A stretch of DNA of 64,000 nucleotides from Oscillospiraceae bacterium (GTDB lineage Bacteria > Bacillota > Clostridia > Oscillospirales > Oscillospiraceae): the NCBI GenBank assembly GCA_021769865.1, contig JAETSB010000003.1, forward strand, positions 62,001 to 126,000, given 5' to 3'. This document shows positions 1 to 64,000 of this stretch, one piece after another. Numbering within the stretch: position 1 is the first letter of the stretch; each line of letters opens with the position of its first letter. The notes beneath the pieces are model-generated. The model was not told the DNA's origin. It searched no databases and was given only the letters and a program-made list of their open reading frames with translations. Made by a program: the position numbers and the translations under genes.

Positions 1-399
1 TTCCACCAGATCGAGGGCCTGGTGGTGGACAAGGGCATCACCATGGCGGACCTGAAGGGGACGCTGAACGCCGTCATCCGGGAGATCTACGGCCCGGAGA
101 CCGTCACCCGCTTCCGCCCCCACCACTTCCCCTTCACGGAGCCCAGCTGCGAGGTGGACATCCAGTGCTACAAATGCGCCGGCAAGGGCTGTCCCACCTG
201 CAAGGGCGAGGGCTGGATTGAGATTTTAGGCGCGGGCATGGTCCACCCCAAGGTGCTGCGGAACTGCGGCATCGACCCGGAGGAGTACTCCGGCTTCGCC
301 TTCGGCATGGGCCTGGAGCGCCTGGCCCTGGGCCGCTATAAGATCAGCGACATGCGCTTGATTTTTGAAAATGACATCCGCTTCCTGGAGCAGTTCTGA
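1..399 (+). CDS. pheS: Phenylalanyl-tRNA synthetase alpha subunit, C-terminal part (5' end outside window)
   Basis: The frame is open from base 1, so only the last 132 residues of the catalytic alpha subunit are present. With PheT it charges tRNA-Phe in the cytoplasm as an alpha2-beta2 enzyme. Visible hallmarks are the class II core stretch [12 protein letters not shown], a four-cysteine patch (CYKC...CPTC) that many bacterial PheS proteins have, [15 protein letters not shown], and the class II motif 3 region [16 protein letters not shown] near the end. The track's ATG at base 22 is internal and not a real start. pheT follows on the same strand, but about 550 bases of palindromic repeat DNA separate the two, which is unusual for this normally tight pair. 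Confidence 0.95.
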
Positions 400-447
400 C
401 CCTGTACACGCCCTGACGGGCGGAGGAGTCAACAGCCATGAAGATGG

Positions 448-906
448 CTGGTCCAATGCACCCCCCATTCTCTCTTTTGCGAAAAGAGAGAATGCGCCGT
501 GCACGGTGGAAGAGAGAAAACGGGGGCGCGGAAGCAGTGCGGACTTTTTGATACGCAAGTCTCCAGCCCGCGGCGTGGTGCGAGCGGGGGTTTTGGAGGT
601 TGATGCAAGGCCCGTCCGGCCCTCCTCGCTGCCGCTAACCTGGCGTTTACGTCAGTTTCTTCTGCCGCCTTCTCTTTCAGTGCCCGCCGCATCAGCGGCA
701 GCGGAAAGAGCCGCTGGTCCATTCGATAATATCCAAACCTCCCGCTCAAGCTACGCCGCGGGCTAAAGACATTCGTGAAATCGGAAGCACTGCTTCCGCG
801 CCCCCGTAGCGTCCCTTTCGTCTTTTTCTCTCTTCCACCGTGCACGGCGCATTCTCTCTTTTTCTCCGGCGAGAAAAAGAGAGAATGGGGGGTGCAATGC
901 ACCAGC
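448..906. repeat. Large imperfect palindrome between pheS and pheT
   Basis: This 546-base intergenic stretch (400-945) has no credible gene. Bases 448-540 and 787-906 are near-identical reverse complements (each has TGCACCCCCCATTCTCTC, CGCCGTGCACGGTGGAAGAG and GGGGGCGCGGAAGCAGTGC). The match continues inward, 565-601 against 729-765 (AGCCCGCGGCGT on one arm). Each outer arm also holds its own small hairpin of CATTCTCTCTTTT type. The right arm carries a short insertion of about 12 bases. The overall form resembles a MITE-like or REP-type element; no transposase or clear target-site duplication was seen. Short ORFs called here are shadows of the repeat. Confidence 0.85.
693..726 (+). repeat. 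Dispersed repeat, copy 1 (CAGCGGCAGYGGAAAGAG type)
   Basis: This 34-base stretch (CAGCGGCAGCGGAAAGAG followed by CGCTGGTCCATTCGA) recurs almost unchanged at 5803-5836, and the similarity trails into AAT..CCAAA.C.CCCGC. It lies in the inner part of the big palindrome, so the two loci share modules. Confidence 0.8.
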
Positions 907-945
907 TAGCATCCTAGCTGAATCCTTCTTTAAGGAGTTAAGAAT

Positions 946-3645
<2,700 letters not shown>

Positions 3646-3698
3646 GAGTCCGGCGGGTCTCCCAGTAAAAATCTTTCGTAAAAATCCCGCTGAAACCC

Positions 3699-3727
3699 TT
3701 TACAGTCTGAGAAAAATCGAGTATACT
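3699..3727 (+). promoter_or_regulatory. Sigma-A type promoter for ireB
   Basis: TTTACA, 17-base spacer, TATACT, about 30 bases before the ireB start, with a GGAAGGTGG ribosome site in between. It shows that ireB is not simply co-transcribed with pheT. Confidence 0.8.
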
Positions 3728-3759
3728 AGGACGTAACCAGAAAGGAAGGTGGTGTACCT

Positions 3760-4005
3760 ATGGACGATTTCACCAGAAAGTTCAGTCTCGCGTTGGAAAA
3801 GGACGAGGAGATCCATCAGATTCTCTCTTCCGTCTACAAGTCCCTGGAGGAGAAGGGTTATAACCCCATCAATCAGATCGTGGGCTATATCCTGTCCGAG
3901 GACCCCACCTATATCACCAACCACAACAACGCCCGGACTCTGATCCGCAAGATCGACCGGGACGAGCTGCTGCAGGTGCTGGTGCGGAAGTATCTGGGTC
4001 AGTAA
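3760..4005 (+). CDS. ireB: IreB family regulatory phosphoprotein (UPF0297)
   Basis: This 81-residue protein has the family's whole length and signature ([20 protein letters not shown], then [29 protein letters not shown]). IreB is a small cytoplasmic dimer that in Enterococcus is a substrate of the IreK Ser/Thr kinase and tunes intrinsic cephalosporin resistance. Two early threonines/serines that could be phosphorylated (FTRKFS) are present. In many Firmicutes ireB sits before ruvX and a zinc-binding protein gene; here those partners are missing and the gene is followed by its own terminator, so it appears monocistronic. The start follows AAAGGAAGGTGG. Confidence 0.9.
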
Positions 4006-4042
4006 CAAAAAGAGTTACAAATTGTCATCAATTTCGACGCGC

Positions 4043-4102
4043 ATCCCGTGGAAGACGGCCTGCCGCCCCCTCTGGCGGAGGCCGTACTCCACGGGATTTT
4101 TT
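4043..4102 (+). terminator. Rho-independent terminator after ireB
   Basis: The outer stem ATCCCGTGGA/TCCACGGGAT contains an inner GGCC..CCGCC/GGCGG..GGCC stem and is followed by TTTTTT. Confidence 0.9.
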
Positions 4103-4166
4103 CGGTTTTTGTCAGAAGTGCTATGATGTTCAGCTGCTTTTTCGTCAAAATGCTCAGCTCAGAATG

Positions 4167-4195
4167 TTGACAAAACGGGAAAAAGATGTTACAAT
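4167..4195 (+). promoter_or_regulatory. Strong sigma-A type promoter
   Basis: TTGACA, 17 bases, TACAAT, about 30 bases before the start of the small unknown gene at 4227. This is nearly full consensus. Confidence 0.9.
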
Positions 4196-4226
4196 TTGGT
4201 TACAAAATTTCTGAGGGAGGTTTTTT

Positions 4227-4535
4227 ATGGCTGGAAGCAAGAACAGCAAAACCGAGGGCCTCGTGTATAAGGGCCATCCGCTCCGCCGGGCAGGGAATTT
4301 GATCTACTACGGCACGATGGCTGAAAAATATATCATCATGATGCAGGTGCTGGAGACGAAGAAGGAGCAGGACCTGGACCTGGCCTCCAAGGTCTCCATC
4401 CAGCTCCAGCTTACGGACCCGGATTTGAAATCCCGGGACCGCGTTGTCAAGAAGAGCGAGAAGGACAGCCTTTACGCGGCGATGGACATCGCCACCGTCT
4501 GGCTGAACCGGGCCCTGGCGGGCAAGGAGAAATAA
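4227..4535 (+). CDS. Conserved small protein of unknown function (102 aa)
   Basis: I do not recognise a named family. The protein is 102 residues, soluble and charged, with a basic N-terminus (MAGSKNSKTEGLVYKGHPLRR), a central segment rich in methionine and tyrosine (GTMAEKYIIMMQVLETKK) and a predicted amphipathic C-terminal helix (AMDIATVWLNRALAGKEK). There is no signal peptide, membrane segment or cysteine. A consensus promoter and a strong ribosome site (GAGGGAGGTTTTTT ATG) point to real and fairly high expression. The NlpC/P60 gene begins 57 bases downstream without a clear terminator, so the two are probably co-transcribed. Its function is unknown. Confidence 0.75.
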   Translation: MAGSKNSKTEGLVYKGHPLRRAGNLIYYGTMAEKYIIMMQVLETKKEQDLDLASKVSIQLQLTDPDLKSRDRVVKKSEKDSLYAAMDIATVWLNRALAGKEK

Positions 4536-4592
4536 AGCCGGCCGTTTCCCCCAACCGTTTTACAGAAGATACGAGAAAGGAAGCTACCACTT

Positions 4593-5504
4593 ATGAATCG
4601 ACTTGCAGGAAACGCCGCCAAGGTTCTGGCGCTCACCCTGATGACCATGCTGTTCCTGACCGTTACGGCCTTCGCCGCCGACGGCGACCCCCTGGTGGTA
4701 GGCATCGGCAAGACCACCGGCTCCTCCCTCCGCCTCCGGTCGGACCCCTCTTTGGACGCCTCCGTCATCACCATGCTGGACAAGGACTGGATCATCGCCG
4801 TGCTGGGCGAGGAGGACGGCTGGTACCACGTGGCCCACAACGGCAAGATCGGCTACGTCTCCGCCGACTTCTTCACCAAGGACGAGGCCACCGAGTTCGA
4901 GTACTACGGCCGGATCAATGCCCGGGGCGTCAACGTCCGGGCCGAGGGAAACCTGGACGCCGAGATTGTCAACAACCTGGGCCTGAACAGCGGCGTCACC
5001 GTTATCGGGATTGAGAACGGATGGTATAAGATCACCGGACAATACGGCGACGGCTATGTCCGCAGCGACTACATAAGCCTGACCAACGAGACTCCCCTGA
5101 CCCCCGGCGCCAGCGTGGGCGACAGCAATATCGTGGACTTCGCCCGTCAGTACCTGGGTACCCGGTACGCTTACGGCGGCGCGGCCCCCGGCGGCTTCGA
5201 CTGCTCCGGCTTCACCATGTACGTGTACAAGCAGTTCGGCGTGTCCCTGCCCCACACGGCCACCGGCCAGTGGCAGAGTGGCTTGGGCACCCGGGTCTAC
5301 AGCCTGGGCGAGCTCCAGCCCGGCGACCTGGTGTTCTTCAACGACCCCAGCCGGAACGCCGGCAAGGCGTGCTCCCACGCGGGCATCTACGTGGGCGGCG
5401 GCCAGATGATTCACTCCTCCTCCTCCCGGAGCGGCGGTGTGATCTACTCCGACCTGACCGACGGCTACTACAATACATACTTTGTGGGCGGCATCCATAT
5501 CTGA
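4593..5504 (+). CDS. Secreted NlpC/P60 peptidoglycan hydrolase with two SH3 domains
   Basis: This is a 303-residue exported wall hydrolase. Residues 1-29 form a signal peptide (LTLMTMLFLTVTAFAA). Two bacterial SH3 modules follow: one at about 38-95 (TGSSLRLRSDPSLDASVITML, ending IGYVSADFF) and one at about 105-165 (ARGVNVRAEGNLDAEIV, ending GYVRSDYI). The C-terminal NlpC/P60 domain (about 185-303) has the catalytic cysteine in GGFDCSGFT, the histidine in CSHAGIYVG and the polar third residue near GQMIHSSS. The family cleaves D-Glu-diamino acid links in peptide stems, and the SH3 repeats usually bind the wall. The gene ends in a strong hairpin terminator and probably shares the promoter at 4167. 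Confidence 0.93.
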   Translation: MNRLAGNAAKVLALTLMTMLFLTVTAFAADGDPLVVGIGKTTGSSLRLRSDPSLDASVITMLDKDWIIAVLGEEDGWYHVAHNGKIGYVSADFFTKDEATEFEYYGRINARGVNVRAEGNLDAEIVNNLGLNSGVTVIGIENGWYKITGQYGDGYVRSDYISLTNETPLTPGASVGDSNIVDFARQYLGTRYAYGGAAPGGFDCSGFTMYVYKQFGVSLPHTATGQWQSGLGTRVYSLGELQPGDLVFFNDPSRNAGKACSHAGIYVGGGQMIHSSSSRSGGVIYSDLTDGYYNTYFVGGIHI

Positions 5505-5524
5505 TGTTCTTCTGAATATGAGCA

Positions 5525-5554
5525 AGAGGCACGGCAAATGCCGTGCCTCTTTTT
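5525..5554 (+). terminator. Terminator after the NlpC/P60 gene
   Basis: AGAGGCACGGC, an AAAT loop, GCCGTGCCTCT, then TTTT. Confidence 0.92.
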
Positions 5555-5562
5555 GTGTCTTC

Positions 5563-5648
5563 GTTGCCGTCGCTTTAGCCAGGTTTACCACCAGGCTGTC
5601 AGAGCGTGTTAAAGTTCCTTTGGTTACTTTCCTTTCAAGGAAAGTAAC
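5563..5648 (+). repeat. Dispersed palindromic repeat, copy A
   Basis: It begins GTTGCCGTCGCT and ends in a palindrome (GTTACTTTCCTT/AAGGAAAGTAAC). A diverged second copy at 27841-27929 keeps the same order: GTTGCCGTCGCT, GGTTT..CACCAG, TCAGAGCGTG, TAAAG and a terminal palindrome. Nothing coding is convincing between 5505 and 5870; the rest of this gap holds copy 2 of the CAGCGGCAG repeat. Confidence 0.82.
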
Positions 5649-5802
5649 GCCGTGCCTCAGCGGACAGCCACGGCCTTGCTCAGGTCGATGGGAGCCTCGA
5701 AGAGGCCGTATTCCTCGTTCCAGTTCTCGCCGCAGCAACCTAGAGGGTATCTTGAAATTCGAACAATTCAAACGAGGATGGCCTCACCGGTCAGCACCAG
5801 GT

Positions 5803-5836
5803 CAGCGGCAGTGGAAAGAGCAGCTGGTCCATTCGA
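5803..5836 (+). repeat. Dispersed repeat, copy 2 (CAGCGGCAGYGGAAAGAG type)
   Basis: Matches 693-726 with three or four changes and ends 34 bases from the phosphoesterase stop codon. Confidence 0.8.
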
Positions 5837-5870
5837 CAATCACCAAAACCCCCGCCTGCAAGGGCGACCA

Positions 5871-6485
5871 TCACCCCTCCGCCTCCGGCGGATTCTCCAA
5901 ATCCAGCACATACCGCTCATAAGCGTTAATAATCGTCGTCTCCCCCCGCCGGAGCACCCGGGGGATCTGAAACCCATAATTCACATGGACGTGTCCATGA
6001 ATCAGATACCTCGGCTGATACTTGTCCACAAGCGCCAGCAGGCTCTCAAACCCCCGGTGGGCATAGTCCTCCCCGTCCCCATAGCCCAGCATGGGGGAGT
6101 GCGTCAGCACAATATCCACGCCTCCCGCCCGCCAGAGGCGGTACCGGAGCCGCCGAATTCGGCGGGCCATCTGGGCCTCCGTGTACTGGTGGGGCCCGCC
6201 GCTGTACTCAATGCTTCCCCCCAGGCCCAGGATGCGGAGCCCCTTTATCGTCACCAGCTGGTCCTCCACGCAGTCGCAGCCCTCCGGCGGATGCTGGTCA
6301 TAGGTTTTATCATGATTCCCATGAACATACAGCAGGGGCTTCCCCGTCATGGTCACCAGAAAGGTGAGATACTTGGAGCTCAAATCCCCACAGGAGAGGA
6401 TCATGTCGATCCCGTCCAGGCGGCCGGGCCTGTAATAGTCCCACAGGTATTCGCTCTCTTTATCGGACAGTAACAGCAGCTTCAC
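5871..6485 (-). CDS. Calcineurin-like metallophosphoesterase
   Basis: This 204-residue cytoplasmic protein is a compact metal-dependent phosphoesterase. The metal-binding motifs are in order: LLLSD near the start, SCGDLSSKYL, VHGNHDKT, LTHSPMLGYG and IHGHVHVNYG. The first motif ends in a lone D (LSDKES) where D-x-H is usual, so one metal ligand may differ. There is no signal peptide. Its ATG overlaps the stop of the upstream ParB-like/BMP fusion by four bases, so the two are translationally coupled and likely work together. The substrate cannot be told from sequence; relatives act on nucleotides, phosphodiesters or phosphoproteins. Confidence 0.9.
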   Translation of the reverse strand: MKLLLLSDKESEYLWDYYRPGRLDGIDMILSCGDLSSKYLTFLVTMTGKPLLYVHGNHDKTYDQHPPEGCDCVEDQLVTIKGLRILGLGGSIEYSGGPHQYTEAQMARRIRRLRYRLWRAGGVDIVLTHSPMLGYGDGEDYAHRGFESLLALVDKYQPRYLIHGHVHVNYGFQIPRVLRRGETTIINAYERYVLDLENPPEAEG

Positions 6486-8383
6486 AGAATGGGGTCCTCC
6501 TTCTCCGGGGGGATGGCGTCCCGATAGACGCCCTGGAGCCGGGCGAGGGAACGGGCCATGGGCAGCAGGTCCTCATATTTGGGAATGCTTCCATGGACGC
6601 AGTCCAAAAGGGCGTCCATGTGCAGGATCTTTTCCGGCGTGGCCCCGGGGAAGGGCTGGATGGACCCGTCAATAATTCCCTTGCGGAGAATGGCCGCCAG
6701 CTGGCGGACGCCGGCGGGGAGCTCGTCGCTCAGCAGAATGTCCACCGCCCGGATGTTCATGCCCCACCAGTAGTTGACCGCCTGGCCCTCCGGCGCGGCC
6801 AGGGACTCCCAGCCGCCGCTCAGAATGCCGCGGACCAGATTCGTGTAGACGTTGCCCCAGTGCCAGTAGGGGGAGGCCAGGGAACGAAACTTCCCGTTTT
6901 CAATGCGGCACAGGCCCCAGGGCTCCCGGACGCGGTCCGGCGTGGGGATGTCCCGGTTGGAGATCAGAGACACGCCCTCCCAGGCCAGGGCGTCCATGGC
7001 GTTCTCCTCCACACAGGACCAGCGGAGGGTAATCTCCGCCCGGGGATTCGTCAGCTGGGCTCCCAGGGCGAAGGCGTTGATACTGGCGGGAACGCCGAAA
7101 ATGGGGTTGCTGGCCACGTAACCGATGCGGCCGCTGCGGCTCAGGGCCCCGGCGATGGCGCCGGCAATATATTTTGCCTCGTAAATGCGGCTGTAATACG
7201 TGCGGACCCCGGCGTAGGGCATGGAGACCGAGCAGTTCAGAATGCGGACCTCCGGGTGCTTCGCCGCCGTCTTCCGGCAGGCCCCGATCAGCGGCGGCGT
7301 GATGGCAAAGAGGAGCTGGGCCCCGTGCTCGATGGCCTCCTCCATAGCGGCCTCCGCCTCCTCCCCGGGCCGGACGCCGTAAAAGGTTTCGGTCTCCACC
7401 CGGTCCTCCAAGACCGTCTCCAGATACTCCCGGCCCAGGTCGTGGGCCCGAGCCCAGTCGCTCTGGTCCGGCAGCTGGTCGCTGATGAAGGCCACGTGCA
7501 AACGGCTGAGCTGCTTGGGCTTGAAGATGCGGCCCAGAAGGTTCTCCTCCTTGGCCTCCGGCGTGTCCGTGCGGACGGCGATGGGCTCCGACAGGGCCTT
7601 CACGTCTGCCCAGACGGCCTTGACGCTTTTCAAAAGCTCCGCCGAGGGCAGGGAGATCAGGTCGTCAAAGCTGTAGACCTTCAGCCACACCAGCATGGCG
7701 TCCGCCGTGGTGATGGGCAGCTCTCCGCCGCCCAGCTTCAAAAAGGGCTCCTGGAAGTAGGTGTAGCCCGCGGCGAAGCGGCGGCGCTCGTCCTCCGTCC
7801 AGACGTGGTCCGGCTCATAGCCCAGGGCCTTCTGGAGCTTGACGAAGCTCCCCGCCCGGGTGAAGCGGGTCCGGTACAGCCGCGTCTTGGGGAAGGACTG
7901 CATAAAGTCGTAGTAGGCCGCCACCGCCGGGTCCTCCGTCCAGACGGGGATCATACGGATGACGTAGGCGGGAATGGTGGGCGCGTCGTAGCTCCGCAGG
8001 ACGCTGACCCGCTTGTTCCCCTCCTGAACGTAAAAGCGGCCGAAATACTCGTAGCACCGGATGGGGTCCCGGATGCCCTCGTCCCCCAGGTGGGCCTCGC
8101 AGAGGCTGATCCACTTTCCGGCGAACTCCGTGTCCGGGTCCAGCAGGGGCAGGAAGTCCGCCGAGAAGGCGGAGCGGCGGCCCGCCGTCTTGGTGCCCAC
8201 GATCTGGTCGATGGGAATCTCCATGACCCCCAGCTCCGTCTGACCCGCCACCATGGAGTCGCTGATGATTTCGTCCAACACCTGGGGATAGGGGTAGCGG
8301 CCCCGGACCAGGGCCTCCTTATAGGATTTTCGGCCCTGCTTCAAGGCGCTGGCGTACTGTGAAATTGCCTCCTGACGGCTCAT
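6482..8383 (-). CDS. Fusion of a ParB-like domain and a BMP/PnrA-type ligand-binding domain, cytoplasmic
   Basis: The ORF track starts at 8413, but an AGGGAGG site eight bases before the ATG at 8383 makes that the likely start (633 aa). Residues about 50-143 resemble a ParB/Srx-type domain: MEIPIDQIVGTKTAGRR, then GIRDPIRCYEYFGRFYVQEG and NKRVSVLRSYDAPTIPAYVI. Residues about 295-520 look like the basic membrane protein/PnrA fold that binds nucleosides in lipoproteins (LHVAFISDQLPDQSDWARAH, then GRIGYVASNPIFGVPASINA). There is no signal peptide or lipobox, so unlike PnrA it should stay inside the cell. Its partner is the overlapping phosphoesterase. A role in sensing a nucleoside-like ligand is inference. 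Confidence 0.82.
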   Translation of the reverse strand: MSRQEAISQYASALKQGRKSYKEALVRGRYPYPQVLDEIISDSMVAGQTELGVMEIPIDQIVGTKTAGRRSAFSADFLPLLDPDTEFAGKWISLCEAHLGDEGIRDPIRCYEYFGRFYVQEGNKRVSVLRSYDAPTIPAYVIRMIPVWTEDPAVAAYYDFMQSFPKTRLYRTRFTRAGSFVKLQKALGYEPDHVWTEDERRRFAAGYTYFQEPFLKLGGGELPITTADAMLVWLKVYSFDDLISLPSAELLKSVKAVWADVKALSEPIAVRTDTPEAKEENLLGRIFKPKQLSRLHVAFISDQLPDQSDWARAHDLGREYLETVLEDRVETETFYGVRPGEEAEAAMEEAIEHGAQLLFAITPPLIGACRKTAAKHPEVRILNCSVSMPYAGVRTYYSRIYEAKYIAGAIAGALSRSGRIGYVASNPIFGVPASINAFALGAQLTNPRAEITLRWSCVEENAMDALAWEGVSLISNRDIPTPDRVREPWGLCRIENGKFRSLASPYWHWGNVYTNLVRGILSGGWESLAAPEGQAVNYWWGMNIRAVDILLSDELPAGVRQLAAILRKGIIDGSIQPFPGATPEKILHMDALLDCVHGSIPKYEDLLPMARSLARLQGVYRDAIPPEKEDPIL

Positions 8384-8429
8384 GCGGACATCCTCCCTTG
8401 CGCTTCGATCCATGTGTTTTCAGGGAATC

Positions 8430-8458
8430 ATTGTACCCTGACGGCCCGGAAAATACAA
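8430..8458 (-). promoter_or_regulatory. Promoter of the BMP-fusion/phosphoesterase operon
   Basis: On the minus strand: TTGTAT, 17 bases, TACAAT, about 45 bases before the start at 8383. It lies outside the longer reading frame that begins at 8413. Confidence 0.75.
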
Positions 8459-8625
8459 TGGTATTTTTGCCGAAAGCCCGGCTCTCCCGCCGGGAAGGTC
8501 CGGGCCTTTTTCCAAAAAATGACGGACGGGTCCCAAAAAGCGGAATTTGAAATTGGCGGTACCAAATCCCGGAGGGCTGTGCTATAATGAGGGGGACATC
8601 CCAAACAGAAAGGAACGGTGCCCTT

Positions 8626-9048
8626 ATGAAAGATCAAACCTGCGGCTACTGCACCCGGAAGCAGGAGCTCCTGGACGGCTTCGGCATCTACGTCTGCGAC
8701 CTGCCCTCCAGCGTCCTGGTCCTCTTCAAGGAGCAGAGCCACCCCGGCCGCTGCATCGTGGCCTACAAGGAGCACGTCAGCGAAATGGTGGACCTCACCG
8801 ACGAGGAGCGCAATGCCTTCTTCGCCGACGTGAACCGGGTGGCCAAGGCTCTCCACGCCGCCTTCCACCCCGACAAGGTCAATTACGGGGCCTACGGCGA
8901 CACCAGCGGCCACCTGCACTTCCACCTGGTCCCCAAGTACAAGGACCAGGCAGAGTGGAACACCACCTTCGCCATGAACCCGGGAACGGTCTTCCTCACC
9001 CAGCCGGAGTATGACGAGATCATCGCGAAGCTCAAGGCGAACCTGTAA
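8626..9048 (+). CDS. HIT family nucleotide hydrolase/transferase
   Basis: The track start at 8587 overlaps a TATAAT -10 box (8583-8588), so translation must begin at the internal ATG 8626 (MKDQTCGYC). The resulting 140-residue protein has the HIT triad HLHFHLVPKY, preceded by VNYGAYGDTSG, and a CGYCTRKQE N-terminus that may bind zinc, as in many HIT proteins. Members hydrolyse or transfer nucleoside monophosphate groups (AMP-lysine, Ap4A, ADP-sugars). It is monocistronic, convergent with ptsI, and shares a terminator with it. The exact substrate is unknown. Confidence 0.9.
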   Translation: MKDQTCGYCTRKQELLDGFGIYVCDLPSSVLVLFKEQSHPGRCIVAYKEHVSEMVDLTDEERNAFFADVNRVAKALHAAFHPDKVNYGAYGDTSGHLHFHLVPKYKDQAEWNTTFAMNPGTVFLTQPEYDEIIAKLKANL

Positions 9049-9057
9049 GCGGTACAT

Positions 9058-9100
9058 AAAAAGCGCCGGACGCGCTGCGTCCGGCGCTTTGCCGTTTTTT
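9058..9100. terminator. Bidirectional terminator between the HIT gene and ptsI
   Basis: AAAGCGCCGGACGC, GCT loop, GCGTCCGGCGCTTT, with a T-rich tract (GCCGTTTTTT) on the plus side and TTTTT on the minus side. Confidence 0.9.
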
Positions 9101-9102
9101 GG

Positions 9103-10737
9103 TCAGTCCTGGGTCTCCTTGCTCAGGTCCAGACTGCGGATGATCTTCCGCAGGGGCAGGACCGAGGCGGGGGAGACGCTCAGCTCGTCCACGCCGTAGC
9201 GGAGGAAGGTCTCCGTCAGAGTCTGGTCCGCGCCCAGCTCGCCGCAGATGCCCACCCAGCAGCCGTGGCGGTGGCCCGCCTCGATGGTGTGGCGGATCAT
9301 GCGGAGAACCGCCGGGTGATGGGAGTCGTAGAAGTTATCCAGCTTGGGGTTCTGCCGGTCGATGGCCAGGGTGTACTGGGTCAGGTCGTTGGTGCCCAGG
9401 GAGAAGAACTCCACCTCCTCGGCCAGCTCGTCGGCCATCATGACGGCGGCGGGGGTCTCCACCATGATGCCGATCTCCACCTCGCCGAAGGCCACGCCCC
9501 GCTCGGTCAGCTCCGCCTTGCACTCCTCCAGGATCTCCTTGGCGTCCCGGACTTCCCGGACGGAGATGATCATGGGGAACATGATGGACACGGTGCCGAA
9601 GGCGCTGGCCCGGAGAATGGCCCGGAGCTGGGTCTTGAAGACCTCCTTCCGGGTCAGGCAGATCCGGATGGCCCGGTAGCCCAGGGCCGGATTCTCCTCC
9701 TTGTCCAGCTCGAAGTAGTCCGCCTGCTTGTCCGCGCCGATGTCCAGGGTGCGGATGATGACTTTCTTCCCGGCCATGGTCTCCACCACCCGCTTGTACA
9801 GCATGAACTGCTGGTCCTCACTGGGGTAGTCCTGGGAGTCGAGGTAGATGAACTCGCTGCGGAACAGGCCGATGCCCTGGGCGTCGTTCTGGAGAACCAA
9901 ACCCACGTCCCCGGCGTTGCCGATGTTGGCGTAGACCTTGATCTCCTTGCCGTCCAGGGTGACGTTGGGCTTTTTCTTCAAGCTCTGGAGGAGGGCCTCC
10001 TGCTTGAGGTCGTTGGACCGCTTCTCCTCCATGGCGGTGAGGAGCTCCTGGGCGGGCTCGATGTAGACGCAGTGGTTATAGCCGTCGATGACGGCCAGCT
10101 TGCCGTCCCAGTCATCCTGGAAGTCCACGCCCACCAGGGCGGGGATGTTCATGGTCCGGGCCAGGATGGCGGTGTGGCTGTTGGAAGAGCCGTGGCGGGT
10201 GATGAAGCCCAGGAGCTTCGTCTTGTCCAGCTGCACGGTCTCGCTGGGGGTCAGGTCGTCCGCCACCAGGATGGCGGGCTTGTCGTCCATCATCTCCGCG
10301 TCGCCCACGCCCAGCAGCACGTTGACCACCCGGCGGGAGATGTCCTTCACGTCGGCGGCCCGGGCCCGCATGTACTCATCCTCCATGGCGGCGAAGGCGG
10401 CGGCGAAGTTCTCCCCGGTGGTGGACACCGCGTATTCGGCGGTGGCGTTCTGGGTCTCAATGATGCCCTTCACGGCGTCCAGGTAGTCGTCGTCATCCAG
10501 CATCATCTGGTGAATCTCAAAGATGGCGGCGTTGTCCTCTCCCACCTCGTCCAGGGCCTTGTCATACAGGCCCCCCAGCTGCTCCTGGGCCTTGACCCGG
10601 GCGGCGTCGAAGCGGGCGTACTCCTCCTCAGGGGTCAGCGTGGAGGTGACGGCGGTCTGGGCCTCCGCCTTCTTGTAGATGCGCAGGGGTCCGATGGCAA
10701 TGCCGTTCAGAATGGATTTGCCGGTTGCAACTTGCAT
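9103..10737 (-). CDS. ptsI: PTS enzyme I (phosphoenolpyruvate-protein phosphotransferase)
   Basis: Enzyme I takes phosphate from PEP and passes it to HPr, feeding all PTS sugar transporters. The protein is 544 residues, within the family's usual 540-580. The N-terminal domain (about 1-225) contains the active histidine, H188, in RHGSSNSHTAILAR. The C-terminal PEP-binding barrel shows GIGLFRSEFIY, then YRAIRICLTRKEVF, and near the end FFSLGTNDLTQYTLAIDR and GICGELGAD. It lies 21 bases downstream of ptsH, so it is the second gene of a ptsHI operon, and it ends in a strong terminator shared with the HIT gene. Confidence 0.97.
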   Translation of the reverse strand: MQVATGKSILNGIAIGPLRIYKKAEAQTAVTSTLTPEEEYARFDAARVKAQEQLGGLYDKALDEVGEDNAAIFEIHQMMLDDDDYLDAVKGIIETQNATAEYAVSTTGENFAAAFAAMEDEYMRARAADVKDISRRVVNVLLGVGDAEMMDDKPAILVADDLTPSETVQLDKTKLLGFITRHGSSNSHTAILARTMNIPALVGVDFQDDWDGKLAVIDGYNHCVYIEPAQELLTAMEEKRSNDLKQEALLQSLKKKPNVTLDGKEIKVYANIGNAGDVGLVLQNDAQGIGLFRSEFIYLDSQDYPSEDQQFMLYKRVVETMAGKKVIIRTLDIGADKQADYFELDKEENPALGYRAIRICLTRKEVFKTQLRAILRASAFGTVSIMFPMIISVREVRDAKEILEECKAELTERGVAFGEVEIGIMVETPAAVMMADELAEEVEFFSLGTNDLTQYTLAIDRQNPKLDNFYDSHHPAVLRMIRHTIEAGHRHGCWVGICGELGADQTLTETFLRYGVDELSVSPASVLPLRKIIRSLDLSKETQD

Positions 10738-10758
10738 AACGGTTCCCTCCCCGCAGCC

Positions 10759-11016
10759 TTACATATTTTCCTTGCAGAACTGCTCCATGGCGGCGGCGCT
10801 GGCCTCCTCGTCTCCGCCCTCGATGGTAAAGGTGATGGTCTCGCCGGTCTTGACGCCCAGGCCCATGACGGCCATCAGCTTGGTGGCGGCGGCGGACTTT
10901 TCGCCCTTGGTGATGGTGACGGTGCTGTCCAGGGCCTTGGCGGCCTTTGCCAGCATACCGGCGGGACGGGCGTGGATGCCCACAGGATCGGTAATGGTAT
11001 ACGTAAACTGTTTCAT
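10759..11016 (-). CDS. ptsH: HPr phosphocarrier protein lacking Ser46
   Basis: The track ORF is too long. The true start is the ATG at 11016 after an AAAGGAAG ribosome site, giving 85 residues, normal for HPr. HPr carries phosphate from enzyme I to the EIIA domains on His15, visible in VGIHARPAG. The position that in low-GC Gram-positives is Ser46, the target of HPr kinase and the switch for CcpA, aligns with Lys46 here (TKLMAVMGLG against KSIMGVMSLG in Bacillus). This HPr should therefore not act as the usual CcpA co-repressor. It is co-transcribed with ptsI. Confidence 0.95.
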   Translation of the reverse strand: MKQFTYTITDPVGIHARPAGMLAKAAKALDSTVTITKGEKSAAATKLMAVMGLGVKTGETITFTIEGGDEEASAAAMEQFCKENM

Positions 11017-11069
11017 GAGACTGCTTCCTTTCTGATCGTGGTGGCCGGAGCGCCCGGCGTCTTGTCTAT

Positions 11070-11098
11070 AGAATACCACGTCCCCGGCCCATTTGCAA
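11070..11098 (-). promoter_or_regulatory. ptsHI promoter
   Basis: On the minus strand: TTGCAA, 17 bases, TATTCT. Eight bases upstream of the -35 box lies the palindrome TAATCGATTA (11107-11116), which has the central CG of LacI-family operators. A similar CGATTAC site sits at the start point of the fructokinase operon. Confidence 0.8.
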
Positions 11099-11128
11099 AT
11101 ATAATTTAATCGATTACCTAAATTTTGC

Positions 11129-11160
11129 GTAAAAAACCCCGCCCCTTTCCGGGACGGGGC
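11129..11160 (-). terminator. Terminator of the fructokinase-amylosucrase operon
   Basis: On the minus strand: CCCCGTCCC, GGAAA loop, GGGGCGGGG, TTTTTT. It separates the sucrose operon from the ptsHI promoter. Confidence 0.88.
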
Positions 11161-11169
11161 CAAACATCT

Positions 11170-12996
11170 TTATTCCCGCAGCAGCCAGGCGAAGCCGTTG
11201 GGCCACAGCTCCACGTCCCGGAGGCCGTCGTAATGGGTTCCGTACATCAGCTCGGAGTAGCCGCCGTCCCGGTCCACTCGGGCATGGACGAACTCCCCGG
11301 CAAAGTTAAAGAGGCACACCAGCTCCCGGTCCTCGATCCTCCGGCAGAGGGCCAGAACATGGGGGCTTCCCGCGTCCTCCACCCGCACGTCCGCCCGGGC
11401 GTCGAAGCAAGGCTCGGCGGCCCGAAGCTCCTCCAGCCGCCGGAGGCCCCGGAAGAGCTTGCCCTGCCAGGCATCCGGGGCCGTCCGCCGCTCCGCCAGG
11501 TCCCACTGGAAATTCCCACGGTGGATATAGCGGCTGTCCTCCCGCCTGTCGGGGTCGTCCCGGTAGCTCCAGTCGTTGAGCCGCCCCACCTCGTCGCCGC
11601 TGTAGATCACCGGGATGCCGCTCTGGCTGAGCATCCAGGCGTGAAGGGTCAAAGCACAGGCCACGGCCCGTTCCAGCCGGAAGGGGTCGTCCTCCGCCGC
11701 CTCCACGCCGCAGAGGGAAGCGGTGGTGCCGCAGAGGCGGGCGTCCCCCAGGCGGGGGTCGTCGTTGTAGAGCTCGCCCCGGCTGGGGCTGCCGGGCCAT
11801 TTGCCGGTAAACCAGTCGTTGAGGTATTTCTTGTGGGCCACCTCATCCGTGCCGAAGGCCCGCGCCAGCCAGGGGTAATCCAGGCCCCAGCCGATGTCGT
11901 CGTGGCAGCGGAGATAATTCAAAAACAGGAAGTCCTTGGGCAGGCCGCAGACAATCTCCATCTGCCGCTTCAGCAGCGACGCGTCCCCGGTGGCCAGGGT
12001 GTGCCAGGTGGTGGCCATGGTGGTGACGTTGTAGAGCATATGGCACTCGGGCTTCTCCGGGGTGCCGAAGTAGGGGGCCACCTTGGCGGGCTCCATCACC
12101 ACCTCCCCCAGCAGCAGCACGCCGGGGCAGACGATCTCGCAGACCATCCGCAGCATCCGGGACAGCGTATGTACCTGGGGCAGATTCCGGCAGTCCGTCC
12201 CCAGCTCCTTCCAGATATACGGAATCGCGTCCAGGCGGATCACGTCGATGCCCCGGTTGGTCAGGTACAGCAGGTTCTCCGTCATGTCCCGGAACACCGC
12301 GGGATTGGCGTAATTCAGGTCCCACTGGTAGGGGTAGAAATTCGTCATGACCACGGAGCCGTCCGGGAGCTCCGTAAAGCTCCCCGGGGCGGTGGTGGGG
12401 AACACCTGGGGGATGGTCTTCTCAAACTCCCGGGGAACGTCCCAGGAATCGTAGAAGAAATAGCGGTCCCGGTACTCGGCCTCCCCGGCCCGGGCCCGCT
12501 TCGCCCAGGCGTGGTCCTCGCTGGTGTGGTTCATCACGAAGTCCAGGCACAAGCTGATCCCCCGGCGGCGGCAGGCGTCCGCCAGGGCCTCCAGGTCCTC
12601 CATGGTCCCCAGGGAGGGCTGGACCCTCCGGAAGTCGCTGACGGCATAGCCCCCGTCGCTGCGGCCCTTGGGGCTCTCCAGCAGGGGCATCAGGTGCAGG
12701 TAGTTCACGCCGCACTCCTGGAGGTAGCCCAGCTTTTCCTTCACGCCCCGCAGATTCCCGGCAAAGGCGTTCACGTAGAGCATCATCCCCAGCAGGTCCC
12801 GGCGGCGGTACCAGTCCGGGTCCGCCTCCCGCTTTCGGTCCTGGTCCCGGAGGGGCTTCTTCCGCTCCGCCCAGCAGCGGCGGAGCATTTCCACAAAGTC
12901 CGCGAAAGCCGCCTCGTCCCGGTAGAGCTCACAGTAGAGCCATTTCAGCTCGTCAACATGCCGGGCCAGGCGCCGGTCGAACACGGAGGCCCTCAC
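11170..12996 (-). CDS. Amylosucrase-like GH13 glycosidase
   Basis: The long track ORF includes an out-of-frame 5' extension. The likely start is GTG at 12996, overlapping the fructokinase stop (GTGA) with GGAGG just upstream, giving 608 residues. The protein fits GH13 subfamily 4. The nucleophile region reads DVIRLDAIPYIWKELGT, with the NLPQVH that follows it in amylosucrases; the acid/base glutamate is in LLGEVVMEPAKV; the transition-state aspartate is in RCHDDIGWGL. Amylosucrase splits sucrose and transfers glucose onto glucan, releasing fructose. The adjacent fructokinase would use that fructose, which supports sucrose as the substrate. There is no signal peptide, so it acts inside the cell. 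Sucrose phosphorylase or a hydrolase remain possible. Confidence 0.85.
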   Translation of the reverse strand: MRASVFDRRLARHVDELKWLYCELYRDEAAFADFVEMLRRCWAERKKPLRDQDRKREADPDWYRRRDLLGMMLYVNAFAGNLRGVKEKLGYLQECGVNYLHLMPLLESPKGRSDGGYAVSDFRRVQPSLGTMEDLEALADACRRRGISLCLDFVMNHTSEDHAWAKRARAGEAEYRDRYFFYDSWDVPREFEKTIPQVFPTTAPGSFTELPDGSVVMTNFYPYQWDLNYANPAVFRDMTENLLYLTNRGIDVIRLDAIPYIWKELGTDCRNLPQVHTLSRMLRMVCEIVCPGVLLLGEVVMEPAKVAPYFGTPEKPECHMLYNVTTMATTWHTLATGDASLLKRQMEIVCGLPKDFLFLNYLRCHDDIGWGLDYPWLARAFGTDEVAHKKYLNDWFTGKWPGSPSRGELYNDDPRLGDARLCGTTASLCGVEAAEDDPFRLERAVACALTLHAWMLSQSGIPVIYSGDEVGRLNDWSYRDDPDRREDSRYIHRGNFQWDLAERRTAPDAWQGKLFRGLRRLEELRAAEPCFDARADVRVEDAGSPHVLALCRRIEDRELVCLFNFAGEFVHARVDRDGGYSELMYGTHYDGLRDVELWPNGFAWLLRE

Positions 12997-13937
12997 GGCA
13001 TGCGCCCTCCCTCCAGTTCCGCCAGGGTGGGCATGGCGGGGATGGCCCCGCTGCGGGAGCAGGTGAAGGCCGCCGCCCGGTTGGCGAAGGCCAAAATGCC
13101 CTCCAGCTCGCCCCGGGTCAGGCCCTCCAGGGGCTTCTCCCCCCGGGCACAGAGGCGGCTGAGAACGGCCCCCAGGAAGGTGTCCCCGGCGCCGTTGGTG
13201 TCCGCCACCTTCACGGGTACGCCGGGCTGACGCCAGGACTCCCCCTTCCAGCGGCAGAACACGCCCTCGCCGCCCAGGGTGACCATGATGAGGGACAGGC
13301 CCCGGTCCTCCAGAATGCGGGTCCCCGCCTCCAAATCCGAGGTGCCGGTGAGCAGGGGCAGCTCCTCCTCCGCCAGCTTGATGATGTCCACCAGGGGCAG
13401 GGGGATGGTCATCCACTCCGCCGCCTCGGCCTGACTGGCCCAGAGGGCGGGACGGTAGTTGGGATCATAGCTCACAAGGCCCCCATGTTTGTGGGCCGTC
13501 CGGGCGGCGAAGATGGTGGCGCTGCGGCTCATGCCCGCCGTCAGGCTGACGGAGCCGAAGTGGAGGATCTTCGTCCTCAGCACCGCGTCCTCGTCCACCT
13601 CCTCGGGACAGATGTCCCGGTCCGCCCCCCGGAGGAAGCGGAAGCTCCGCTCTCCGGTATCGTCCACAGAGACGACGGCCATGGTGGTGGGCTGGCTTCC
13701 GGTCCGCAGGCCGGAGTGGTCCACGCCGTTGTCCGCCAGCACCTTGCGGAGGTAGGCTCCAAAGGCGTCGTCCCCCACCTTGCCCCAAAAGGCGGACTTC
13801 GCCCCCAGGCGGGCCGCCGCCACCGCCGCGTTGGCAGGCGCCCCGCCGGGGTTGGCGGAGAACTGGGGCACCCCCGCCGCGTTGACCCCGGTCTGGGTCA
13901 AGTCAATCAAAATCTCACCGATCGCTGTTACGTCCAT
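12993..13937 (-). CDS. scrK: Fructokinase (PfkB/ribokinase family)
   Basis: This 314-residue ATP-dependent sugar kinase makes fructose 6-phosphate. The N-terminal PfkB region reads AIGEILIDLTQTG, then NPGGAPANAAVAAARLGA. The C-terminal signature with the catalytic aspartate is DTNGAGDTFLGAVL. GEILIDL and GGAPANAA at these places are typical of ScrK-type fructokinases. It is the first gene of the operon, and its stop overlaps the amylosucrase start by four bases. The promoter upstream has an operator-like site at the transcription start, suggesting LacI-type control, although no regulator gene is in the window. Confidence 0.9.
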   Translation of the reverse strand: MDVTAIGEILIDLTQTGVNAAGVPQFSANPGGAPANAAVAAARLGAKSAFWGKVGDDAFGAYLRKVLADNGVDHSGLRTGSQPTTMAVVSVDDTGERSFRFLRGADRDICPEEVDEDAVLRTKILHFGSVSLTAGMSRSATIFAARTAHKHGGLVSYDPNYRPALWASQAEAAEWMTIPLPLVDIIKLAEEELPLLTGTSDLEAGTRILEDRGLSLIMVTLGGEGVFCRWKGESWRQPGVPVKVADTNGAGDTFLGAVLSRLCARGEKPLEGLTRGELEGILAFANRAAAFTCSRSGAIPAMPTLAELEGGRMP

Positions 13938-14011
13938 GATTCCGGCCTCCTATCGTTTCAGTGTATGAGCCGAAGCGGATGAATGTCCTTTTTTTGCCAA
14001 TTGCCCGCTCC

Positions 14012-14057
14012 GTAATCGTTTTTCCCGGATTATATCAAACTTTTTCCTCCTTGTCTA
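14012..14057 (-). promoter_or_regulatory. Promoter and operator-like site of the fructokinase operon
   Basis: On the minus strand: TAGACA (14052-14057), 17 bases, TATAAT (14029-14034). AAACGATTAC (14012-14021) follows directly after the -10 box, where a repressor would block initiation. It shares CGATTAC with the site upstream of ptsH. Confidence 0.7.
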
Positions 14058-14111
14058 GTACTTTGTCAAGGCTAACTTCCGGCATTTTTCGACGTTTCTT
14101 TTCCTGTTTTT

Positions 14112-14152
14112 AGGGAAAAAATAAAAGAAAGAGGCCCAGCAAGGCCTCTTTC
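14112..14152 (-). terminator. Terminator of the liv operon
   Basis: On the minus strand: AAAGAGGCC, TTGCT loop, GGGCCTCTTT, then CTTTTATTTTTT. Confidence 0.9.
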
Positions 14153-14179
14153 CTAACAAATTTACATTTTTTGGAAAAT

Positions 14180-14890
14180 TTATCCGTTCTTGCCCAAGTA
14201 CGCCTCCCGGACCTTCTCATTGGCCAGGAGCTCCGCCCCGGTGCCGGACATGGTGATGTTGCCGGTCTCCAGCACATAGGCCAGGTCCGCGATCTTCAGG
14301 GCCATGTTGGCGTTCTGCTCGATGAGGAGCACCGTCACGCCCTGGCGGTTGATCTCGCCGATGATGGAGAAGATGTCCTGGACCACCAGCGGGGCGAGCC
14401 CTAAGGAGGGTTCGTCCAGCATCATCAGCTTGGGCCGGGACATCAGCGCCCGCCCCACGGCCAGCATCTGCTGCTCGCCGCCGGAGAGGGTTCCCGCCAG
14501 CTGCCAGCTCCGCTCCTCCAGCCGGGGGAAGAGGCTGTAGACCCACTTCACGTCCTCCTCCACCCCCGCCTTGTCCTTGCGGAGGTAGGCCCCGATGCGG
14601 AGGTTCTCCAGCACCGACATGTCGGCGAAGACCCGCCGCCCCTCGGGGCTCATGGCGATGCCGGAGCCCACGATCTTGTCGATGGACTTGCCCAGCAGCT
14701 CCTCCCCGTTCCACTGGATGGAGCCGGAGGAGGCCTTCACCAGGCCGGTGATGGTGCGGAGGGTGGTGGACTTGCCCGCGCCGTTGGCGCCGATCAGCGT
14801 GACGATCTTGCCGTCGGGCACCTCCAGGGAGATGCCCCGCAGGGCCTGAATGCCGCCGTAGCTGACGTGGAGGTTTTCAATTTTAAGCAT
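14180..14890 (-). CDS. livF: Branched-chain amino-acid ABC transporter ATPase LivF
   Basis: This is a 236-residue ATP-binding subunit that powers uptake of leucine, isoleucine or valine from the inner face of the membrane. Motifs in order: Walker A GANGAGKST, the Q-loop region, the signature LSGGEQQMLAVGRALM, Walker B LMMLDEPSLGLAPLVV and the H-loop region VLLIEQNANMAL. GLAPLVV after Walker B and the QNAN segment are LivF hallmarks that separate it from LivG. It is the last gene of livJHMGF and overlaps livG by eight bases. Confidence 0.95.
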   Translation of the reverse strand: MLKIENLHVSYGGIQALRGISLEVPDGKIVTLIGANGAGKSTTLRTITGLVKASSGSIQWNGEELLGKSIDKIVGSGIAMSPEGRRVFADMSVLENLRIGAYLRKDKAGVEEDVKWVYSLFPRLEERSWQLAGTLSGGEQQMLAVGRALMSRPKLMMLDEPSLGLAPLVVQDIFSIIGEINRQGVTVLLIEQNANMALKIADLAYVLETGNITMSGTGAELLANEKVREAYLGKNG

Positions 14891-15725
14891 CCTCGCTCAC
14901 CCCCAGATAGGCCTCGATGACCCGCTTGTCGTTCTGAATCGCCGCCGGGTCCCCCTGGGCGATCAGCTTGCCGAAGTCCAGGACGTAGATCCGCTCGGAG
15001 ATGTTCATGACCAGATTCATGTGGTGCTCGATGAGGAACACCGTCATGTGGAAGCGGTCCCGAATCTCGCCGATGAAGGCGGTCAGCTCCTCGGTCTCCT
15101 GGGGGTTCATGCCCGCCGCCGGCTCATCCAGCAGCAGCAGCTTGGGCTCCGCCGCCAGGGCCCGGGCGATCTCCAGCCGCCGCTGCTTGCCGTAGGGCAG
15201 GGAGGTGGCCAGCTCGTCTTTCACATCCGCCAGGCCCACGGTCTCCAGCAGCTCCAGCACGTTCTCCCGCTGCTGCGCCTCCTCCTTCCGGTTCAGGCGG
15301 AAGGCTGCGGAGAACACGTTGCTGGTGGTCCGGCAGTGCTTGGCGATCAGCACATTGTCAAACACCGTCTGGCTCTTCCACAGCCGGATGTTCTGGAAGG
15401 TCCGGGCCATTCCCAGGCGGGTCACCTTGTCGGGGGTGGGGGCCAGCACCTGGGTGTAGTCTCCGGCGTGCTCGCCCTTGTACTGCTGCTTCATCTTCCC
15501 CTGGGGGTGGTTCTCCACGATCTTTTCCCCCTGGAACCAGACGGCCCCGTTGGTGGGCTGGTACACGCCGGTGATGACGTTGAAGGCCGTGGTCTTCCCC
15601 GCGCCGTTGGGGCCGATGAGGGCCACGATCTCCCCCTGGTTGACCTCCAGGTTCAGGTTATCCACCGCCACCACGCCGCCGAACTGCATGGTGACGTTTT
15701 CCACTTTCAATACGTTCTCGCTCAT
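14883..15725 (-). CDS. livG: Branched-chain amino-acid ABC transporter ATPase LivG
   Basis: The start is ATG 15725, which overlaps the livM stop as ATGA; the longer track ORF is an artefact. The 280-residue ATPase has Walker A GPNGAGKTTAFNVITG, the signature SLPYGKQRRLEIARALA, Walker B LLLLDEPAAGMNPQE and VFLIEHHMNLVM. AAGMNPQET and the EHHM motif are typical of LivG. An insertion of about 30 residues with charged character (GKMKQQYKGEHAGDY) sits before the Q-loop, as in many LivG proteins. It pairs with LivF as the heterodimeric motor. Confidence 0.95.
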   Translation of the reverse strand: MSENVLKVENVTMQFGGVVAVDNLNLEVNQGEIVALIGPNGAGKTTAFNVITGVYQPTNGAVWFQGEKIVENHPQGKMKQQYKGEHAGDYTQVLAPTPDKVTRLGMARTFQNIRLWKSQTVFDNVLIAKHCRTTSNVFSAAFRLNRKEEAQQRENVLELLETVGLADVKDELATSLPYGKQRRLEIARALAAEPKLLLLDEPAAGMNPQETEELTAFIGEIRDRFHMTVFLIEHHMNLVMNISERIYVLDFGKLIAQGDPAAIQNDKRVIEAYLGVSEDA

Positions 15726-16867
15726 TTCACCGCGCCCTCCTTCCGGCGTTTCTTCAAGAGGTCCGGCAGCTCCTTGTCTCCCATGATGCCCCTCCGGAAG
15801 AACAGCACCACGATCATGATGACCACGGAGAACACCACCATGCGGAAGCCGTTGCGCAGCAGCGGCACCTTGACCCCGCCGATGAAGGTCTCCGCGTCCA
15901 GGAAGCGGAGCCACCACTCGCTGGCCGCCACGTACAGGAAGGCCGCGATGCAGCTGCCCGACACGGAGCCGATGCCGCCGATGACCACGATCAGCAGGAT
16001 CTCATAGGTCATGGCAGTGGTGAAGGTCTTGGCCTGGGCCTGGTTGGCGAACATGGCGAACATGCCGCCGCCGAAGCCCGCAAAGAAGGAGCTGATGACA
16101 AAGGCCAGCCGCTTGTGCCTGGAGAGGTTGATGCCCATGGCCTCGGCGGCTACCTCGTCGTCCCGGATGGCCTTGAAGGCCCGGCCGTAGGTGGAGTTGA
16201 TGAGGAGCACGATGACGGCAATGCAGACCCCCGCCAGCAGGAAGGCCACGAAGGTGGAGAGGCGCAGAACGGTCTCCCCATTGGCGTTCTGAATGTTGAA
16301 GCTGGTAAAGGTGGGAAAGTTTTTCAACGCGTTGGCGCCGTTGGTGACGGGGCCCAGCTTATCCCACTGGAACACCGCCCGGATGATCTCGCCGAAGCCC
16401 AGGGTGGCAATGGCCAGGTAGTCGCTTTTCAGCCGCAGCACGGGCAGGCCGATGAGCCACGCCACGACGGCGGCCACGCAGCCGCCCAGGATCAGCGCCA
16501 GCAGGACACCCAGCACCAGGCCCACCGCCCCGCCGCCGAAGAGCTCCGGCAGGGAGAAGTTGATGGCCGAGCCGTTGTAGATATAATACACGGCGTCCCG
16601 CTGGGACGTGGGAATGGTCAAAATGGCGTAGGTGTACGCGCCCAGCAGCATGAAGCCCGCCTGCCCCAGGGAGAACAGGCCCGTGAAGCCGTTGAGCAGG
16701 TTCATGGACACCGCCACCAGGGCGTAGACCGCGCCCTTTTTCAGGGCGGTGAAGACCATGATGTTCTTGTTGGGGTCCAGCACGTTCTCCAGGACCACCA
16801 CCGCCGCCAGCAGAGCCGCGATGCAAAGCAGGCCAATCCAGGCGCCTTTCTTGGAAGTGTTTTTCAT
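15722..16867 (-). CDS. livM: Branched-chain amino-acid ABC permease LivM
   Basis: This is a 381-residue integral membrane permease with about nine to ten hydrophobic segments. The LivM/LivH family pattern is clear: NLLNGFTGLFSLGQAGFMLLGAYT near the first third and LKSDYLAIATLGFGEIIR in the middle, then the permease loop RAFKAIRDDEVAAEAMGINL that contacts the ATPases. The C-terminal cytoplasmic tail is basic (RRKEG). It forms the channel with LivH. Start and stop are both tightly packed between livH and livG (14 bases and a four-base overlap). Confidence 0.95.
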   Translation of the reverse strand: MKNTSKKGAWIGLLCIAALLAAVVVLENVLDPNKNIMVFTALKKGAVYALVAVSMNLLNGFTGLFSLGQAGFMLLGAYTYAILTIPTSQRDAVYYIYNGSAINFSLPELFGGGAVGLVLGVLLALILGGCVAAVVAWLIGLPVLRLKSDYLAIATLGFGEIIRAVFQWDKLGPVTNGANALKNFPTFTSFNIQNANGETVLRLSTFVAFLLAGVCIAVIVLLINSTYGRAFKAIRDDEVAAEAMGINLSRHKRLAFVISSFFAGFGGGMFAMFANQAQAKTFTTAMTYEILLIVVIGGIGSVSGSCIAAFLYVAASEWWLRFLDAETFIGGVKVPLLRNGFRMVVFSVVIMIVVLFFRRGIMGDKELPDLLKKRRKEGAVK

Positions 16868-16881
16868 AACCGTCCGCCCCC

Positions 16882-17757
16882 TTACACTTTGTCGGTGACC
16901 TTTTCACCAAAGAGGCCCGTGGGCTTCACCACCAGGATGATGATGAGCAGGGCGAAGGTGAAGGCGTCGGAGAAAATGCTCCAGTTTGAGCCTTTAATAA
17001 TGCTCTCGCTGAGGCCGATGATGAAGGCCCCCACCACGGCCCCGGGGATGGAGCCGATGCCCCCGAACACCGCCGCCACGAAGGCCCGGAGCCCCGGCAG
17101 AGAGCCGGACAGGGGGACGATGGACTGGTAGTTGGTGAAGTACAGCACGGAGCCCACCGCCGCCAGGAAGGAGCCGATGATGAAGGTGACGGAGATGACG
17201 GCGTTGATCTTGATGCCCATGAGCTGGGCAGTCTCGAAGTCCTTGGCCACGGCCCGCATGGCCATGCCCACCTTGGTGTGATTGATGAGCTGGGTCAGGG
17301 CCGCCACCAGCACCAGCACCAGAACGGGGGTCACGATAGTAACCCACTTGGTGGAAACTCCGGCGATGCTCACCGTGGCGGAGATCCCCGGAATCTCCGG
17401 ATACATCTGGGGCAGGCCGCCGGTGATGTAGGTCGCCAGGTTCTGCAGCAGGTAGCTCACGCCGATGGCGGAGATCATGACGCTCATCCGGGGCGCTTCC
17501 CGCAGGGGCTTGTAGGCTGCCCGCTCGATGACGAAGCCCAGCAGTACCGTCAAAATCAGCACCAGAGGAATGGATACCGCCAGGGGCAGACTGGCGGTGA
17601 GGTAGACCATCATCAGGCCCGCCACCATGAACACGTCGCCGTGGGCGAAGTTGATCAGGCGCAGAATGCCGTAGACCATGGTGTACCCGATGGCGATGAG
17701 GGCGTACTGTCCGCCCAGGGACACGCCGGAGAGCAGGATGGAAATGGCGTATTGCAC
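16882..17757 (-). CDS. livH: Branched-chain amino-acid ABC permease LivH
   Basis: The likely start is GTG 17757 (encoding MQYAISILLSG), eight bases after AGGGAGG; the track's upstream ATG adds an unrelated charged leader. The 291-residue membrane protein has seven to eight hydrophobic segments and LivH motifs: GGQYALIAIGYTMVYGILRL followed by INFAHGDVFMV, and the coupling loop MRAVAKDFETAQLMGIKIN. It completes the membrane channel with LivM. A strong hairpin lies between this gene and livJ, which probably sets its level below that of the binding protein. Confidence 0.93.
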   Translation of the reverse strand: MQYAISILLSGVSLGGQYALIAIGYTMVYGILRLINFAHGDVFMVAGLMMVYLTASLPLAVSIPLVLILTVLLGFVIERAAYKPLREAPRMSVMISAIGVSYLLQNLATYITGGLPQMYPEIPGISATVSIAGVSTKWVTIVTPVLVLVLVAALTQLINHTKVGMAMRAVAKDFETAQLMGIKINAVISVTFIIGSFLAAVGSVLYFTNYQSIVPLSGSLPGLRAFVAAVFGGIGSIPGAVVGAFIIGLSESIIKGSNWSIFSDAFTFALLIIILVVKPTGLFGEKVTDKV

Positions 17758-17871
17758 GAGGGAACCCTCCCTTGTCATTTTGATTATGGGAAAAGCGCGG
17801 GGACACGGGACCGTCCCGAAAGAAGCCGCCGGCCGGAAGCCTTTTTCGGGGCGCTCCCGTGAAACGCCGAT

Positions 17872-17901
17872 GCCTGTCGGGGGATTTTCCCCCCGACAGG
17901 C
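17872..17901 (-). other. Intercistronic hairpin between livJ and livH
   Basis: GCCTGTCGGGGG, ATTTTC loop, CCCCCGACAGGC: a 12-base perfect stem with no T tract on the minus strand. It fits an mRNA processing or 3' end-stabilising structure rather than a terminator. It lies in the 173-base livJ-livH gap, which holds no other gene. Confidence 0.75.
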
Positions 17902-17930
17902 CAACGGATTTAAGCGCGGGTATTCGGTTC

Positions 17931-19139
17931 TTATTTGGCGGTTTGGACGGTCTCCAGGGTCCAGGCGCCCGCGGCGTTGTCCGCCGTCTTGATATAGGCG
18001 GTGTCCCGGATGGCGTCGCCCACCTCGTCAAAGGCGATGTCGCCGGAGACGCCGGTGTAGGTCAGGCTGGGCAGGGCGGCCTTGACGGCGCCCTTGTCGG
18101 TGGACCCGGCGGCCTTCAGGGCCTCCAGGGCCACATAGTACGCGTCATAGCCCATGGCGGTGACGGCGGCGATGGTGTCGTTTCCGCCGTTGTTGGTCAT
18201 GGCGGTGGAGTCTTCCGCCAGCCACGCCTTGATGCCGTTATCGAAGTCCGGCGCGCCGCCCTCCTGGTAGAAGGTGGAGACGTAAATCTGGACGTTGGAG
18301 CCCTTGGCGGCCTCCAGGACCATGTTGCTGTCCAGGGTGTCGGAGCCCAGGATGGGGATCTCCAGGTTCATGGAGGCGGCCAGCTTCACGATCTGGGTGG
18401 AGTAGGCGATGGACACGGGGCAGAAGATGACGTCCGCGCCCTCGGCCACGGCCTTGTTCAGGTAGGTGGAGAAGTCGGAGGTGTTGGTGGGGAAGGAGTC
18501 CTTCACGCACGTGCCGTCAAACGCCTGCTCGAAGTAGTTCAGCAATCCCTGGTCGTAGTCGTTGCCCAGCTCGCCGAGGAGGTAGGCCTTTTTGGCGGAG
18601 AACTTCTCCTGGGCGAAGTTGGCCAGGACCGTGCCCTGGAAGGGGTCCAGGAAGCAGATGCGGAAGTAGTAGTCGTTGCCCGCGGTGACGCCGGGGTTCG
18701 TGCAGGTAACGCCGATGGCGGCAAGGCCCGCCTCGCCGAAGATGGGACCGCCGGCGATGGCGGAGCTGGAACCATAGGTGCCCAGCACCAGGCTCACGTC
18801 CTGGCTCACCAGCTGAGAGGCGGCCGTGGGGGCCTTGGAGGCGTCGGAGGCGTTGTCGGCGTAGACCAGCTCGACGGTATAGGTCTCGCCGCCGATCTCC
18901 ACCGTGGGAGTCTCCTTATTGCCGTACTGCATGCCCAGCATCTCCTGCTTGCCGCCGGCGCCGGAGTCGCCGGTGGCGGGCTCAAAGACGCCGATCCGGA
19001 CCACCTTGTCCCCGCCGGAGCTGCCGCCGCCGGAGGGCTGGGAGCTGCCGGAGCCGTCGGAACTGCCGCCGCTGCCGCCGCAGGCGGCCAGGCTCAGCAC
19101 CATGGCCAGAGCCAGAAGCATCGCGAAAAATTTCTTCAT
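17931..19139 (-). CDS. livJ: Branched-chain amino-acid ABC substrate-binding lipoprotein
   Basis: The start is ATG 19139, nine bases after AGGAGG; the extra 39 residues of the track ORF are upstream noise. The 402-residue protein begins with a lipoprotein signal (MKKFFAMLLALAMVLSLAAC) and a Gly/Ser-rich linker, then a type I periplasmic-binding fold (VVRIGVFEPATGDSG, then GTYGSSSAIAGGPIFGEAG). It should be anchored outside the membrane and deliver branched-chain or related amino acids to LivHMGF. Exact ligand specificity is not visible. It is the first gene of the operon and has its own promoter. Confidence 0.93.
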   Translation of the reverse strand: MKKFFAMLLALAMVLSLAACGGSGGSSDGSGSSQPSGGGSSGGDKVVRIGVFEPATGDSGAGGKQEMLGMQYGNKETPTVEIGGETYTVELVYADNASDASKAPTAASQLVSQDVSLVLGTYGSSSAIAGGPIFGEAGLAAIGVTCTNPGVTAGNDYYFRICFLDPFQGTVLANFAQEKFSAKKAYLLGELGNDYDQGLLNYFEQAFDGTCVKDSFPTNTSDFSTYLNKAVAEGADVIFCPVSIAYSTQIVKLAASMNLEIPILGSDTLDSNMVLEAAKGSNVQIYVSTFYQEGGAPDFDNGIKAWLAEDSTAMTNNGGNDTIAAVTAMGYDAYYVALEALKAAGSTDKGAVKAALPSLTYTGVSGDIAFDEVGDAIRDTAYIKTADNAAGAWTLETVQTAK

Positions 19140-19188
19140 TCTTTTCATCCTCCTATACAAATAGGACCTTCGTCCTGGTATGCCGCTT

Positions 19189-19217
19189 ATTTTACGTCTT
19201 TTTCTCCGATTTGGCAA
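19189..19217 (-). promoter_or_regulatory. liv operon promoter
   Basis: On the minus strand: TTGCCA, 17 bases, TAAAAT, about 50 bases upstream of livJ. The rest of the 366-base livJ-mcp gap holds only the divergent mcp promoter. Confidence 0.75.
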
Positions 19218-19432
19218 GGTAAATTCTTCACAGAAAGATTTCCCGGATTTTGCCACTCCCGGAGCGCCACGCTTTCAAACCGGTGGCCGATTGTCTTTCA
19301 ATGGAGGACAATCCAAAACACCGGGAAAAGATTTCCCTTTCAGCGTCTCTCTCCGGCGGACAATCGTTTTCGTGATTTTGCTGAACAGAAGGGGATTGGG
19401 AAAAAATTTCGATGTCATTTTCTCGGTTATTA

Positions 19433-19460
19433 TTGCAATATCATGGAAATATGCTATAAT
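19433..19460 (+). promoter_or_regulatory. Promoter of the chemoreceptor gene
   Basis: TTGCAA, 16 bases, TATAAT, 45 bases before the ATG at 19506. It looks like sigma-A; no sigma-D motility promoter pattern was seen. Confidence 0.78.
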
Positions 19461-19505
19461 AAAACCATTGCTCAATCGAAAACGGAGTGGGAGGATATAT
19501 CGTTT

Positions 19506-21167
19506 ATGAACATGAAAAAAAGCATTAAGAGAACCGTGTGGATCCGCACCGTTGCGGCCCTTGCCTCGATCCTGCTGTTCAGCTTCGTGACAACGGCGAA
19601 CATCCTGCGCATCCAGAGCGTGCAGGGCGCCAACACCCGGGCCGCCACCCTGCTCCAGCGGGCCCAGGGGGCGGAGACCGCCCACTATAAGTGGGCCAGC
19701 AGCCTCAGCAGCGCCCTCTACGCCGGAACGGAGTTCACCGGCAGCACGGATCCCACCGGATGCACCCTGGGGCAGTGGCTCTACGGCGACGCGGAGACCG
19801 ATGACCCCACCATTCTGGCCCTGCGCAGCGAGCTGGAGCCCTTACATAAGGAGATCCACCAGTCCGCCGCCCAGGTGCTGGATCAGCTGAAAACCAATCC
19901 CGCCCAGGCGCAAAACTACTATCACCAGACCATTCTTTCCAATATCAACACCCTGGTGGGCAAGCTGGACGAGGTGGTGAAGCTGGAAACCGAGGCTACC
20001 AACGCCGGCCTTGATAAGATGCACTCCCTCATCCTTCAGACGCAGCTGGTGTGCTTTATCTGCCTGGTGCTGGCCCTGACCTGCCTCATCAGCCTGGTCA
20101 CCTATGTGGGCAAGCATGTGGTGAAGCCCATCCTTCTCATCACCGACCGCGCCCGTCCCCTCCAGGAGGGCCATCTGGACCTGCAGATGGACTACCATTC
20201 CGAAAACGAGCTGGGCGAGCTGGCCGGCACCGTGGAGAAATCCATGGCCCTGATTCACAGCTATGTGGAGGATATCAACCGCGTTATGGGCCAGCTGTCC
20301 CAGGGGAATTTCGACGTCTCCACCTCCGCGCCCTACATCGGCGACTTCCAGTCCATTGAGACGTCCCTCAACAGCTTCACCGCCACCATCTCCGACACCC
20401 TGGGCAGCATCGTCCAGACCCAGGGCCGGGTCTCCAGCAACGCCGGCCAGCTCTCCAGCGGCGCCCAGGCCCTGGCTCAGGGCGCGACGGAGCAGGCCAG
20501 CGCCGTGGAGGAGCTGTACGCCACCCTGGACGACCTGTCCAAGGGCGCGACCCAGAACGTCCAGTCCGCCGCCGCCGCCCTGGAGAGCGCCCGTCTCACC
20601 GGCGAGCAGGTGACCATCAGCGGCCAGCAGATGGAGCAGATGGTCTCCGCCATGAGCGACATCACCAAGTCCTCCCAGGAGATCGGCCGGATCATCGCCA
20701 CCATCGAGGACATCGCCTTCCAGACCAACATCCTGGCTCTGAACGCCGCCGTGGAGGCCGCCCGGGCGGGCAGCGCCGGCAAGGGCTTCGCCGTCGTGGC
20801 CGACGAGGTGCGCTCCCTGGCCACCCGGTCTGACGAAGCCGCCAAGGCCACCAAGGACCTCATCGACAACTCCGTCCAGGCAACGGCCCAGGGCAGCCGC
20901 ATCGTGGGCCAGGTCTCCGAGTCCCTGAAGAAGACCCTGGACCTGGTGATGCAGTCCAACACCACCATTAACACCATTGCCGAGGCCGTCCGGGCGGAAT
21001 CCGCCTCCATCGCCCAGGTCACCGAGGGCATCGGCCAGATCTCCGCCGTGGTCCAGACGAACTCCGCCAGCAGCGAGGAGTCCGCCGCCGTCAGCTCGGA
21101 GCTCTTCGAGGAGGTCCACAAGCTGGAGGACGAGACCCGGAAGTTCCGTCTCAAAAAGGGCCGCTGA
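19506..21167 (+). CDS. Methyl-accepting chemotaxis protein with an extracytoplasmic CZB-like zinc motif
   Basis: The track ORF starting at 17859 is a fusion with antisense noise; GGAGG upstream of ATG 19506 marks the true start (553 aa). Order of parts: TM1 at about 12-32, an outside domain to about 180, TM2 at about 181-203, HAMP, then a signalling domain with the conserved hairpin tip (IAFQTNILALNAAVEAARAG). The outside domain carries the chemoreceptor zinc-binding pattern: H60 in AHYKW, C86 in GCTLGQW, and H114 and H118 in LHKEIH. CZB domains are usually cytoplasmic. It probably senses an external signal and talks to CheA. It is divergent from livJ, so an amino-acid stimulus is possible but unproven. 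Confidence 0.92.
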   Translation: MNMKKSIKRTVWIRTVAALASILLFSFVTTANILRIQSVQGANTRAATLLQRAQGAETAHYKWASSLSSALYAGTEFTGSTDPTGCTLGQWLYGDAETDDPTILALRSELEPLHKEIHQSAAQVLDQLKTNPAQAQNYYHQTILSNINTLVGKLDEVVKLETEATNAGLDKMHSLILQTQLVCFICLVLALTCLISLVTYVGKHVVKPILLITDRARPLQEGHLDLQMDYHSENELGELAGTVEKSMALIHSYVEDINRVMGQLSQGNFDVSTSAPYIGDFQSIETSLNSFTATISDTLGSIVQTQGRVSSNAGQLSSGAQALAQGATEQASAVEELYATLDDLSKGATQNVQSAAAALESARLTGEQVTISGQQMEQMVSAMSDITKSSQEIGRIIATIEDIAFQTNILALNAAVEAARAGSAGKGFAVVADEVRSLATRSDEAAKATKDLIDNSVQATAQGSRIVGQVSESLKKTLDLVMQSNTTINTIAEAVRAESASIAQVTEGIGQISAVVQTNSASSEESAAVSSELFEEVHKLEDETRKFRLKKGR

Positions 21168-21180
21168 GCACCGTAAATGG

Positions 21181-21213
21181 AGCCGCCTGGGCGTTTGCCC
21201 AGGCGGCTTTTCC
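21181..21213. terminator. Terminator after the chemoreceptor
   Basis: AGCCGCCTGGGC, GTTT loop, GCCCAGGCGGCT, TTTCC. It ends right at the convergent small gene's stop codon and may serve both. Confidence 0.82.
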
Positions 21214-21396
21214 CTACTCCATCAACCCGGCCCGCCGCATCTGGGCCGTCTTGGACTGGAGGCGGGCGAAGGAGGTCACGCTGTCGTCCTCCTCCAGCAG
21301 CTTCCTGGCCTCCGGGGACAGGGTCTGGAAGAATTTGTAAGCCGAGGGGTCCTGATCCAGCAGGTCCTCCAGGCTCAGATATTCCACGCCGTACAT
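21214..21396 (-). CDS. Small conserved-looking protein (60 aa), function unknown
   Basis: The track ORF (213 aa) is mostly shadow of the acetyltransferase gene. The real unit starts at ATG 21396, eight bases after a GGAGGTGA site that matches the anti-SD very well. The product is acidic and helical: MYGVEYLSLEDLLDQDPSAY, then KFFQTLSPEARKLLEEDDSV, ending in a basic helix. There are no cysteines and no membrane segment. It resembles small Clostridia proteins that carry a short acidic helix pair, but I cannot name the family. It is divergent from the GNAT gene, with 48 bases between the starts. Confidence 0.7.
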   Translation of the reverse strand: MYGVEYLSLEDLLDQDPSAYKFFQTLSPEARKLLEEDDSVTSFARLQSKTAQMRRAGLME

Positions 21397-21444
21397 CCAA
21401 ATCACCTCCGGGCCTAGTCTGCCCGGTTTTAAAGGGAGGGCTTC

Positions 21445-21891
21445 ATGGATTTTCGCACAATTTCTGACAACAAACGGGACTTTCTCCCCCTGCTCCTCCT
21501 GGGAGACGAGCAGGAGGACATGATAGCCCGCTACCTGGACCGGGGGACGCTGTGGACCCTCTGCGACGGCGGAGTTCTCCGCTGTGTGTGCGTGGTGACG
21601 GAGGAGGAACCCGGAACGTTTGAAATCAAAAACCTCGCCGTGGCTCCGGAGAGCCAGCGGCGAGGCTATGGGCGGGCTATGGTGGAGTATGCGGCCCGCC
21701 AGTGCCGGGGACGGGGAACACGCCTTCTGGTTGGCACCGGGGACAGCCCGCTGACGGTTCCGTTTTATGAGGCCTGCGGCTTCCGGGAGTGCGGACGGGT
21801 AAAGAACTACTTCACGGAACACTATGACCACCCCATCTTTGAGGCAGGACGGCAATTGACGGACATGGTACGGTTCTCCATGGAGCTATAA
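21445..21891 (+). CDS. GNAT family N-acetyltransferase
   Basis: This is a 148-residue acetyl-CoA-dependent transferase. Motif A, which binds the pyrophosphate arm, reads LAVAPESQRRGYGRAMVEYA, and motif B ends FYEACGFRECGR, followed by NYFTEHYDHPIFEAG, an arrangement seen in GNATs annotated as small-molecule acetyltransferases. It is cytoplasmic and has no added domain. The start follows AAAGGGAGGGCTTC. It ends in a strong GC hairpin. Substrate unknown. Confidence 0.9.
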   Translation: MDFRTISDNKRDFLPLLLLGDEQEDMIARYLDRGTLWTLCDGGVLRCVCVVTEEEPGTFEIKNLAVAPESQRRGYGRAMVEYAARQCRGRGTRLLVGTGDSPLTVPFYEACGFRECGRVKNYFTEHYDHPIFEAGRQLTDMVRFSMEL

Positions 21892-21893
21892 AC

Positions 21894-21926
21894 AGGAGGC
21901 GCGCCCGAAACAGGGCGCGCCTCCTT
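21894..21926 (+). terminator. Terminator after the GNAT gene
   Basis: AGGAGGCGCGCCC, GAAAC loop, GGGCGCGCCTCCT and a short T-containing tail (TCGCTT). Confidence 0.7.
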
Positions 21927-21931
21927 CGCTT

Positions 21932-22058
21932 GTATTATTTCCGAACTAAAAGTTCGGAAATAATACATTTGATTAGAGCCGTTTTTCTCGCCGCCGTTTA
22001 CGGCGGCAACCGAAAAACACGGCAATATTACTTCCTACCTTTCAGTTCGGAAGTAATA
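21932..22058. repeat. Cluster of AT-rich palindromes between GNAT and metK
   Basis: Three hairpins stand in a row: GTATTATTTCCGAACT/AGTTCGGAAATAATAC (21932-21966, perfect), GCCGTTTTTC..CCGCCG/CGGCGG..GAAAAACACGGC (21979-22023), and TATTACTTCC/GGAAGTAATA (22026-22058), whose right side (GTTCGGAAGTAATAC) almost repeats the first. They fit a REP-like element that may also end metK transcription. No gene is in this gap. Confidence 0.8.
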
Positions 22059-22063
22059 CAGGC

Positions 22064-23251
22064 TTACTCCTTCACGGCGGCCTTCAGGGCCTCCACCCGG
22101 TCGGTCTTCTCCCAGGCCACGCCCAGGTCCTCCCGGCCCATGTGGCCGTAGGCGGCCAGCTTGCGGTAGATGGGCTTGCGGAGGTCCAGGTCCCGGATGA
22201 TGGCGGTGGGGCGGAGGTCAAAGACCTTCGCTACGGCCTCCTCCAGCTTGCCGTCGCTGACGGTTCCGGTGCCGAAGGTGTCCACCATGATGCTGACGGG
22301 CTTGGCGACGCCGATGGCGTAGGCCAGCTCAATCTGGCAGCGCCGGGCCAGGCCCGCGGCCACGATGTTCTTGGCCACCCAGCGGGCGGCGTAGGCGGCG
22401 GAGCGGTCCACCTTGGTGGGGTCCTTGCCGGAGAAGCAGCCGCCGCCGTGGGGGGCGCTTCCGCCGTATGTATCCACGATGATCTTCCGGCCCGTCAGCC
22501 CCGCGTCGGCGGCGGGGCCGCCCTTGACGAAGCGGCCGGTGGGGTTCACATAGTACTTGGTGTTCTCGTCCAGCATGTCGGCGGGGAGAACCTCCTTCGC
22601 CACCAGGTTGATCATGTCCCGGCGGATCTGGTCCAGGGTCACGTCCGGGTTGTGCTGGGTGGAGATGACCACGGTGTCGATGCGGACGGGGTTGTTGTTC
22701 TCGTCGTATTCCACAGTGACCTGGCTCTTGCCGTCGGGGCGCATGTAGGACACCAGGCCGCTCTTGCGGACCTTGGTCATCTGGAAGCAGAGCTTCTGGG
22801 CCAGGGACAGGGGCAGGGGCATCAGCTCCGGGGTCTCGTCGCAGGCGTAGCCGAACATCATGCCCTGATCGCCCGCGCCGTGGTTCAGCTCGGACTCCTC
22901 GTTGTTCTTGTTCTCCAGGGATTTGTCCACGCCCAGGGCGATGTCGGCGGACTGCTCGTCGATGGAGGTGATCACGCCGCAGGTGTCGCAGTCAAAGCCG
23001 TACTTGCCCCGGTCGTAGCCGATGTCCCGGACCACCTCCCGGGCAATCTTGTCGATGTCCACATAGCAGGTGGTGGTGATCTCGCCCATGACGTGGATCA
23101 GCCCGGTGCAGGCCGTGGTCTCGCAGGCCACCCGGCCCTGGGGGTCCTGGGCCAGGATGGCGTCCAGGACGGCGTCGGAGATCTGGTCGCAGATCTTGTC
23201 GGGATGTCCCTCGGTAACGGACTCGGAGGTGAAGAGGTAATGTCTTGCCAT
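22064..23251 (-). CDS. metK: S-adenosylmethionine synthetase
   Basis: MetK makes SAM from methionine and ATP in the cytoplasm. The start is ATG 23251 after AAGGAGAACGCT; the extra N-terminal residues in the track are riboswitch leader. The 395-residue protein has all family signatures: [20 protein letters not shown], then [16 protein letters not shown] (the GAGDQG hexapeptide), [20 protein letters not shown] with the P-loop-like GGGCFSGKD, and the C-terminal [19 protein letters not shown]. It is monocistronic and controlled by the SAM-I riboswitch upstream, a negative feedback loop on its own product. Confidence 0.98.
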
Positions 23252-23345
23252 AGCGTTCTCCTTCTCGCTTTCTCGGAAGCGGCGCGCTGTTTCCTCCCGC
23301 GCGCTGGGACGATTTTCTGCCGGCTGAAAGGCCCCTGAGCGGCAA

Positions 23346-23379
23346 AGAAAAACCGCGCGTTTCGACGCGAAACGCACGG
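23346..23379 (-). terminator. Riboswitch-controlled terminator of metK
   Basis: On the minus strand: CCGTGCGTTTCG, CGT loop, CGAAACGCGCGG, TTTTTC. It lies between the SAM aptamer and the metK start, in the place of the S-box expression platform. Confidence 0.9.
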
Positions 23380-23394
23380 GAAGTTCTTTCTCGT

Positions 23395-23487
23395 TCCTCA
23401 TCTGTCGTTTCCGCCGGATTTGGCACCTTTCAAACGCAGGTTGCCGTGGCTTCATCGGGCCGTTCCCTCCGCCACTCTCGATAAGGA
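23395..23487 (-). ncRNA. SAM-I (S-box) riboswitch aptamer
   Basis: The minus-strand RNA shows the S-box core in order: P1 TCCTTATC closed by GATGAGGA at the far end, GAGAGTGGCGGAGGGAACGG, CCCGATGAAGCCACGGCAAC, then AAAGGTGCCAAATCC. The conserved GAGGGA, GATGAAGCC, CGGCAACC and GGTGCCAAATCC blocks make this a confident call. When SAM is bound, the downstream terminator should form and shut off metK. Confidence 0.95.
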
Positions 23488-23503
23488 TATTTACTTAATT
23501 TCT

Positions 23504-23531
23504 ATTGTATCAGGTCCGGGCGGTTTGTCAA
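23504..23531 (-). promoter_or_regulatory. metK promoter
   Basis: On the minus strand: TTGACA, 16 bases, TACAAT, 17 bases upstream of the aptamer's first stem, so the leader starts close to P1. Confidence 0.88.
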
Positions 23532-23595
23532 GGGTCCCCGCGGCTTTTTTCGCCGGATTTTTTTGCCGTTCCCCCCCAATGTTCAAAAAATATTG

Positions 23596-23624
23596 GTGAC
23601 TTTTTCCTGGGAACGGGGTATAAT
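23596..23624 (+). promoter_or_regulatory. Promoter of the rhomboid-like/LtaS-like operon
   Basis: GTGACT, 17 bases, TATAAT, about 42 bases before the TTG start at 23666. The -35 box is weak. Confidence 0.65.
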
Positions 23625-23665
23625 GCTCTTTACTTCTAAAAAATTTGAACCGGGAGGGAGCTTCC

Positions 23666-24535
23666 TTGAGAAAGCTGAACAGCGCTATGGAGCGCTTCGC
23701 GCTCCGGCACCCCAACTTCGGCATCCCCAATCTCATGCTGTACATCGTCATTGGAAACGTCGCCGCCTTCTTCCTGCTGCGCCTGACCAATTACCAGGCC
23801 TACCTGGCCATGGTCTTCGAATGGAGCAGCATCCTGCATTTCCAGCTCTGGCGGCTGGTGTCCTTCATCTTCGTGCCCCAGTCTACGGAACCCTTCAGCC
23901 TGATTTTGTCCCTCTACTTCATGTACTTCATCGGCTCCATGCTGGAGCGGGAGTGGGGCACGCCGAAGTTCAACCTCTACTATCTCTCCGGCGTGGTTCT
24001 GACTATCCTCACCGGCATCATCAGCCACTACGCCTTCGGCGTGGGCATCCTGGCGGGGACCTATTATGTGAATATGTCCATGTTCCTGGCCTTTGCCGCG
24101 CTGTACCCCGACGCCCGGCTGATGCTGTTCTATATCATCCCGGTCAAGGCCAAGTGGTTGGCCTTGGCGGACGCGGCCCTCTTCGCCGTGGACACCGTCG
24201 CCGCCCTGCTGCGGGGGGACTGGCTCAGCGCCCTGCTGCCCGTCATCGCCCTCTTGAACTTCCTGATCTTCTTCTGGTGCGAGATCGTGGACCAGATCGA
24301 CCGGCGGCGGGGCTATGCCCGGCACCGGAACTCCCACCAGACCATCCAGTTCAAGTCCGCCGTCCGCCAGCAGCGGAAGAAGGAGGCCCAGCAGGGCTAC
24401 CGCCACAAGTGCTCCGTCTGCGGCCGGACCGACACGGACTATCCGGACCTGGAATTCCGCTACTGCTCCCGCTGCGCCGGATACCACTGCTTCTGCGCGG
24501 ACCACATTTTTAATCACGAGCATTTCAAGGAGTGA
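23666..24535 (+). CDS. Rhomboid-like membrane protein without the GxSG serine motif, with a C-terminal zinc-binding tail
   Basis: The start is probably TTG 23666, eight bases after GGGAGG (289 aa); the track start lies upstream of that site. Six or so hydrophobic segments have the rhomboid layout: LWRLVSFIFVP, then YFMYFIGSMLEREWGTPKFN (the family's YxxGxxLExxxGxxxF pattern). Where the catalytic GxSG should be the sequence is YYVNMSMFLAF, and no matching histidine is evident later, so it is likely a pseudoprotease. The C-terminal tail has a Cys/His set (CSVCGRT, YCSRCAGYHCFCADHIFNH) that could bind zinc. It is co-transcribed with the LtaS-like gene six bases downstream, so a role in envelope polymer synthesis is plausible. 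Confidence 0.75.
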   Translation: MRKLNSAMERFALRHPNFGIPNLMLYIVIGNVAAFFLLRLTNYQAYLAMVFEWSSILHFQLWRLVSFIFVPQSTEPFSLILSLYFMYFIGSMLEREWGTPKFNLYYLSGVVLTILTGIISHYAFGVGILAGTYYVNMSMFLAFAALYPDARLMLFYIIPVKAKWLALADAALFAVDTVAALLRGDWLSALLPVIALLNFLIFFWCEIVDQIDRRRGYARHRNSHQTIQFKSAVRQQRKKEAQQGYRHKCSVCGRTDTDYPDLEFRYCSRCAGYHCFCADHIFNHEHFKE

Positions 24536-24541
24536 GCCTGT

Positions 24542-26389
24542 TTGAAATATCGCCTTTCCCTGCCCCTCTCCCTCCTCGCCGCCGTACTCCTGTCGGGGGG
24601 GATCACCCTGCTGGCCCTCTGGTGCCAGCCCAATTCCTTCCGGGGGCTGCTGTCCGGCTTCCTCCGCCAGCCCCTGCTGATCGTCCTGAACGCCCTGCCC
24701 ATCGGCCTTTTGGTTCTGGCGGCGGCGGCGTTGTTTCGCAATGTCTTCTTCGGCGCGGCGCTGGTGAATCTGGCCGCCGGGGCATTGTCCATCGCCAACC
24801 GGGTGAAAATCGAGGTCCGGGACGAGCCGGTGTTCCCCCGGGACTTCGCCCTGCTCAAGGAGGTGGGCAGCGCCCTGGAGAGCTATGACATCCGCTTCCC
24901 CGTCCCGCAGATCGCGGCGGTGGTCCTGGTGACCGCCGCCCTGCTGGCACTGGGCGCGCTTGTCGGCTGCGAGCCCTTCCCTGTGAAGAGCCTCCGGGGC
25001 TGGGTGGGAAGCCTTTTGGGCTTTGCCGCCGGCTTCGCGGCCCTGACGGGGCTGATCTTCACCCTTTACGCCTCCAGGGACCTCTATCAGTCCTTCCACG
25101 TCAGCAACGCCGAGTATGTCCCCGCCGTCTTCAATGACCTGGGCTTTCCCTACGCCTTTTGCCACCACTTCACCACCTATCTCGTCGACCGGCCCGAGGG
25201 CTTCAGCCGCGCCGAGGCGGAGGGCTGGGAGACCGGGGACCTCCCCGGCCAGGGGAAGGCCGTCAGCGTCGTCATGGTGATGAACGAGGCGTTTTCCGAC
25301 ATCACCGACGCGGACGTATTCTCCTTCTCGGAGGAGGACGACCCCCTGCCCAACCTCCACGCCCTCCGGGAGGACCCCCACGCCCTCAGCGGCCACGTGA
25401 TCGTCCCCGGCTTCGCCGGGGGCACCGCCAACACGGAGTTCGACGTGCTGACCGGGATGCAGACCAACGCCCTCTCCGCCTCCACCACCTCCGCCATGCG
25501 GGTGGTGAACCGGAACCTGGACAGCCTGTTCCGGGTCTTCGGGAACGACGGCTATGAGACCTCCTTCTTCCACCCGGGGGACAACTGGTTCTACAACCGG
25601 GAAAACGTCTACCGCTGGTTCGGCGCGGAGGAGACCCGGTTTGTGGGGGACATGGAGGCCCCGGAGTACAAGGGCCGCTGGGTCACCGACGACTACGCGG
25701 CGGGCCTCATTGAGGAGGACTTCGAGCAGGCGGAGGGCCCCCTCTTTCACTTCACCACCACCATCCAGAACCACATGTCCTACACCGCCGACAAGTACGG
25801 GCCGGACTACGACTTCCCCCCCACGGGGGTCCCCGGCCTCTCGGAGGAGGTGGAGACGCTTCTCAACGTCTACGTGGAGGGTCTCCGGGACGCGGACGCC
25901 ATGCTGGGCCGCCTGTGGAACTACTTCAACACTCGGGAGGAGCCCATGGTCCTGGTCTACTGGGGGGACCACCTGCCCTACCTGGGAAACGACATGCTGG
26001 GCTACAAGCAGCTTGGGCTGGACGTGGCCCCCGGGCCGGAGGGGCAGGAGAACCTGGCGGCCTACCAGACCCCCTTCGTCATCTGGGCCAACGCCGCGGC
26101 GGCGGAAGCCCTGGACTGGGAAAACGCCGTGGAGGCCCTGGACCTTAAGGAGACCGTCTCCGCCTGCTTCCTGGGGGCGGCGGTACTGGAGCTGACGGGC
26201 CGGGGGGAGGAGAGCCCCTGGTTCTCTTTCCTGAACCAGCTCCGCCGGGAGCTTCCCGTGGTGCAGAAAACCGTCTGTCAGCTGCCCGACGGTTCCATGA
26301 CCGAAGAGCTAGGTCCCGAACAGCAAGACCTTCTTCAGAAGTGGCGGCGCTGGAGCTATTACAAGCTCCAGTACAAGGAGGTCCCATGA
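24542..26389 (+). CDS. LTA synthase family membrane sulfatase-fold enzyme
   Basis: It starts at TTG 24542, following AAGGAGTGAGCCTGT (615 aa). The N-terminal third has about five membrane segments, and the rest is an extracellular alkaline phosphatase-fold domain of the LtaS type. Visible motifs: VMVMNEAFSDITD (place of the catalytic residue and first metal ligand), GGTANTEFDVLTGMQ, FFHPGDNWFYNRENVY and LVYWGDHLPYLG. In LtaS the nucleophile is a threonine and the enzyme polymerises glycerol phosphate; NEAFSD rather than S-ES-F and GGTANTEF rather than GKTSDAEF mark it as a more distant family member. It probably transfers phosphoglycerol or phosphoethanolamine to a surface polymer. Its stop overlaps the next start. 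Confidence 0.87.
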   Translation: MKYRLSLPLSLLAAVLLSGGITLLALWCQPNSFRGLLSGFLRQPLLIVLNALPIGLLVLAAAALFRNVFFGAALVNLAAGALSIANRVKIEVRDEPVFPRDFALLKEVGSALESYDIRFPVPQIAAVVLVTAALLALGALVGCEPFPVKSLRGWVGSLLGFAAGFAALTGLIFTLYASRDLYQSFHVSNAEYVPAVFNDLGFPYAFCHHFTTYLVDRPEGFSRAEAEGWETGDLPGQGKAVSVVMVMNEAFSDITDADVFSFSEEDDPLPNLHALREDPHALSGHVIVPGFAGGTANTEFDVLTGMQTNALSASTTSAMRVVNRNLDSLFRVFGNDGYETSFFHPGDNWFYNRENVYRWFGAEETRFVGDMEAPEYKGRWVTDDYAAGLIEEDFEQAEGPLFHFTTTIQNHMSYTADKYGPDYDFPPTGVPGLSEEVETLLNVYVEGLRDADAMLGRLWNYFNTREEPMVLVYWGDHLPYLGNDMLGYKQLGLDVAPGPEGQENLAAYQTPFVIWANAAAAEALDWENAVEALDLKETVSACFLGAAVLELTGRGEESPWFSFLNQLRRELPVVQKTVCQLPDGSMTEELGPEQQDLLQKWRRWSYYKLQYKEVP

Positions 26390-26901
26390 GGGCCCGGCCC
26401 CTGGCCCTCTGCGGCGTGCTGACGGCCCTGGCGGTGGTGCTGCTGTGCCTTGGCGGCGTGATTCCCGGCGCGGTCTTCTGCGCCCCCATCCTGGCCATGG
26501 CCGCGCTCCTGCCGGTATTGGAGGAGCTGGGCCCCAAGGCCGCCGGGACGGCCTACGCCGCCGTGTCCATCCTGGCCCTGCTGCTGGTGCCGGACCGGGA
26601 GACCGCCTTCGTCTACCTGTTTTTCGGCTGGTACCCCATCCTCCGGCCCAAAATCGCCGCCCTGCCCTCCCGGCCCCTGCGGGTCCTGGCCCGGGTCGCG
26701 GTGTGCAGCGCCGCCGCCCTGGCGCTCTACGGGCTGGTCCTGCGGCTCATGGGCCTGACGGAGGACCTGCTGAATTCCGTCTGGTACGTCAACGCGGCGC
26801 TGCTGGCGGCGGGGAACGTGGTCTTCCTGCTGACGGATTCCACCCTGGCCCGGCTGACCAATATCTGGCACTGGAAGCTGAAAAAATATTTATACCGATA
26901 A
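26386..26901 (+). CDS. Small polytopic membrane protein, unknown function
   Basis: The true start is ATG 26386 (ATGA overlap with the previous stop, AAGGAGG before it), giving 171 residues. Four to five hydrophobic segments are evident: LALCGVLTALAVVLLCLGGV, AVFCAPILAMAALLPVL, AAVSILALLLVP, and two more after residue 110. A polar loop has DRETAFVYLFFGWYPILRPK. The layout is like small ECF-type or DUF membrane proteins, but no family can be assigned. Translational coupling to the LtaS-like enzyme suggests a shared envelope role. Confidence 0.78.
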   Translation: MRARPLALCGVLTALAVVLLCLGGVIPGAVFCAPILAMAALLPVLEELGPKAAGTAYAAVSILALLLVPDRETAFVYLFFGWYPILRPKIAALPSRPLRVLARVAVCSAAALALYGLVLRLMGLTEDLLNSVWYVNAALLAAGNVVFLLTDSTLARLTNIWHWKLKKYLYR

Positions 26902-26922
26902 GGATTTTTATGAGGTGATACC

Positions 26923-27780
26923 ATGAAAACCGCGCTGGTCCTGGAGGGCGGAGCCCTGCGGACCATCTATTCCTCCGGCGTGTGTGACGCCTTTCTGGAC
27001 GGCGGTCTGCCCCTGCCGGACTACACCCTGGGGGTTTCCGCCGGGATCGCTTACGGCGTCAGCTACCTCTCCCGGCAGAGCCGCCGGAACCTGCAATTGA
27101 TCTGCCGCTACGCCGGCGACAAGCGCTATATGGGCTGGCGGAATCTGGCGAACCCCAGAAACCGTTCCTACTTCGGCCTCAAGTTCGCCTATGAAACCAT
27201 CCCCAACGAGCTGATCCCCTTTGACTACGACGCCTTCGCCGCCTATCCCGGCCGGGCGGAGGCGGTGGTGACAAACCTGATTACCGGGGAGGCGGAATAC
27301 CTGCCCGTCCCCCGGCGGGACTCCCCCAATCTGCTGCTGGAGGCCACCTGCGCCATTCCGCTGATGTTCCCCGTCATCCACATCGGCGGCCAGCCCTATC
27401 TGGACGGCGGCTGCGCCGACGCCATCCCCTGGCGGCGGGCCTTCCGGGAGGGCTGCGACCGGGTCGTCGTGGTGCTAACCCGGGAGCGGGACTACTACAA
27501 GAAGCCGGGCCGGTCCGACCGGGCCATTGCCCGGGCCTTCAAGCGCTACCCCAACTTCCAGGAGACCATGCGGACCCGGTCGGAGCGGTACAACGCCTGC
27601 CGGGAGGCGCTGTTCGATCTGGAGCGGCAGGGCCGGGTCCTGATCATCGCCCCGGAGGACACCTTGGGCTGCTCCCGGACGGAGAAGGACCTGGACACCC
27701 TCCGTTCCCTGTGGCAGGAGGGTTACTTCGACGGGCGGCGGGAGCTGGACCGGGTCCGAGAGTTCTGGACCAAAGAATAA
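26923..27780 (+). CDS. Patatin-like phospholipase
   Basis: This is a 285-residue serine hydrolase of the patatin/RssA type that cleaves acyl chains from lipids. The oxyanion loop EGGALRTIYSSG is at the start, the nucleophile is in LGVSAGIAYGVSYL (GxSxG), and the catalytic aspartate is in LDGGCADAIPW (DGG). The C-terminal third has the extra region seen in the DUF6363-bearing subgroup (RYNACREALFDLERQGRVLI). No signal peptide is present. The ribosome site is GAGGTGATACC. It follows the membrane-protein gene by 21 bases, so it may belong to the same operon, which ends in a terminator. Confidence 0.93.
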   Translation: MKTALVLEGGALRTIYSSGVCDAFLDGGLPLPDYTLGVSAGIAYGVSYLSRQSRRNLQLICRYAGDKRYMGWRNLANPRNRSYFGLKFAYETIPNELIPFDYDAFAAYPGRAEAVVTNLITGEAEYLPVPRRDSPNLLLEATCAIPLMFPVIHIGGQPYLDGGCADAIPWRRAFREGCDRVVVVLTRERDYYKKPGRSDRAIARAFKRYPNFQETMRTRSERYNACREALFDLERQGRVLIIAPEDTLGCSRTEKDLDTLRSLWQEGYFDGRRELDRVREFWTKE

Positions 27781-27782
27781 GG

Positions 27783-27826
27783 AACGCCCCCTGATGGAAT
27801 CCATTCCACCAGGGGGCGTTTTCTTC
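27783..27826 (+). terminator. Terminator after the patatin gene
   Basis: AACGCCCCCTG.TGGAAT/ATTCCACCAGGGGGCGTT followed by TTCTT. Confidence 0.9.
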
Positions 27827-27840
27827 ACCTGAAAAACTGC

Positions 27841-27929
27841 GTTGCCGTCGCTCCGGCCCGGTTTCTCACCAGACCATCAGAGCGTGCTAAAGCTCTTTTT
27901 GCTAACTTTTTCTCTCGAGAAAAAGTTAG
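27841..27929 (+). repeat. Dispersed palindromic repeat, copy B
   Basis: Diverged copy of the 5563-5648 element: GTTGCCGTCGCT at the left, TCAGAGCGTGCTAAAGCTC in the middle and a terminal palindrome CTAACTTTTTCTC/GAGAAAAAGTTAG. The right end forms the stop codon of pta, so the repeat lies directly against two gene ends. Confidence 0.82.
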
Positions 27930-28906
27930 TCCTCGCACAAACCGGCGGTGATGATGGCCATGGAGTAGACCTCCTGGGCGTTGCAGCCCCGGGAGAGGTC
28001 GTTGATGGGGGCGTTCAGACCCTGGAGAATGGGGCCGTAGGCGTCGAAGGAGCCCATGCGCTGGCAGATCTTGTAGCCGATGTTGCCGGCGTTGATGTCG
28101 GGGAAGATGAAGGTGTTGGCCTGGCCGTGGACGGGGGAGTCGGGGCACTTGGTCTTCATGACCCGGGGAGACACGGCGGCGTCGAACTGCAGCTCGCCGT
28201 CCACCACCACGCCGGGGAGGGCGAACTTCGCCTTCTCGCAGGCATTGTGCATCTTCTCCACGTCCTCGCCGGCGCCGGAGCCGTGGGTGGAGTAGCTGAG
28301 GAACGCCACCTTGGGGTCGATGCCGAAGGTCCGGGCCGTCTGGACGGTCTCCACGGCGATCTCCACCAGCTCGTCCTCGGAGGGCTTGATGTTGATGGCG
28401 CAGTCCGCCATGGCAAAGACGTCCGGGTCGCCGGTGGCGGAGGGACGGACCAGAATGAAGCAGCTGGAGACAATCTTGCAACCGGGCTTCGTCTTGATGA
28501 GCTGGAGGGCGGGGCGGACGGTGTCGGCGGTGGAGTAGGTGGCGCCGCCCAGGAGGGCGTCGGCATAGCCCATCTTCACCAGCATGGTGCCGAAGTAGTT
28601 GCCCTGCTTCAGGGCGGCACGGCACTGGTCCTCGGTCATCTTGCCCTTGCGCAGGGCCACCATCTCGGCCACCATCTTGTCCATGTCCTCGAAGGTCTCG
28701 GGGTCCAGAATCTCCGCGCCCTTGACGTTGAAGCCCACTTCCTCGGCGGCGGCCAGGATCTCCTCCCGGTTCCCCACCAGCACGGGCATCAGAAACGTGG
28801 CGGACAGCAGGCGGGCGGCGGCCTCCAGAATGCGGGGGTCGGTACCCTCGGTGAACACGATCTTGCGGGGGTGGGCTTTCAGCTTTTTGATCAGAAATTC
28901 AAACAT
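27926..28906 (-). CDS. pta: Phosphate acetyltransferase
   Basis: Pta turns acetyl-CoA and phosphate into acetyl phosphate, the step before ATP formation by acetate kinase. At 326 residues it is the short single-domain form. The family pattern is present: KIVFTEGTDPRILEAAARLL, then GGATYSTADTVRPALQLIKT, SVFILVRPS-type strand SSCFILVRPSAT, and the C-terminal GPILQGLNAPINDLSRGCN. No ackA is in the window. The stop codon lies in a dispersed repeat. The start follows GGAGGAAGAGAC. Confidence 0.96.
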   Translation of the reverse strand: MFEFLIKKLKAHPRKIVFTEGTDPRILEAAARLLSATFLMPVLVGNREEILAAAEEVGFNVKGAEILDPETFEDMDKMVAEMVALRKGKMTEDQCRAALKQGNYFGTMLVKMGYADALLGGATYSTADTVRPALQLIKTKPGCKIVSSCFILVRPSATGDPDVFAMADCAINIKPSEDELVEIAVETVQTARTFGIDPKVAFLSYSTHGSGAGEDVEKMHNACEKAKFALPGVVVDGELQFDAAVSPRVMKTKCPDSPVHGQANTFIFPDINAGNIGYKICQRMGSFDAYGPILQGLNAPINDLSRGCNAQEVYSMAIITAGLCED

Positions 28907-28953
28907 GTCTCTTCCTCCAGATGTACAAGTCTTTGCCGGGGTTTTATGATTCC

Positions 28954-28981
28954 ATTATACACCTTTGCCCGTTCCGGTCAA
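28954..28981 (-). promoter_or_regulatory. pta promoter
   Basis: On the minus strand: TTGACC, 16 bases, TATAAT, about 48 bases before pta. The 336-base gap to the M23 gene holds only this and the divergent promoter at 29134. Confidence 0.83.
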
Positions 28982-29133
28982 TCCAAAATTTCGGGGATTC
29001 CCCATAAAAATTTACGGTTTTGTCACCAATTCCCAGCCCCGGTGTGGCACACTAAAGCCGCCGCCCGGGACGTTTTCCGTCGAAAATGCCGGAAAACTCC
29101 GGAAGGACCCCGTTTTTTTGCCCCTCCCGGGAC

Positions 29134-29162
29134 TTGACGGACCGGGAAAAAAGCGGTATGAT
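29134..29162 (+). promoter_or_regulatory. Promoter of the M23 peptidase gene
   Basis: TTGACG, 17 bases, TATGAT, about 80 bases before the ATG at 29243. Confidence 0.78.
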
Positions 29163-29242
29163 AGGCATTGGTAACAAATTGTAACTTTTTTAGGACATTC
29201 CACCCTCCCATTCTCCGGGAGGGCCCCATACAAGGAGACCTC

Positions 29243-31078
29243 ATGAGCGAAGACAGGAAAAAAACCACCGTCCAGGCCCCGCCCCCCCAGGGCGGCAGGC
29301 CGAAGCCGGAGACCGCCGGAGGGCGGGAGGATTTCCCGGAGGGCTGGAGCCCCTGGAAGGACTGGGACCTCCCCCCCTCGATCCGGGACTGGGAGCCGGA
29401 GGAGGGCGAACGCCGGCCCCCGGAGCGCCGCCGCGCCTCCGCCTCCCGCGGCCGGGACCGCCGGAGTCCCGCCCCCAGGAAGCCCCGCCCGCCGGAGCGG
29501 AAGGAGAGCCGTTCTCCCCGGCAGGCCATCGCCGAAAAGCGCCTGCACTTCCGCCGCCGCTGGCGGCGCATCGTCCGGGAGAACAAGGCCCACCGCTTCC
29601 CGGAGTCCGAGCGGCTGCCCATTCAGCTGATGCTGTTCTTCTGGGGGCTGCTGCCTATGTGGGCCAGCCTCCTCCAGGAGCGTGTGCTGCAAAAGAACAG
29701 CGCCTCCCGGCAGAAGAGCGCCCAGAGCGCCCAGAAAAAGCGCCGCTGGCGCATTCATCCCCTCGTCTTTCTGGGCGGGGGCTGCGTCCTGGCGGCGGCG
29801 GTGCTGTTCGTCTCCACTTACACCAACGGCGTCACCGTCACCTACGACGGAAAGGTGCTGGGGGCCCTCTCCAGCGAGGCGGAGGCCGAGGAGGCCCGGG
29901 CGGAGCTGGAAAAGGCCACCGCCCAGACCCTGGGCCGGAGCTTCACCATTGACGACTCCCTGATCCAATACTCCCCCGGCCTGCTCCGCCGCCAGGATCT
30001 GGTGGACAAGGCGGCCTATGAGGAGGCCCTGGGCCAGGAGGTGGGCATGGTCACCACCGCCTACTGCCTGTACGTGGACGGGGAGCGCATCGGCGCCACG
30101 CCCTACAAGGGGGCCCTGGAGCAGCTGCTGGAGCAGATGCAGCTCTCCGCCACCAACGAGGGCACCATCTCCGTCTCCTTCGCGGAGAACGTGGAGGTGA
30201 AGGAGGAGTTCGTCGCCACCGACAGCCTGATGAACCTGGGTTTCCTGGCGGAGACCCTGTACAGCACCAAGACCGCCGAGGTCACCTACACCGTGGCTAA
30301 GGGGGACACTTGGTCCGAGATCGCCGAGGATCACGGCCTCACCTCCAAGGAGCTGCTGTCCCTGAACCCCGGCTATGACATCGACAAGCTGCAGATCGGT
30401 GAAATTCTCACCATGTCCGCCTCCGTGCCCTACCTGACCATGACCGTGGTCCAGCAGGAGCGGTACGTGGACAGCGTGGCCTTCGACGTGGAGTACACCG
30501 ACAGCCCCGACATCTACGTGGGCGACTACCGGGTCACCTCCGCCGGGCAGTACGGCGCGGCGGACACTGTGGCCAACGTCACCTACGTCAACGGCGAGGA
30601 GACGGAGCGGACGGTCCTCTCCAGCGTCACCCTCCGCCAGCCCGTCACGGAGTACCGGCTCCAGGGCACCAAGCCCCGGCCCACCTGGCTGCCCACCGGC
30701 AGCTTCCGCTGGCCCACCACGGGGCGGATCAGCTCCCGCTTCGGCGGACGGCGCTCCCCCGGCGGTATCGGCTCCACCAACCACAAGGGCATCGACATCG
30801 CCGTCCCGAGAGGGACCCCCATCTACGCCGCGGACGGCGGCACCGTCACCTACGCCGGGTGGATGAGCGGGTACGGCTACCTGGTCCAGATCGACCACGG
30901 CAACGGCTTTGTGACCCGGTACGGCCACAACAGCAGCCTGACGGTCTCCGTAGGCCAGAAGGTCTACAAGGGCCAGCAGATCGCCCGGGCCGGCTCCACC
31001 GGCAACTCCACCGGCAACCACTGCCACTTCGAGATCCGCTACAACGGCGTGGCCCGAAACCCGCTGAACTACCTGTAG
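29243..31078 (+). CDS. Membrane-anchored M23 endopeptidase with LysM and G5 domains
   Basis: The start is ATG 29243 after AAGGAGACCTC (611 aa). Residues 1-170 are a long, very basic and proline-rich cytoplasmic part with one hydrophobic patch (about 125-144), followed by a membrane anchor at about 172-192 (LVFLGGGCVLAAAVLFVSTY). Outside the cell come a helical region, a LysM domain (YTVAKGDTWSEIAEDHGL), a G5-like domain (about 395-470) and a C-terminal M23 domain with zinc ligands in HKGIDIAVPRG and the final NHCHFEIR. M23 enzymes cut peptide cross-bridges in peptidoglycan. The large cytoplasmic tail is unusual and may link it to an internal partner. Clear terminator downstream. Confidence 0.93.
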   Translation: MSEDRKKTTVQAPPPQGGRPKPETAGGREDFPEGWSPWKDWDLPPSIRDWEPEEGERRPPERRRASASRGRDRRSPAPRKPRPPERKESRSPRQAIAEKRLHFRRRWRRIVRENKAHRFPESERLPIQLMLFFWGLLPMWASLLQERVLQKNSASRQKSAQSAQKKRRWRIHPLVFLGGGCVLAAAVLFVSTYTNGVTVTYDGKVLGALSSEAEAEEARAELEKATAQTLGRSFTIDDSLIQYSPGLLRRQDLVDKAAYEEALGQEVGMVTTAYCLYVDGERIGATPYKGALEQLLEQMQLSATNEGTISVSFAENVEVKEEFVATDSLMNLGFLAETLYSTKTAEVTYTVAKGDTWSEIAEDHGLTSKELLSLNPGYDIDKLQIGEILTMSASVPYLTMTVVQQERYVDSVAFDVEYTDSPDIYVGDYRVTSAGQYGAADTVANVTYVNGEETERTVLSSVTLRQPVTEYRLQGTKPRPTWLPTGSFRWPTTGRISSRFGGRRSPGGIGSTNHKGIDIAVPRGTPIYAADGGTVTYAGWMSGYGYLVQIDHGNGFVTRYGHNSSLTVSVGQKVYKGQQIARAGSTGNSTGNHCHFEIRYNGVARNPLNYL

Positions 31079-31088
31079 CCCATAGTAA

Positions 31089-31123
31089 AAGGACCGCCGG
31101 AAGAACTCCGGCGGTCCTTTTTC
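31089..31123. terminator. Bidirectional terminator between the M23 and Na/Pi genes
   Basis: AAAGGACCGCCGG, AAGAACT loop, CCGGCGGTCCTTTTT. Confidence 0.9.
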
Positions 31124-31138
31124 GTCTCTGCTCGAGCT

Positions 31139-32884
31139 TTAAGGAAGCTTGTACTTCTCCAGGTCCTTGTCCAGGGTCTCGGTAAACTCCCCGGCGGCCT
31201 TGAAGTCGTGGAGGTAGGCGTGGCGCTGCTCGGCGTGGTCCTCCCGCTCCTCGATGACGCAGACGGCGATGTTGGAGCAGTGGTCGGATACCCGCTCCAG
31301 GTTCGTCAGCAGGTCGTTCAGGATAAAGCCCAGCTGCACGGTGCACTCCCCACTCTGGAGCCGGTGGATGTGCCGGGCCCGGATCTCGTCGGTGAGCTGG
31401 TCAATGGTCTCCTCCAGGGGCTCCACCAGCTTGGCGGCGATGGGATCGTCGGCCTGGAAGCAGCTCACCGCGGCATTCAGGATGTCCTCCAGGGCCTGTT
31501 CCAGCACCCGGAGCTCCGCCTCCGCCGCGCCGGAGAAGCTGAGGCCCTTCTCGTGGAGCTCCCGGGCGGACTCCTGAATATTCAGGGCGTGGTCCCCGAT
31601 GCGCTCGAAGTCCCCGATGGCATGGAGCAGCCGGGAGACGGTGTGGATATCCTCCATGGAGAGGCCGTGCTGGGAAATCTGGACCAGATAGCCGCTGAGG
31701 CGGTCCTCGTAGATATCCAGCTTGTCCTCACTCTCCAGGAGCTCCGCCTCCAGGGTCCCGTCATAATTGGCAAGCTGGGCCAGGGAGGCAACCAGGCTCT
31801 TCCGGGCCAGGTCGCCCATCTTCCGGGTCATGGAGGCGCACTCGCTGACCGCCGCGCCGGGGGTGCGGAGCAACAGGGGGTCCAGGAAGGCAAACTGGGG
31901 AGTCTTGTCCTCTTCCTTGACAGCCGCCCGCGCCAGCCATTCCATCTGGCGGGAGAAGGGCAGCAGCAGGGCGGTGGTGCCGATGTTGAAAATCGTGTGG
32001 CACAGGGCCACGCCCACGGCCCCCACGGCGGAATCCATGAAGGGGAAGTGGAACAGCAGGTCCCCGCCGCAGAAGACGATGAGGCCGATGGCCGTGCCGA
32101 TGATGTTGAAGGCGATGTGGATGACGGACACCCGTTTCGCCCCCCGGGAGACCCCGATGGAGGAGATCAGCGCCGTGACGCAGGTGCCGATGTTCTGGCC
32201 CATGATGATGGGGATGGCCACGCCGTAGGTGATGGACCCGGTGAGGGCCAGCGCCTGCAAGATGCCCACGGAGGCCGCCGAGGACTGGATGATCCCGGTG
32301 AACACCGCGCCCACGGCCACGCCCAGCAGGGGATTGCGGAAGGCCGTCAGCAGGTCCGAGAAGCCCGGCATTTCCGCCAGGGGGCTGACGGAGTTCTTCA
32401 TCATCTCCATGCCGGACATCAGGATAGCGAAGCCGATGAGGATGCGCCCCACGTCCCGCCGCCGCTGGCGCTTGGAGCCCATGATCAGCAGGATGCCCGC
32501 CAGGGCGAAGAGGGGGGAGAAGTTCTCGGGCTTCAGGAGGTTCAAAAAGACGCTCTCGCTCTCAATGCCGGTGAGGGACAAAATCCAGGCCGTCAGCGTG
32601 GTGCCCACGTTGGAGCCCATGATGACCCCAATGGTCTGGCCCAGCTCCATGACGCCGGAGTTCACCAGGCCCACCAGCATCACCGTCACCGCCGAGGAGG
32701 ACTGGACGGCGATGGTGATGCCCGCGCCCAGGAGCAGGCCCTTCACGGGGTTGGAGGTCATGCGCTTCAAAAGGCGCTCCAGCCGGCCGCCGGCCATCTT
32801 CTCCAGGCTTTTGGACATGGTGGTCATGCCGTAGAGGAAGAAGGCCAGGCCGCCGCAGAGGGTAAACAGGGAGAAAATATCCAT
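31139..32884 (-). CDS. Na/Pi cotransporter family protein with C-terminal PhoU-like domain
   Basis: Starting at ATG 32884 (GAGGAG upstream; the track's GTG is five codons earlier) the protein has 581 residues. The N-terminal half has two repeats typical of NptA/YjbB carriers, each with the QSSS motif: GAGITIAVQSSSAVTVMLVG and GAVFTGIIQSSAASVGILQA, plus GSNVGTTLTAWI and GQNIGTCVTALI. It should import phosphate, or export it, with sodium across the cytoplasmic membrane. From about residue 345 on, two PhoU-like helical bundles follow (DLARKSLVASLAQL, then FERIGDHALNIQESARELHE and LERVSDHCSNIAV), which probably gate transport. It stands alone. Confidence 0.94.
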   Translation of the reverse strand: MDIFSLFTLCGGLAFFLYGMTTMSKSLEKMAGGRLERLLKRMTSNPVKGLLLGAGITIAVQSSSAVTVMLVGLVNSGVMELGQTIGVIMGSNVGTTLTAWILSLTGIESESVFLNLLKPENFSPLFALAGILLIMGSKRQRRRDVGRILIGFAILMSGMEMMKNSVSPLAEMPGFSDLLTAFRNPLLGVAVGAVFTGIIQSSAASVGILQALALTGSITYGVAIPIIMGQNIGTCVTALISSIGVSRGAKRVSVIHIAFNIIGTAIGLIVFCGGDLLFHFPFMDSAVGAVGVALCHTIFNIGTTALLLPFSRQMEWLARAAVKEEDKTPQFAFLDPLLLRTPGAAVSECASMTRKMGDLARKSLVASLAQLANYDGTLEAELLESEDKLDIYEDRLSGYLVQISQHGLSMEDIHTVSRLLHAIGDFERIGDHALNIQESARELHEKGLSFSGAAEAELRVLEQALEDILNAAVSCFQADDPIAAKLVEPLEETIDQLTDEIRARHIHRLQSGECTVQLGFILNDLLTNLERVSDHCSNIAVCVIEEREDHAEQRHAYLHDFKAAGEFTETLDKDLEKYKLP

Positions 32885-32994
32885 GCAGAAACTCCTCACT
32901 TCCGCGCCCGCGCCAAGGCGGACGCTCCATCTTATGTGACGGCTCCATTATATATGTGGAGGGCGGGCGCGGGGAATCGGCGGAATGACCAAAA

Positions 32995-33012
32995 CGCAAA
33001 CTTTGCGTAAAA
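32995..33012 (-). terminator. Weak hairpin after malQ
   Basis: ACGCAAACTTTGCGT symmetry with TTTTGG following on the minus strand. It is short and may be only a partial terminator. The 148-base gap holds an AT-rich TATAAT-like box near 32950 without a good -35. Confidence 0.45.
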
Positions 33013-33032
33013 TTTTGGCATTTTAACCAAGA

Positions 33033-34562
33033 TCATTCTTTCTCTTTGGCGGTTTCGCTGGGTTCTTCCTCCTCCGGCTCCGGAATCCAGGGGCAGCGGC
33101 CGTAGAAGGATGTCTGTGAGCGGATCTCCTCCGCCAGCTCCGCCGTGATTTGGCCGGGCAGCAGGCGCCATCGCCAGTTGCCCTCCCCCACGCCGGGGAC
33201 GTTGATGCGGCTCTCGCTGCCAAGGCCCAGGTAGTCCTGCATCTGAGCCACGAAGAGCTCGGCGACGCTGCCCTGGCCCGCCCGGAGGAGGGCCTTCCGG
33301 ACGTTCTCCGCCCCGGAGACGCCCAGGTACTTCTCGGCGAAGGCCCGCTCCCGCCTGGGGGCGGCGGCGTACCACCCGGCGGCGGTGTCGTTGTCGTGAG
33401 TGCCGGTGTAGCAGACGCAGTTCGGCCGGTAGTTGTGGGGCAGGTAGGCGTTGGAGGGGTCGGAGAAGGCAAATTCCAGCACCTTCATTCCAGGCAGGCC
33501 GGACTCCTCCCGGAGCCGGTGGACATCCTCCGTCAGGATGCCCAGGTCTTCGGCGATGAAGGACACACCCTGGAACCAGGAGGACAGCACGCCCAGGAGG
33601 TCCATGCCGGGGCCCTTCTCCCAGGTCCCCACCCGGGCGGTCTCCGCCTCCGCCGGAACCGCCCAGTAGCTCTCCAGGCCCCGGAAGTGGTCGATGCGGA
33701 TGACGTCGAAGAGCTTGCCGGCTCCCTCCACTCTCCGAATCCACCAGCCGAAGCCGTTCCGCTTCATGGCGGCCCAGTTGTAGAGGGGATTTCCCCAGAG
33801 CTGGCCGTCCTCGGAGAAGTAGTCCGGCGGGACCCCCGCCACCTTGGTGGGCTTTCCCTCCTCGTCCAGAAGGAACTCCGTCCGCTCGCTCCACACGTCG
33901 GCGGAGTCCAAGGAGACGTAGATGGGCAGGTCCCCGATGAGGCCCAGGCCCAGATCGTTGACGTAGGTTTTCAGCGCCGCCCACTGGGTGAAGAACCAGT
34001 GCTGGACGCAGATTTGGAAGGCCGTCTCCTCCGCCAGCTCCACCCGCCAGCGCTCCACGGCCTCCGCCTCGTGGCGGCGGAGGCCCTCGTCGGGCCACTG
34101 GAACCAGGGGAGGTTCCCGAAATGCCGCTTGGCGGCCCGGTACAGGGCGTACTCCCGTACCCAGGGGTGTGCCTCGGCAAAGGCACGGGCGGCCTCCGCC
34201 GTCTCGCCGCTGACCCGGGAGAAGGCCGTCCGCAGCAGGGGCTCCCGGCTCTTTTTCAGGGCGGCGTAGTCGATCTTGTCCCGGTTGGGGACCCTGGCGG
34301 AGGCCAGCTCCCCCTCCGTCAGAAGGCCGTCCCTCGCCAAGAGGTCCAGGTCGATGAACAGGGGATTTCCGGCGAAGGTGGACTCGCTGGCGTAGGGGGA
34401 GTCTCCGGCCCCGGCGGGGCCCACAGGGAGAATCTGCCACCAGGACTGGCCCGCGTCCTGGAGGAAGTTGGCGAAGGCCCGGGCCTCCGCCCCCAGGGAC
34501 CCGATCCCGTACTCGGAGGGAAGGGAGAAGATGGGCAGGAGAATGCCCGCGGAACGTCTCAT
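33033..34562 (-). CDS. malQ: 4-alpha-glucanotransferase
   Basis: The likely start is ATG 34562 (GGAGG seven bases before), giving 509 residues, normal for the short GH77 form. MalQ (amylomaltase) moves maltosyl or longer glucan pieces between chains and frees glucose. Family motifs: RRSAGILLPIFSLPSEYGIG, GDLPIYVSLDSADVWSERT, the nucleophile region FDVIRIDHFRGLESYWAVPA, and the acid/base glutamate in SFIAEDLGIL, then CYTGTHDNDTAAGW. It could act on the glucan made by the amylosucrase 20 kb away. A promoter fused to the upstream gene's terminator drives it. Confidence 0.96.
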   Translation of the reverse strand: MRRSAGILLPIFSLPSEYGIGSLGAEARAFANFLQDAGQSWWQILPVGPAGAGDSPYASESTFAGNPLFIDLDLLARDGLLTEGELASARVPNRDKIDYAALKKSREPLLRTAFSRVSGETAEAARAFAEAHPWVREYALYRAAKRHFGNLPWFQWPDEGLRRHEAEAVERWRVELAEETAFQICVQHWFFTQWAALKTYVNDLGLGLIGDLPIYVSLDSADVWSERTEFLLDEEGKPTKVAGVPPDYFSEDGQLWGNPLYNWAAMKRNGFGWWIRRVEGAGKLFDVIRIDHFRGLESYWAVPAEAETARVGTWEKGPGMDLLGVLSSWFQGVSFIAEDLGILTEDVHRLREESGLPGMKVLEFAFSDPSNAYLPHNYRPNCVCYTGTHDNDTAAGWYAAAPRRERAFAEKYLGVSGAENVRKALLRAGQGSVAELFVAQMQDYLGLGSESRINVPGVGEGNWRWRLLPGQITAELAEEIRSQTSFYGRCPWIPEPEEEEPSETAKEKE

Positions 34563-34597
34563 AACGAAAACCTCCATGATGAGTAGTGTACCCTCCC

Positions 34598-34626
34598 ATT
34601 GTAAAAAAACGCCCCCCGGTTGTCAA
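34598..34626 (-). promoter_or_regulatory. malQ promoter, overlapping a terminator
   Basis: On the minus strand: TTGACA, 17 bases, TACAAT. The -35 box sits in the loop of the terminator of the upstream GNAT gene and the stem forms the spacer. Confidence 0.85.
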
Positions 34627-34640
34627 GAACCGGAGGACGT
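34604..34640 (-). terminator. Terminator of the ftsH-GNAT unit
   Basis: On the minus strand: CGTCCTCCGGTT, CTTGAC loop, AACCGGGGGGCG, TTTTTTT. Confidence 0.88.
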
Positions 34641-34645
34641 CGGAT

Positions 34646-35164
34646 TTACAGCTTTTTCTCGTAGCAGTTCAGGATCTCGTGGATGTAACCCTGGAAGAAA
34701 AACTCCGTGCTCCCGGCGAAGCGGTAGCCGATGGAGGGATATAGATGATTGGCGGGGATGTTTCCCTCCCAGGTGTCCAGGCGGATGACGGTCTTGCCTT
34801 GGGCCCGGGCGGTCTCCTCGCAGAAGGCCGCCATCTGCTTGGCGTACCCCTTCCCGGACCGGCCGGGGTGGATGCAGAGGGTGTGAATCACCCCCACCTC
34901 CTCCCGCTCCGCCGGGATGGACCAGGGGATGTTGTCGTACTCGGGAAGCTGAATCCCGTTGAGGTTCACCACGCCCCAGAGGGCGCCGTCCTCCTCCCCC
35001 ACGTAGAGGGTCCCGGCCTCCAGCACCTGGCGGGCGCTGTCCACGGTGGGATAGGTTCCCCGGAGCCAGTTGGTATAGACGGGGCCCTGGTCCTCCTTGT
35101 CGAAGATGGCCTCGTAGATGGCCCCGATCCCGGGCAGGTCAGCGGTCGTGGCTTTACGAATCAT
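34646..35164 (-). CDS. GNAT family N-acetyltransferase
   Basis: The true start is ATG 35164 (AGGAG upstream) inside the 3' end of ftsH, giving 172 residues. The N-terminus [20 protein letters not shown] is typical of GNATs, the acetyl-CoA loop reads IHPGRSGKGYAKQMAAFCEE, and the late YPSIGYRFAGSTEFFF fits the last strands. It overlaps ftsH by 11 bases, so it is translationally coupled to the protease gene, an unusual pairing. Substrate unknown. Confidence 0.9.
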   Translation of the reverse strand: MIRKATTADLPGIGAIYEAIFDKEDQGPVYTNWLRGTYPTVDSARQVLEAGTLYVGEEDGALWGVVNLNGIQLPEYDNIPWSIPAEREEVGVIHTLCIHPGRSGKGYAKQMAAFCEETARAQGKTVIRLDTWEGNIPANHLYPSIGYRFAGSTEFFFQGYIHEILNCYEKKL

Positions 35165-37361
35165 TCCGTTTCTCCTCTCCATCCGGTTCCGCTTCCGGGG
35201 ACGGCTCCGCGGCCTCCGCCCCGGGGGCCTCCTCCGGCTGCAAGGCGGCCTCCGCCTCCCCGGGGGCCAGAATCTTCTCGGAGATCATGTGGACCTTCTT
35301 CGCCGCCGGCTCGATTTCCGCCGGGCGGGTGGAGGCGTAGGGGTTCTCCACCAGGGCCGGGTCCCGGCCCTCGATGATGGCCACCATCTCCGCGCCGGTG
35401 ATGGTCTCCTTCTCCAGGAGGTAGGCCACCACCTTGTCCATGTCCTCCCGGTTCTCCCGGATGACCTCCACGGCGGTCTTGTACGCCTCGTCCAGCAGGA
35501 CCTTCACCGCCTTGTCCATCCGGGCGGCGGTGTCCTGGGCGCAGTCCATGCCGTAGCCCCCGTCCAGGTACTGGTTCCGCCGGGAGGCCAGGGCCATCAT
35601 GCCGAACTCCTCGCTCATGCCGAACATGGCCACCATGTTCCGCGCCACGTTGGTCGCGTCCTGGATGTCCTGGGACGCGCCGTTGGTCATGGTGTCCATC
35701 ACCACCTCCTCGGCGGCCCGGCCGCCCATGGAAACGGTGATCTTCGCCATCAGCTCTTCCTTCGTCCGAAGCTCCGTCTTGTCCTCCTCGGGCATCAGCA
35801 GAGTGTAGCCCAGGGAGCCCTGGGTGTGGGGGACGATGGTGATCTTCTGCACCGGCTCGGTGTTCTTCTGCTTATAGGCAACCATGGCGTGGCCCACTTC
35901 GTGATAGGCCACCAGCTTCTTCTCGAACTCCGTGAGGACGCTGCCCTTCTTCTCCGTGCCGGCGATGACCAGCTCGAAGGCGGCCAGCATGTCCTCCTGG
36001 CTCACCAGCTTCCGGCCCTTCCGCACGGCCCGGAGGGCCGCCTCGTTGACGAGGTTGGCCAGGTCCGCGCCCACGCACCCGGCCGTGGCCAGGGCGACCT
36101 TTTTGAGGTTCACGTCCTCCCCCAGCTTGATGTTCCGGGTGTGGACCTCCAGCGTCGCGATGCGCCCCGCCAGGTTGGGCCGGTCGATGGTGATGCGCCG
36201 GTCGAACCGGCCGGGACGGAGGAGGGCCTGGTCCAGCACCTCCGGGCGGTTGGTGGCCGCCAGAAGGATGACGCCCTTGGTGGGGTCGAAGCCGTCCATC
36301 TCCGCCAGGAGCTGGTTCAGCGTCTGCTCCCGCTCGTCGTTGCCGCCCATGCGGTTGTCCCGGGATTTGCCGATGGTGTCGATCTCGTCGATGAAGACGA
36401 TGCAGGGGGCGACCTTGGACGCCTCCTTAAAGAGGTCCCGGACCCGGGACGCGCCCACGCCCACGAACATCTCCACAAAGTCGGAGCCGCTGATGGAGAA
36501 GAAGGGCACGTTGGCCTCCCCCGCCACGGCCTTGGCAAGCAGCGTCTTGCCGGTGCCCGGAGGGCCCACCAGCAGGGCGCCCTTGGGCAGCTTCGCGCCG
36601 ATCTCCGTGTACTTGCCGGGGTTGTGGAGGAAATCGATGATCTCCGTCAGGGACTCCTTGGCCTCGTCCTGGCCCGCCACATCCCGGAAGGTGACGCCGG
36701 TCTGCTTTTCCATATAGACCTTGGCGTTGGACTTGCCCACGCCGCCGATGCCGCCGATGCCGCCCATGCCCTTTTTGGCCATCCAGTTCATCACCAGGCT
36801 CATCACCAGGATGATGATGAAGAAGGGGGCCAGGTTCACCAGGAACAGCAGAATGGGGCTCATGGGGGGCTGGTAGTCCTGGTTGATGCGGATGCCCTCG
36901 CCCTCGGCATAGTTTCCAGACTGCCGGTTCAACTCCTGAATGTGCTCCACAAGGGCGTCGTAAGACTGGAGCTGGACGGTGAAAAACTCCAGGGACAGCT
37001 TCAGCTCCCGGCCCTCTGCGTCCTTGTGGGTGTAAACGGCGGAGCCGTCCTCCAGGGTGGATTTGGTGTATTCCATCCCCTCGCTGTTGGTGTAGACGTA
37101 GCCGTCCACGGGGGTAATAATGATAATGGACTCGCTGTTGTCAAAGTCCACTCCGGCGACCTTGCCGAAGTCCAGCATGTCCAGGAACTCGCTGTACTCC
37201 AGCTCCACAGAGCTGGCCTGGTGGCCCATGCTGGTCATGTAGGTGGTGGCGTAGCTCACCAGCACCGCCAGCAGCACGGCCCAGCAGATCAGGTGGATAA
37301 AGCCCCGCCAGTTGCTGTTTTTGTTCTGGTCCGGCTTCTTTTTGTTGTTGTTTTGGTCCAT
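35154..37361 (-). CDS. ftsH: ATP-dependent zinc metalloprotease FtsH
   Basis: Starting at ATG 37361 (AAGGAG 11 bases before), the protein is 735 residues, longer than the usual 610-680. FtsH pulls membrane and soluble proteins apart and degrades them. Parts in order: TM1 near 18-37, an outside domain to about 160 (longer than usual), TM2 near 170-190, the AAA+ domain with Walker A GPPGTGKT, Walker [13 protein letters not shown] and the second region of homology, then the zinc site [10 protein letters not shown]. The C-terminal tail of about 60 residues is rich in Glu, Ala and Pro ([20 protein letters not shown]). It is the first gene of a unit with a GNAT gene. Confidence 0.97.
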
Positions 37362-37434
37362 GTATGCAATTGCTCCTTTCAAGGAAAAGCGCACGGTATC
37401 TGCAAAAGCGTGAAACCCGGCGAAATACTATCGC

Positions 37435-37463
37435 AGTATATCACAGAACCTGGAAACTCACAA
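37435..37463 (-). promoter_or_regulatory. ftsH promoter
   Basis: On the minus strand: TTGTGA, 17 bases, TATACT, about 75 bases before the ftsH start. Confidence 0.65.
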
Positions 37464-37495
37464 GGAGGTTTCATGAAGTTTCTGTAAATTCCCGC

Positions 37496-37524
37496 TTTAT
37501 TATCCTCCCGGGTTATGGTATACT
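37496..37524 (+). promoter_or_regulatory. rlmB promoter
   Basis: TTTATT, 17 bases, TATACT, 58 bases before the rlmB ATG. It is divergent from ftsH. Confidence 0.65.
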
Positions 37525-37581
37525 GAAGACGGTATCGACAAATTTTTCAGGCCGGGTCCCCCGGCCGGGAAGGAATCCCCT

Positions 37582-38349
37582 ATGGACGACCGCAGAACCC
37601 CCGCCCCCGAGGCCGACGGGATCATCGAGGGCCGGAACGCCGTCATCGAGGCCCTGCGGGCCGGGACGGCCATTGATAAAATCTACCTGCAAAAGGGCGA
37701 GACGGACAAGACCCTGGGCCATATCGCCTCCAGGGCCCGGGCCGCCGGGGCGGTGGTGGTGGAGGCGGATAAGCGGAAGCTGGATGCCATGAGCCGCACC
37801 CACGCCCACCAGGGCGTCATTGCCCTCAGCGCCGTCCGGGAGTACGCCACGGTGGAGGATATCCTCCGCTCGGCGGCGGACAAGGGGGAGCCTCCCCTGC
37901 TGGTCATTTGCGACGAGCTCTCGGACCCCCACAATCTGGGGGCCGTCATCCGCACGGCGGAGTGCGCCGGGGCCCACGGCGTCGTCATCCCCAAGCGCCG
38001 CAGCGCCGGGCTGACGGCGGTGGTGGCCAAGACCTCGGCCGGGGCCGTGGCCCACGTGCCTGTTGCCCGGGTGCCCAACCTCCCGGCCCTGCTGGACGAT
38101 TTGAAAAAGCAGGGCGTCTGGGTCTTCGGCACGGCGGCGGACGGGACCACGGCCCTCTACGACGCGGACCTCAAGGGCCCCGCCGCCATCGTCATCGGCA
38201 GCGAGGGCAGCGGCATGGGCCGGTTGGTTGCCGAGCGCTGCGACTTCCTCGTCAGCATCCCCATGCGGGGGAAGCTTAACTCCCTGAACGCCTCCGCCGC
38301 CGCCGCGATTCTGCTCTATGAGGCCGTGCGGCAGCGGTCGCTCTCCTGA
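37582..38349 (+). CDS. rlmB: 23S rRNA (guanosine-2'-O)-methyltransferase of the SpoU/TrmH family
   Basis: This 255-residue cytoplasmic RNA methyltransferase uses SAM to 2'-O-methylate a guanosine of the large subunit rRNA. An N-terminal substrate-binding domain (EGRNAVIEALRAGTAIDKIY) is followed by the trefoil-knot SPOUT domain with motif 1 DPHNLGAVIRTAECAG, motif 2 AIVIGSEGSGM and motif 3 IPMRGKLNSLNASAAAAILL. All catalytic motifs are intact. In many Firmicutes this gene follows cysS and mrnC; here it is alone and divergent from ftsH. TrmH-type tRNA activity cannot be fully excluded. Confidence 0.93.
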   Translation: MDDRRTPAPEADGIIEGRNAVIEALRAGTAIDKIYLQKGETDKTLGHIASRARAAGAVVVEADKRKLDAMSRTHAHQGVIALSAVREYATVEDILRSAADKGEPPLLVICDELSDPHNLGAVIRTAECAGAHGVVIPKRRSAGLTAVVAKTSAGAVAHVPVARVPNLPALLDDLKKQGVWVFGTAADGTTALYDADLKGPAAIVIGSEGSGMGRLVAERCDFLVSIPMRGKLNSLNASAAAAILLYEAVRQRSLS

Positions 38350-38397
38350 ACATTCACGGCGTCCATTCTTTAACTTTGTACCGCGGAGGGAATTTTG

Positions 38398-38964
38398 ATG
38401 GTGACGGTTCGCGATGCCACGGTGGAAGACGCCGGGCGTATCCTGGAAATCTACGATTACTATGTAAAAAACACCGCGATTACGTTTGAATACGAAACGC
38501 CCACCCTTGACGAGTTCAGGGGGCGGATGGAAAACACCATGCGGGCGTACCCGTATCTGGTCGTTTTGCAGGACGGCCGGATCGAGGGCTACGCTTACGC
38601 GGGCGCCTTTGTGGGCAGGGCCGCCTATGACTGGTCCTGCGAAACCACCATTTACCTTGACCGTAACGCCCGGAAATGCGGAATGGGCCGGATCATCTAT
38701 GAGGCGCTGGAAACAGCCCTGCGCGATATGGGGATTCTCAACCTGTACGCGTGCATCGGCTATCCGGAGCGTGAGGACGAGTACCTGACGGCAAACAGCG
38801 CCAATTTTCACGCGCATCTGGGCTATGTGAAGGTGGGCGAGTTTCACAGATGCGGGTATAAATTCGGCCGCTGGTACAACATGATCTGGATGGAGAAGGC
38901 CATCGGAGAACATCAAGCGAAACAATCCCCCATTACCCGCTATCCGGAATTGAGGAACGCCTGA
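38398..38964 (+). CDS. GNAT N-acetyltransferase of the phosphinothricin/methionine sulfone type
   Basis: ATG 38398 follows GGAGGGAATTTTG (188 aa). The pattern is that of the Pat/Bar-like group: TVRDATVEDAGRILEIYDYY, VKNTAITFEYETPT, YAGAFVGRAAYDWSCETTIY, LDRNARKCGMGRIIYEALE and the final HRCGYKFGRWYNMIWMEKAI. Such enzymes acetylate phosphinothricin, methionine sulfoximine/sulfone or related amino acids. The gene looks less GC-rich than its neighbours, with A/T-ending codons (TATGTAAAAAACACC), which hints at recent acquisition. Confidence 0.92.
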   Translation: MVTVRDATVEDAGRILEIYDYYVKNTAITFEYETPTLDEFRGRMENTMRAYPYLVVLQDGRIEGYAYAGAFVGRAAYDWSCETTIYLDRNARKCGMGRIIYEALETALRDMGILNLYACIGYPEREDEYLTANSANFHAHLGYVKVGEFHRCGYKFGRWYNMIWMEKAIGEHQAKQSPITRYPELRNA

Positions 38965-39016
38965 CGGCAGCCAGGGCGCCTCTTTGATCTACCCCTTTCC
39001 TAAGGAGGGAACCCCC

Positions 39017-41152
39017 ATGACCCCGAAGGACAACAACATCAACGCCCCGGAGGAGGACTATTCTCTGGAGGAAATCCTGGCGGAGTACGGCGGCAGCCTG
39101 GAGCATCACCTGCTTCGGGAGGCCGAAGCCCCCGCGGAGCAAGAGCCGCCCGCCGCCTCGGCGGAGCCCGCTCCAACCCAGGAGCCGGAAGCGCCGCCCG
39201 TTCCCGAGCCCCCGCCGGAGGAGGAAGCGCCGCCGGCCCCGGAAGCCTCGCCGCCTCCGGCTCCAGCCCAAGAACCCCCTCCTACTCCGGACCCCCTTCA
39301 GGAGGCCGAGCGGGCGGCGGAGGCGGGCGTGGCCCGGCTGAACATCCCCCATCCCCGCCCCATCTCTCTGGAGGACGTGGTGGGCAGCACCGTGGACGCG
39401 GTGATGGAGGAGGCCAGGGAGCCCATCCTGCCCCCGAAACGGGGCCTGTTCTCCCGGAAGCCCCTGGAGGAGACGGAGTCCCTCCCCCCGCCGCCGGAAC
39501 CCGAGCCGGAATCCGACCCGGAGCCCATCGGCCCGGAACCCACCCTCTGGGAGGCGGCCCACGACGCCCGGCAGCTCTACATCCGCCGGAAACACACGGT
39601 GGTCCTGCCTCTGTTTACGGCCCTGCCCCCCACGCTGTTCCTGCTTCTGGAGCGGTATCAGGTGAAGGTGCCCTACTGGTCCGGGGACCGGGAGGTCCAG
39701 TGCGTGGTTTTGCTTGCCTGCCTGGGACTGACGGCGCTGCTGTGCCGCCATGTGTTCCTCAAGGGCTTCGGCATGCTGCTGCGCCGCCGCTGCGTGGCGG
39801 AACTGCTGGTGTCCCTCTCCGTTCTGGTCTCCGCCGCGGACTGTGCCGCCCGGCTTCTGGGCGGAGAGCCCGGCGAGGTCATGCCCTACGCCTCCGTCAG
39901 CTGTCTGGCCCTGGTCTTCGCCCAGTGGGGCGTCCGCCGGGAGAGCAAGGGGAACTACGACATGCTCCGGGCCGCGTCCCTGGACGAGGACCCGCCCTAT
40001 CTCGTCACCAACACCCCCCAGGGGGCCTGCAAGCAGCGGGGCTCCGTCCCCGGCTTCTTCACCACCGCCGCCCGCAGCGACGTCGCCGCCCTCTGGCAGA
40101 CGGCGCTGCTGCCCGCCTTCCTGGCGGCGGCCCTGGTCTTCGCGGCCTTAAGCTCCGCGGGGCAGGAGCGAAGCGGCGACTTCCTGCTGAACCTCTCCGC
40201 CATCCTTCCAGCGGCGGCCACCTTCTCCCTGCCCCTGTGCTGGGCCCTGCCCTGGTCCAAGCTGTCGGAGCACCTGCAGCGGACCGGCTGCGCCGTGGCG
40301 GGCTGGTCCGGGGCCCAGAAGATCAGCGCCCAGCGGCGGATGATCGTCACCGACGGGGACCTCTTTCCCCCGGGCACCGTCCAGCTCAACGGGCGGAAGC
40401 TCTACGCCGAGACCCAGGAGCAGGCCGTCTCCCTGGCGGCCTCCATGGCCCGGGCCGCCGGGTCCGGGCTGGAGCGGCTCTTCAACAACCTGGTCCGCAG
40501 CGAGGGGGGCCGCTATGAGAAGGTGGACGATTTCAGTTTCTATGAGGAGGGCGGCTGGTCCGGGACCATCAAGGGCGAGTCCGTGCTGATGGGCGGCGCC
40601 TCCTTCATGCGGAAGATGAACGTGCGGCTGCCGGCGGACGTAAACCTGCGCACCGGCGTGTTCCTGGCGGTGGACAAGGAGCTGACGGCGGCCTTCGCCG
40701 TGAAGTACAATCCCTCCGAGAACGTGGACTTCGCCATGAAGATGATGCAGCGCAGCCGTATCCAGCCCATTCTGGCCTCCCGGGACCCCAACATCACCCC
40801 CTCCCTCATCAAGCGGAAGTTCAACCGGGGCGTGCATATGGAATACCCCGGCCTCTCGGAGCGGATCGCCCTCAGCGAGGCGGAGAAGGACCGGGACCTA
40901 CCCCGGGCTCTGCTGTTCCGGGAGGGGCTGCTGCCCTACGCGGAGACGGTGGCGGGGAGCCTCCGGCTCTGCAAGGCCGTCCGCCGGGCGGCGGCCATCT
41001 CCCTGCTGGGAAGCTGGGCGGGGACCCTGCTGACCTTCTACCTCACCAGCCTGGGGGCCTACGAGCTGCTGCACCCCCTGGCGCTGGAGGTCTTCCTGCT
41101 GCTGTGGACCCTGCCGGTGCTGCTCATGGCGGACTGGACGGGACGTTATTAA
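39017..41152 (+). CDS. Degenerate P-type ATPase-like membrane protein with a Pro/Glu-rich N-terminus
   Basis: The true start is ATG 39017 after AAGGAGGG (711 aa). Residues 1-175 are acidic and proline-rich, opening with DYSLEEILAEYGG. Membrane segments occur near 195-215, 230-250, 260-285, 290-305, 360-380, 390-412 and two at the C-terminus (about 655-705). The soluble part mirrors a heavy-metal P-type ATPase: RRMIVTDGDLFPPGTVQLNG stands where VVFDKTGTLTxGxxxV belongs, SLAASMARAAGSGLERLF where the E1 nucleotide-domain helix belongs, GWSGTIKGESVLMGGASFMR fits the GxVxGxxVLVGNxxLM stretch, and PILASRDPNITPS sits at the TGD site. The phosphorylated Asp of DKTGT and the TGDN loop are lost, so it should not pump ions. 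It is followed 15 bases later by a HAD phosphatase. Confidence 0.8.
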   Translation: MTPKDNNINAPEEDYSLEEILAEYGGSLEHHLLREAEAPAEQEPPAASAEPAPTQEPEAPPVPEPPPEEEAPPAPEASPPPAPAQEPPPTPDPLQEAERAAEAGVARLNIPHPRPISLEDVVGSTVDAVMEEAREPILPPKRGLFSRKPLEETESLPPPPEPEPESDPEPIGPEPTLWEAAHDARQLYIRRKHTVVLPLFTALPPTLFLLLERYQVKVPYWSGDREVQCVVLLACLGLTALLCRHVFLKGFGMLLRRRCVAELLVSLSVLVSAADCAARLLGGEPGEVMPYASVSCLALVFAQWGVRRESKGNYDMLRAASLDEDPPYLVTNTPQGACKQRGSVPGFFTTAARSDVAALWQTALLPAFLAAALVFAALSSAGQERSGDFLLNLSAILPAAATFSLPLCWALPWSKLSEHLQRTGCAVAGWSGAQKISAQRRMIVTDGDLFPPGTVQLNGRKLYAETQEQAVSLAASMARAAGSGLERLFNNLVRSEGGRYEKVDDFSFYEEGGWSGTIKGESVLMGGASFMRKMNVRLPADVNLRTGVFLAVDKELTAAFAVKYNPSENVDFAMKMMQRSRIQPILASRDPNITPSLIKRKFNRGVHMEYPGLSERIALSEAEKDRDLPRALLFREGLLPYAETVAGSLRLCKAVRRAAAISLLGSWAGTLLTFYLTSLGAYELLHPLALEVFLLLWTLPVLLMADWTGRY

Positions 41153-41167
41153 GAAGGAGCTGCTTTT

Positions 41168-42013
41168 ATGGGAAAATTTGACGGCGTGCTGCTGGCCAGC
41201 GACTTTGACAACACGCTTCTCTACACGGAGGAGTCCCTCCGCACCGGCGCGCCGGTGCCACCCCTGCCGGAGCGGAACCGGGAGGCCCTGGAGTATTTCT
41301 GCGCCCAGGGGGGCCGCTTCGCCATCGCCACGGGCCGGGCCCTTCCGGCCTTCCTCCGCCACGCGGGGGATGTGCCCATGAACGCCCCCGGCGTGGTGTG
41401 CAACGGCGCGGCCATCTACGACTTTGAGAAGGGCGAATACCTGGAGGCCGCCATGCTGGACGCCGCCGCCCGGGACCGGGGCCAGGCGGTGCTGGACCGC
41501 TTTCCCGGCGTGGCGGTGGAGGCGTACCACATCGACAACGTGATTCACGTGGTCCGGCCCAATGAGATCTCCCGCCAGCACGAGCACATGACCCACGTAG
41601 AACTGACGGAGGCTCCCTCCCTGCCGGAGGTACCCCTGCCCCTGGGGAAGCTCCTCTTCGAGGCGGACCACGGGACTCTGGAGCAGGTCCTGGCCTTCCT
41701 CACCGAACAGGGCTGGGCGGAGGACTACGAGCTGATCTTCTCCGTCTCTCATCTGCTGGAAATGACCATTAAGGGGGCCAGCAAGGGCGGCATGGTCCGC
41801 CGCCTGGCCGCCCGTCTGGGAATCTCCATGGAGCACGTCTACTGCGCCGGGGACGAGGCCAATGACCTCTCCATGCTCCAGGCCGCCGCCGAAGGCTTCG
41901 CCCCCGCCAACGCCTCCCCCGCCGTCCTGGCCTCCGGGGCAACGGTGGTCTGCGACGTTCGGGAGGGGGCCATCGCCGACATCATCGGGATTCTGGATAA
42001 AAGGTACTCCTGA
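41168..42013 (+). CDS. Cof-type HAD superfamily phosphatase
   Basis: This 281-residue HAD hydrolase of subfamily IIB probably dephosphorylates sugar phosphates or other small phosphates. Motif I is LASDFDNTLL (DxDxT reads DFDNT), motif II is IATGR, motif III lysine is in KGASKGGMVRRLA, and motif IV is YCAGDEANDLSML. The C2 cap lies between. Ribosome site AAGGAGCTGCTTTT. It starts 15 bases after the P-type ATPase-like gene and is likely co-transcribed. The stop is followed by a hairpin that merges with the next promoter. Confidence 0.93.
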   Translation: MGKFDGVLLASDFDNTLLYTEESLRTGAPVPPLPERNREALEYFCAQGGRFAIATGRALPAFLRHAGDVPMNAPGVVCNGAAIYDFEKGEYLEAAMLDAAARDRGQAVLDRFPGVAVEAYHIDNVIHVVRPNEISRQHEHMTHVELTEAPSLPEVPLPLGKLLFEADHGTLEQVLAFLTEQGWAEDYELIFSVSHLLEMTIKGASKGGMVRRLAARLGISMEHVYCAGDEANDLSMLQAAAEGFAPANASPAVLASGATVVCDVREGAIADIIGILDKRYS

Positions 42014-42019
42014 AATACC

Positions 42020-42044
42020 GCAAGCCCCGGCAAAGCCGGGGCTT
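42020..42044 (+). terminator. Hairpin after the HAD gene, merged with the next -35 box
   Basis: CAAGCCCCGGC, AAA loop, GCCGGGGCTTG. There is no T tract; the right arm runs into TTGACA at 42043. A similar GCAAGCCCCGGC hairpin precedes the TTGACG promoter at 52310. Confidence 0.6.
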
Positions 42045-42071
42045 GACAAGAGGGGCGGTGGGGCCTATAAT
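42043..42071 (+). promoter_or_regulatory. Full-consensus plus-strand promoter of a small RNA
   Basis: TTGACA, exactly 17 bases, TATAAT. There is no gene on this strand for 360 bases; the transcript would run to the terminator at 42297-42328. Confidence 0.92.
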
Positions 42072-42137
42072 GGATACAAGAGGGTGCCGTCGGCAGGCGG
42101 TCGGCCCGGTTAGAGGTTTATCTTAACTGAGAAACCG

Positions 42138-42215
42138 TCACCGTGCGGGGTGGCGGTTTCTGCTCTTCACAATGATCGTAACGGTAAACCGCCCGATATG
42201 TAACGTGATTCGCAT
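42138..42215 (-). CDS. Candidate 25-residue cationic peptide
   Basis: This ORF is too short for the supplied track. ATG 42215 follows AAGGGGGTGG with a nine-base gap, an excellent ribosome site. The peptide begins MRITLHIGRFTVTIIVKS and ends in a basic, polar tail; alternating hydrophobic residues suggest a beta strand or membrane-active segment. It is driven by a strong minus-strand promoter (42276-42304) and its end lies in the hairpin AGAAACCGCCACC/GGTGACGGTTTCT. With a convergent RNA covering it completely, the arrangement resembles type I toxin-antitoxin pairs. No known toxin family was recognised, so the function is open. Confidence 0.55.
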   Translation of the reverse strand: MRITLHIGRFTVTIIVKSRNRHPAR

Positions 42216-42275
42216 ACAGCTCCACCCCCTTCCAAAAGGGAGTGACCCACCGCCTGCCGTTTGACACCCAGCGAT

Positions 42276-42304
42276 ATTATACCATAGCCCTCAAATAAAG
42301 GCAA
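42276..42304 (-). promoter_or_regulatory. Minus-strand promoter facing the small RNA
   Basis: On the minus strand: TTGCCT, 17 bases, TATAAT. It converges on the plus promoter at 42043, about 205 bases apart. Confidence 0.85.
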
Positions 42305-42328
42305 GCCCGGCCTGGGCCTGCCTTTTTT
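42297..42328 (+). terminator. Terminator of the plus-strand small RNA
   Basis: AAGGCA.GCCC, GGCCT loop region, GGGC.TGCC then TTTTTTCTTT. It overlaps the -35 box of the minus promoter. Confidence 0.8.
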
Positions 42329-42341
42329 CTTTCCCCGCCCC

Positions 42342-42370
42342 TTGCATTGCTCCATTTAAAGTGCTACAAT
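42342..42370 (+). promoter_or_regulatory. ior operon promoter
   Basis: TTGCAT, 17 bases, TACAAT, 65 bases before iorA. Confidence 0.82.
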
Positions 42371-42435
42371 AAACGCCGTAGTAAACGAGTGCGAACCTAC
42401 CAAACGATTCTTTAAGAGAGGGTGACACAAGCAGC

Positions 42436-44319
42436 ATGGAATGGACAATGACGGCCAACGCCCCCGGCCAGGTATGCCTGATGCAGGGCAACGAGGCCAT
42501 TGTGCGGGGCGCGGTGGAGGCCGGAATCAACTTCGCCGCCTCCTATCCCGGCTCTCCCTCCTCCCAGGTGCTGGGAATGCTGGGCAAGATTGCCCGGGAG
42601 CGGGGCTTTTACGCGGAGTGGTCCACCAACGAGGTCTGCGCCCTGCAGGCCTGCACCGGCGCGTCCCTGGCCAATGGCCGGGCCCTGTGCGTGGTGAAGC
42701 AGAACGGCCTTTTGTGCACGGCGGACGCGCTCCACTGCGCCGCCCAGGCCGGCGTGAAGGGGGGCCTTGTGATCGTCTCCAGCGACGACCCCAGCGCCCA
42801 CTCCTCCACCAATGAGTTCGACTCCCGCTGGCAGGCCATGTCGGCGGGCATCCCCCTGCTGGAGCCCACCACCATGCAGGAGGCCAAGGACATGATCCCC
42901 TACGCCTTCGAGCTCAGCGAAAAGGTGGGACAGCTGGTGCTGATCCGGGTGACCACCCGGGTCTGCCACGGCCGGGGCAACGTGACCCTGGGCCCCCTGC
43001 CGGAGAAGCCCCGGGCCCTAGAGCGGGTGAGGGAGTGGGACCGGATGGTCTGCGTCTCCTACATGCACGGCCCCGCTCTCCAAAAGCTGGAGTCCCTCCG
43101 CGAGTGCTTTGAGACCAGCCCCTGCAACCACTATGAGGGCCCCGAGGCCCCCAAGAAGCTCATCATCGCCGGGGGCACCGGCCGGCTCTACGGCCAGGAG
43201 GCCCTCCGCCGCCTGGGCGTGGACAAAGAGACCGGCTTTCTCTCCCTGGGCACCCTCTGGCCCTTGCCGGAGAGCTACATACTCAAACGCCTCCGCTCCG
43301 CGGAGGAGGTCCTGATCCTGGAGGAGGTGGACCCCTTCCTGGAGCGGGCCGTCCAGGCCCTGGCGGGCCGGGAGGGCCTGCGGGTCAAGTTCCTGGGCCG
43401 GGACAACGCCCTGCCTGCCGTTGGGGAGCTGGACCCGGACGTGGTCACGTCCGCCATTTGCGCGCTCACCGGCGCGGCCCTGCCGGAGAAGAAGCCCACC
43501 GGCGAGCTGGAGCTCCCCGTCCGGGAGATGAGCTTCTGCGCGGGCTGCCCCCACCGGGCGACGTTCTACCTCCTCAAGCGGGCCATGCGCCAGGAGAAGC
43601 ACCCCGGCGTCGTCGTGGGCGACATCGGCTGCTACTTCATGGCGGGCCAGTCTGCCGGGCAGTACGCCTGGCAGACCTGCAACTGCATGGGCTCCGGCGT
43701 GAACGTGGCCGAGGGCCTGGGCCAGCTGACCAACTACGGCCTGGACCAGAAGGTGGTCACCATGTGCGGCGACTCCACCTTCTTCCACACCATTCTTCCC
43801 GGATTGGTGAACGCCACCTATCATAACGCCAACATGCTCCTCATCGTTCTGGACAACTCCGCCACGGCCATGACGGGCTTCCAGCCCCATCCGGGCACGG
43901 GCCTCACCGCCATGGGGGACCACGTGAAGCCCATGGATATCCCCAAGATCCTGGACGCCGTGGGCTGTAAAGTAGAAGTGGCGGACCCCTTCGACGTGGT
44001 GGAGGCGGAGAAAACCCTCCGCTGGATGCTGGACCAGCCGGGGATGAACGTCCTCATCATGCGTCAGCCCTGCGCCACGCTGATGACCAAGGAGCGCAGC
44101 AAGAAGCCCGTCCGGGTCTACGTGGACCAGGACGTGTGCATCGGGGACGGCTGCGGCTGCGACAAGTACTGCTCCCGGGTCTGGGGCTGCCCCGGAAACA
44201 CCTGGGACTTCAAGAAGAACAAGGCGCTCATCGACCCCGTCACCTGCGTGGGCTGCGGCGTGTGCGCCAAGCTGTGCCCCTCCGGGGCCATTAAGGTGGA
44301 AGGAGGTGAGGAGGCGTGA
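42436..44319 (+). CDS. iorA: Indolepyruvate:ferredoxin oxidoreductase, alpha subunit
   Basis: IorA is the TPP- and iron-sulfur-bearing subunit that oxidises indolepyruvate and other aryl-pyruvates to acyl-CoA, giving reduced ferredoxin. It serves in aromatic amino-acid breakdown. The 627-residue length is standard. The N-terminal pyrimidine domain starts GNEAIVRGAVEAGINFAASYPGSPSSQV, the TPP-binding half shows FCAGCPHRATFYLL and GDIGCYFMAGQSAGQY with CGDSTFFHTILPGLVNA, and the C-terminus carries ferredoxin-like clusters (CIGDGCGCDKYC, CVGCGVCAKLCPSGAI). Its stop overlaps iorB's GTG start by four bases. Confidence 0.96.
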   Translation: MEWTMTANAPGQVCLMQGNEAIVRGAVEAGINFAASYPGSPSSQVLGMLGKIARERGFYAEWSTNEVCALQACTGASLANGRALCVVKQNGLLCTADALHCAAQAGVKGGLVIVSSDDPSAHSSTNEFDSRWQAMSAGIPLLEPTTMQEAKDMIPYAFELSEKVGQLVLIRVTTRVCHGRGNVTLGPLPEKPRALERVREWDRMVCVSYMHGPALQKLESLRECFETSPCNHYEGPEAPKKLIIAGGTGRLYGQEALRRLGVDKETGFLSLGTLWPLPESYILKRLRSAEEVLILEEVDPFLERAVQALAGREGLRVKFLGRDNALPAVGELDPDVVTSAICALTGAALPEKKPTGELELPVREMSFCAGCPHRATFYLLKRAMRQEKHPGVVVGDIGCYFMAGQSAGQYAWQTCNCMGSGVNVAEGLGQLTNYGLDQKVVTMCGDSTFFHTILPGLVNATYHNANMLLIVLDNSATAMTGFQPHPGTGLTAMGDHVKPMDIPKILDAVGCKVEVADPFDVVEAEKTLRWMLDQPGMNVLIMRQPCATLMTKERSKKPVRVYVDQDVCIGDGCGCDKYCSRVWGCPGNTWDFKKNKALIDPVTCVGCGVCAKLCPSGAIKVEGGEEA

Positions 44320-44939
44320 AGCTGAAATACGATCCCCTGAACATCGTAGTCTGCGGCATCGGCGGGCAGGGCAACGTGCTGGCCGCCGAGACCCTGGGCA
44401 CCGCCATGTGCGACCGGGGCTGCCGGGTGGCCGTGGGAGAGACCTACGGCGCCAGCCAGCGGGGCGGCTCCGTCATGAGCCACGTCCGGGTCTCTGAAAC
44501 CTGGGACCCCAGCGTTCTGATTCCCGCCGGAGAGGCCCATATCATCATCGGCTTCGAGCCTCTGGAGACCCTCCGCATCGCCCGGAAGTATGCCGGGGCG
44601 GACACGGTCACCGTCTACGACCCCCGGCCCGTCTATCCCCTGGGCGTCCTCCAGGGCGTCCAGACCTACCCGCCCCTGGAGGAGCTCCAGGTGGAGATTG
44701 CGGACCTTTCCACCATGGCCCTGGCCATTCCGGCGGCGGATATCGCCATGGAGGCCGGGGACTCCCGGGCCGCCAACATCGCCCTGCTGGGGGCGTTCAG
44801 CACCCTGTCCGCCGCGCCGCTGAACGGCGAGGACCTGGAGAAAATCCTGGCCCAGCGCTTCCAGGGCAAGGTGCTGGAGCTGAACCGGCGGGCCTTCGCC
44901 ATGGGCCGGGAGGCCGCTAAGAAAGGGGGCGCGGTGTGA
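44316..44939 (+). CDS. iorB: Indolepyruvate:ferredoxin oxidoreductase, beta subunit
   Basis: It begins at GTG 44316 with GGAGGTGAGGAGG upstream and overlaps iorA. The 207-residue gamma/beta-type domain of 2-oxoacid oxidoreductases opens with NIVVCGIGGQGNVLAAETLG and contains VGETYGASQRGGSVMSHVRV, the CoA and subunit contact region. With IorA it forms the catalytic dimer. The stop TGA overlaps the next gene's ATG region, so the operon is tightly coupled. Confidence 0.95.
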   Translation: MKLKYDPLNIVVCGIGGQGNVLAAETLGTAMCDRGCRVAVGETYGASQRGGSVMSHVRVSETWDPSVLIPAGEAHIIIGFEPLETLRIARKYAGADTVTVYDPRPVYPLGVLQGVQTYPPLEELQVEIADLSTMALAIPAADIAMEAGDSRAANIALLGAFSTLSAAPLNGEDLEKILAQRFQGKVLELNRRAFAMGREAAKKGGAV

Positions 44940-45196
44940 TGAAGACCATTCGCGTCGTATTCCGCCACCCTCAGGGCAAGGTTCCTCTGACCCTGGACCT
45001 GCCCCGGGACACCCCGTTTTCCGCCCTGACGCCGCTGCTCTACCAGCATGACTTCGTGGAGCGGCAGAAGCCCGGCTGGCGCTGCCTCTATCAGGAGCAC
45101 CTGTGCGGCATGAAGCACCGTCTCATGGACTACGTGCCGGAGGACGCGGAAGAGATCGCGCTGGACCTCTTCGGCTTCTCCCAGGTGCTGGTGTAA
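44939..45196 (+). CDS. Small protein coupled to iorAB, possible beta-grasp fold
   Basis: ATG 44939 (the GTG one codon earlier is also possible) gives 85 residues. The N-terminal pattern MKTIRVVFRHPQGKVPLTLD, then a helix (DTPFSALTPLLYQHDFVE), with strands later (AEEIALDLFGFSQVLV), would suit a ubiquitin-like beta-grasp protein such as YukD; that is only a shape-based guess. Two cysteines (WRCLYQEHLCG) are spaced as CX6C. No family recognised. Position between iorB and the FrhB-like gene, with four- and 15-base spacing, suggests it serves the same redox reaction, perhaps as a small carrier or assembly factor. Confidence 0.75.
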   Translation: MKTIRVVFRHPQGKVPLTLDLPRDTPFSALTPLLYQHDFVERQKPGWRCLYQEHLCGMKHRLMDYVPEDAEEIALDLFGFSQVLV

Positions 45197-45211
45197 AGGA
45201 GGAGTGGAACC

Positions 45212-46330
45212 ATGTTAAGTACAATTGCACTGGACACTCAAGTCCTCCGCCCCGGCCTTTGCACCGGCTGCGGGGCCTGCCAGGGGCTGTGCCCCTACTG
45301 GGGCAGCGTGGATGGGCGGACCGTCTGCTTCTTCGACTGCGAGCGGACGGACGGCCGCTGCCAGCGCTTCTGCCCCCGGATGCCCACAGACCTGGACGCG
45401 CTTAGAAAGCAGTTCTTCCCCGAGGACACCATCCTCCCGGAGATCGGCCCCTTCCGGGGGCTGTACCTGACGCGGGCCGCCGACGAGTCCATCCGGGCCA
45501 AGGCCCAGCACGGCGGCAGCATGACCGCCCTGGTGGAGCTGGCCCTGAAGGAGGGCTTCCTGGACGCGGCGGTCCTCACCCGCTCCCGGGGCGGCCTGAA
45601 CCCCGAGGGCGTTCTGGCCACGACGCCGGAGGAGGTCCGGGCCTGCTCCGGCTCCAGCTTCCAGGTGCCGCCCACCCTGGCGGTGCTGAATCAGGCGCTG
45701 AAGGAAAACAAATACCACAGCATCGGCGTGGCGGGCACGCCCTGCAAGACCCTGGCGGTCTATAAAATGAAGGCGAATCCCCTGCCGGAGAACGACAACC
45801 ACGCCGGGAACATCGGCATGGTGTTCGGCCTCTTCTGCGGCTGGGGCCTGGACTGGGACGGTCTGAACGCCCTGGCGGCGAAGCACGCCGACCCGGCGAA
45901 GGTCTCCCATATGGACATCCCCCCCAGCAAGTACCACTCCCTGGAGCTCCGGGAGGACGGAGAAACCGTCTCTGTAAACCTGGACGAGGTAACGCCTCTG
46001 GTCCGCTCCGGCTGCCGGTACTGCGCCGACATGACGGCGGAGTTCGCGGACCTCTCCATCGGCGGGGCCCGAAGCGCCGACGGCTGGGATGTAGACAAAG
46101 GCTGGAACCAGATCATCGTCCGGTCGGAGAAGGGCCAGCAGCTTCTGGACCTGGCCCGTGAAAAGGGCGTGCTGGAGTTCAAAGACGCCATGGAGGGCGG
46201 CCTGGAGAAGCTGAAAAAGGCGTCTCTCGGCAAGAAGCGCACGGCGGTAAGGAACCTCCGGGAGCTCACCGGCAGGCCGGACGACCTGGGCTACCTGAAT
46301 CCCAACCGGGAGCTGTTCCAAGATCTGTAA
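45212..46330 (+). CDS. FrhB-like iron-sulfur flavoprotein (F420 hydrogenase/dehydrogenase beta family)
   Basis: This is a 372-residue redox protein with AAAGGAGGAG before its ATG. The N-terminus holds ferredoxin-type cysteines (CTGCGACQGLCP, then CERTDGRCQRFCP). The FrhB N and C domains follow: KAQHGGSMTALVELALKEGF, GVAGTPCKTLAVYKM, and SGCRYCADMTAEFADLSIGG, which together bind a flavin and an Fe-S cluster in family members. F420 itself is rare in this group, so ferredoxin or another carrier is a more likely partner. Being last in the iorAB operon, it probably takes electrons from reduced ferredoxin made by Ior. That is inference. Confidence 0.9.
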   Translation: MLSTIALDTQVLRPGLCTGCGACQGLCPYWGSVDGRTVCFFDCERTDGRCQRFCPRMPTDLDALRKQFFPEDTILPEIGPFRGLYLTRAADESIRAKAQHGGSMTALVELALKEGFLDAAVLTRSRGGLNPEGVLATTPEEVRACSGSSFQVPPTLAVLNQALKENKYHSIGVAGTPCKTLAVYKMKANPLPENDNHAGNIGMVFGLFCGWGLDWDGLNALAAKHADPAKVSHMDIPPSKYHSLELREDGETVSVNLDEVTPLVRSGCRYCADMTAEFADLSIGGARSADGWDVDKGWNQIIVRSEKGQQLLDLAREKGVLEFKDAMEGGLEKLKKASLGKKRTAVRNLRELTGRPDDLGYLNPNRELFQDL

Positions 46331-46420
46331 AAAGCCGCATCCCCTATAATCGCGAGGAAAAGGGTGTATGCGGGAAAAACCACGGCGGGTTTTCCTGCAT
46401 GTCCAATCACCCGCCGCATC

Positions 46421-46446
46421 GGCGTCTTTTGCCAAAGGCAAAAGAC
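46421..46446. repeat. Short palindrome GCGTCTTTTGCC/GGCAAAAGACG
   Basis: A 26-base near-perfect palindrome lies just beside the tRNA cluster terminator. The stretch 46331-46446 otherwise contains only further small hairpins. Confidence 0.7.
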
Positions 46447-46500
46447 GGTCACCAAAAAGAGAGAGACAGGCCAAAGCCTGTCTCTCTCTTTTTGGTGACC
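46447..46500. terminator. Long hairpin terminator that includes the tRNA-Lys 3' end
   Basis: GGTCACCAAAAAGAGAGAGA.. pairs perfectly over 25 bases with ..TCTCTCTCTTTTTGGTGACC across a CAAA loop. It can serve the FrhB-like gene and the minus-strand tRNA operon. Its right arm overlaps the last bases of tRNA-Lys (GGTCACCA on the minus strand). Confidence 0.85.
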
Positions 46501-46568
46501 CAGCGGGGATTCGAACCCCGGACCCACTGCTTAAAAGGCAGTTGCTCTGCCGACTGAGCTACTGGATC
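46493..46568 (-). tRNA. tRNA-Lys (UUU)
   Basis: 76 bases with encoded CCA. Acceptor GATCCAG/CTGGGTC, anticodon loop CTTTTAA (TTT), T loop GTTCGAATC. It is the last gene of a five-tRNA minus-strand cluster. Confidence 0.96.
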
Positions 46569-46868
46569 ATCATCGTCGGAACAAACTGCACTCCATGAAT
46601 CCCGCCCTGCGGGCAGGCTTCACTCCGTTCCGTTTGTTCTTCCTCTCCCCACAAAATCTGCGGATTTTGTGGGGGGTACGCGGGGAAACGCTATGCACGG
46701 CTTCGCTGCGCTGCCTCCGTTCCAACTCCCGCCCTTCGGGGCCCCCGCCGCAAACCAGCGCAGCGTTTGCGGTGGGGAGAGGAGGGGCAAAGGAGCGGAA
46801 CGCAGTCCTCGCCAGAAGCCGGAGGCTGGCGGTGGGGACGGAGTGGAGCGGATTTCGCCCCGACGACT
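46569..46868. other. 300-base spacer in the tRNA cluster, rich in hairpins
   Basis: No gene is credible here; the ORFs called are shadows. Perfect hairpins include CCCCACAAAATC/GATTTTGTGGGG around 46656-46683 and CCGCAAAC/GTTTGCGG with a CAGCGCAGC loop (46748-46772). A related hairpin with the same loop is at 62331-62367, also by a tRNA gene. Confidence 0.7.
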
Positions 46869-46943
46869 TGGCAGGGACGGCTGGACTCGAACCAGCGCAT
46901 GAGGGAGTCAAAGTCCCTTGCCTTACCGCTTGGCTACGTCCCC
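46869..46943 (-). tRNA. tRNA-Gln (UUG)
   Basis: 75 bases with encoded CCA. Anticodon loop CTTTGAC (TTG), T arm CTGGTTCGAGTCCAG, 5' GGGGACGTAGCCAAGCGG. Confidence 0.95.
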
Positions 46944-46995
46944 GTGCCGGAAATAAGCGCGGGGACCGGGGAAAAGCCCCGATCCCCTGCTCCTG

Positions 46996-47072
<77 letters not shown>

Positions 47073-47121
47073 CACATATCAACTGTCTGGAAGCCGCTGG
47101 ACGAACGCCCTGGGAAGAGCT

Positions 47122-47198
47122 TGGCACGCCAGAAGGGACTCGAACCCCTGGCCTACTGCTTAGAAGGCAGTTGCTCTATCCGGCTGAGCTACTGGCGC
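47122..47198 (-). tRNA. tRNA-Arg (UCU)
   Basis: 77 bases with encoded CCA. Anticodon loop CTTCTAA (TCT); acceptor GCGCCAG/CTGGCGT. Confidence 0.95.
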
Positions 47199-47207
47199 AA
47201 ATTTGGA

Positions 47208-47282
47208 TGGAGCAGGTGACGAGAATCGAACTCGCATCCCCAGCTTGGAAGGCTGGTGCCCTGACCATTGTGCTACACCTGC
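47208..47282 (-). tRNA. tRNA-Gly (UCC)
   Basis: 75 bases with encoded CCA (3' CTCCA). Anticodon loop CTTCCAA (TCC); acceptor GCAGGTG/CACCTGC. It is the first gene of the cluster. Confidence 0.95.
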
Positions 47283-47405
47283 GTAAGTCCTGGCCGCAAG
47301 GGTTCGGCCTTCCCTGGAAATTGTCAGCTTGGATATCATACCATGAAAGCCTTCGACTGTCAAGCGTTCTTGGGCGGTTTTCCCGCGAATTTCGGAAATT
47401 TTTTC

Positions 47406-48029
47406 TCACCGCCTCCATTCCAAAAAGGCCCCCATCAGCCTCCGTCCCGGGGCGCGGTCCCCCAGGCGCTCCGGGTGCCACTGGACCGCCCACACCGGCA
47501 GCCGCTCATGGCACAGAGCCTCTACCACGCCGTCCCCCGCCCACTGGACGGCCCGGAGGCCGTTTCCCAGCCGGTCCGCCGCCTGGTGGTGAGCGCTGTT
47601 TACCGTCAGCTCCTCCCCGAAGAGGCGGCCCAGGGGCGAGGGGGTGGTCCTCACGGCGTGAAGCCGGTCCGTCCCCTCCACGGCCCCGTGGCCCGGGATG
47701 TCCTGAAGCAGGGTCCCGCCGAAGAAGACGTTGATCGTCTGGAGTCCCCGGCAGACCCCCAGCACCGGCTTTCCGGCGGCCATGAAGTCCTGGAGCAGCC
47801 GGAATTCCGCCTCGTCTCTCTCCGGCTCCAGCCCCCGGGAAGCCGTGTTCTCCTGCCCGTAGCGCCAGGGCTCCAGGTCCCCGCCGCCGGGGAGCAGCAG
47901 CGCGTCCCAGCGCAGTCCCTGCCCCCCGGCATCCTCTCCGAACACCGCCCGCCCCCCCGCGGACTCCACCCAGTGCCGGTAGTTGGCAAAGCGCCGGGGA
48001 CTCCCCCAGATATACACCGTCTTTCCCAT
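47406..48029 (-). CDS. Class I glutamine amidotransferase, gamma-glutamyl-GABA hydrolase (PuuD) type
   Basis: The probable start is ATG 48029 with GGGAGG upstream (207 aa). The nucleophile elbow is in VLGVCRGLQTINVFFGG and the His/Glu of the triad in WAVQWHPERLGD. The preceding LLPGGGDLEPW and following LLQDIPGH are typical of the PuuD/peptidase C26 branch, which removes gamma-glutamyl groups from small molecules. PuuD belongs to putrescine breakdown, but no other put gene is near, so the substrate is uncertain. The protein is cytoplasmic and monocistronic. Confidence 0.9.
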   Translation of the reverse strand: MGKTVYIWGSPRRFANYRHWVESAGGRAVFGEDAGGQGLRWDALLLPGGGDLEPWRYGQENTASRGLEPERDEAEFRLLQDFMAAGKPVLGVCRGLQTINVFFGGTLLQDIPGHGAVEGTDRLHAVRTTPSPLGRLFGEELTVNSAHHQAADRLGNGLRAVQWAGDGVVEALCHERLPVWAVQWHPERLGDRAPGRRLMGAFLEWRR

Positions 48030-48092
48030 CCGCGTCCCTCCCAATTTGTCTCCCTCCAGCTTATGCGGCGGGCAATTTCCACGTTACGGATA

Positions 48093-48121
48093 TTGACTTG
48101 AACGGCCGTCCGTAGTATGAT
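48093..48121 (+). promoter_or_regulatory. Promoter of the lipoprotein gene
   Basis: TTGACT, 17 bases, TATGAT. The spacer holds a palindrome (ACGGCCGT) that could bind a regulator of TetR or similar type. Confidence 0.75.
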
Positions 48122-48137
48122 TTTCTCCAGGCCGCGA

Positions 48138-48193
48138 GGCGTCTGAGGTTCTATGCGAACCTTGCGGAATTCCGCCGCCAAAGCAGCAACGCC
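48138..48193 (+). other. Structured mRNA leader (three-way junction)
   Basis: GGCGT (48138-48142) pairs with ACGCC (48189-48193), enclosing hairpins GGTTC/GAACC (48147-48161) and GCGG/CCGC with an AATT loop (48164-48175), then the single-stranded CGCCAAAGCAGCA. It begins about ten bases after the predicted transcript start. No known riboswitch class was recognised. Confidence 0.55.
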
Positions 48194-48223
48194 CCGAGGA
48201 TATAGAATGGAGGATATTCTGCG

Positions 48224-48778
48224 ATGAAACGACTGTTTTCCCTGGCCATGGCGCTGGCGCTGCTCCTGGCTCTGGCCGCCTGCGGCTCCAGTGCATCCGG
48301 CAAAAGCAATGATATTTACGCCGAAAACGGCTATGCTGAGGCCCGCATCGGCGATCTGGTACATTCCTACTTCATGAACTTCACCGTAAACAGCGCCTAC
48401 ACCACCGCCGACTACCACGGCCACACCGCCCCGGAGGGCATGAAGGTGCTGGTGGTGGAAATGACCATTCAAAACACCTTCAGCGAGAGCCTTCCCATGT
48501 ACGACGACGACTTCCAGGGCCAGTGGACCGCCAGCTCCGACACCGACGAGTTCGCCTGGCCCATCACCGAGGGCGAGGGCGGCGGCGACCTGGACACCGT
48601 GGCGGAGGAACAGCTTCCCGCCGAATACGAGCTGGCGGTGAATGAGACCCGCACCGGCGCCCTGGTCTTCGACGTGCCCGCAGATGAGAAGGACTTCTCC
48701 ATCTCCCACCTGGAGCTCTTTGACGATGACAGCGAGGGGGACACCTTTTTCGTGTTCTTTACCGCCGAGGAGCGGTAA
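48224..48778 (+). CDS. Putative lipoprotein, DUF4352-like
   Basis: This 184-residue protein has a lipoprotein signal with lipobox LALAAC at about residue 20. The mature part has the sequence feel of DUF4352/immunoglobulin-like lipoproteins: EARIGDLVHSYFMNFTVNSAYT, then KVLVVEMTIQNTFSESLPMYDDDFQ and TGALVFDVPADEKDFSISHLEL. It is strongly acidic (many Asp/Glu), so calcium binding is possible. It would be anchored outside the cell. The function of this family is unknown. The mRNA has a structured 5' leader, and a terminator follows directly. Confidence 0.85.
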   Translation: MKRLFSLAMALALLLALAACGSSASGKSNDIYAENGYAEARIGDLVHSYFMNFTVNSAYTTADYHGHTAPEGMKVLVVEMTIQNTFSESLPMYDDDFQGQWTASSDTDEFAWPITEGEGGGDLDTVAEEQLPAEYELAVNETRTGALVFDVPADEKDFSISHLELFDDDSEGDTFFVFFTAEER

Positions 48779-48787
48779 GCCTGGCTG

Positions 48788-48824
48788 AAAAGCGGAGCGG
48801 CTTTGCCGTTCCGCTTTATTTTAT
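48788..48824 (+). terminator. Terminator after the lipoprotein gene
   Basis: AAAGCGGAGCGGC, TTT loop, GCCGTTCCGCTTT, ATTTTAT. Confidence 0.85.
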
Positions 48825-48861
48825 CCCGGGGCAGCGGGACCCAATCCCGAAATTTTGCTGG

Positions 48862-48890
48862 TTGCTATTTCCAGCCGGGCTTGTTATAAT
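48862..48890 (+). promoter_or_regulatory. Promoter of the redox-protein/NSS1 operon
   Basis: TTGCTA, 17 bases, TATAAT, 55 bases before the ATG at 48945. Confidence 0.8.
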
Positions 48891-48944
48891 GCCCTTAGAA
48901 AAACAGGCTCGATGGGCCAAAACGGATAGAGAGGAGACCGTTTT

Positions 48945-49412
48945 ATGGATCGCTGCGCACTGGCATATCAATATCACAAGGAGGGCTGGAACTGCGCCCA
49001 GTCCGTGGCGGCGGCCTGCGCCGACCTGGCCGGACGGACGGCGGAGGAGGTCCTGCCCCTGTTGGGCGGCTTCGGCGGCGGCATGGGCGGCAGCCACGAG
49101 GAGGTCTGCGGCGCCGTCAGCGGCGGCGCGCTGATCTTGAGCCTCTGCTTCCCCTTCGACAAGCAGGGAGACCTGGAGGCCAAGCGGAATGTCTACCGGA
49201 TCACCAAGGAGTTCCGCCGCCGCTTTTCCGAGGTCTTCGGCCACACCCGCTGCGGGGACCTCCTCCGGGCCCGGCCCGGCGTGACGGACAAGAACCCCGC
49301 CTCCCAGCGCCTGGGCGTCACCGCCCACTGCGACAACATGATCGTCACGGCGGTGGAGCTGCTGGAGGCCCTGGTCCAGGAGGAGCGGAACGCCCGGGGA
49401 GGTACGGCATGA
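48945..49412 (+). CDS. C_GCAxxG_C_C family redox-type protein
   Basis: The 155-residue protein fits the family named for its conserved cysteines: WNCAQSVAAA near the start, GGFGGGMGGSHEEVCGAVSGGALILS in the middle, a further Cys in LSLCFP, and later HTRCGDLL and VTAHCDNMI. Such proteins are thought to be redox-active or cluster-binding and often sit next to transporters or electron-transfer genes. Here the stop overlaps the start of an NSS transporter by four bases (ATGA), so the two are translationally coupled. It is probably cytoplasmic with some hydrophobic helices. Confidence 0.9.
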   Translation: MDRCALAYQYHKEGWNCAQSVAAACADLAGRTAEEVLPLLGGFGGGMGGSHEEVCGAVSGGALILSLCFPFDKQGDLEAKRNVYRITKEFRRRFSEVFGHTRCGDLLRARPGVTDKNPASQRLGVTAHCDNMIVTAVELLEALVQEERNARGGTA

Positions 49413-50740
49413 GTCACGATCATAAGAAGCGCCAGTTCAGCAGCCAGTGGGGCTTTGTCCTCTCGGCGGTGGGGTCCGCGGTGGGCATGGCCAACGTGTG
49501 GGGCTTCCCGGCAAAAATGGGCAGCTACGGCGGCGGGGCCTTCCTCATCGCCTATCTGATCTTCATTGCCCTCTTCGGCACCGTGGGCCTGGCGGCGGAG
49601 TACGCCGTGGGCCGCCGGGCCCGGACAGGCACCCTGGGGGCCTATGAAATGGCCTGGAGCACCCGGAAAAAAGAGCTGGGGAAGGCCGGGGGCCTTTTGG
49701 GCTGGCTCCCCCTGGCGGGGTCCATGTGCATCGCCCTGGGCTACGCGGTCATCATCGCCTACGTGCTGAAGGCCTTTGCCAGCTCCCTCACCGGGGAGCT
49801 GATGACGGCGGACACCGCCGCCTGGTTCGAGAGCTTCTCCCTGGCGGACTACTCCGTCATCCCCTTCCACGCCATTGTGGTGGTGGGCACCCTGCTGACT
49901 CTGCTGCTGGGGGCCAAGAGCATTGAGAAGAGCAACAAGGTCATGATGCCCCTGTTCTTTCTGATCTTCCTGGTCCTGGCGGTGCGGGTGGCCTTTCTCC
50001 CCGGCGCGGCGGAGGGCTACCGCTACATGTTCTCCCCCCGGTGGGAGGAGCTGCTGGACCCCATGGTGTGGATCTGGGCCATGGGACAGGCCTTCTTCTC
50101 GTTGTCCATTACCGGCAGCGGCATGATCGTCTACGGGGCCTATCTGGACACGGCGGAGGACGTGGCGAAGCTGGCGAAGCGGACGGCCCTCTTCGACACC
50201 ATCGCCGCCTTGGTTGCCGCCCTGGTGATGATTCCCGCCTGCTTCGCCTACGGGCTGGACATCGGGGCGGGGCCCTCCCTGCTCTTCGTCACCCTGCCCC
50301 GGATTTTGCAGGACATCCCCCTGGGGCGGCTGTTCGCAGTGATTCTGTACGTGGCCATGATCTTCGCCGGGGTCAGCTCTCTCCAGAACATGTTCGAGGC
50401 GGTGGGGGAGTCCCTGCTCCACAAGTTCCCCAGGCTGAGCCGGAAGGCGATGCTGGTTCTGCTGTGCGTGGTGTGCCTTGGCATCGGCCTCCACATGGAG
50501 CCCATCTTTAAATGGGGCCCCTGGATGGACATCGTGTCCATCTATATCATCCCCATCGGGGCCACGCTGGGGGCGGTGAGCTGGTTCTGGATCATGCGCC
50601 GGGAGGATCTGATGGACGAGGTGGACAAGGGAGCGGAGAAGGCTCCCGGGGCCTGGTGGTACAACATTGGGCGGTATGTGTACGTGCCCTGCGCCATCAT
50701 CCTTTGTCTGGTGGCGCTGTGCATGAAAGTGGCCTTTTAA
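49409..50740 (+). CDS. Sodium:neurotransmitter symporter (NSS) family transporter 1
   Basis: This 443-residue carrier has 11 membrane helices and the NSS start pattern WGFVLSAVGSAVGMANVWGFP (unwound TM1 that binds Na+ and substrate), then GGGAFLIAYLIFIALFG. TM6 shows WIWAMGQAFFSLSITGSGMI and TM8 MIFAGVSSLQNMFEAVGESL. Bacterial members import amino acids such as tryptophan, leucine or tyrosine with sodium. The N in WRFPY-type motifs is replaced (NVWGFPAK), a known variant. Coupled to the cysteine protein upstream and convergent with a paralogue downstream. Confidence 0.94.
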   Translation: MSHDHKKRQFSSQWGFVLSAVGSAVGMANVWGFPAKMGSYGGGAFLIAYLIFIALFGTVGLAAEYAVGRRARTGTLGAYEMAWSTRKKELGKAGGLLGWLPLAGSMCIALGYAVIIAYVLKAFASSLTGELMTADTAAWFESFSLADYSVIPFHAIVVVGTLLTLLLGAKSIEKSNKVMMPLFFLIFLVLAVRVAFLPGAAEGYRYMFSPRWEELLDPMVWIWAMGQAFFSLSITGSGMIVYGAYLDTAEDVAKLAKRTALFDTIAALVAALVMIPACFAYGLDIGAGPSLLFVTLPRILQDIPLGRLFAVILYVAMIFAGVSSLQNMFEAVGESLLHKFPRLSRKAMLVLLCVVCLGIGLHMEPIFKWGPWMDIVSIYIIPIGATLGAVSWFWIMRREDLMDEVDKGAEKAPGAWWYNIGRYVYVPCAIILCLVALCMKVAF

Positions 50741-50753
50741 AAAAGGCATGAGA

Positions 50754-50790
50754 AGAGGCGGCGGGAAATTTCCCGCCGCCTCTTTCTTTT
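50754..50790. terminator. Bidirectional terminator between two NSS genes
   Basis: AGAGGCGGCGGGAAA/TTTCCCGCCGCCTCT followed by TTCTTTT. Confidence 0.92.
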
Positions 50791-50800
50791 GAAAGCAGGC

Positions 50801-52153
50801 TCACAGCAGCCCTTGGATCAGAATGATCAGCACCAGCACCGGCAGCACAAACTGGAAGTAGGGCCACAGCCGCCGGGGCATCTTGATGCCCTCTCCGGTA
50901 TTGGCCTCCTCCAGGTAGCGGTCGTAGCCCCAGCCCTTTTTGCTGACGCAGAACAGCAGGTACACCAGGGAGCCCAGGGGCAGCAGCAGATTGCTGACGA
51001 TAAAGTCCTCGCTGTCCAGCACGTCCCGGCCGCCAATGAGATGCAGGCCGCTCCAAAGGTTGTAGCCCAGGACGCAGGGCATGCTGGCGCTGAGAATGAA
51101 GACGCAGTTGATCAGCGCCGCCTTCTTCCGGGTCCAGCCGAAGTTATCAATGGCGTTGGCCTGGAGGTTCTCAAAGACGGCGATGACCGTGGAGAAGCTG
51201 GCGAAGGTCATGAACAGGAAGAACAGCGCGCCCCAAAGGCGGCCGCCGTGCATGTTCATGAACACCTTGGGCAGGATCATGAAGATCAGGGTAGGGCCCT
51301 GGTCCGGCTGCACGTCAAAGGCGAAGCAGGCCGGGAAGATGATGAGGCCCGCCATCAGGGCCACGAAGGTATCCAGCACGCAGATGCGCACCGCCTCGCT
51401 GGTGAGGGTGTTGTCCCGGCTCATATAGCTGCCGAAGATCTCCATGGCGGCGATGCCCAGGCTCAGGGTGAAAAACGCCTGGTTCATGGCGGCGGTGGCC
51501 ACATGGCCCAGCCCCACCTCCGCCGCCCGGTGAAAGTCCGGCAGGAGGTAGAACTTCGTGCCCTCCATCCCGCCGGGGAGGGTCAGGCTGTGGACGGCCA
51601 GCACCACGATCAGGCACAGCAGGCCCAGCATCATCCACTTGGTAATCCGCTCCAGGCCCTTCTGCAGGCCGAAGCTCACCACCAGGAAGCCTGCCAGTAC
51701 CGTCATGGCCATCCAGGCGGTCATTTCCAGGGGATTTCCCAGCATGGAGAAAAACACGCTGTCCACCGCCTCGCCGTCAAGGCCCGAGAAGGCCCCGCCG
51801 GCGAATTTAAAGAAGTAGCCCAGCATCCAGCCGGACACGGTGGTGTAGTACATCATCAAAAGGCAGCAGCCCGCCACGCAGAACCAGCCGTGGATGTGCC
51901 ACTTGCTTCCCGCCGGCTGGAGGGCCTGATAGCCCTGGACGGCGCTTTTGCGGCTGGCCCGGCCCACCGCCAGCTCCATGGTCAGCACCGGCACGCCCAT
52001 AATCGCCAGGAAGAGCAGGTAAAACAGCACAAACACGCCGCCGCCGTTCTCCCCGGTGACATAGGGAAATTTCCACACATTGCCGATGCCGATGGCGCAG
52101 CCCGCGCTTACCAGAAGGAAGCCCAGGCGAGACTGAAAACGCTCCCGTTTCAT
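50801..52153 (-). CDS. Sodium:neurotransmitter symporter (NSS) family transporter 2
   Basis: A 450-residue paralogue of the convergent transporter. TM1 reads FLLVSAGCAIGIGNVWKFPYVTGENGGG, the more classical WKFPY form, and TM6/TM8 show LGHVATAAMNQAFFTLSLGIAAMEIFG and FFLFMTFASFSTVIAVFEN. Residues of the two known sodium sites (G, A, V, N in TM1; T and S later) look conserved. It likely imports a different amino acid from NSS1. It has its own promoter and ends at a shared terminator. Confidence 0.95.
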   Translation of the reverse strand: MKRERFQSRLGFLLVSAGCAIGIGNVWKFPYVTGENGGGVFVLFYLLFLAIMGVPVLTMELAVGRASRKSAVQGYQALQPAGSKWHIHGWFCVAGCCLLMMYYTTVSGWMLGYFFKFAGGAFSGLDGEAVDSVFFSMLGNPLEMTAWMAMTVLAGFLVVSFGLQKGLERITKWMMLGLLCLIVVLAVHSLTLPGGMEGTKFYLLPDFHRAAEVGLGHVATAAMNQAFFTLSLGIAAMEIFGSYMSRDNTLTSEAVRICVLDTFVALMAGLIIFPACFAFDVQPDQGPTLIFMILPKVFMNMHGGRLWGALFFLFMTFASFSTVIAVFENLQANAIDNFGWTRKKAALINCVFILSASMPCVLGYNLWSGLHLIGGRDVLDSEDFIVSNLLLPLGSLVYLLFCVSKKGWGYDRYLEEANTGEGIKMPRRLWPYFQFVLPVLVLIILIQGLL

Positions 52154-52228
52154 AAGATTCTCGTTCCTCTCTTGTATGTTTCATTGCAAAACCCACAGGC
52201 GGAAAACACGCCCCGGGCAGATTCTCTT

Positions 52229-52257
52229 ATGATAACGGGCATTGGCGGAAATGTCAA
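52229..52257 (-). promoter_or_regulatory. Promoter of NSS transporter 2
   Basis: On the minus strand: TTGACA, 17 bases, TATCAT, 76 bases before the start at 52153. Confidence 0.85.
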
Positions 52258-52309
52258 TCCTTTATAACGGAAAAGGGCCGCAAACGCAAGCCCCGGCCGA
52301 AGCCGGAAC

Positions 52310-52338
52310 TTGACGGGCAGGCCATGCCGGCCTATAAT
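52310..52338 (+). promoter_or_regulatory. Promoter of the secreted-protein/ECF module
   Basis: TTGACG, 17 bases, TATAAT. It is preceded by the hairpin GCAAGCCCCGGC.GAAGCCGG, as at the small RNA promoter of 42043. The 180-base leader that follows holds a GC-rich hairpin (CGGGCGCCGCC/GGCGGCGGGCCCG) and no gene. Confidence 0.85.
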
Positions 52339-52518
52339 GAGTCCGGGCGCCGCCGAGCGTCTCAAAAGGCGGCGGGCCCGCGGATGGACTTCCGGCCGGA
52401 GACCCGGAATGGCGAAGCGCGGATAAAAAACATCCGGATGTTCTGAATGGATTTCGTTTCGCCAATCGTATTAGTAGTGAAGCCGGAAACGGCTATCAAA
52501 ACGGAACGGAGGAACATT

Positions 52519-52947
52519 ATGAAGAAAGCGCTTTTAGGAGTTTTGTCCACGGCCATCGTCTTGTCCGTATGCGCGACCACCGCATTTGCGGCGGGCCCGG
52601 GGCACGGGCGCCATTTCATGGACGCGGACGGAGATGGGATCTGCGACAACGCCGGCCGCGGGTGCGTCTATGCCGACGCGGACGGCGATGGTCTCTGCGA
52701 TGTCTGCGGCGCGGAGCATGGAAGCTGCCTGACCGGGGAAGGAGCGGCCTTTGTGGACGCGGACGGAGACGGGGTCTGTGACAACTGCGGCGCGTCTCAC
52801 CGGTGCGGGACAGCCGTAGGCGGCAATTTTGTGGACACGGACGGCGATGGAGTCTGCGACAATTTTGGTTCCGGCCAGGGACGAGGCTGCGGACGCGGCG
52901 GCCACTGCGGCCGGGGAAGCGGATTCCGGGGAGGCCGGGGCCGGTAA
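52519..52947 (+). CDS. Secreted DxDxDG-repeat protein, probably calcium-binding
   Basis: The start is ATG 52519 after CGGAGGAACATT (142 aa); the track's longer N-terminus is leader. Residues 1-24 are a signal peptide (STAIVLSVCATTAFAA). The mature protein has four repeats of the form D-[AT]-D-G-D-G-x-C-D (about residues 33-46, 51-64, 78-91, 104-117), the spacing of calcium-binding loops in EF-hand and thrombospondin type 3 proteins, each with a cysteine. The tail is Gly/Arg rich with Cys and His (GRGCGRGGHCGRGSG). It lies 19 bases before an ECF sigma gene, so it may be the sensed or controlled product of that system. Confidence 0.85.
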   Translation: MKKALLGVLSTAIVLSVCATTAFAAGPGHGRHFMDADGDGICDNAGRGCVYADADGDGLCDVCGAEHGSCLTGEGAAFVDADGDGVCDNCGASHRCGTAVGGNFVDTDGDGVCDNFGSGQGRGCGRGGHCGRGSGFRGGRGR

Positions 52948-52966
52948 ACAAGCGGCAGGAGCGGGT

Positions 52967-53449
52967 ATGCGGAGCGAACAGGAGGCAGTTCGGGCCATTG
53001 AACGGTATTCCGATACCGTCCGGCGGCTCTGCGCGGTACATTTGAAAAATGAAGCCGACACCGAGGACATATTTCAAACCGTGTTTTTGAAATATGTCCT
53101 TAGCTCCGTTTCCTTTGAAAGCGACGAACATGAAAAGGCGTGGTTTATCCGCGTTACGATCAACGCCTGTAAGGATTTGCTGAAGAGTTTTTTCCGCCGC
53201 ACGGTCTCGCTGGACGAGCTGACGGAACGTCCGGCGGAGCCGCCCCCGGATTACAGAGACGTCCGGGAGGCTGTGTTCTCCCTTCCGCAGAAATACCGGG
53301 ACATTGTGTATCTCCACTACTTCGAGGAGTATACCGCTCCTGAGATCAGCCGGATCCTGGAAAAAAACGTCAATACAGTTTATACGCTCCTGACCCGATC
53401 CAAACAGATGCTGAGGGAAAAACTGGGAGGGGGGTATGATTATGAATAA
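52967..53449 (+). CDS. ECF-type RNA polymerase sigma factor
   Basis: The start is ATG 52967 (GCAGGAGCGGGT before it), giving 160 residues. Region 2 is DTVRRLCAVHLKNEADTEDIFQTVFLKYV, with the DTEDIFQTVF segment that contacts core enzyme and the -10 site; region 4 is SLPQKYRDIVYLHYFEEYTAPEISRILEKNVNTVYTLLTRSKQMLREKL, a helix-turn-helix for the -35 site. No region 3 exists, as expected for ECF sigmas. The stop lies inside the start of the RsgI-like anti-sigma gene, so the sigma and its inhibitor are made together. Confidence 0.94.
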   Translation: MRSEQEAVRAIERYSDTVRRLCAVHLKNEADTEDIFQTVFLKYVLSSVSFESDEHEKAWFIRVTINACKDLLKSFFRRTVSLDELTERPAEPPPDYRDVREAVFSLPQKYRDIVYLHYFEEYTAPEISRILEKNVNTVYTLLTRSKQMLREKLGGGYDYE

Positions 53450-54227
53450 GGCGCTTAAAGAGCTCTTCGGCCCCATCCAGGCAGAGGAAGCGTTAAAGGA
53501 CCGCACCAGGGCGTTTCTTGCGGAGCGGATTCGAGGCTGTGCCCGCTCCGGCGCAAAGGCCCGCAGATATCATGCTTACGCCGCAGTCTGTGCGTGTGTG
53601 CTGCTGGCGCTGCTGGGGGGACGGCGGCTTTACTTCACGCCCACAGCGGAAATCAGCATTGACATCAACCCCTCCATAGAGTTGAGCGTCAACCGGTTTG
53701 ACCGGGTGATTCTTGTAAACGGATTGAACGAGGATGGGCAAGAGCTCTCCAGCCGGCTTGACATCAAATACAGACCGTACGCGGAGGCCGTCGAGCAGAT
53801 CCTGAACGATGACGGCGTAGCGGCGCTGCTGTCCGGCGATGAGATCATGACCATTACGGTTGTCGGCTCGAACGGGCGGCAGTCCGCCAGCATCCTTTCC
53901 GGTGTGGAGACGTGCGCGGCGGGCCGGCACAACATCGATTGCCACGCCGCCCTGCCGGAGGAGGCCGCCGCGGCCCATGAGGCGGGCCTTTCCTGCGGGA
54001 AATACAGGGCCTTTTTGGAATTGCAGCGTCTCGACCCGGATATCACGCCCGAAGCCGTGCAGGGCATGACCATGCGGGAAATCCGGGATAGGATTGACTG
54101 CCTGTCCTCTGGCGGCAGTGATTCCCCGCCGTCCGGCGGCTGGGGCGGCGGGCATCACGGCTATGGCGGCGGTCATGGAAACGAATGGAAAACCGCAGGC
54201 GCGGAACAGCGGAACGCCGGGGAATAG
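53442..54227 (+). CDS. RsgI-like transmembrane anti-sigma factor with Gly/His-rich tail
   Basis: ATG 53442 has better spacing from GGGAGGGG than the ATG two codons earlier (261 aa). A cytoplasmic stretch of about 45 residues should bind the sigma factor; a single TM follows (about 48-64, AAVCACVLLALLGGRRLYF). The outside part opens with EISIDINPSIELSVNRFDRV, then NGLNEDGQEL, which is the RsgI signature, including the Asn-Pro pair where RsgI proteins self-cleave. The far C-terminus is Gly/His-rich (GGWGGGHHGYGGGHGNE) and may bind metal, in place of the carbohydrate modules of clostridial RsgI. Signal sensing across the membrane to free the ECF sigma is the likely role. Confidence 0.85.
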   Translation: MNKALKELFGPIQAEEALKDRTRAFLAERIRGCARSGAKARRYHAYAAVCACVLLALLGGRRLYFTPTAEISIDINPSIELSVNRFDRVILVNGLNEDGQELSSRLDIKYRPYAEAVEQILNDDGVAALLSGDEIMTITVVGSNGRQSASILSGVETCAAGRHNIDCHAALPEEAAAAHEAGLSCGKYRAFLELQRLDPDITPEAVQGMTMREIRDRIDCLSSGGSDSPPSGGWGGGHHGYGGGHGNEWKTAGAEQRNAGE

Positions 54228-54275
54228 CAAAGGCCCCGGCGCGGCGCTCAGCGGCACAGGAAAGGAGGCCCTCTC

Positions 54276-55052
54276 ATGACGGACTGCCGGACCCGTTATC
54301 CCCTTTTGCTCATCCATGGACTGAACTGCCGGGACGACTGGATCTTCCCCTACTGGGGCCGGGTGGCGGACATTCTCCGCTCTCATGGGGCCTCGGTCTA
54401 CCTCAGCGGCCAGGACGCCTGGGGCAGCGTCCCCGGCAACGCCCGGGCCCTCCTCCGCCGGGGGGAGGACATCCTGACAGAGACAGGCGGCGAAAAGCTG
54501 AACTTCATCGCCCACTCCAAGGGCGGGCTGGAGGCCCGGTATCTCATCTCCTCCCTGGGCTTCGCCGGAAAAACCGCCTCCCTCACCACCATCTGCACCC
54601 CCCACCGGGGCTCCAGGGCGGCGGCGGAGTGGTTAAAACGGGAGCGGGTCTGCGGCTTCGCGGGCCGGGGAATGGAGGGCTTCTGGCGGGCCCGGGGGGA
54701 CCGGGACCCGGACTTCTGGGCGGCGGCGACCGCCTTAACCCCGGAGGCCATGACCCGCTTTAACGAGGAGAACCCGGACAGCCCCCTGGTCTACTATCAG
54801 AGCTGGGGCGCCCGGCTGGACCGCCCCGGCTGGGATCCCATGGACCGCTTCCAGCTCTGGCTGACAAAGGCCGACGCGCCCACCGACGGCCTGGTCTCCC
54901 CAGAGTCCGCCGTCTGGGGGCATTGGCGGGGGACCCTGGAGGGCGTGTCCCACCAGGACGGCGTGGGGGGCCGGCGGCGGAAGCGCCCCGGCTTCAATCC
55001 GGGGGAATTTTACATCCGCCTGGTCCGGGAACTGGCGGAGATGGGTTTTTAG
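54276..55052 (+). CDS. Alpha/beta-hydrolase, triacylglycerol lipase-like
   Basis: This is a 258-residue esterase/lipase of the family I type. PLLLIHGLNCRDDWIFPYWG is the oxyanion strand, the nucleophile elbow is FIAHSKGGLEARYL (AHSxGG with Lys where Gln is usual), the acid is in APTDGLVSPESAVWG and the histidine in LEGVSHQDGVGG. There is no signal peptide, so it should be cytoplasmic unless exported in another way. It follows the anti-sigma gene by 48 bases with its own AAAGGAGG site, so it could belong to the same transcript. Confidence 0.88.
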   Translation: MTDCRTRYPLLLIHGLNCRDDWIFPYWGRVADILRSHGASVYLSGQDAWGSVPGNARALLRRGEDILTETGGEKLNFIAHSKGGLEARYLISSLGFAGKTASLTTICTPHRGSRAAAEWLKRERVCGFAGRGMEGFWRARGDRDPDFWAAATALTPEAMTRFNEENPDSPLVYYQSWGARLDRPGWDPMDRFQLWLTKADAPTDGLVSPESAVWGHWRGTLEGVSHQDGVGGRRRKRPGFNPGEFYIRLVRELAEMGF

Positions 55053-55140
55053 CGCGCTCTAGACCCCGGCGGGAATCAGGGCTCGCCGCACGACAACGAC
55101 AGTCCGGCAGGAAGCGGCCGTCTTGAAAGGAGAATCGCAC

Positions 55141-56004
55141 ATGAGGAAGATGCAAGCGGCCCCGGCGAAGGTCAACCTGGCCCTGGACGTCCTGGGCCGC
55201 CGCCCGGACGGCTATCACGACATGCGCATGGTGATGCAGACGGTCAGCCTCTGCGATACCGTCGCCCTGGAGGAGGCCGGGGAGGGCTTTGTCCTTTCGG
55301 CCCGGGGAATCATCCTCCCCTCCGGAAAAACTCTGGAGCAGCGGGCGGCGGAGGCGTTCTTCGCCGCCCTTGGGCGGCCGCAGCCGTCCCTCCGGGTGAC
55401 GCTGGAGAAGAAAACCCCGGCCTACGCGGGCCTGGGGGGCGGCAGCGCCGATGTGGCGGCCCTGCTGCGGCTGCTGCGGCAGCAGTACGCCCCGGCACAG
55501 TCGTCGGAGGACCTGGAGGCCGTAGGCGGGCAGATTGGCAGCGACATACCCTTCTGCATCCGGGGGGGCACCGCCCTGGCGGAGGGGCGGGGGGACCTTC
55601 TGACGGACCTGCGACCCCTGCCGGACTGCCGTTTTGTGATCTGCAAGCCGGACTTTGATCTACCTACAGGGCCGATGTTCGCCCGGCTTCGTTTTGACCA
55701 GGAACGTTTCCGCCCGGACGTGGACGGAATGCTTGCCGCCTTGGAGCGAGGGGACCTGGAGGGTGCGGCAAACTGTGTGGGCAACGTGTTCGAGGCGGTC
55801 CTGGAGCCGGACGAACGGCGGGAAATTGAGCGGATCAAGGAAGTACTTCTCCGCCAGGGGGCCCTGGCCGCCGCCATGTCCGGCTCCGGTCCGGCGGTCT
55901 TCGGCCTCTTCGCCCCGAACGCGGAGACCGCCGGGGCCATGGAGGAGCTGAAACGCCGCTATGCCCAGGTCTTTGAGGCCAAGCCGGTAAGCCGTCTGCT
56001 TTAG
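55141..56004 (+). CDS. ispE: 4-diphosphocytidyl-2-C-methyl-D-erythritol kinase
   Basis: IspE is the ATP-dependent GHMP kinase of the non-mevalonate isoprenoid pathway. The start is ATG 55141 after AAAGGAG (287 aa). Motifs: APAKVNLALDVLGRRPDGYHDMRMVM at the N-terminus, the ATP loop PAYAGLGGGSADVAALLRLL, and the C-terminal AAMSGSGPAVFGLF. All are intact. The stop overlaps the convergent sfsA stop by four bases, so the two transcripts end over each other without a terminator between them. Confidence 0.96.
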   Translation: MRKMQAAPAKVNLALDVLGRRPDGYHDMRMVMQTVSLCDTVALEEAGEGFVLSARGIILPSGKTLEQRAAEAFFAALGRPQPSLRVTLEKKTPAYAGLGGGSADVAALLRLLRQQYAPAQSSEDLEAVGGQIGSDIPFCIRGGTALAEGRGDLLTDLRPLPDCRFVICKPDFDLPTGPMFARLRFDQERFRPDVDGMLAALERGDLEGAANCVGNVFEAVLEPDERREIERIKEVLLRQGALAAAMSGSGPAVFGLFAPNAETAGAMEELKRRYAQVFEAKPVSRLL

Positions 56005-56675
56005 AGCAAGACAGGGACCTCACGCCGGATCTCCAGACTCTCCGGCATGACGGTGCAGTCGTACGCGCACACCCGCACTCCGCGGGCCGCCGCCTCCCGC
56101 AGGGCCGCGCCGAAGGCGGGGTGGGTCTCGTCGTTGGGGGCCACGCTCCTCATCCCTTCCATCTGCACCACGAAGAACAGCGCCGCCCCCAAGCCGGCTT
56201 CCGCCGCCCCTTGCAGCTCTCGGATGTGCCTCACCCCCCGTTCTGTAGGGGCGTCGGGGAAACGGGCCGCGCCGCCCTCCTCCAGGGTGACGCCCTTGAC
56301 CTCGATCAGGAAGAGGCCCTGGGCGCTCTCTACACAGAAGTCCAGCCGGGAGTCCCCGTACCGGTATTCCCGCCGCAGGACCGCCCCCTCCGGGAGACGG
56401 GGAGTTAGCCACTCGGCAAAGACCCGGTTGGGGGCCTGGGCGTCCATGTTCACCAGCAGATCCCCCTTTCGGACGGCGATAAGGTCATAGGCCGTCTTCC
56501 GGCTGGGGTTCGCGCTTTTTTCAAGATACACGGCCGCTCCGGGGATCAGCAGCTCCCGGCAGCGGCCGGTGTTTTTTACGTGGACGGTCCGGACGGCCCC
56601 CTCCGTCTCTACCTGGGCGACGAAGCGGTTCGGGCGGCTCAGGAAGCGCCCCGGGACCACAGTTTGATACTGCAT
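56001..56675 (-). CDS. sfsA: SfsA family DNA-binding/nuclease-like protein
   Basis: The 224-residue protein matches the family at full length: PGRFLSRPNRFVAQVETEG, VHVKNTGRCRELLIPGA, RKTAYDLIAVRKGDLLVNMD, APNRVFAEWL, SRLDFCVES, LIEVKGVTLEEGGAARFPDAPTERG and PNDETHPAFGAALREA. SfsA was described as a sugar fermentation stimulator in E. coli; an OB-fold plus PD-(D/E)xK-like nuclease core (RLDF..ExKGV) suggests nucleic-acid binding. Its true role is unclear. Ribosome site AAAGGAGCTTGCC. Confidence 0.95.
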   Translation of the reverse strand: MQYQTVVPGRFLSRPNRFVAQVETEGAVRTVHVKNTGRCRELLIPGAAVYLEKSANPSRKTAYDLIAVRKGDLLVNMDAQAPNRVFAEWLTPRLPEGAVLRREYRYGDSRLDFCVESAQGLFLIEVKGVTLEEGGAARFPDAPTERGVRHIRELQGAAEAGLGAALFFVVQMEGMRSVAPNDETHPAFGAALREAAARGVRVCAYDCTVMPESLEIRREVPVLL

Positions 56676-56809
56676 GGCAAGCTCCTTTCCGGCGGCACGA
56701 AACCGCCAGGCGTTTTTCGGTCACGGCGGAATTGTACCATCTTTTGGGCCGTTCGTCGAGTTCTCTAAAAAAACCATGTAAAAGCCTTGATAAAATTTCC
56801 GCAAAGTCA

Positions 56810-56838
56810 TTGTTTTTTTGGGCAGAAGTTGATACAAT
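56810..56838 (+). promoter_or_regulatory. Promoter of the sodium-pump decarboxylase operon
   Basis: TTGTTT, 17 bases, TACAAT, 31 bases before the first gene. Confidence 0.78.
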
Positions 56839-56869
56839 AGCCCTGCATCACATTTTTAGGAGGGAACAT

Positions 56870-57142
56870 ATGCCAGAATATGGAAGTTTATTTGTTTGCC
56901 TGATGGGCATGGGCACCGTGTTCTTTGGGCTCATCTGCCTCATCGTCCTGACGATGATCATGGGCAAGATCGTCGGCGGCCGCGCGGCCCCCGCCGCCGC
57001 TGCCCCCGTCCCGGCCGTGACGGCCCCCGCCGCCGCCGAGGGTAACCGTCAGGAGATTGCCGCCGCCGTCGCCGCCGCCGTCGCGGAGGAACTGGGCACC
57101 GGCATCACGGGCATCCGCATCGTATCCATGAAAAAACTGTAA
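56870..57142 (+). CDS. oadG: Sodium-pump decarboxylase gamma subunit (OadG-like)
   Basis: The start is ATG 56870 after AGGAGGGAACAT (90 aa). One membrane helix (FVCLMGMGTVFFGLICLIVLTMIMG), an alanine/proline-rich hinge (APAAAAPVPAVTAPAAA) and a short C-terminal domain (EIAAAVAAAVAEELGTGI) give the usual OadG layout. It holds the beta subunit and carboxyltransferase together at the membrane. The order gamma, biotin carrier, beta, alpha is a common Clostridia arrangement. Confidence 0.88.
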   Translation: MPEYGSLFVCLMGMGTVFFGLICLIVLTMIMGKIVGGRAAPAAAAPVPAVTAPAAAEGNRQEIAAAVAAAVAEELGTGITGIRIVSMKKL

Positions 57143-57164
57143 GGAACAAGAAGGAGAGAGCATC

Positions 57165-57512
57165 ATGAAAAAGTACAGAGTCACCGTCAACGGCACCGCC
57201 TATGAGATCGAGCTGGAGGAGCTGACCGGCGCCGCCCCTGCGCCGGCCGCCGCCCCCGCCGCCGCTCCGGCTCCCGCGCCTGCCGCGGCTCCTGCCGGAG
57301 GCGAGCAGGTCACCAGCCCCATGCCCGGCACCATCCTGGACGTGAAGGTCAGCCAGGGCGCCTCCGTGAAGAAGGGCGACGTGCTGATGATTCTGGAGGC
57401 CATGAAGATGGAGAACGAGATCATGTGCCCCTGCGACGGCAAGGTCGCCTCCATCCACGCCGCCAAGGGCGCGGCGGTGGAGTCCGGCACGCTGCTGTGC
57501 GTCATCCAGTAA
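57165..57512 (+). CDS. Biotin carboxyl carrier protein of the decarboxylase
   Basis: A 115-residue free-standing carrier. Residues 1-22 are an N-terminal strand (MKKYRVTVNGTAYEIELEEL), then a flexible Ala/Pro linker, and a biotinyl domain of about 70 residues with VTSPMPGTILDVKVSQGASV and the biotin lysine in ILEAMKMENEI. It shuttles the carboxyl group from the carboxyltransferase to the membrane decarboxylase. In other bacteria this domain is the tail of the alpha subunit; here it is separate. Confidence 0.94.
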   Translation: MKKYRVTVNGTAYEIELEELTGAAPAPAAAPAAAPAPAPAAAPAGGEQVTSPMPGTILDVKVSQGASVKKGDVLMILEAMKMENEIMCPCDGKVASIHAAKGAAVESGTLLCVIQ

Positions 57513-57530
57513 GGCGCTGGAGGGACACAA

Positions 57531-58793
57531 ATGGAAGCTATTCTCGATTTTGTAAACAGCTCGGGATTCGCGCTGTTTGCCCAGGGGGACAACTGGAAGT
57601 GCCTGTTGATGATCGGCATTGCCTGTATTCTTCTCTACCTGGGCATCGTCAAGAAATTTGAGCCGCTGCTGCTGGTGCCCATCGCCTTCGGCATGCTCAT
57701 CACAAACCTCCCCGGCGCGGACATGTACCACGAGATCTTCTTCGCCGGAGGCCACATTCACTGGGACCTCATCGGCGGCGCGCCGGTGACCCAGGAGTTC
57801 ATCAATGAGCTGGCCGCCGTGGGCGTCTCCGACGCGGTGCTGGCCACCGCCCCGGTGGGCGCGTCCATCACGGCGGGCCTCATCGACATCCTGTATCTGG
57901 GCGTGAAGCTGGGCATCTACCCCTGTCTGATTTTCATGGGCGTGGGCGCTATGACGGACTTCGGTCCCCTGATCGCCAACCCCAAGAGCCTGCTCCTGGG
58001 CGCGGCCGCCCAGCTGGGCATCTTCATGACCTTCGTGGGCTGCCGCATGTCCGGCATCTTCTCCTCCGCCCAGGCCGGGTCCATCGGCATCATCGGCGGC
58101 GCGGACGGCCCCACGGCCATCTACGGCGCCACGAAGCTGGCCCCGGAGCTGCTGGGCCCCATCGCCGTGGCGGCGTACAGCTACATGGCCCTGGTGCCCG
58201 TCATCCAGCCGCCCATCATGCGCCTCCTCACCACCGAGGCGGAGCGGAAAATCGTCATGAAGCCCCTGCGCCAGGTCTCCAAGACCGAGAAGATCATCTT
58301 CCCCATCATGGTGGCCGTGTTCGTGGCCCTGCTGGTGCCCTCCGCCGCTCCCCTGATCGCCTGCCTCATGCTGGGGAACCTCTTCCGTGAGTGCGGCGCG
58401 GTGGAACGCCTGAGCAAGACCGTGCAGAACGAGCTCATCAACATCGTCACCATCTTCCTGGGCGTGTCCGTGGGCGCCACCGCCACGGGCCGGACCTTCC
58501 TCAGCCTCCAGACCATCGCCATCATGGCCATGGGCATTGTGGCCTTCGGCTTCGGCACCGCCGGCGGCGTGGTCCTGGCCAAGATCATGAACCTCTTCCT
58601 GAAGGAGAAGATCAATCCCCTCATCGGCTCCGCCGGCGTGTCCGCCGTGCCCATGGCCGCCCGGGTCTCCCAGGTGGAGGGCCAGAAGGCCAACCCCGGC
58701 AACTTCCTCTTGATGCACGCCATGGGCCCCAACGTGGCCGGCGTCATCGGCTCCGCCATCGCGGCGGGCGTCATGATCTCCCTCTTCGGTTAA
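57531..58793 (+). CDS. oadB: Sodium-translocating decarboxylase beta subunit
   Basis: This 420-residue integral membrane protein couples decarboxylation of carboxybiotin to sodium export. The family pattern includes [23 protein letters not shown], then [20 protein letters not shown], the ion site region [25 protein letters not shown] and the later [20 protein letters not shown] and the final [19 protein letters not shown]. The conserved Asp of GALTDFGPL is present. With the other three genes it forms a primary sodium pump. Confidence 0.95.
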
Positions 58794-58808
58794 TAGGAGG
58801 TAGCGTAA

Positions 58809-60263
58809 ATGGCTATGGAATTTTTGTCTAAGAAGCCCCTGTATATCACCGACACCATTCTCCGGGACGCCCACCAGTCCCAGGCGGCCACCCGCATGCG
58901 GGTGGAGGATATGCTCCCCGCCTGCGAGGTGCTGGACTCCATCGGCTATTGGTCCCTGGAGTGCTGGGGCGGCGCGACGTTTGACTCCTGCATGCGCTTC
59001 CTCAACGAGGACCCCTGGGAGCGTCTGCGGAAGCTCCGCAAGGCTCTGCCCAACACGAAGCTCCAGATGCTCTTCCGGGGCCAGAACATCTTAGGCTACA
59101 AGCACTACGCCGACGACGTGGTGGACGCCTTCTGCCGCAAGTCCATTGAAAACGGCATCGACATCATCCGGATTTTCGACGCCCTGAACGACGTGCGGAA
59201 CCTGGAGCAGGCCATCAAGTCCACCAAGAAGTACGGCGGCATGGTGGAGGCCACCCTCAGCTACACCATCTCCCCCATCCACAGTGAGGAGTACTTCGTC
59301 AAGCTGGCCCAGGAGCTGGAGCAGATGGGCGCGGACGTGATCTGCGTCAAAGACATGGCGAACCTGTTGCTGCCCATGGACGCCTACTCCCTGGTGAAGA
59401 AGCTGAAGGAGACCGTCAAGATTCCCATTCACCTGCACACCCACAACACCACCGGCACCGGCGACATGGTGTATCTCATGGCGGCCTACGCCGGCGTGGA
59501 CATCGTGGACACGGCCCTGAGCCCCTTGGCCAACGGCACGGCTCAGCCCGCCACCGAGTCCCTGGTGGCCACGCTCCAGGGCACCGTCCGGGACACCAAG
59601 CTGGACCTGAACAAGATGAGCGAGGCCGCCGCCCACTTCCGCAAGGTGGCCCAGAAGCTCAAGGAGCAGGGCAGCCTGGACCCGAAGGTGCTGAACGTGG
59701 ACACCAACACCCTCCTCTATCAGGTGCCCGGCGGCATGCTGTCCAACCTGATCTCCCAGCTGAAGCAGGCCAACAAGGAGGAGAAATACTACGACGTGCT
59801 GGCGGAGATCCCCCGGGTCCGGAAGGACTTCGGCTATCCCCCGCTGGTCACCCCCACCAGCCAAATCGTCGGCACCCAGGCCGTCATGAACGTGGTGGTG
59901 GGCAAGTACAAGACCTTCCCCAAGGAATCCAAGGCCCTTTTGAAGGGCGAGTACGGCAAACTTCCCGGCGAGGTCAACGAGGAAGTCCGGGCCCTGGCGG
60001 GCATCAAGCCGGAGGAGGTCATCACCTGCCGCCCGGCGGACCTGCTCCAGCCGGAGGTGGAAAAGTACCGGGAGGAGTTCAAGGGCATCGCCAAGAGCGA
60101 CGAGGATGTGCTGTCCCTGGCCCTGTTCCCCCAGGTGGCCCCCAAGTTCCTGGCTTGGCGGGACGGGCCCCACGACGAGCCCGCCGCGCCTGCGGCCGCT
60201 CCGGCGAAGAAGCCGACGGACCCCAACGCCGTGCGGGAGCTGTTTGTGGAGTTTAAAGGCTAA
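58809..60263 (+). CDS. oadA: Carboxyltransferase subunit, oxaloacetate decarboxylase alpha/PycB type, without biotin domain
   Basis: A 484-residue carboxyltransferase. TDTILRDAHQSQAATRMR contains the metal-binding aspartate, FRGQNILGYKHYADDVV is typical of OadA/pyruvate carboxylase, the carbamylated or catalytic lysine sits in DVICVKDMANLLLP, and LHTHNTTGTGDM gives the metal histidines. The C-terminal conserved domain follows (LEDVRKDFG-type stretch RVRKDFGYPPLVTPTSQIVG). It stops after an Ala/Pro tail with no EAMKM domain, matching the separate carrier gene. Oxaloacetate is the most likely substrate; malonyl or glutaconyl-CoA enzymes use a different subunit. Confidence 0.94.
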   Translation: MAMEFLSKKPLYITDTILRDAHQSQAATRMRVEDMLPACEVLDSIGYWSLECWGGATFDSCMRFLNEDPWERLRKLRKALPNTKLQMLFRGQNILGYKHYADDVVDAFCRKSIENGIDIIRIFDALNDVRNLEQAIKSTKKYGGMVEATLSYTISPIHSEEYFVKLAQELEQMGADVICVKDMANLLLPMDAYSLVKKLKETVKIPIHLHTHNTTGTGDMVYLMAAYAGVDIVDTALSPLANGTAQPATESLVATLQGTVRDTKLDLNKMSEAAAHFRKVAQKLKEQGSLDPKVLNVDTNTLLYQVPGGMLSNLISQLKQANKEEKYYDVLAEIPRVRKDFGYPPLVTPTSQIVGTQAVMNVVVGKYKTFPKESKALLKGEYGKLPGEVNEEVRALAGIKPEEVITCRPADLLQPEVEKYREEFKGIAKSDEDVLSLALFPQVAPKFLAWRDGPHDEPAAPAAAPAKKPTDPNAVRELFVEFKG

Positions 60264-60276
60264 TCCGAATTTCATG

Positions 60277-60317
60277 AAACGAGGACGGTATCGTACGATA
60301 CCGTCCTCGTTTTGTTT
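60277..60317. terminator. Terminator of the decarboxylase operon
   Basis: ACGAGGACGGTATCG/TACGATACCGTCCTCGT followed by TTTGTTT; the perfect stem can also act for the convergent CDF gene. Confidence 0.92.
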
Positions 60318-60325
60318 CCCGCATA

Positions 60326-61495
60326 TCAGGTATAGGACCGCTCCACCCGGACCTTGGCCTGGAAGCCGCTGTCCAGCACTTGGACGGCGCTCTTGATCTT
60401 CTCCTCCACCTCCTGGTCGTTGAGGCGGAAGTCAAAGGGCACCGCCGCGTCAAAGATCACGTGGGTATGCCCTTTCCCCTCCCGGGGTACCATCCGGAAG
60501 TCGTGGATGGTGATGCCGCTGTCGATGCATCGGACCAGGGCCTCCACCCGCTGGCGGGTCTCCTGGGTGATGCCGTCGTCGGTGCACACCGGGTCCATGT
60601 GGATCACCGCCTCACAGCCCAGCCGCTCCCGGAGTTCCCGCTCCACGTGGTCGATGCGGCTGTGGAGCGCCAGCAGCTCCCCGCTGGCCGGAACCTCGGC
60701 GTGGAGGGAAATCATCCGCCGCCCGGGGCCATAATCGTGGACGATGATGTCATGGACCCCCAGGATGGGCTGGTGGGACAGGACCAGGGACCGGATCTCC
60801 TCCACAAACTCCGCCGAGGGCGGCGTGCCCAGCAGGGGGTCCATGGTAGTCTTGACCGCCTGGACGCCGGACCAGAGGATGAACAGGGCCACCAGCAATC
60901 CGCCCCAGCCGTCCAAAATCAAGTTCGTGTACCGCTCGATCAGGGAGGCGATGAGCACCACCGCCGTGGCGGCGCAGTCGCTGAGGGAGTCCAGAGCGGC
61001 GGCCTCCATGGCGGTGGAGTCGATGCGCTTCCCGATCCGGCGGTTATAGAAGGCCATGTAGAGCTTCACGACGATGGCGGCGCAGAGGATAACCGTCACC
61101 TGCCAGCCTCCCTCCGCCGGGACGGGGTGCAGGATCTTCCCCAGGGAGGATTGGGCCAGCTCAAAGCCCATCAGTAAAATCAGCATGGCCACCACCAGGC
61201 CGGAGAGGTACTCCATCCTCCCGTGGCCAAAGGGATGCTCGTGGTCCGGCTTCTGCTCTGCCAGACGGAAGCCCAGCAGGGTGACCACAGAGGACCCGGC
61301 GTCGGAGAGATTGTTCACGGCGTCGGCCACCACGGCGATGGACCCGGAGGCCAGACCCGCCGCCAGCTTGCCCAGGAACAGCAGCAGGTTCAAAAACACG
61401 CCCACCGCGCCGCAGAGAATGCCGTAGCCCCGCCGCAGCTGGGCCTCCGTCTTCCCCTCCGGCTTGAGAAACAGGCGGGTCAAAATCGAAATCAC
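60326..61495 (-). CDS. Cation diffusion facilitator family metal exporter
   Basis: It starts at GTG 61495 with GGGGAG upstream (389 aa); the longer track ORF is an upstream artefact. Six membrane helices carry the metal site motifs HxxxD-type: ADAVNNLSDAGSSVVTLLG in TM2 and ALDSLSDCAATAVVLIAS in TM5, with DHEHPFGHGRMEYLSG between. The cytoplasmic C-terminal domain has VHDIIVHDYGPGRRMISLHA, plus a further extension of about 90 residues with HTHVIFDAAVPFDF, which is longer than in simple CDFs. It exports zinc, iron, manganese or similar divalent metals by proton exchange. Monocistronic. Confidence 0.93.
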   Translation of the reverse strand: MISILTRLFLKPEGKTEAQLRRGYGILCGAVGVFLNLLLFLGKLAAGLASGSIAVVADAVNNLSDAGSSVVTLLGFRLAEQKPDHEHPFGHGRMEYLSGLVVAMLILLMGFELAQSSLGKILHPVPAEGGWQVTVILCAAIVVKLYMAFYNRRIGKRIDSTAMEAAALDSLSDCAATAVVLIASLIERYTNLILDGWGGLLVALFILWSGVQAVKTTMDPLLGTPPSAEFVEEIRSLVLSHQPILGVHDIIVHDYGPGRRMISLHAEVPASGELLALHSRIDHVERELRERLGCEAVIHMDPVCTDDGITQETRQRVEALVRCIDSGITIHDFRMVPREGKGHTHVIFDAAVPFDFRLNDQEVEEKIKSAVQVLDSGFQAKVRVERSYT

Positions 61496-61575
61496 GAAAC
61501 CAACTCCCCTCTCAGGAACTTGCAAATACCACAGGATATGCGGGGCGGCGGTATGTTGATACCGCCGCTCTCCGA

Positions 61576-62178
61576 TTATTTCTTTCCCGGCAGGACCAAT
61601 TTCATGTGACAGCACAGATCGTCCAGGTCCCGGTCCGTGGCGGCGGGCACCCGGAGCTTGGCGCCGCAGTCCCGGCAGATGAGGTCCACGGCGGACCGCC
61701 GGATTTCCATGCCGTAACAACTGCTGCCGCAGGCGCAGGAGATCCCGCCCCGAGCGGCGATGTCCCGCAGCTCGGACAGGACCTCGTACATGATCACGTT
61801 GTCCAGGAACGCCTCGTTCTCCCCCTGCTTCTTCTCCTTCTCCGCCAGAATGGCCAGCTCCCGAAGCTGCTTCTCCACCGTTCCCTCGGGGCCGATGAAG
61901 CAGCAGAACTGCTTTGTCCCGGCGCAGGCCAAGGCGGTCCCGGCTCCCTCCAGCACCTGCTCCCGCGAGCAGACGGCGGTATGAGTCTCCCCGCAGAGGC
62001 CGCAGGGAACGGTCAAACGGTAGCGCTCCCCGTCAAAGACCGCCGTCAGGGCAGAGCCGCCGCAATCGCACTCTACCTCCGCGCCGGAGGCCTCCAGGGC
62101 AAAAACGGACCGGGTCCTCATCACCGTCTTTCCACATTTCGGGCAGAGATATCCAAAGGTGCGCATCTCCTCGCGCAT
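61576..62178 (-). CDS. Cysteine-rich zinc-ribbon protein, unknown function
   Basis: This 200-residue protein has several CxxC/CxC sets: GYLCPKCGKTVM, VECDCGGSAL, VPCGLCGET, AVCSREQ, ISCACGSSCYG and LICRDCGAKLR, enough for three zinc ribbons. The middle is helical and charged (LRELAILAEKEKKQGENEAF). It looks like a conserved Clostridia protein of the kind found near tRNA or sporulation genes, but no biochemical role is known to me. The ATG at 62178 is preferred; the Met four codons later has its SD too close. Confidence 0.8.
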   Translation of the reverse strand: MREEMRTFGYLCPKCGKTVMRTRSVFALEASGAEVECDCGGSALTAVFDGERYRLTVPCGLCGETHTAVCSREQVLEGAGTALACAGTKQFCCFIGPEGTVEKQLRELAILAEKEKKQGENEAFLDNVIMYEVLSELRDIAARGGISCACGSSCYGMEIRRSAVDLICRDCGAKLRVPAATDRDLDDLCCHMKLVLPGKK

Positions 62179-62330
62179 ACCAAAGCACCTCGCTCAAGCT
62201 TTCCCGCAGAACCGGGAAACCGTATAGTTTGACTTTGAAGTATACCACAAAGCCGGACCGAAGTCCAGCTTTTTTACAGAGGGAGCGAGGCTTTTCTCCG
62301 GTCGTTCCAGCCCCCATCCCCCGCGTCCCA

Positions 62331-62367
62331 TTCGGCCGAAAATCCAGCGCAGCGGATTTCGGCCGAA
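62331..62367. repeat. Hairpin with CAGCGCAGC loop near tRNA-Arg
   Basis: TTCGGCCGAAAATCC, AGCGCAGC, GGATTTCGGCCGAA. The loop sequence matches the tRNA cluster hairpin at 46748-46772. A second inverted repeat, AGGAATTCCCC/GGGGAATTCCT, spans 62374-62442. No gene lies between 62179 and 62445. Confidence 0.75.
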
Positions 62368-62445
62368 AGCGAAGGAATTCCCCGTCCGGCGCAGTTTTCC
62401 GCCCCTGCGGGGCGGGAAACGAAGCGGTAAGGGGAATTCCTGAGC

Positions 62446-62522
62446 TGGCACCCTTGAGAGGATTCGAACCTCCGGCCTGCCGCTTAGGAGGCGGCCGCTC
62501 TATCCTGCTGAGCTACAAGGGC
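62446..62522 (-). tRNA. tRNA-Arg (CCU)
   Basis: 77 bases with encoded CCA. Anticodon loop CTCCTAA (CCT); acceptor GCCCTTG/CAAGGGT; T arm GGAGGTTCGAATCCTCT. Confidence 0.95.
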
Positions 62523-62587
62523 GGATAGCGTCTCTATTTTACCCGCTTTCCCCCCGTCTGTCAATCCCAAATCCCGAGCCGTCCCTC

Positions 62588-62616
62588 TGGACTTTTTCTC
62601 CCGCCCGCGCTATAAT
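62588..62616 (+). promoter_or_regulatory. Promoter of the PepSY protein gene
   Basis: TGGACT, 17 bases, TATAAT, 30 bases before the ATG at 62647. Confidence 0.7.
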
Positions 62617-62646
62617 AAGGCCATTCCCAAAAGGAGGGTGACCACC

Positions 62647-63768
62647 ATGACCCCAGAGAAACACGACAACAAGCTGACCCGCTGGCTGCTGACGGCCACC
62701 ATCGCCCTTCTGGCGCTGGTTCTGTGCCTCCAGCTGTGGCAGATGTTTGGAAGAACAGCCCCCGGAAATGCCGTGAGCGCCCCGCCGCTTACCCAGAACG
62801 CCCCGGAACCTCCCCAGGCCGCCGGGCCCGCGCTTTCCTCCGGCAAGGCCGCCATGATCGAGGACGTGCGGGCCCTAAACGCGGACCTCTCCGCCGACGA
62901 CCTGGCAAAGCTCTCCGCCCAGGAACTGGAACAGCTCTGGGAGACCGGCGCGCCGGGCCTGCCCATTGGCGTTTCCGCCGCCGCCCAGGCCGCCGAGGAA
63001 TACGCCGGGACCCTGGCGGTGGATTCCGTCACCAGCGAGACCGACCCGGAGCTGGACGAGGCCCCCGCTCACTATGAGGTAGAGCTCCGCCACCCCACTC
63101 TGGGGGACTTCGAATATAAGATCGACGCCTACACCGGCGAGGTGCTGGAGGGCCTTCCCGACATCCTGCAAAGCGTCCAGACCTCCGGCGCGCCCCAGCA
63201 GGTCCCGGACGCCTCCCCTGAGCCCCAGACGCCCTCCCCCGCAGCTCAGGCCCCCAGCGCCCAAACGCCCTCTTCCGAGGCCCAGGCTCCCGCCTCCGGC
63301 GCGCCCGCCCAGCAGCCCGCCGCCGCCGGCGAGGAGACCGCCAAAAACGCCGCCTTCACCCATGCCGGGATCCCCGCCGACGACGCTGAGGCCGTCCGCT
63401 GCAAGCTGGACTGGGACGACGGCCGCCAGGTCTACGACATCGAATTCCGGGTGGGCAATATCGAGTACGACTACGAGATCGACGCCTCCACCAACGCCGT
63501 GCTGGAGGCCAAGCAGGAGCAAAGCGGCCATCACGGCGGGGCCGCCGCCCAGCAGCCCGGCGGTTTCGTCGGCGAGGAGGCCGCCAAGAGCGCCGCATTG
63601 GCCCATGCCGGAGTCTCCGCCGACGATGCGGGCTATGTCAAGTGCGAGCTGGACGAGGACGACGGTCGCTGGGTCTACGAGCTCGAGTTCCGGGTGGGAG
63701 GTGCGGAGTATGACTACGAGGTCGACGCCTCCTCCGGCGCGGTGATCAAGGCGGAACAGGACCACTGA
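62647..63768 (+). CDS. Membrane-anchored protein with three PepSY-like repeats
   Basis: ATG 62647 follows AAGGAGGGTGACCACC (373 aa). One N-terminal anchor (residues about 14-36, WLLTATIALLALVLCLQLW) puts the rest outside the cell. A helical acidic region is followed by three PepSY-like units: near 110-170 (YEVELRHPTLGDFEYKIDAYTGEVLEG), near 225-285 (AAFTHAGIPADDAEAVRCKL, then VYDIEFRVGNIEYDYEIDAS) and near 305-373 (AALAHAGVSADDAGYVKCEL, ending YDYEVDASSGAVIKAE). Long Pro/Ala/Gln linkers join them. PepSY domains are seen as protease-inhibitory or regulatory modules in the cell envelope; function here is unknown. Confidence 0.9.
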   Translation: MTPEKHDNKLTRWLLTATIALLALVLCLQLWQMFGRTAPGNAVSAPPLTQNAPEPPQAAGPALSSGKAAMIEDVRALNADLSADDLAKLSAQELEQLWETGAPGLPIGVSAAAQAAEEYAGTLAVDSVTSETDPELDEAPAHYEVELRHPTLGDFEYKIDAYTGEVLEGLPDILQSVQTSGAPQQVPDASPEPQTPSPAAQAPSAQTPSSEAQAPASGAPAQQPAAAGEETAKNAAFTHAGIPADDAEAVRCKLDWDDGRQVYDIEFRVGNIEYDYEIDASTNAVLEAKQEQSGHHGGAAAQQPGGFVGEEAAKSAALAHAGVSADDAGYVKCELDEDDGRWVYELEFRVGGAEYDYEVDASSGAVIKAEQDH

Positions 63769-63809
63769 GGCCCCGATTGAAAAAGAACTGTAAACATTTG
63801 GGCTTTTTG

Positions 63810-63838
63810 TTGCGTTTTCCGAAAGGATACGCTATACT
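63810..63838 (+). promoter_or_regulatory. Promoter of the last, partial gene
   Basis: TTGCGT, 17 bases, TATACT, about 65 bases before the ATG at 63904. Confidence 0.75.
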
Positions 63839-63903
63839 GGATTTTACGGACATGACTAAAACCGGACCCCAGCGGGTCCGGAATATGAAAGGGGTACAAC
63901 AAC

Positions 63904-64000
63904 CATGGCGTTTAATTTTGATGAACTGACCCGCAAAGCAAAGGACGTTGCCAACAGGGCCGCCGACCGCACCAAGGACGCCGCCGAGCTGGTGAAGCTC
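63904..64000 (+). CDS. Start of a small helical protein, cut by the window end
   Basis: GAAAGGGGTACAACC precedes ATG 63904. Only 32 residues are visible: MAFNFDELTRKAKDVANRAA, then a similar charged heptad pattern (DRTKDAAELVKL), which suggests a long amphipathic helix or coiled coil. Such N-termini are found in Clostridia zinc-ribbon or SHOCT-like small proteins, but the family cannot be fixed from this much. Confidence 0.7.

Follow-up and report, generated by a model that had tools for sequence, protein, structure and literature searches.

A rhomboid pseudoprotease of probable Derlin likeness and a GacH-like LtaS-superfamily enzyme, adjoined in one Oscillibacter subclade

Rhomboid pseudoproteases have been worked out in eukaryotes, as the Derlins and iRhoms, and the ERAD role that Derlins share with p97 belongs to eukaryotic machinery; we know of no p97 partner of this kind in bacteria. 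For bacterial rhomboid pseudoproteases, the searchable literature yielded only an active rhomboid with an additional adaptor role. This protein, YqgP of Bacillus subtilis, serves as an adaptor for the protease FtsH even without its serine and carries a cytosolic domain that binds manganese and zinc (PMC7231995). Among the enzymes that handle phosphoglycerol, the roles of the catalytic threonine and of the residues of a second GroP site have been described for LtaS (PMC4192460). Here we compare these systems with a row of four genes in the window (the whole 64,000-nucleotide stretch of DNA that was analysed, from a gut bacterium of the Oscillospiraceae), in which a rhomboid-superfamily protein and an LtaS-superfamily enzyme are encoded side by side.

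A row of four genes and its neighbourhoods

A preliminary description of the DNA had given the coordinates and order of the first three genes, a 6-nt gap between the rhomboid and enzyme genes, an overlap between the enzyme and small-protein genes and a Cys/His tail on the rhomboid-like protein, all of which we confirmed (Table 1); the overlap measures 4 nt, and the patatin gene it placed next in the row starts 21 nt after the small-protein gene. The gene calls are upheld by relatives. The promoter-like sequence before the first gene agrees with the consensus at 10 of 12 bases, in a region where two such sites were observed against 0.4 expected from shuffles, and the hairpin beyond the patatin gene is probably a terminator shared with the convergent gene. 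Because a promoter precedes gene 1, a hairpin follows gene 4 and the genes between them are so closely spaced, the row is probably read as one transcript in this genome.

Table 1. Features of the four-gene row and its flanks (window positions)
Feature	Position	Strand	Details
metK	22064..23251	-	divergent neighbour of the pseudo-rhomboid gene, outside the system
Sigma-70-type promoter of the pseudo-rhomboid gene	23596..23624	+	GTGACT-17-TATAAT; consensus match only
Pseudo-rhomboid, rhomboid superfamily	23666..24535	+	289 aa; TTG start behind GGGAGG
TM4 pseudo-active-site stretch AGTYYVNMSMFLAFAALYP	24053..24109	+	residues 130-148; S138 within NMSM, not GxSG
Cytosolic zinc-type tail	24398..24532	+	residues 245-289
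GacH-like LtaS-superfamily enzyme	24542..26389	+	615 aa
E249, metal ligand, NEAF motif	25286..25288	+	equals LtaS Lm Glu-263; aligned with the GacH glutamate
T295, catalytic threonine, GGTAN	25424..25426	+	equals LtaS Lm Thr-307
D476-H477, metal ligands, WGDHLP	25967..25972	+	aligned with GDH of GacH and LtaS
Small membrane protein	26386..26901	+	171 aa; without Pfam family
Patatin-like phospholipase with DUF6363	26923..27780	+	Pfam Patatin 5.9e-19, DUF6363 1.3e-19
Intergenic hairpin, patatin gene/convergent gene	27783..27820	.	17-bp stem

The earlier claim of a single operon probably holds for this genome as regards transcription, but not for a conserved unit. The enzyme gene lies directly 3' of the pseudo-rhomboid gene in only 4 of 69 species-level Oscillospiraceae loci, all from the nearest relatives, and the adjacency is limited to one Oscillibacter subclade. 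In most Oscillibacter genomes the enzyme and small-protein genes form a pair elsewhere, beside unrelated genes; patatin follows this pair in 9 of 23 genus loci, and the three genes occur together in 8 of the 23. The junction between pseudo-rhomboid and enzyme is recent and not conserved, which rules out a conserved envelope operon, although likely co-transcription in the subclade may leave room for a recent functional tie. The idea of a dedicated surface-polymer operon, in which the pseudo-rhomboid would support or regulate the LtaS-like enzyme while the patatin remodels its lipid donor or anchor, draws on the tight spacing, the one upstream promoter, the hairpin after gene 4 and the recurrence of the last three genes together. 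Set against it are the restricted adjacency, the separation of the two modules in most of the genus and the lack of any other polymer gene near either one in the neighbourhoods examined, and we regard it as improbable.

The one gene that recurs within four genes of the pseudo-rhomboid is metK (31 of 80 loci; the next best reaches 9); in 24 of 72 loci it lies upstream of the pseudo-rhomboid in divergent orientation. Since metK has its own promoter and a SAM riboswitch in its leader, this recurrence probably reflects merely a shared intergenic region.

A predicted rhomboid fold without the protease dyad

The first protein matches Pfam Rhomboid (PF01694) above the cut-off (6.5e-6), and a Foldseek search with its AlphaFold2 model (pLDDT 92.9) retrieved, at a probability of at least 0.9, only rhomboids and Derlins. 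The predicted fold has the six helices of a rhomboid, with WR in L1 (W62 and R63, both invariant). GxSG is absent from the family, as the preliminary description had noted for this protein, and NxS(L/M) stands at the equivalent place in TM4; the serine itself, however, is not missing, since S138 lies in TM4 and its column holds Ser in 48 of 54 relatives (otherwise A in 2, T in 2, V in 1 and I in 1). Direct profile-profile alignment by hhalign of the family to each of four canonical rhomboids gave nothing usable; S138 is therefore equated with the rhomboid serine from where the motif lies and from the fold, and not from a statistical alignment. The remaining catalytic residues are uniformly missing: no histidine was found in any TM6 column of the 54 sequences or in relatives across the phylum, and alignment to GlpG indicates that the L1 His/Asn set has been replaced. 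A conserved Ser-His pair, which would have restored the case for a protease, was sought and not found, and thus the call made earlier stands, namely that the protein is, as judged from its residues, a rhomboid pseudoprotease.

Some residual chemistry at S138, a serine in 89% of members, may be compatible with the sequence. The protein could then still be a protease, either with a non-histidine base such as N198 (Asn in 49 of 54 relatives) or with S138 as a lone nucleophile. This is very improbable given that A, T, V or I replaces the serine in 6 of 54 relatives, that A, V, T or G does so in some relatives across the phylum, and that the TM6 His, the L1 His/Asn and GxSG are all gone.

The C-terminal tail is the other hallmark of the protein. 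In 21 tailed relatives C249, C252, C267, C270, C277, H280, H284 and H286 are invariant; all eight also persist where tailed relatives belong to other classes and families of the phylum, and C275 is lost outside the order. Tailed members form one clade (support 100/100), and the tail marks a single subfamily of the pseudo-rhomboid family. Pfam searches with the tail returned weak matches alone (L37ae, DUF7577 and PLATZ), and the tail was not assigned to a known Pfam domain. Its Cys/His spacing is possibly B-box-like, which serves as a lead only. We infer that the tail binds zinc, in a two-zinc type of arrangement.

Of the 37 genus genomes searched, 34 contain matches to the pseudo-rhomboid, and in a scan of the genome collection with the 21 tailed rows its relatives proved to be Oscillibacter and other Oscillospiraceae, in agreement with the Oscillospirales placement of the preliminary description; the family is widespread in the Oscillospiraceae and patchy across the phylum. 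The window protein itself has no match to DER1 (PF04511), but its relatives match with E-values down to 2.7e-7, one close relative exceeding the cut-off (31.2 vs 26.6 bits) and several more falling just below it. Among 295 genomes there were seven DER1 matches below 1e-4, six of them on the pseudo-rhomboid gene; the seventh was discarded because it reads through two stops (genome G129). Fourteen control genomes, all with ordinary rhomboids, gave no match at this threshold. Searched against the PDB, one family profile weakly matched Derlin-1 from TM1 to TM6 (E 0.025) and another from L1 on (E 0.005), whereas GlpG matches of the family profiles end around TM3. Derlin chains were reached by family profiles only, and phmmer with one relative against the PDB found none. 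These data suggest, as our best guess, that this barely studied family is Derlin-like, with a similarity to the eukaryotic proteins that is moderate and uneven.

A GacH-like enzyme and the small membrane protein paired with it

The enzyme matches Pfam Sulfatase (7e-29), and its hydropathy predicts about five N-terminal TM helices (~180 residues) followed by an extracellular sulfatase-fold domain, which supports the earlier view of it as a member of the LtaS superfamily, one that works on the outer side of the membrane. The best PDB matches of its profile are GacH (1.2e-12) and Listeria LtaP (3.8e-8). Its catalytic site had been called divergent, which our alignments contradict: E249, T295, D476 and H477 do not vary among 23 orthologues, and T295 coincides with the threonines of GKTAD in Listeria LtaS (4uoo) and GGTAN in GacH. 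As aligned, the LtaS-type active site is complete and GGTAN, far from being anomalous, is the version of the motif that GacH has; a degenerate LtaS is ruled out.

The enzyme shares GGTANxEF and GDHLP with GacH and, with LtaS and LtaP, the threonine nucleophile and the Glu/Asp/His metal site. Its H344, R353 and H411 correspond to LtaS Lm His-353, Arg-362 and His-422, and Trp-360 is replaced by Tyr351, as in LtaP. It differs from GacH in its TM domain, which spans 395 residues there, and none of the genus loci has beside the enzyme a rhamnose polysaccharide cluster of the kind linked to GacH. The second GroP site of LtaS (Ser-486/Asn-488/His-489) was not found in the enzyme, where Ser-486 aligns with Leu481 and ungapped extension places Asn-488 on N483 and His-489 on D484, and the NCBIfam LtaS equivalog model scores 20.6 bits, far below its cut-off of 970.

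The small membrane protein gave no PDB sequence match. In Foldseek, its AlphaFold2 model (pLDDT 88.0) had RibU-type S components as its five best matches (probability 0.99-1.00), TmRibU among them (probability 1.00, TM 0.6, E 0.011), and the former 'five-helix' label is better replaced by a modelled fold resembling the S components of ECF transporters, at a Foldseek E of about 0.01.

Both modules might instead serve metal homeostasis, with the tail sensing zinc and the enzyme and S-component-like protein responding to metal. In several Oscillibacter genomes CobW/COG0523 chaperone genes run into the enzyme/small-protein pair, and one genome that lacks an enzyme orthologue has a CobW-DUF1980 gene overlapping the small-protein gene; moreover, S. 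pyogenes becomes zinc-sensitive on loss of GacH (PMC12282279), and YqgP responds to Mn/Zn. The gaps from CobW to the enzyme gene, however, measure 148-1330 nt, the small-protein gene stands beside DnaJ-TPR genes in other families, and the loci examined link neither a zinc regulator nor a zinc transporter to the pseudo-rhomboid, so that we hold this explanation to be quite unlikely.

Two modules and their relation to known systems

We favour, with a probability of about 0.5, two independent modules recently adjoined in one Oscillibacter subclade, one a Derlin-like pseudo-rhomboid acting as an FtsH adaptor and the other a GacH-like transferase. The first (23666-24535) would be a pseudoprotease of the cytoplasmic membrane, Derlin-like in its second half, that thins the bilayer and binds membrane proteins that are faulty or in surplus by their TM segments; having no cutting dyad, it would pass these clients to the membrane AAA protease FtsH, and its two-zinc-type tail would sense metal or dock a partner. 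It is possibly a metal-tuned adaptor, by analogy with YqgP, and FtsH would be the bacterial counterpart of the p97 machinery. The genome has FtsH in two copies, and the window contains one of these. The second module (24542-26901, often with 26923-27780) would be a phosphoglycerol transferase with phosphatidylglycerol as donor; via T295 it would move glycerol phosphate, probably in single units, onto a glycan or glycolipid outside the cell. It is paired with the S-component-like protein and the patatin lipase.

Alternatively, the pseudo-rhomboid could be an assembly, chaperone or membrane-thinning factor with no link to FtsH. Bilayer thinning is general to the rhomboid fold, pseudoproteases included (reviewed in PMC12615303), and the loci of 59 relatives contain no gene like the FtsH gene of the window. 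Hand-over to FtsH is nevertheless the sole worked bacterial precedent we found for a non-catalytic rhomboid role, and we consider an FtsH-free factor unlikely. A wider form of the adaptor proposal, that a family of protease-dead rhomboids spread across the phylum delivers membrane proteins to FtsH and is controlled in this by the two-zinc tail, is rather unlikely as it stands. If true, such a bacterial Derlin would be a free-standing counterpart of ERAD's Derlin arm, beyond an active rhomboid's side job. The origin of Derlin-type function would be testable in a genetically simple setting because the family is protease-dead, has DER1 matches and an invariant zinc-type tail, and is conserved family-wide and patchy phylum-wide. 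The locus also illustrates that adjacency by itself can mislead, the apparent operon being a recent junction.

Compared with GlpG-type rhomboid proteases (PF01694), the pseudo-rhomboid shares the fold, the WR motif in L1 and E..WG, and lacks the GxSG, TM6 His and L1 His/Asn that those enzymes have. With YqgP it would share a cytosolic domain that binds metal and an adaptor role that does not need the serine (PMC7231995); YqgP, however, is proteolytically active and has its metal domain at the N terminus, whereas the pseudo-rhomboid has no dyad and a Cys/His-rich C-terminal tail. Human Derlin-1 and yeast Der1 have in common with it a rhomboid fold without the catalytic dyad, and the sequence similarity between Derlins and the family runs into TM6; the Derlins are eukaryotic, and the bacterial family is set apart from them by its zinc-type C-terminal tail.

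Gene order in the window and in relatives

The rhomboid-like gene and the genes for an LtaS-superfamily enzyme and a small membrane protein had been proposed in the preliminary description to form one envelope operon, followed by a patatin gene. In the window genome, which its relatives place in Oscillibacter (Oscillospiraceae), a promoter precedes the rhomboid-like gene and a long hairpin follows the patatin gene, and the four genes are therefore likely to form a single transcript. The divergent upstream neighbor, metK, has its own promoter. A cluster of five tRNA genes also lies in the window.

Neighborhoods around both the rhomboid-like gene and the enzyme gene were fetched from many congeners, with genes called by a window-trained codon model and enzyme neighbors without a Pfam scan named by eye from sequence. 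The proposed operon did not prove to be a conserved unit: in a named collection with one genome per species, the enzyme lies behind the rhomboid in 4 of the 69 loci with enough downstream sequence, the junction being limited to a few near relatives. Among congener neighborhoods, besides the window, the enzyme directly follows the rhomboid only in genomes G014, G032, G002 and G036. The rhomboid-family tree groups the window with G014 and G032 in a single clade (support 100/98), with G033, which lacks the junction, as sister; G002 and G036 were left out of that tree and are among the sequences nearest to the window rhomboid (82% identity, and 98% over a fragment, respectively). Of 23 genus loci, 18 have the enzyme next to the 171-aa protein, with patatin following this pair in 8 (9 including a locus with the small protein uncalled). 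Usual enzyme neighbors are genes for an alanine-type symporter and CobW chaperones and UvrC-, HPr-, rubrerythrin- and Fur-like genes; polymer genes were not among them in the genus loci examined. Only metK recurs near the rhomboid, being present in the vicinity at 31 of 80 loci and directly divergent at 24 of 72. In eight Oscillibacter genomes, a ~1600-aa protein with a weak cytidylyltransferase match is encoded after the pseudo-rhomboid.

Features in the window and in relatives' loci (L) or genome contigs (G, C)
Feature	Position	Strand	Remarks
Promoter GTGACT-17-TATAAT	23596-23624		upstream of rhomboid-like gene
SAM riboswitch RF00162	23395-23487	-	metK leader; 82.4 bits; back to back with pseudo-rhomboid promoter
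Rhomboid-like protein	23666-24535	+	289 aa; TTG start behind GGGAGG
LtaS-superfamily enzyme	24542-26389	+	615 aa
Small membrane protein	26386-26901	+	171 aa
Patatin	26923-27780	+	285 aa
Long hairpin	27783-27820		after patatin gene
FtsH-type (M41) protease	35154-37361	-	about 10.6 kb from pseudo-rhomboid
Five tRNA genes	46496-47282	-	
~1600-aa protein	L043:4620-9416	-	
Second LtaS-superfamily gene	G000:C1:33908-34924		651 aa
Ordinary rhomboid, tail-less pseudo-rhomboid	L113:5973-6545, 8967-9737		also G108:C7, G135:C54
CobW-DUF1980 gene	L210:480-1930	+	genome G035
DnaJ-TPR gene, then 171-aa homologue	L193, L194, L197, L199, L200, L201, L202, L205		

The enzyme and the small membrane protein

The enzyme belongs to the sulfatase-fold LtaS superfamily, and a profile search against the PDB returned GacH (1.2e-12) and Listeria LtaP (3.8e-8). 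E249, T295, D476 and H477, invariant in 23 orthologues, align with catalytic residues of known roles in GacH and Listeria LtaS (Glu, Thr and Asp-His; PMC4192460). The enzyme scores far below the NCBIfam LtaS model and differs from LtaS at Trp-360, which is Tyr351 as in LtaP, and at Ser-486, which is Leu481; in LtaS, chain growth depends on the second GroP site, to which Ser-486 belongs. We infer that it transfers single units, like GacH. The second LtaS-superfamily gene of the genome has unrelated genes on both sides.

No Pfam family was found for the 171-aa protein. Of 197 genomes of the order, 137 encode it, mostly without the enzyme. Where the enzyme is missing, the gene preceding the homologue is commonly of the DnaJ-TPR-Cys-rich type (8 of 10 loci examined, the DnaJ domain being recognized in 7), and this DnaJ-TPR protein with a Cys-rich end precedes 171-aa homologues in many families of the order. 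The model of the 171-aa protein (pLDDT 88.0) best matches RibU S components; a transporter-subunit label would be premature. Genome G035, for which the search gave no close enzyme orthologue, has a CobW-DUF1980 gene that shares a 1-nt overlap with the 171-aa gene, as would be expected had an enzyme gene between the two been lost.

A lost catalytic site and a conserved tail

The above-cut-off Pfam Rhomboid match is limited to residues 59-184 of the window protein, and its AlphaFold2 model, built from 54 relatives, has a mean pLDDT of 92.9. Judged from sequence, the catalytic apparatus is gone. As first described, GxSG is absent, NxS(L/M) standing in its place across the 54 relatives, with A, T, V or I at the serine position in 6; none has a histidine in the TM6 columns, and 49 have Asn198. 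At the L1 positions of His and Asn in GlpG, the family has residues that are not catalytic, Phe and Pro among them. The dyad is likewise lost in members found in other classes and families of the phylum, some of which have A, V, T or G at the serine position. No other rhomboid was found in the window genome (completeness 81%). An ordinary GASG/His rhomboid is encoded ~2.5 kb upstream of a tail-less pseudo-rhomboid in three genomes, all of one genus, possibly as a protease-pseudoprotease pair.

The Cys/His tail (residues 245-289), which by GlpG topology would be cytosolic, was borne out: C249, C252, C267, C270, C277, H280, H284 and H286 are invariant in 21 tailed relatives of the order, and tailed relatives in other parts of the phylum retain these eight but not C275. 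A single, fully supported branch of the family tree splits tailed from tail-less members, and one genome (G050) holds both. The family occurs in 28 of 399 genomes of a phylum-wide sample, and at least 573 stretches in the genome collection match with tail motifs. We regard the anatomy, dyad loss, tail conservation and absence of conserved linkage as very probable.

A possible adaptor role and likeness to Derlins

YqgP sets a precedent for an FtsH-coupled adaptor mechanism (PMC7231995), and FtsH is present in the window genome in two copies; no gene like the window's FtsH occurs in 59 fetched relatives' loci. Because of this precedent, the presence of FtsH and the tail, we tentatively propose that the pseudo-rhomboid might act as a Derlin-like, FtsH-coupled, metal-tuned adaptor, a mechanism that we consider rather doubtful taken by itself. 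The best explanation overall, to which we assign a probability of about 0.5, blends the anatomy and conservation with this mechanism.

The likeness to Derlins is suggestive, not conclusive, from sequence comparison. All six stop-free matches to DER1 (PF04511) below 1e-4 in 295 genomes of the order are the pseudo-rhomboid gene (best 2.7e-7, spanning the rhomboid core), and no match below 1e-4 came from the 14 control genomes, each of which has ordinary rhomboids. DER1 matched 10 of 43 members at E below 1e-3 in a diverse set that included six chosen because they matched it; neither the window protein itself nor either of two canonical rhomboids of the order matched it. In Foldseek searches of the PDB, the model matched only GlpG, human Derlin-1 and yeast Der1 with probability above 0.9. 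The pseudo-rhomboid has a predicted fold in common with GlpG but lacks its GxSG, TM6 His and L1 His/Asn, and GlpG matches to the family profile cover TM1-TM3 only, whereas Derlin-1 aligned at profile positions 26-190, through TM6 (E 0.025, or 0.005 with a profile of more Derlin-like members).
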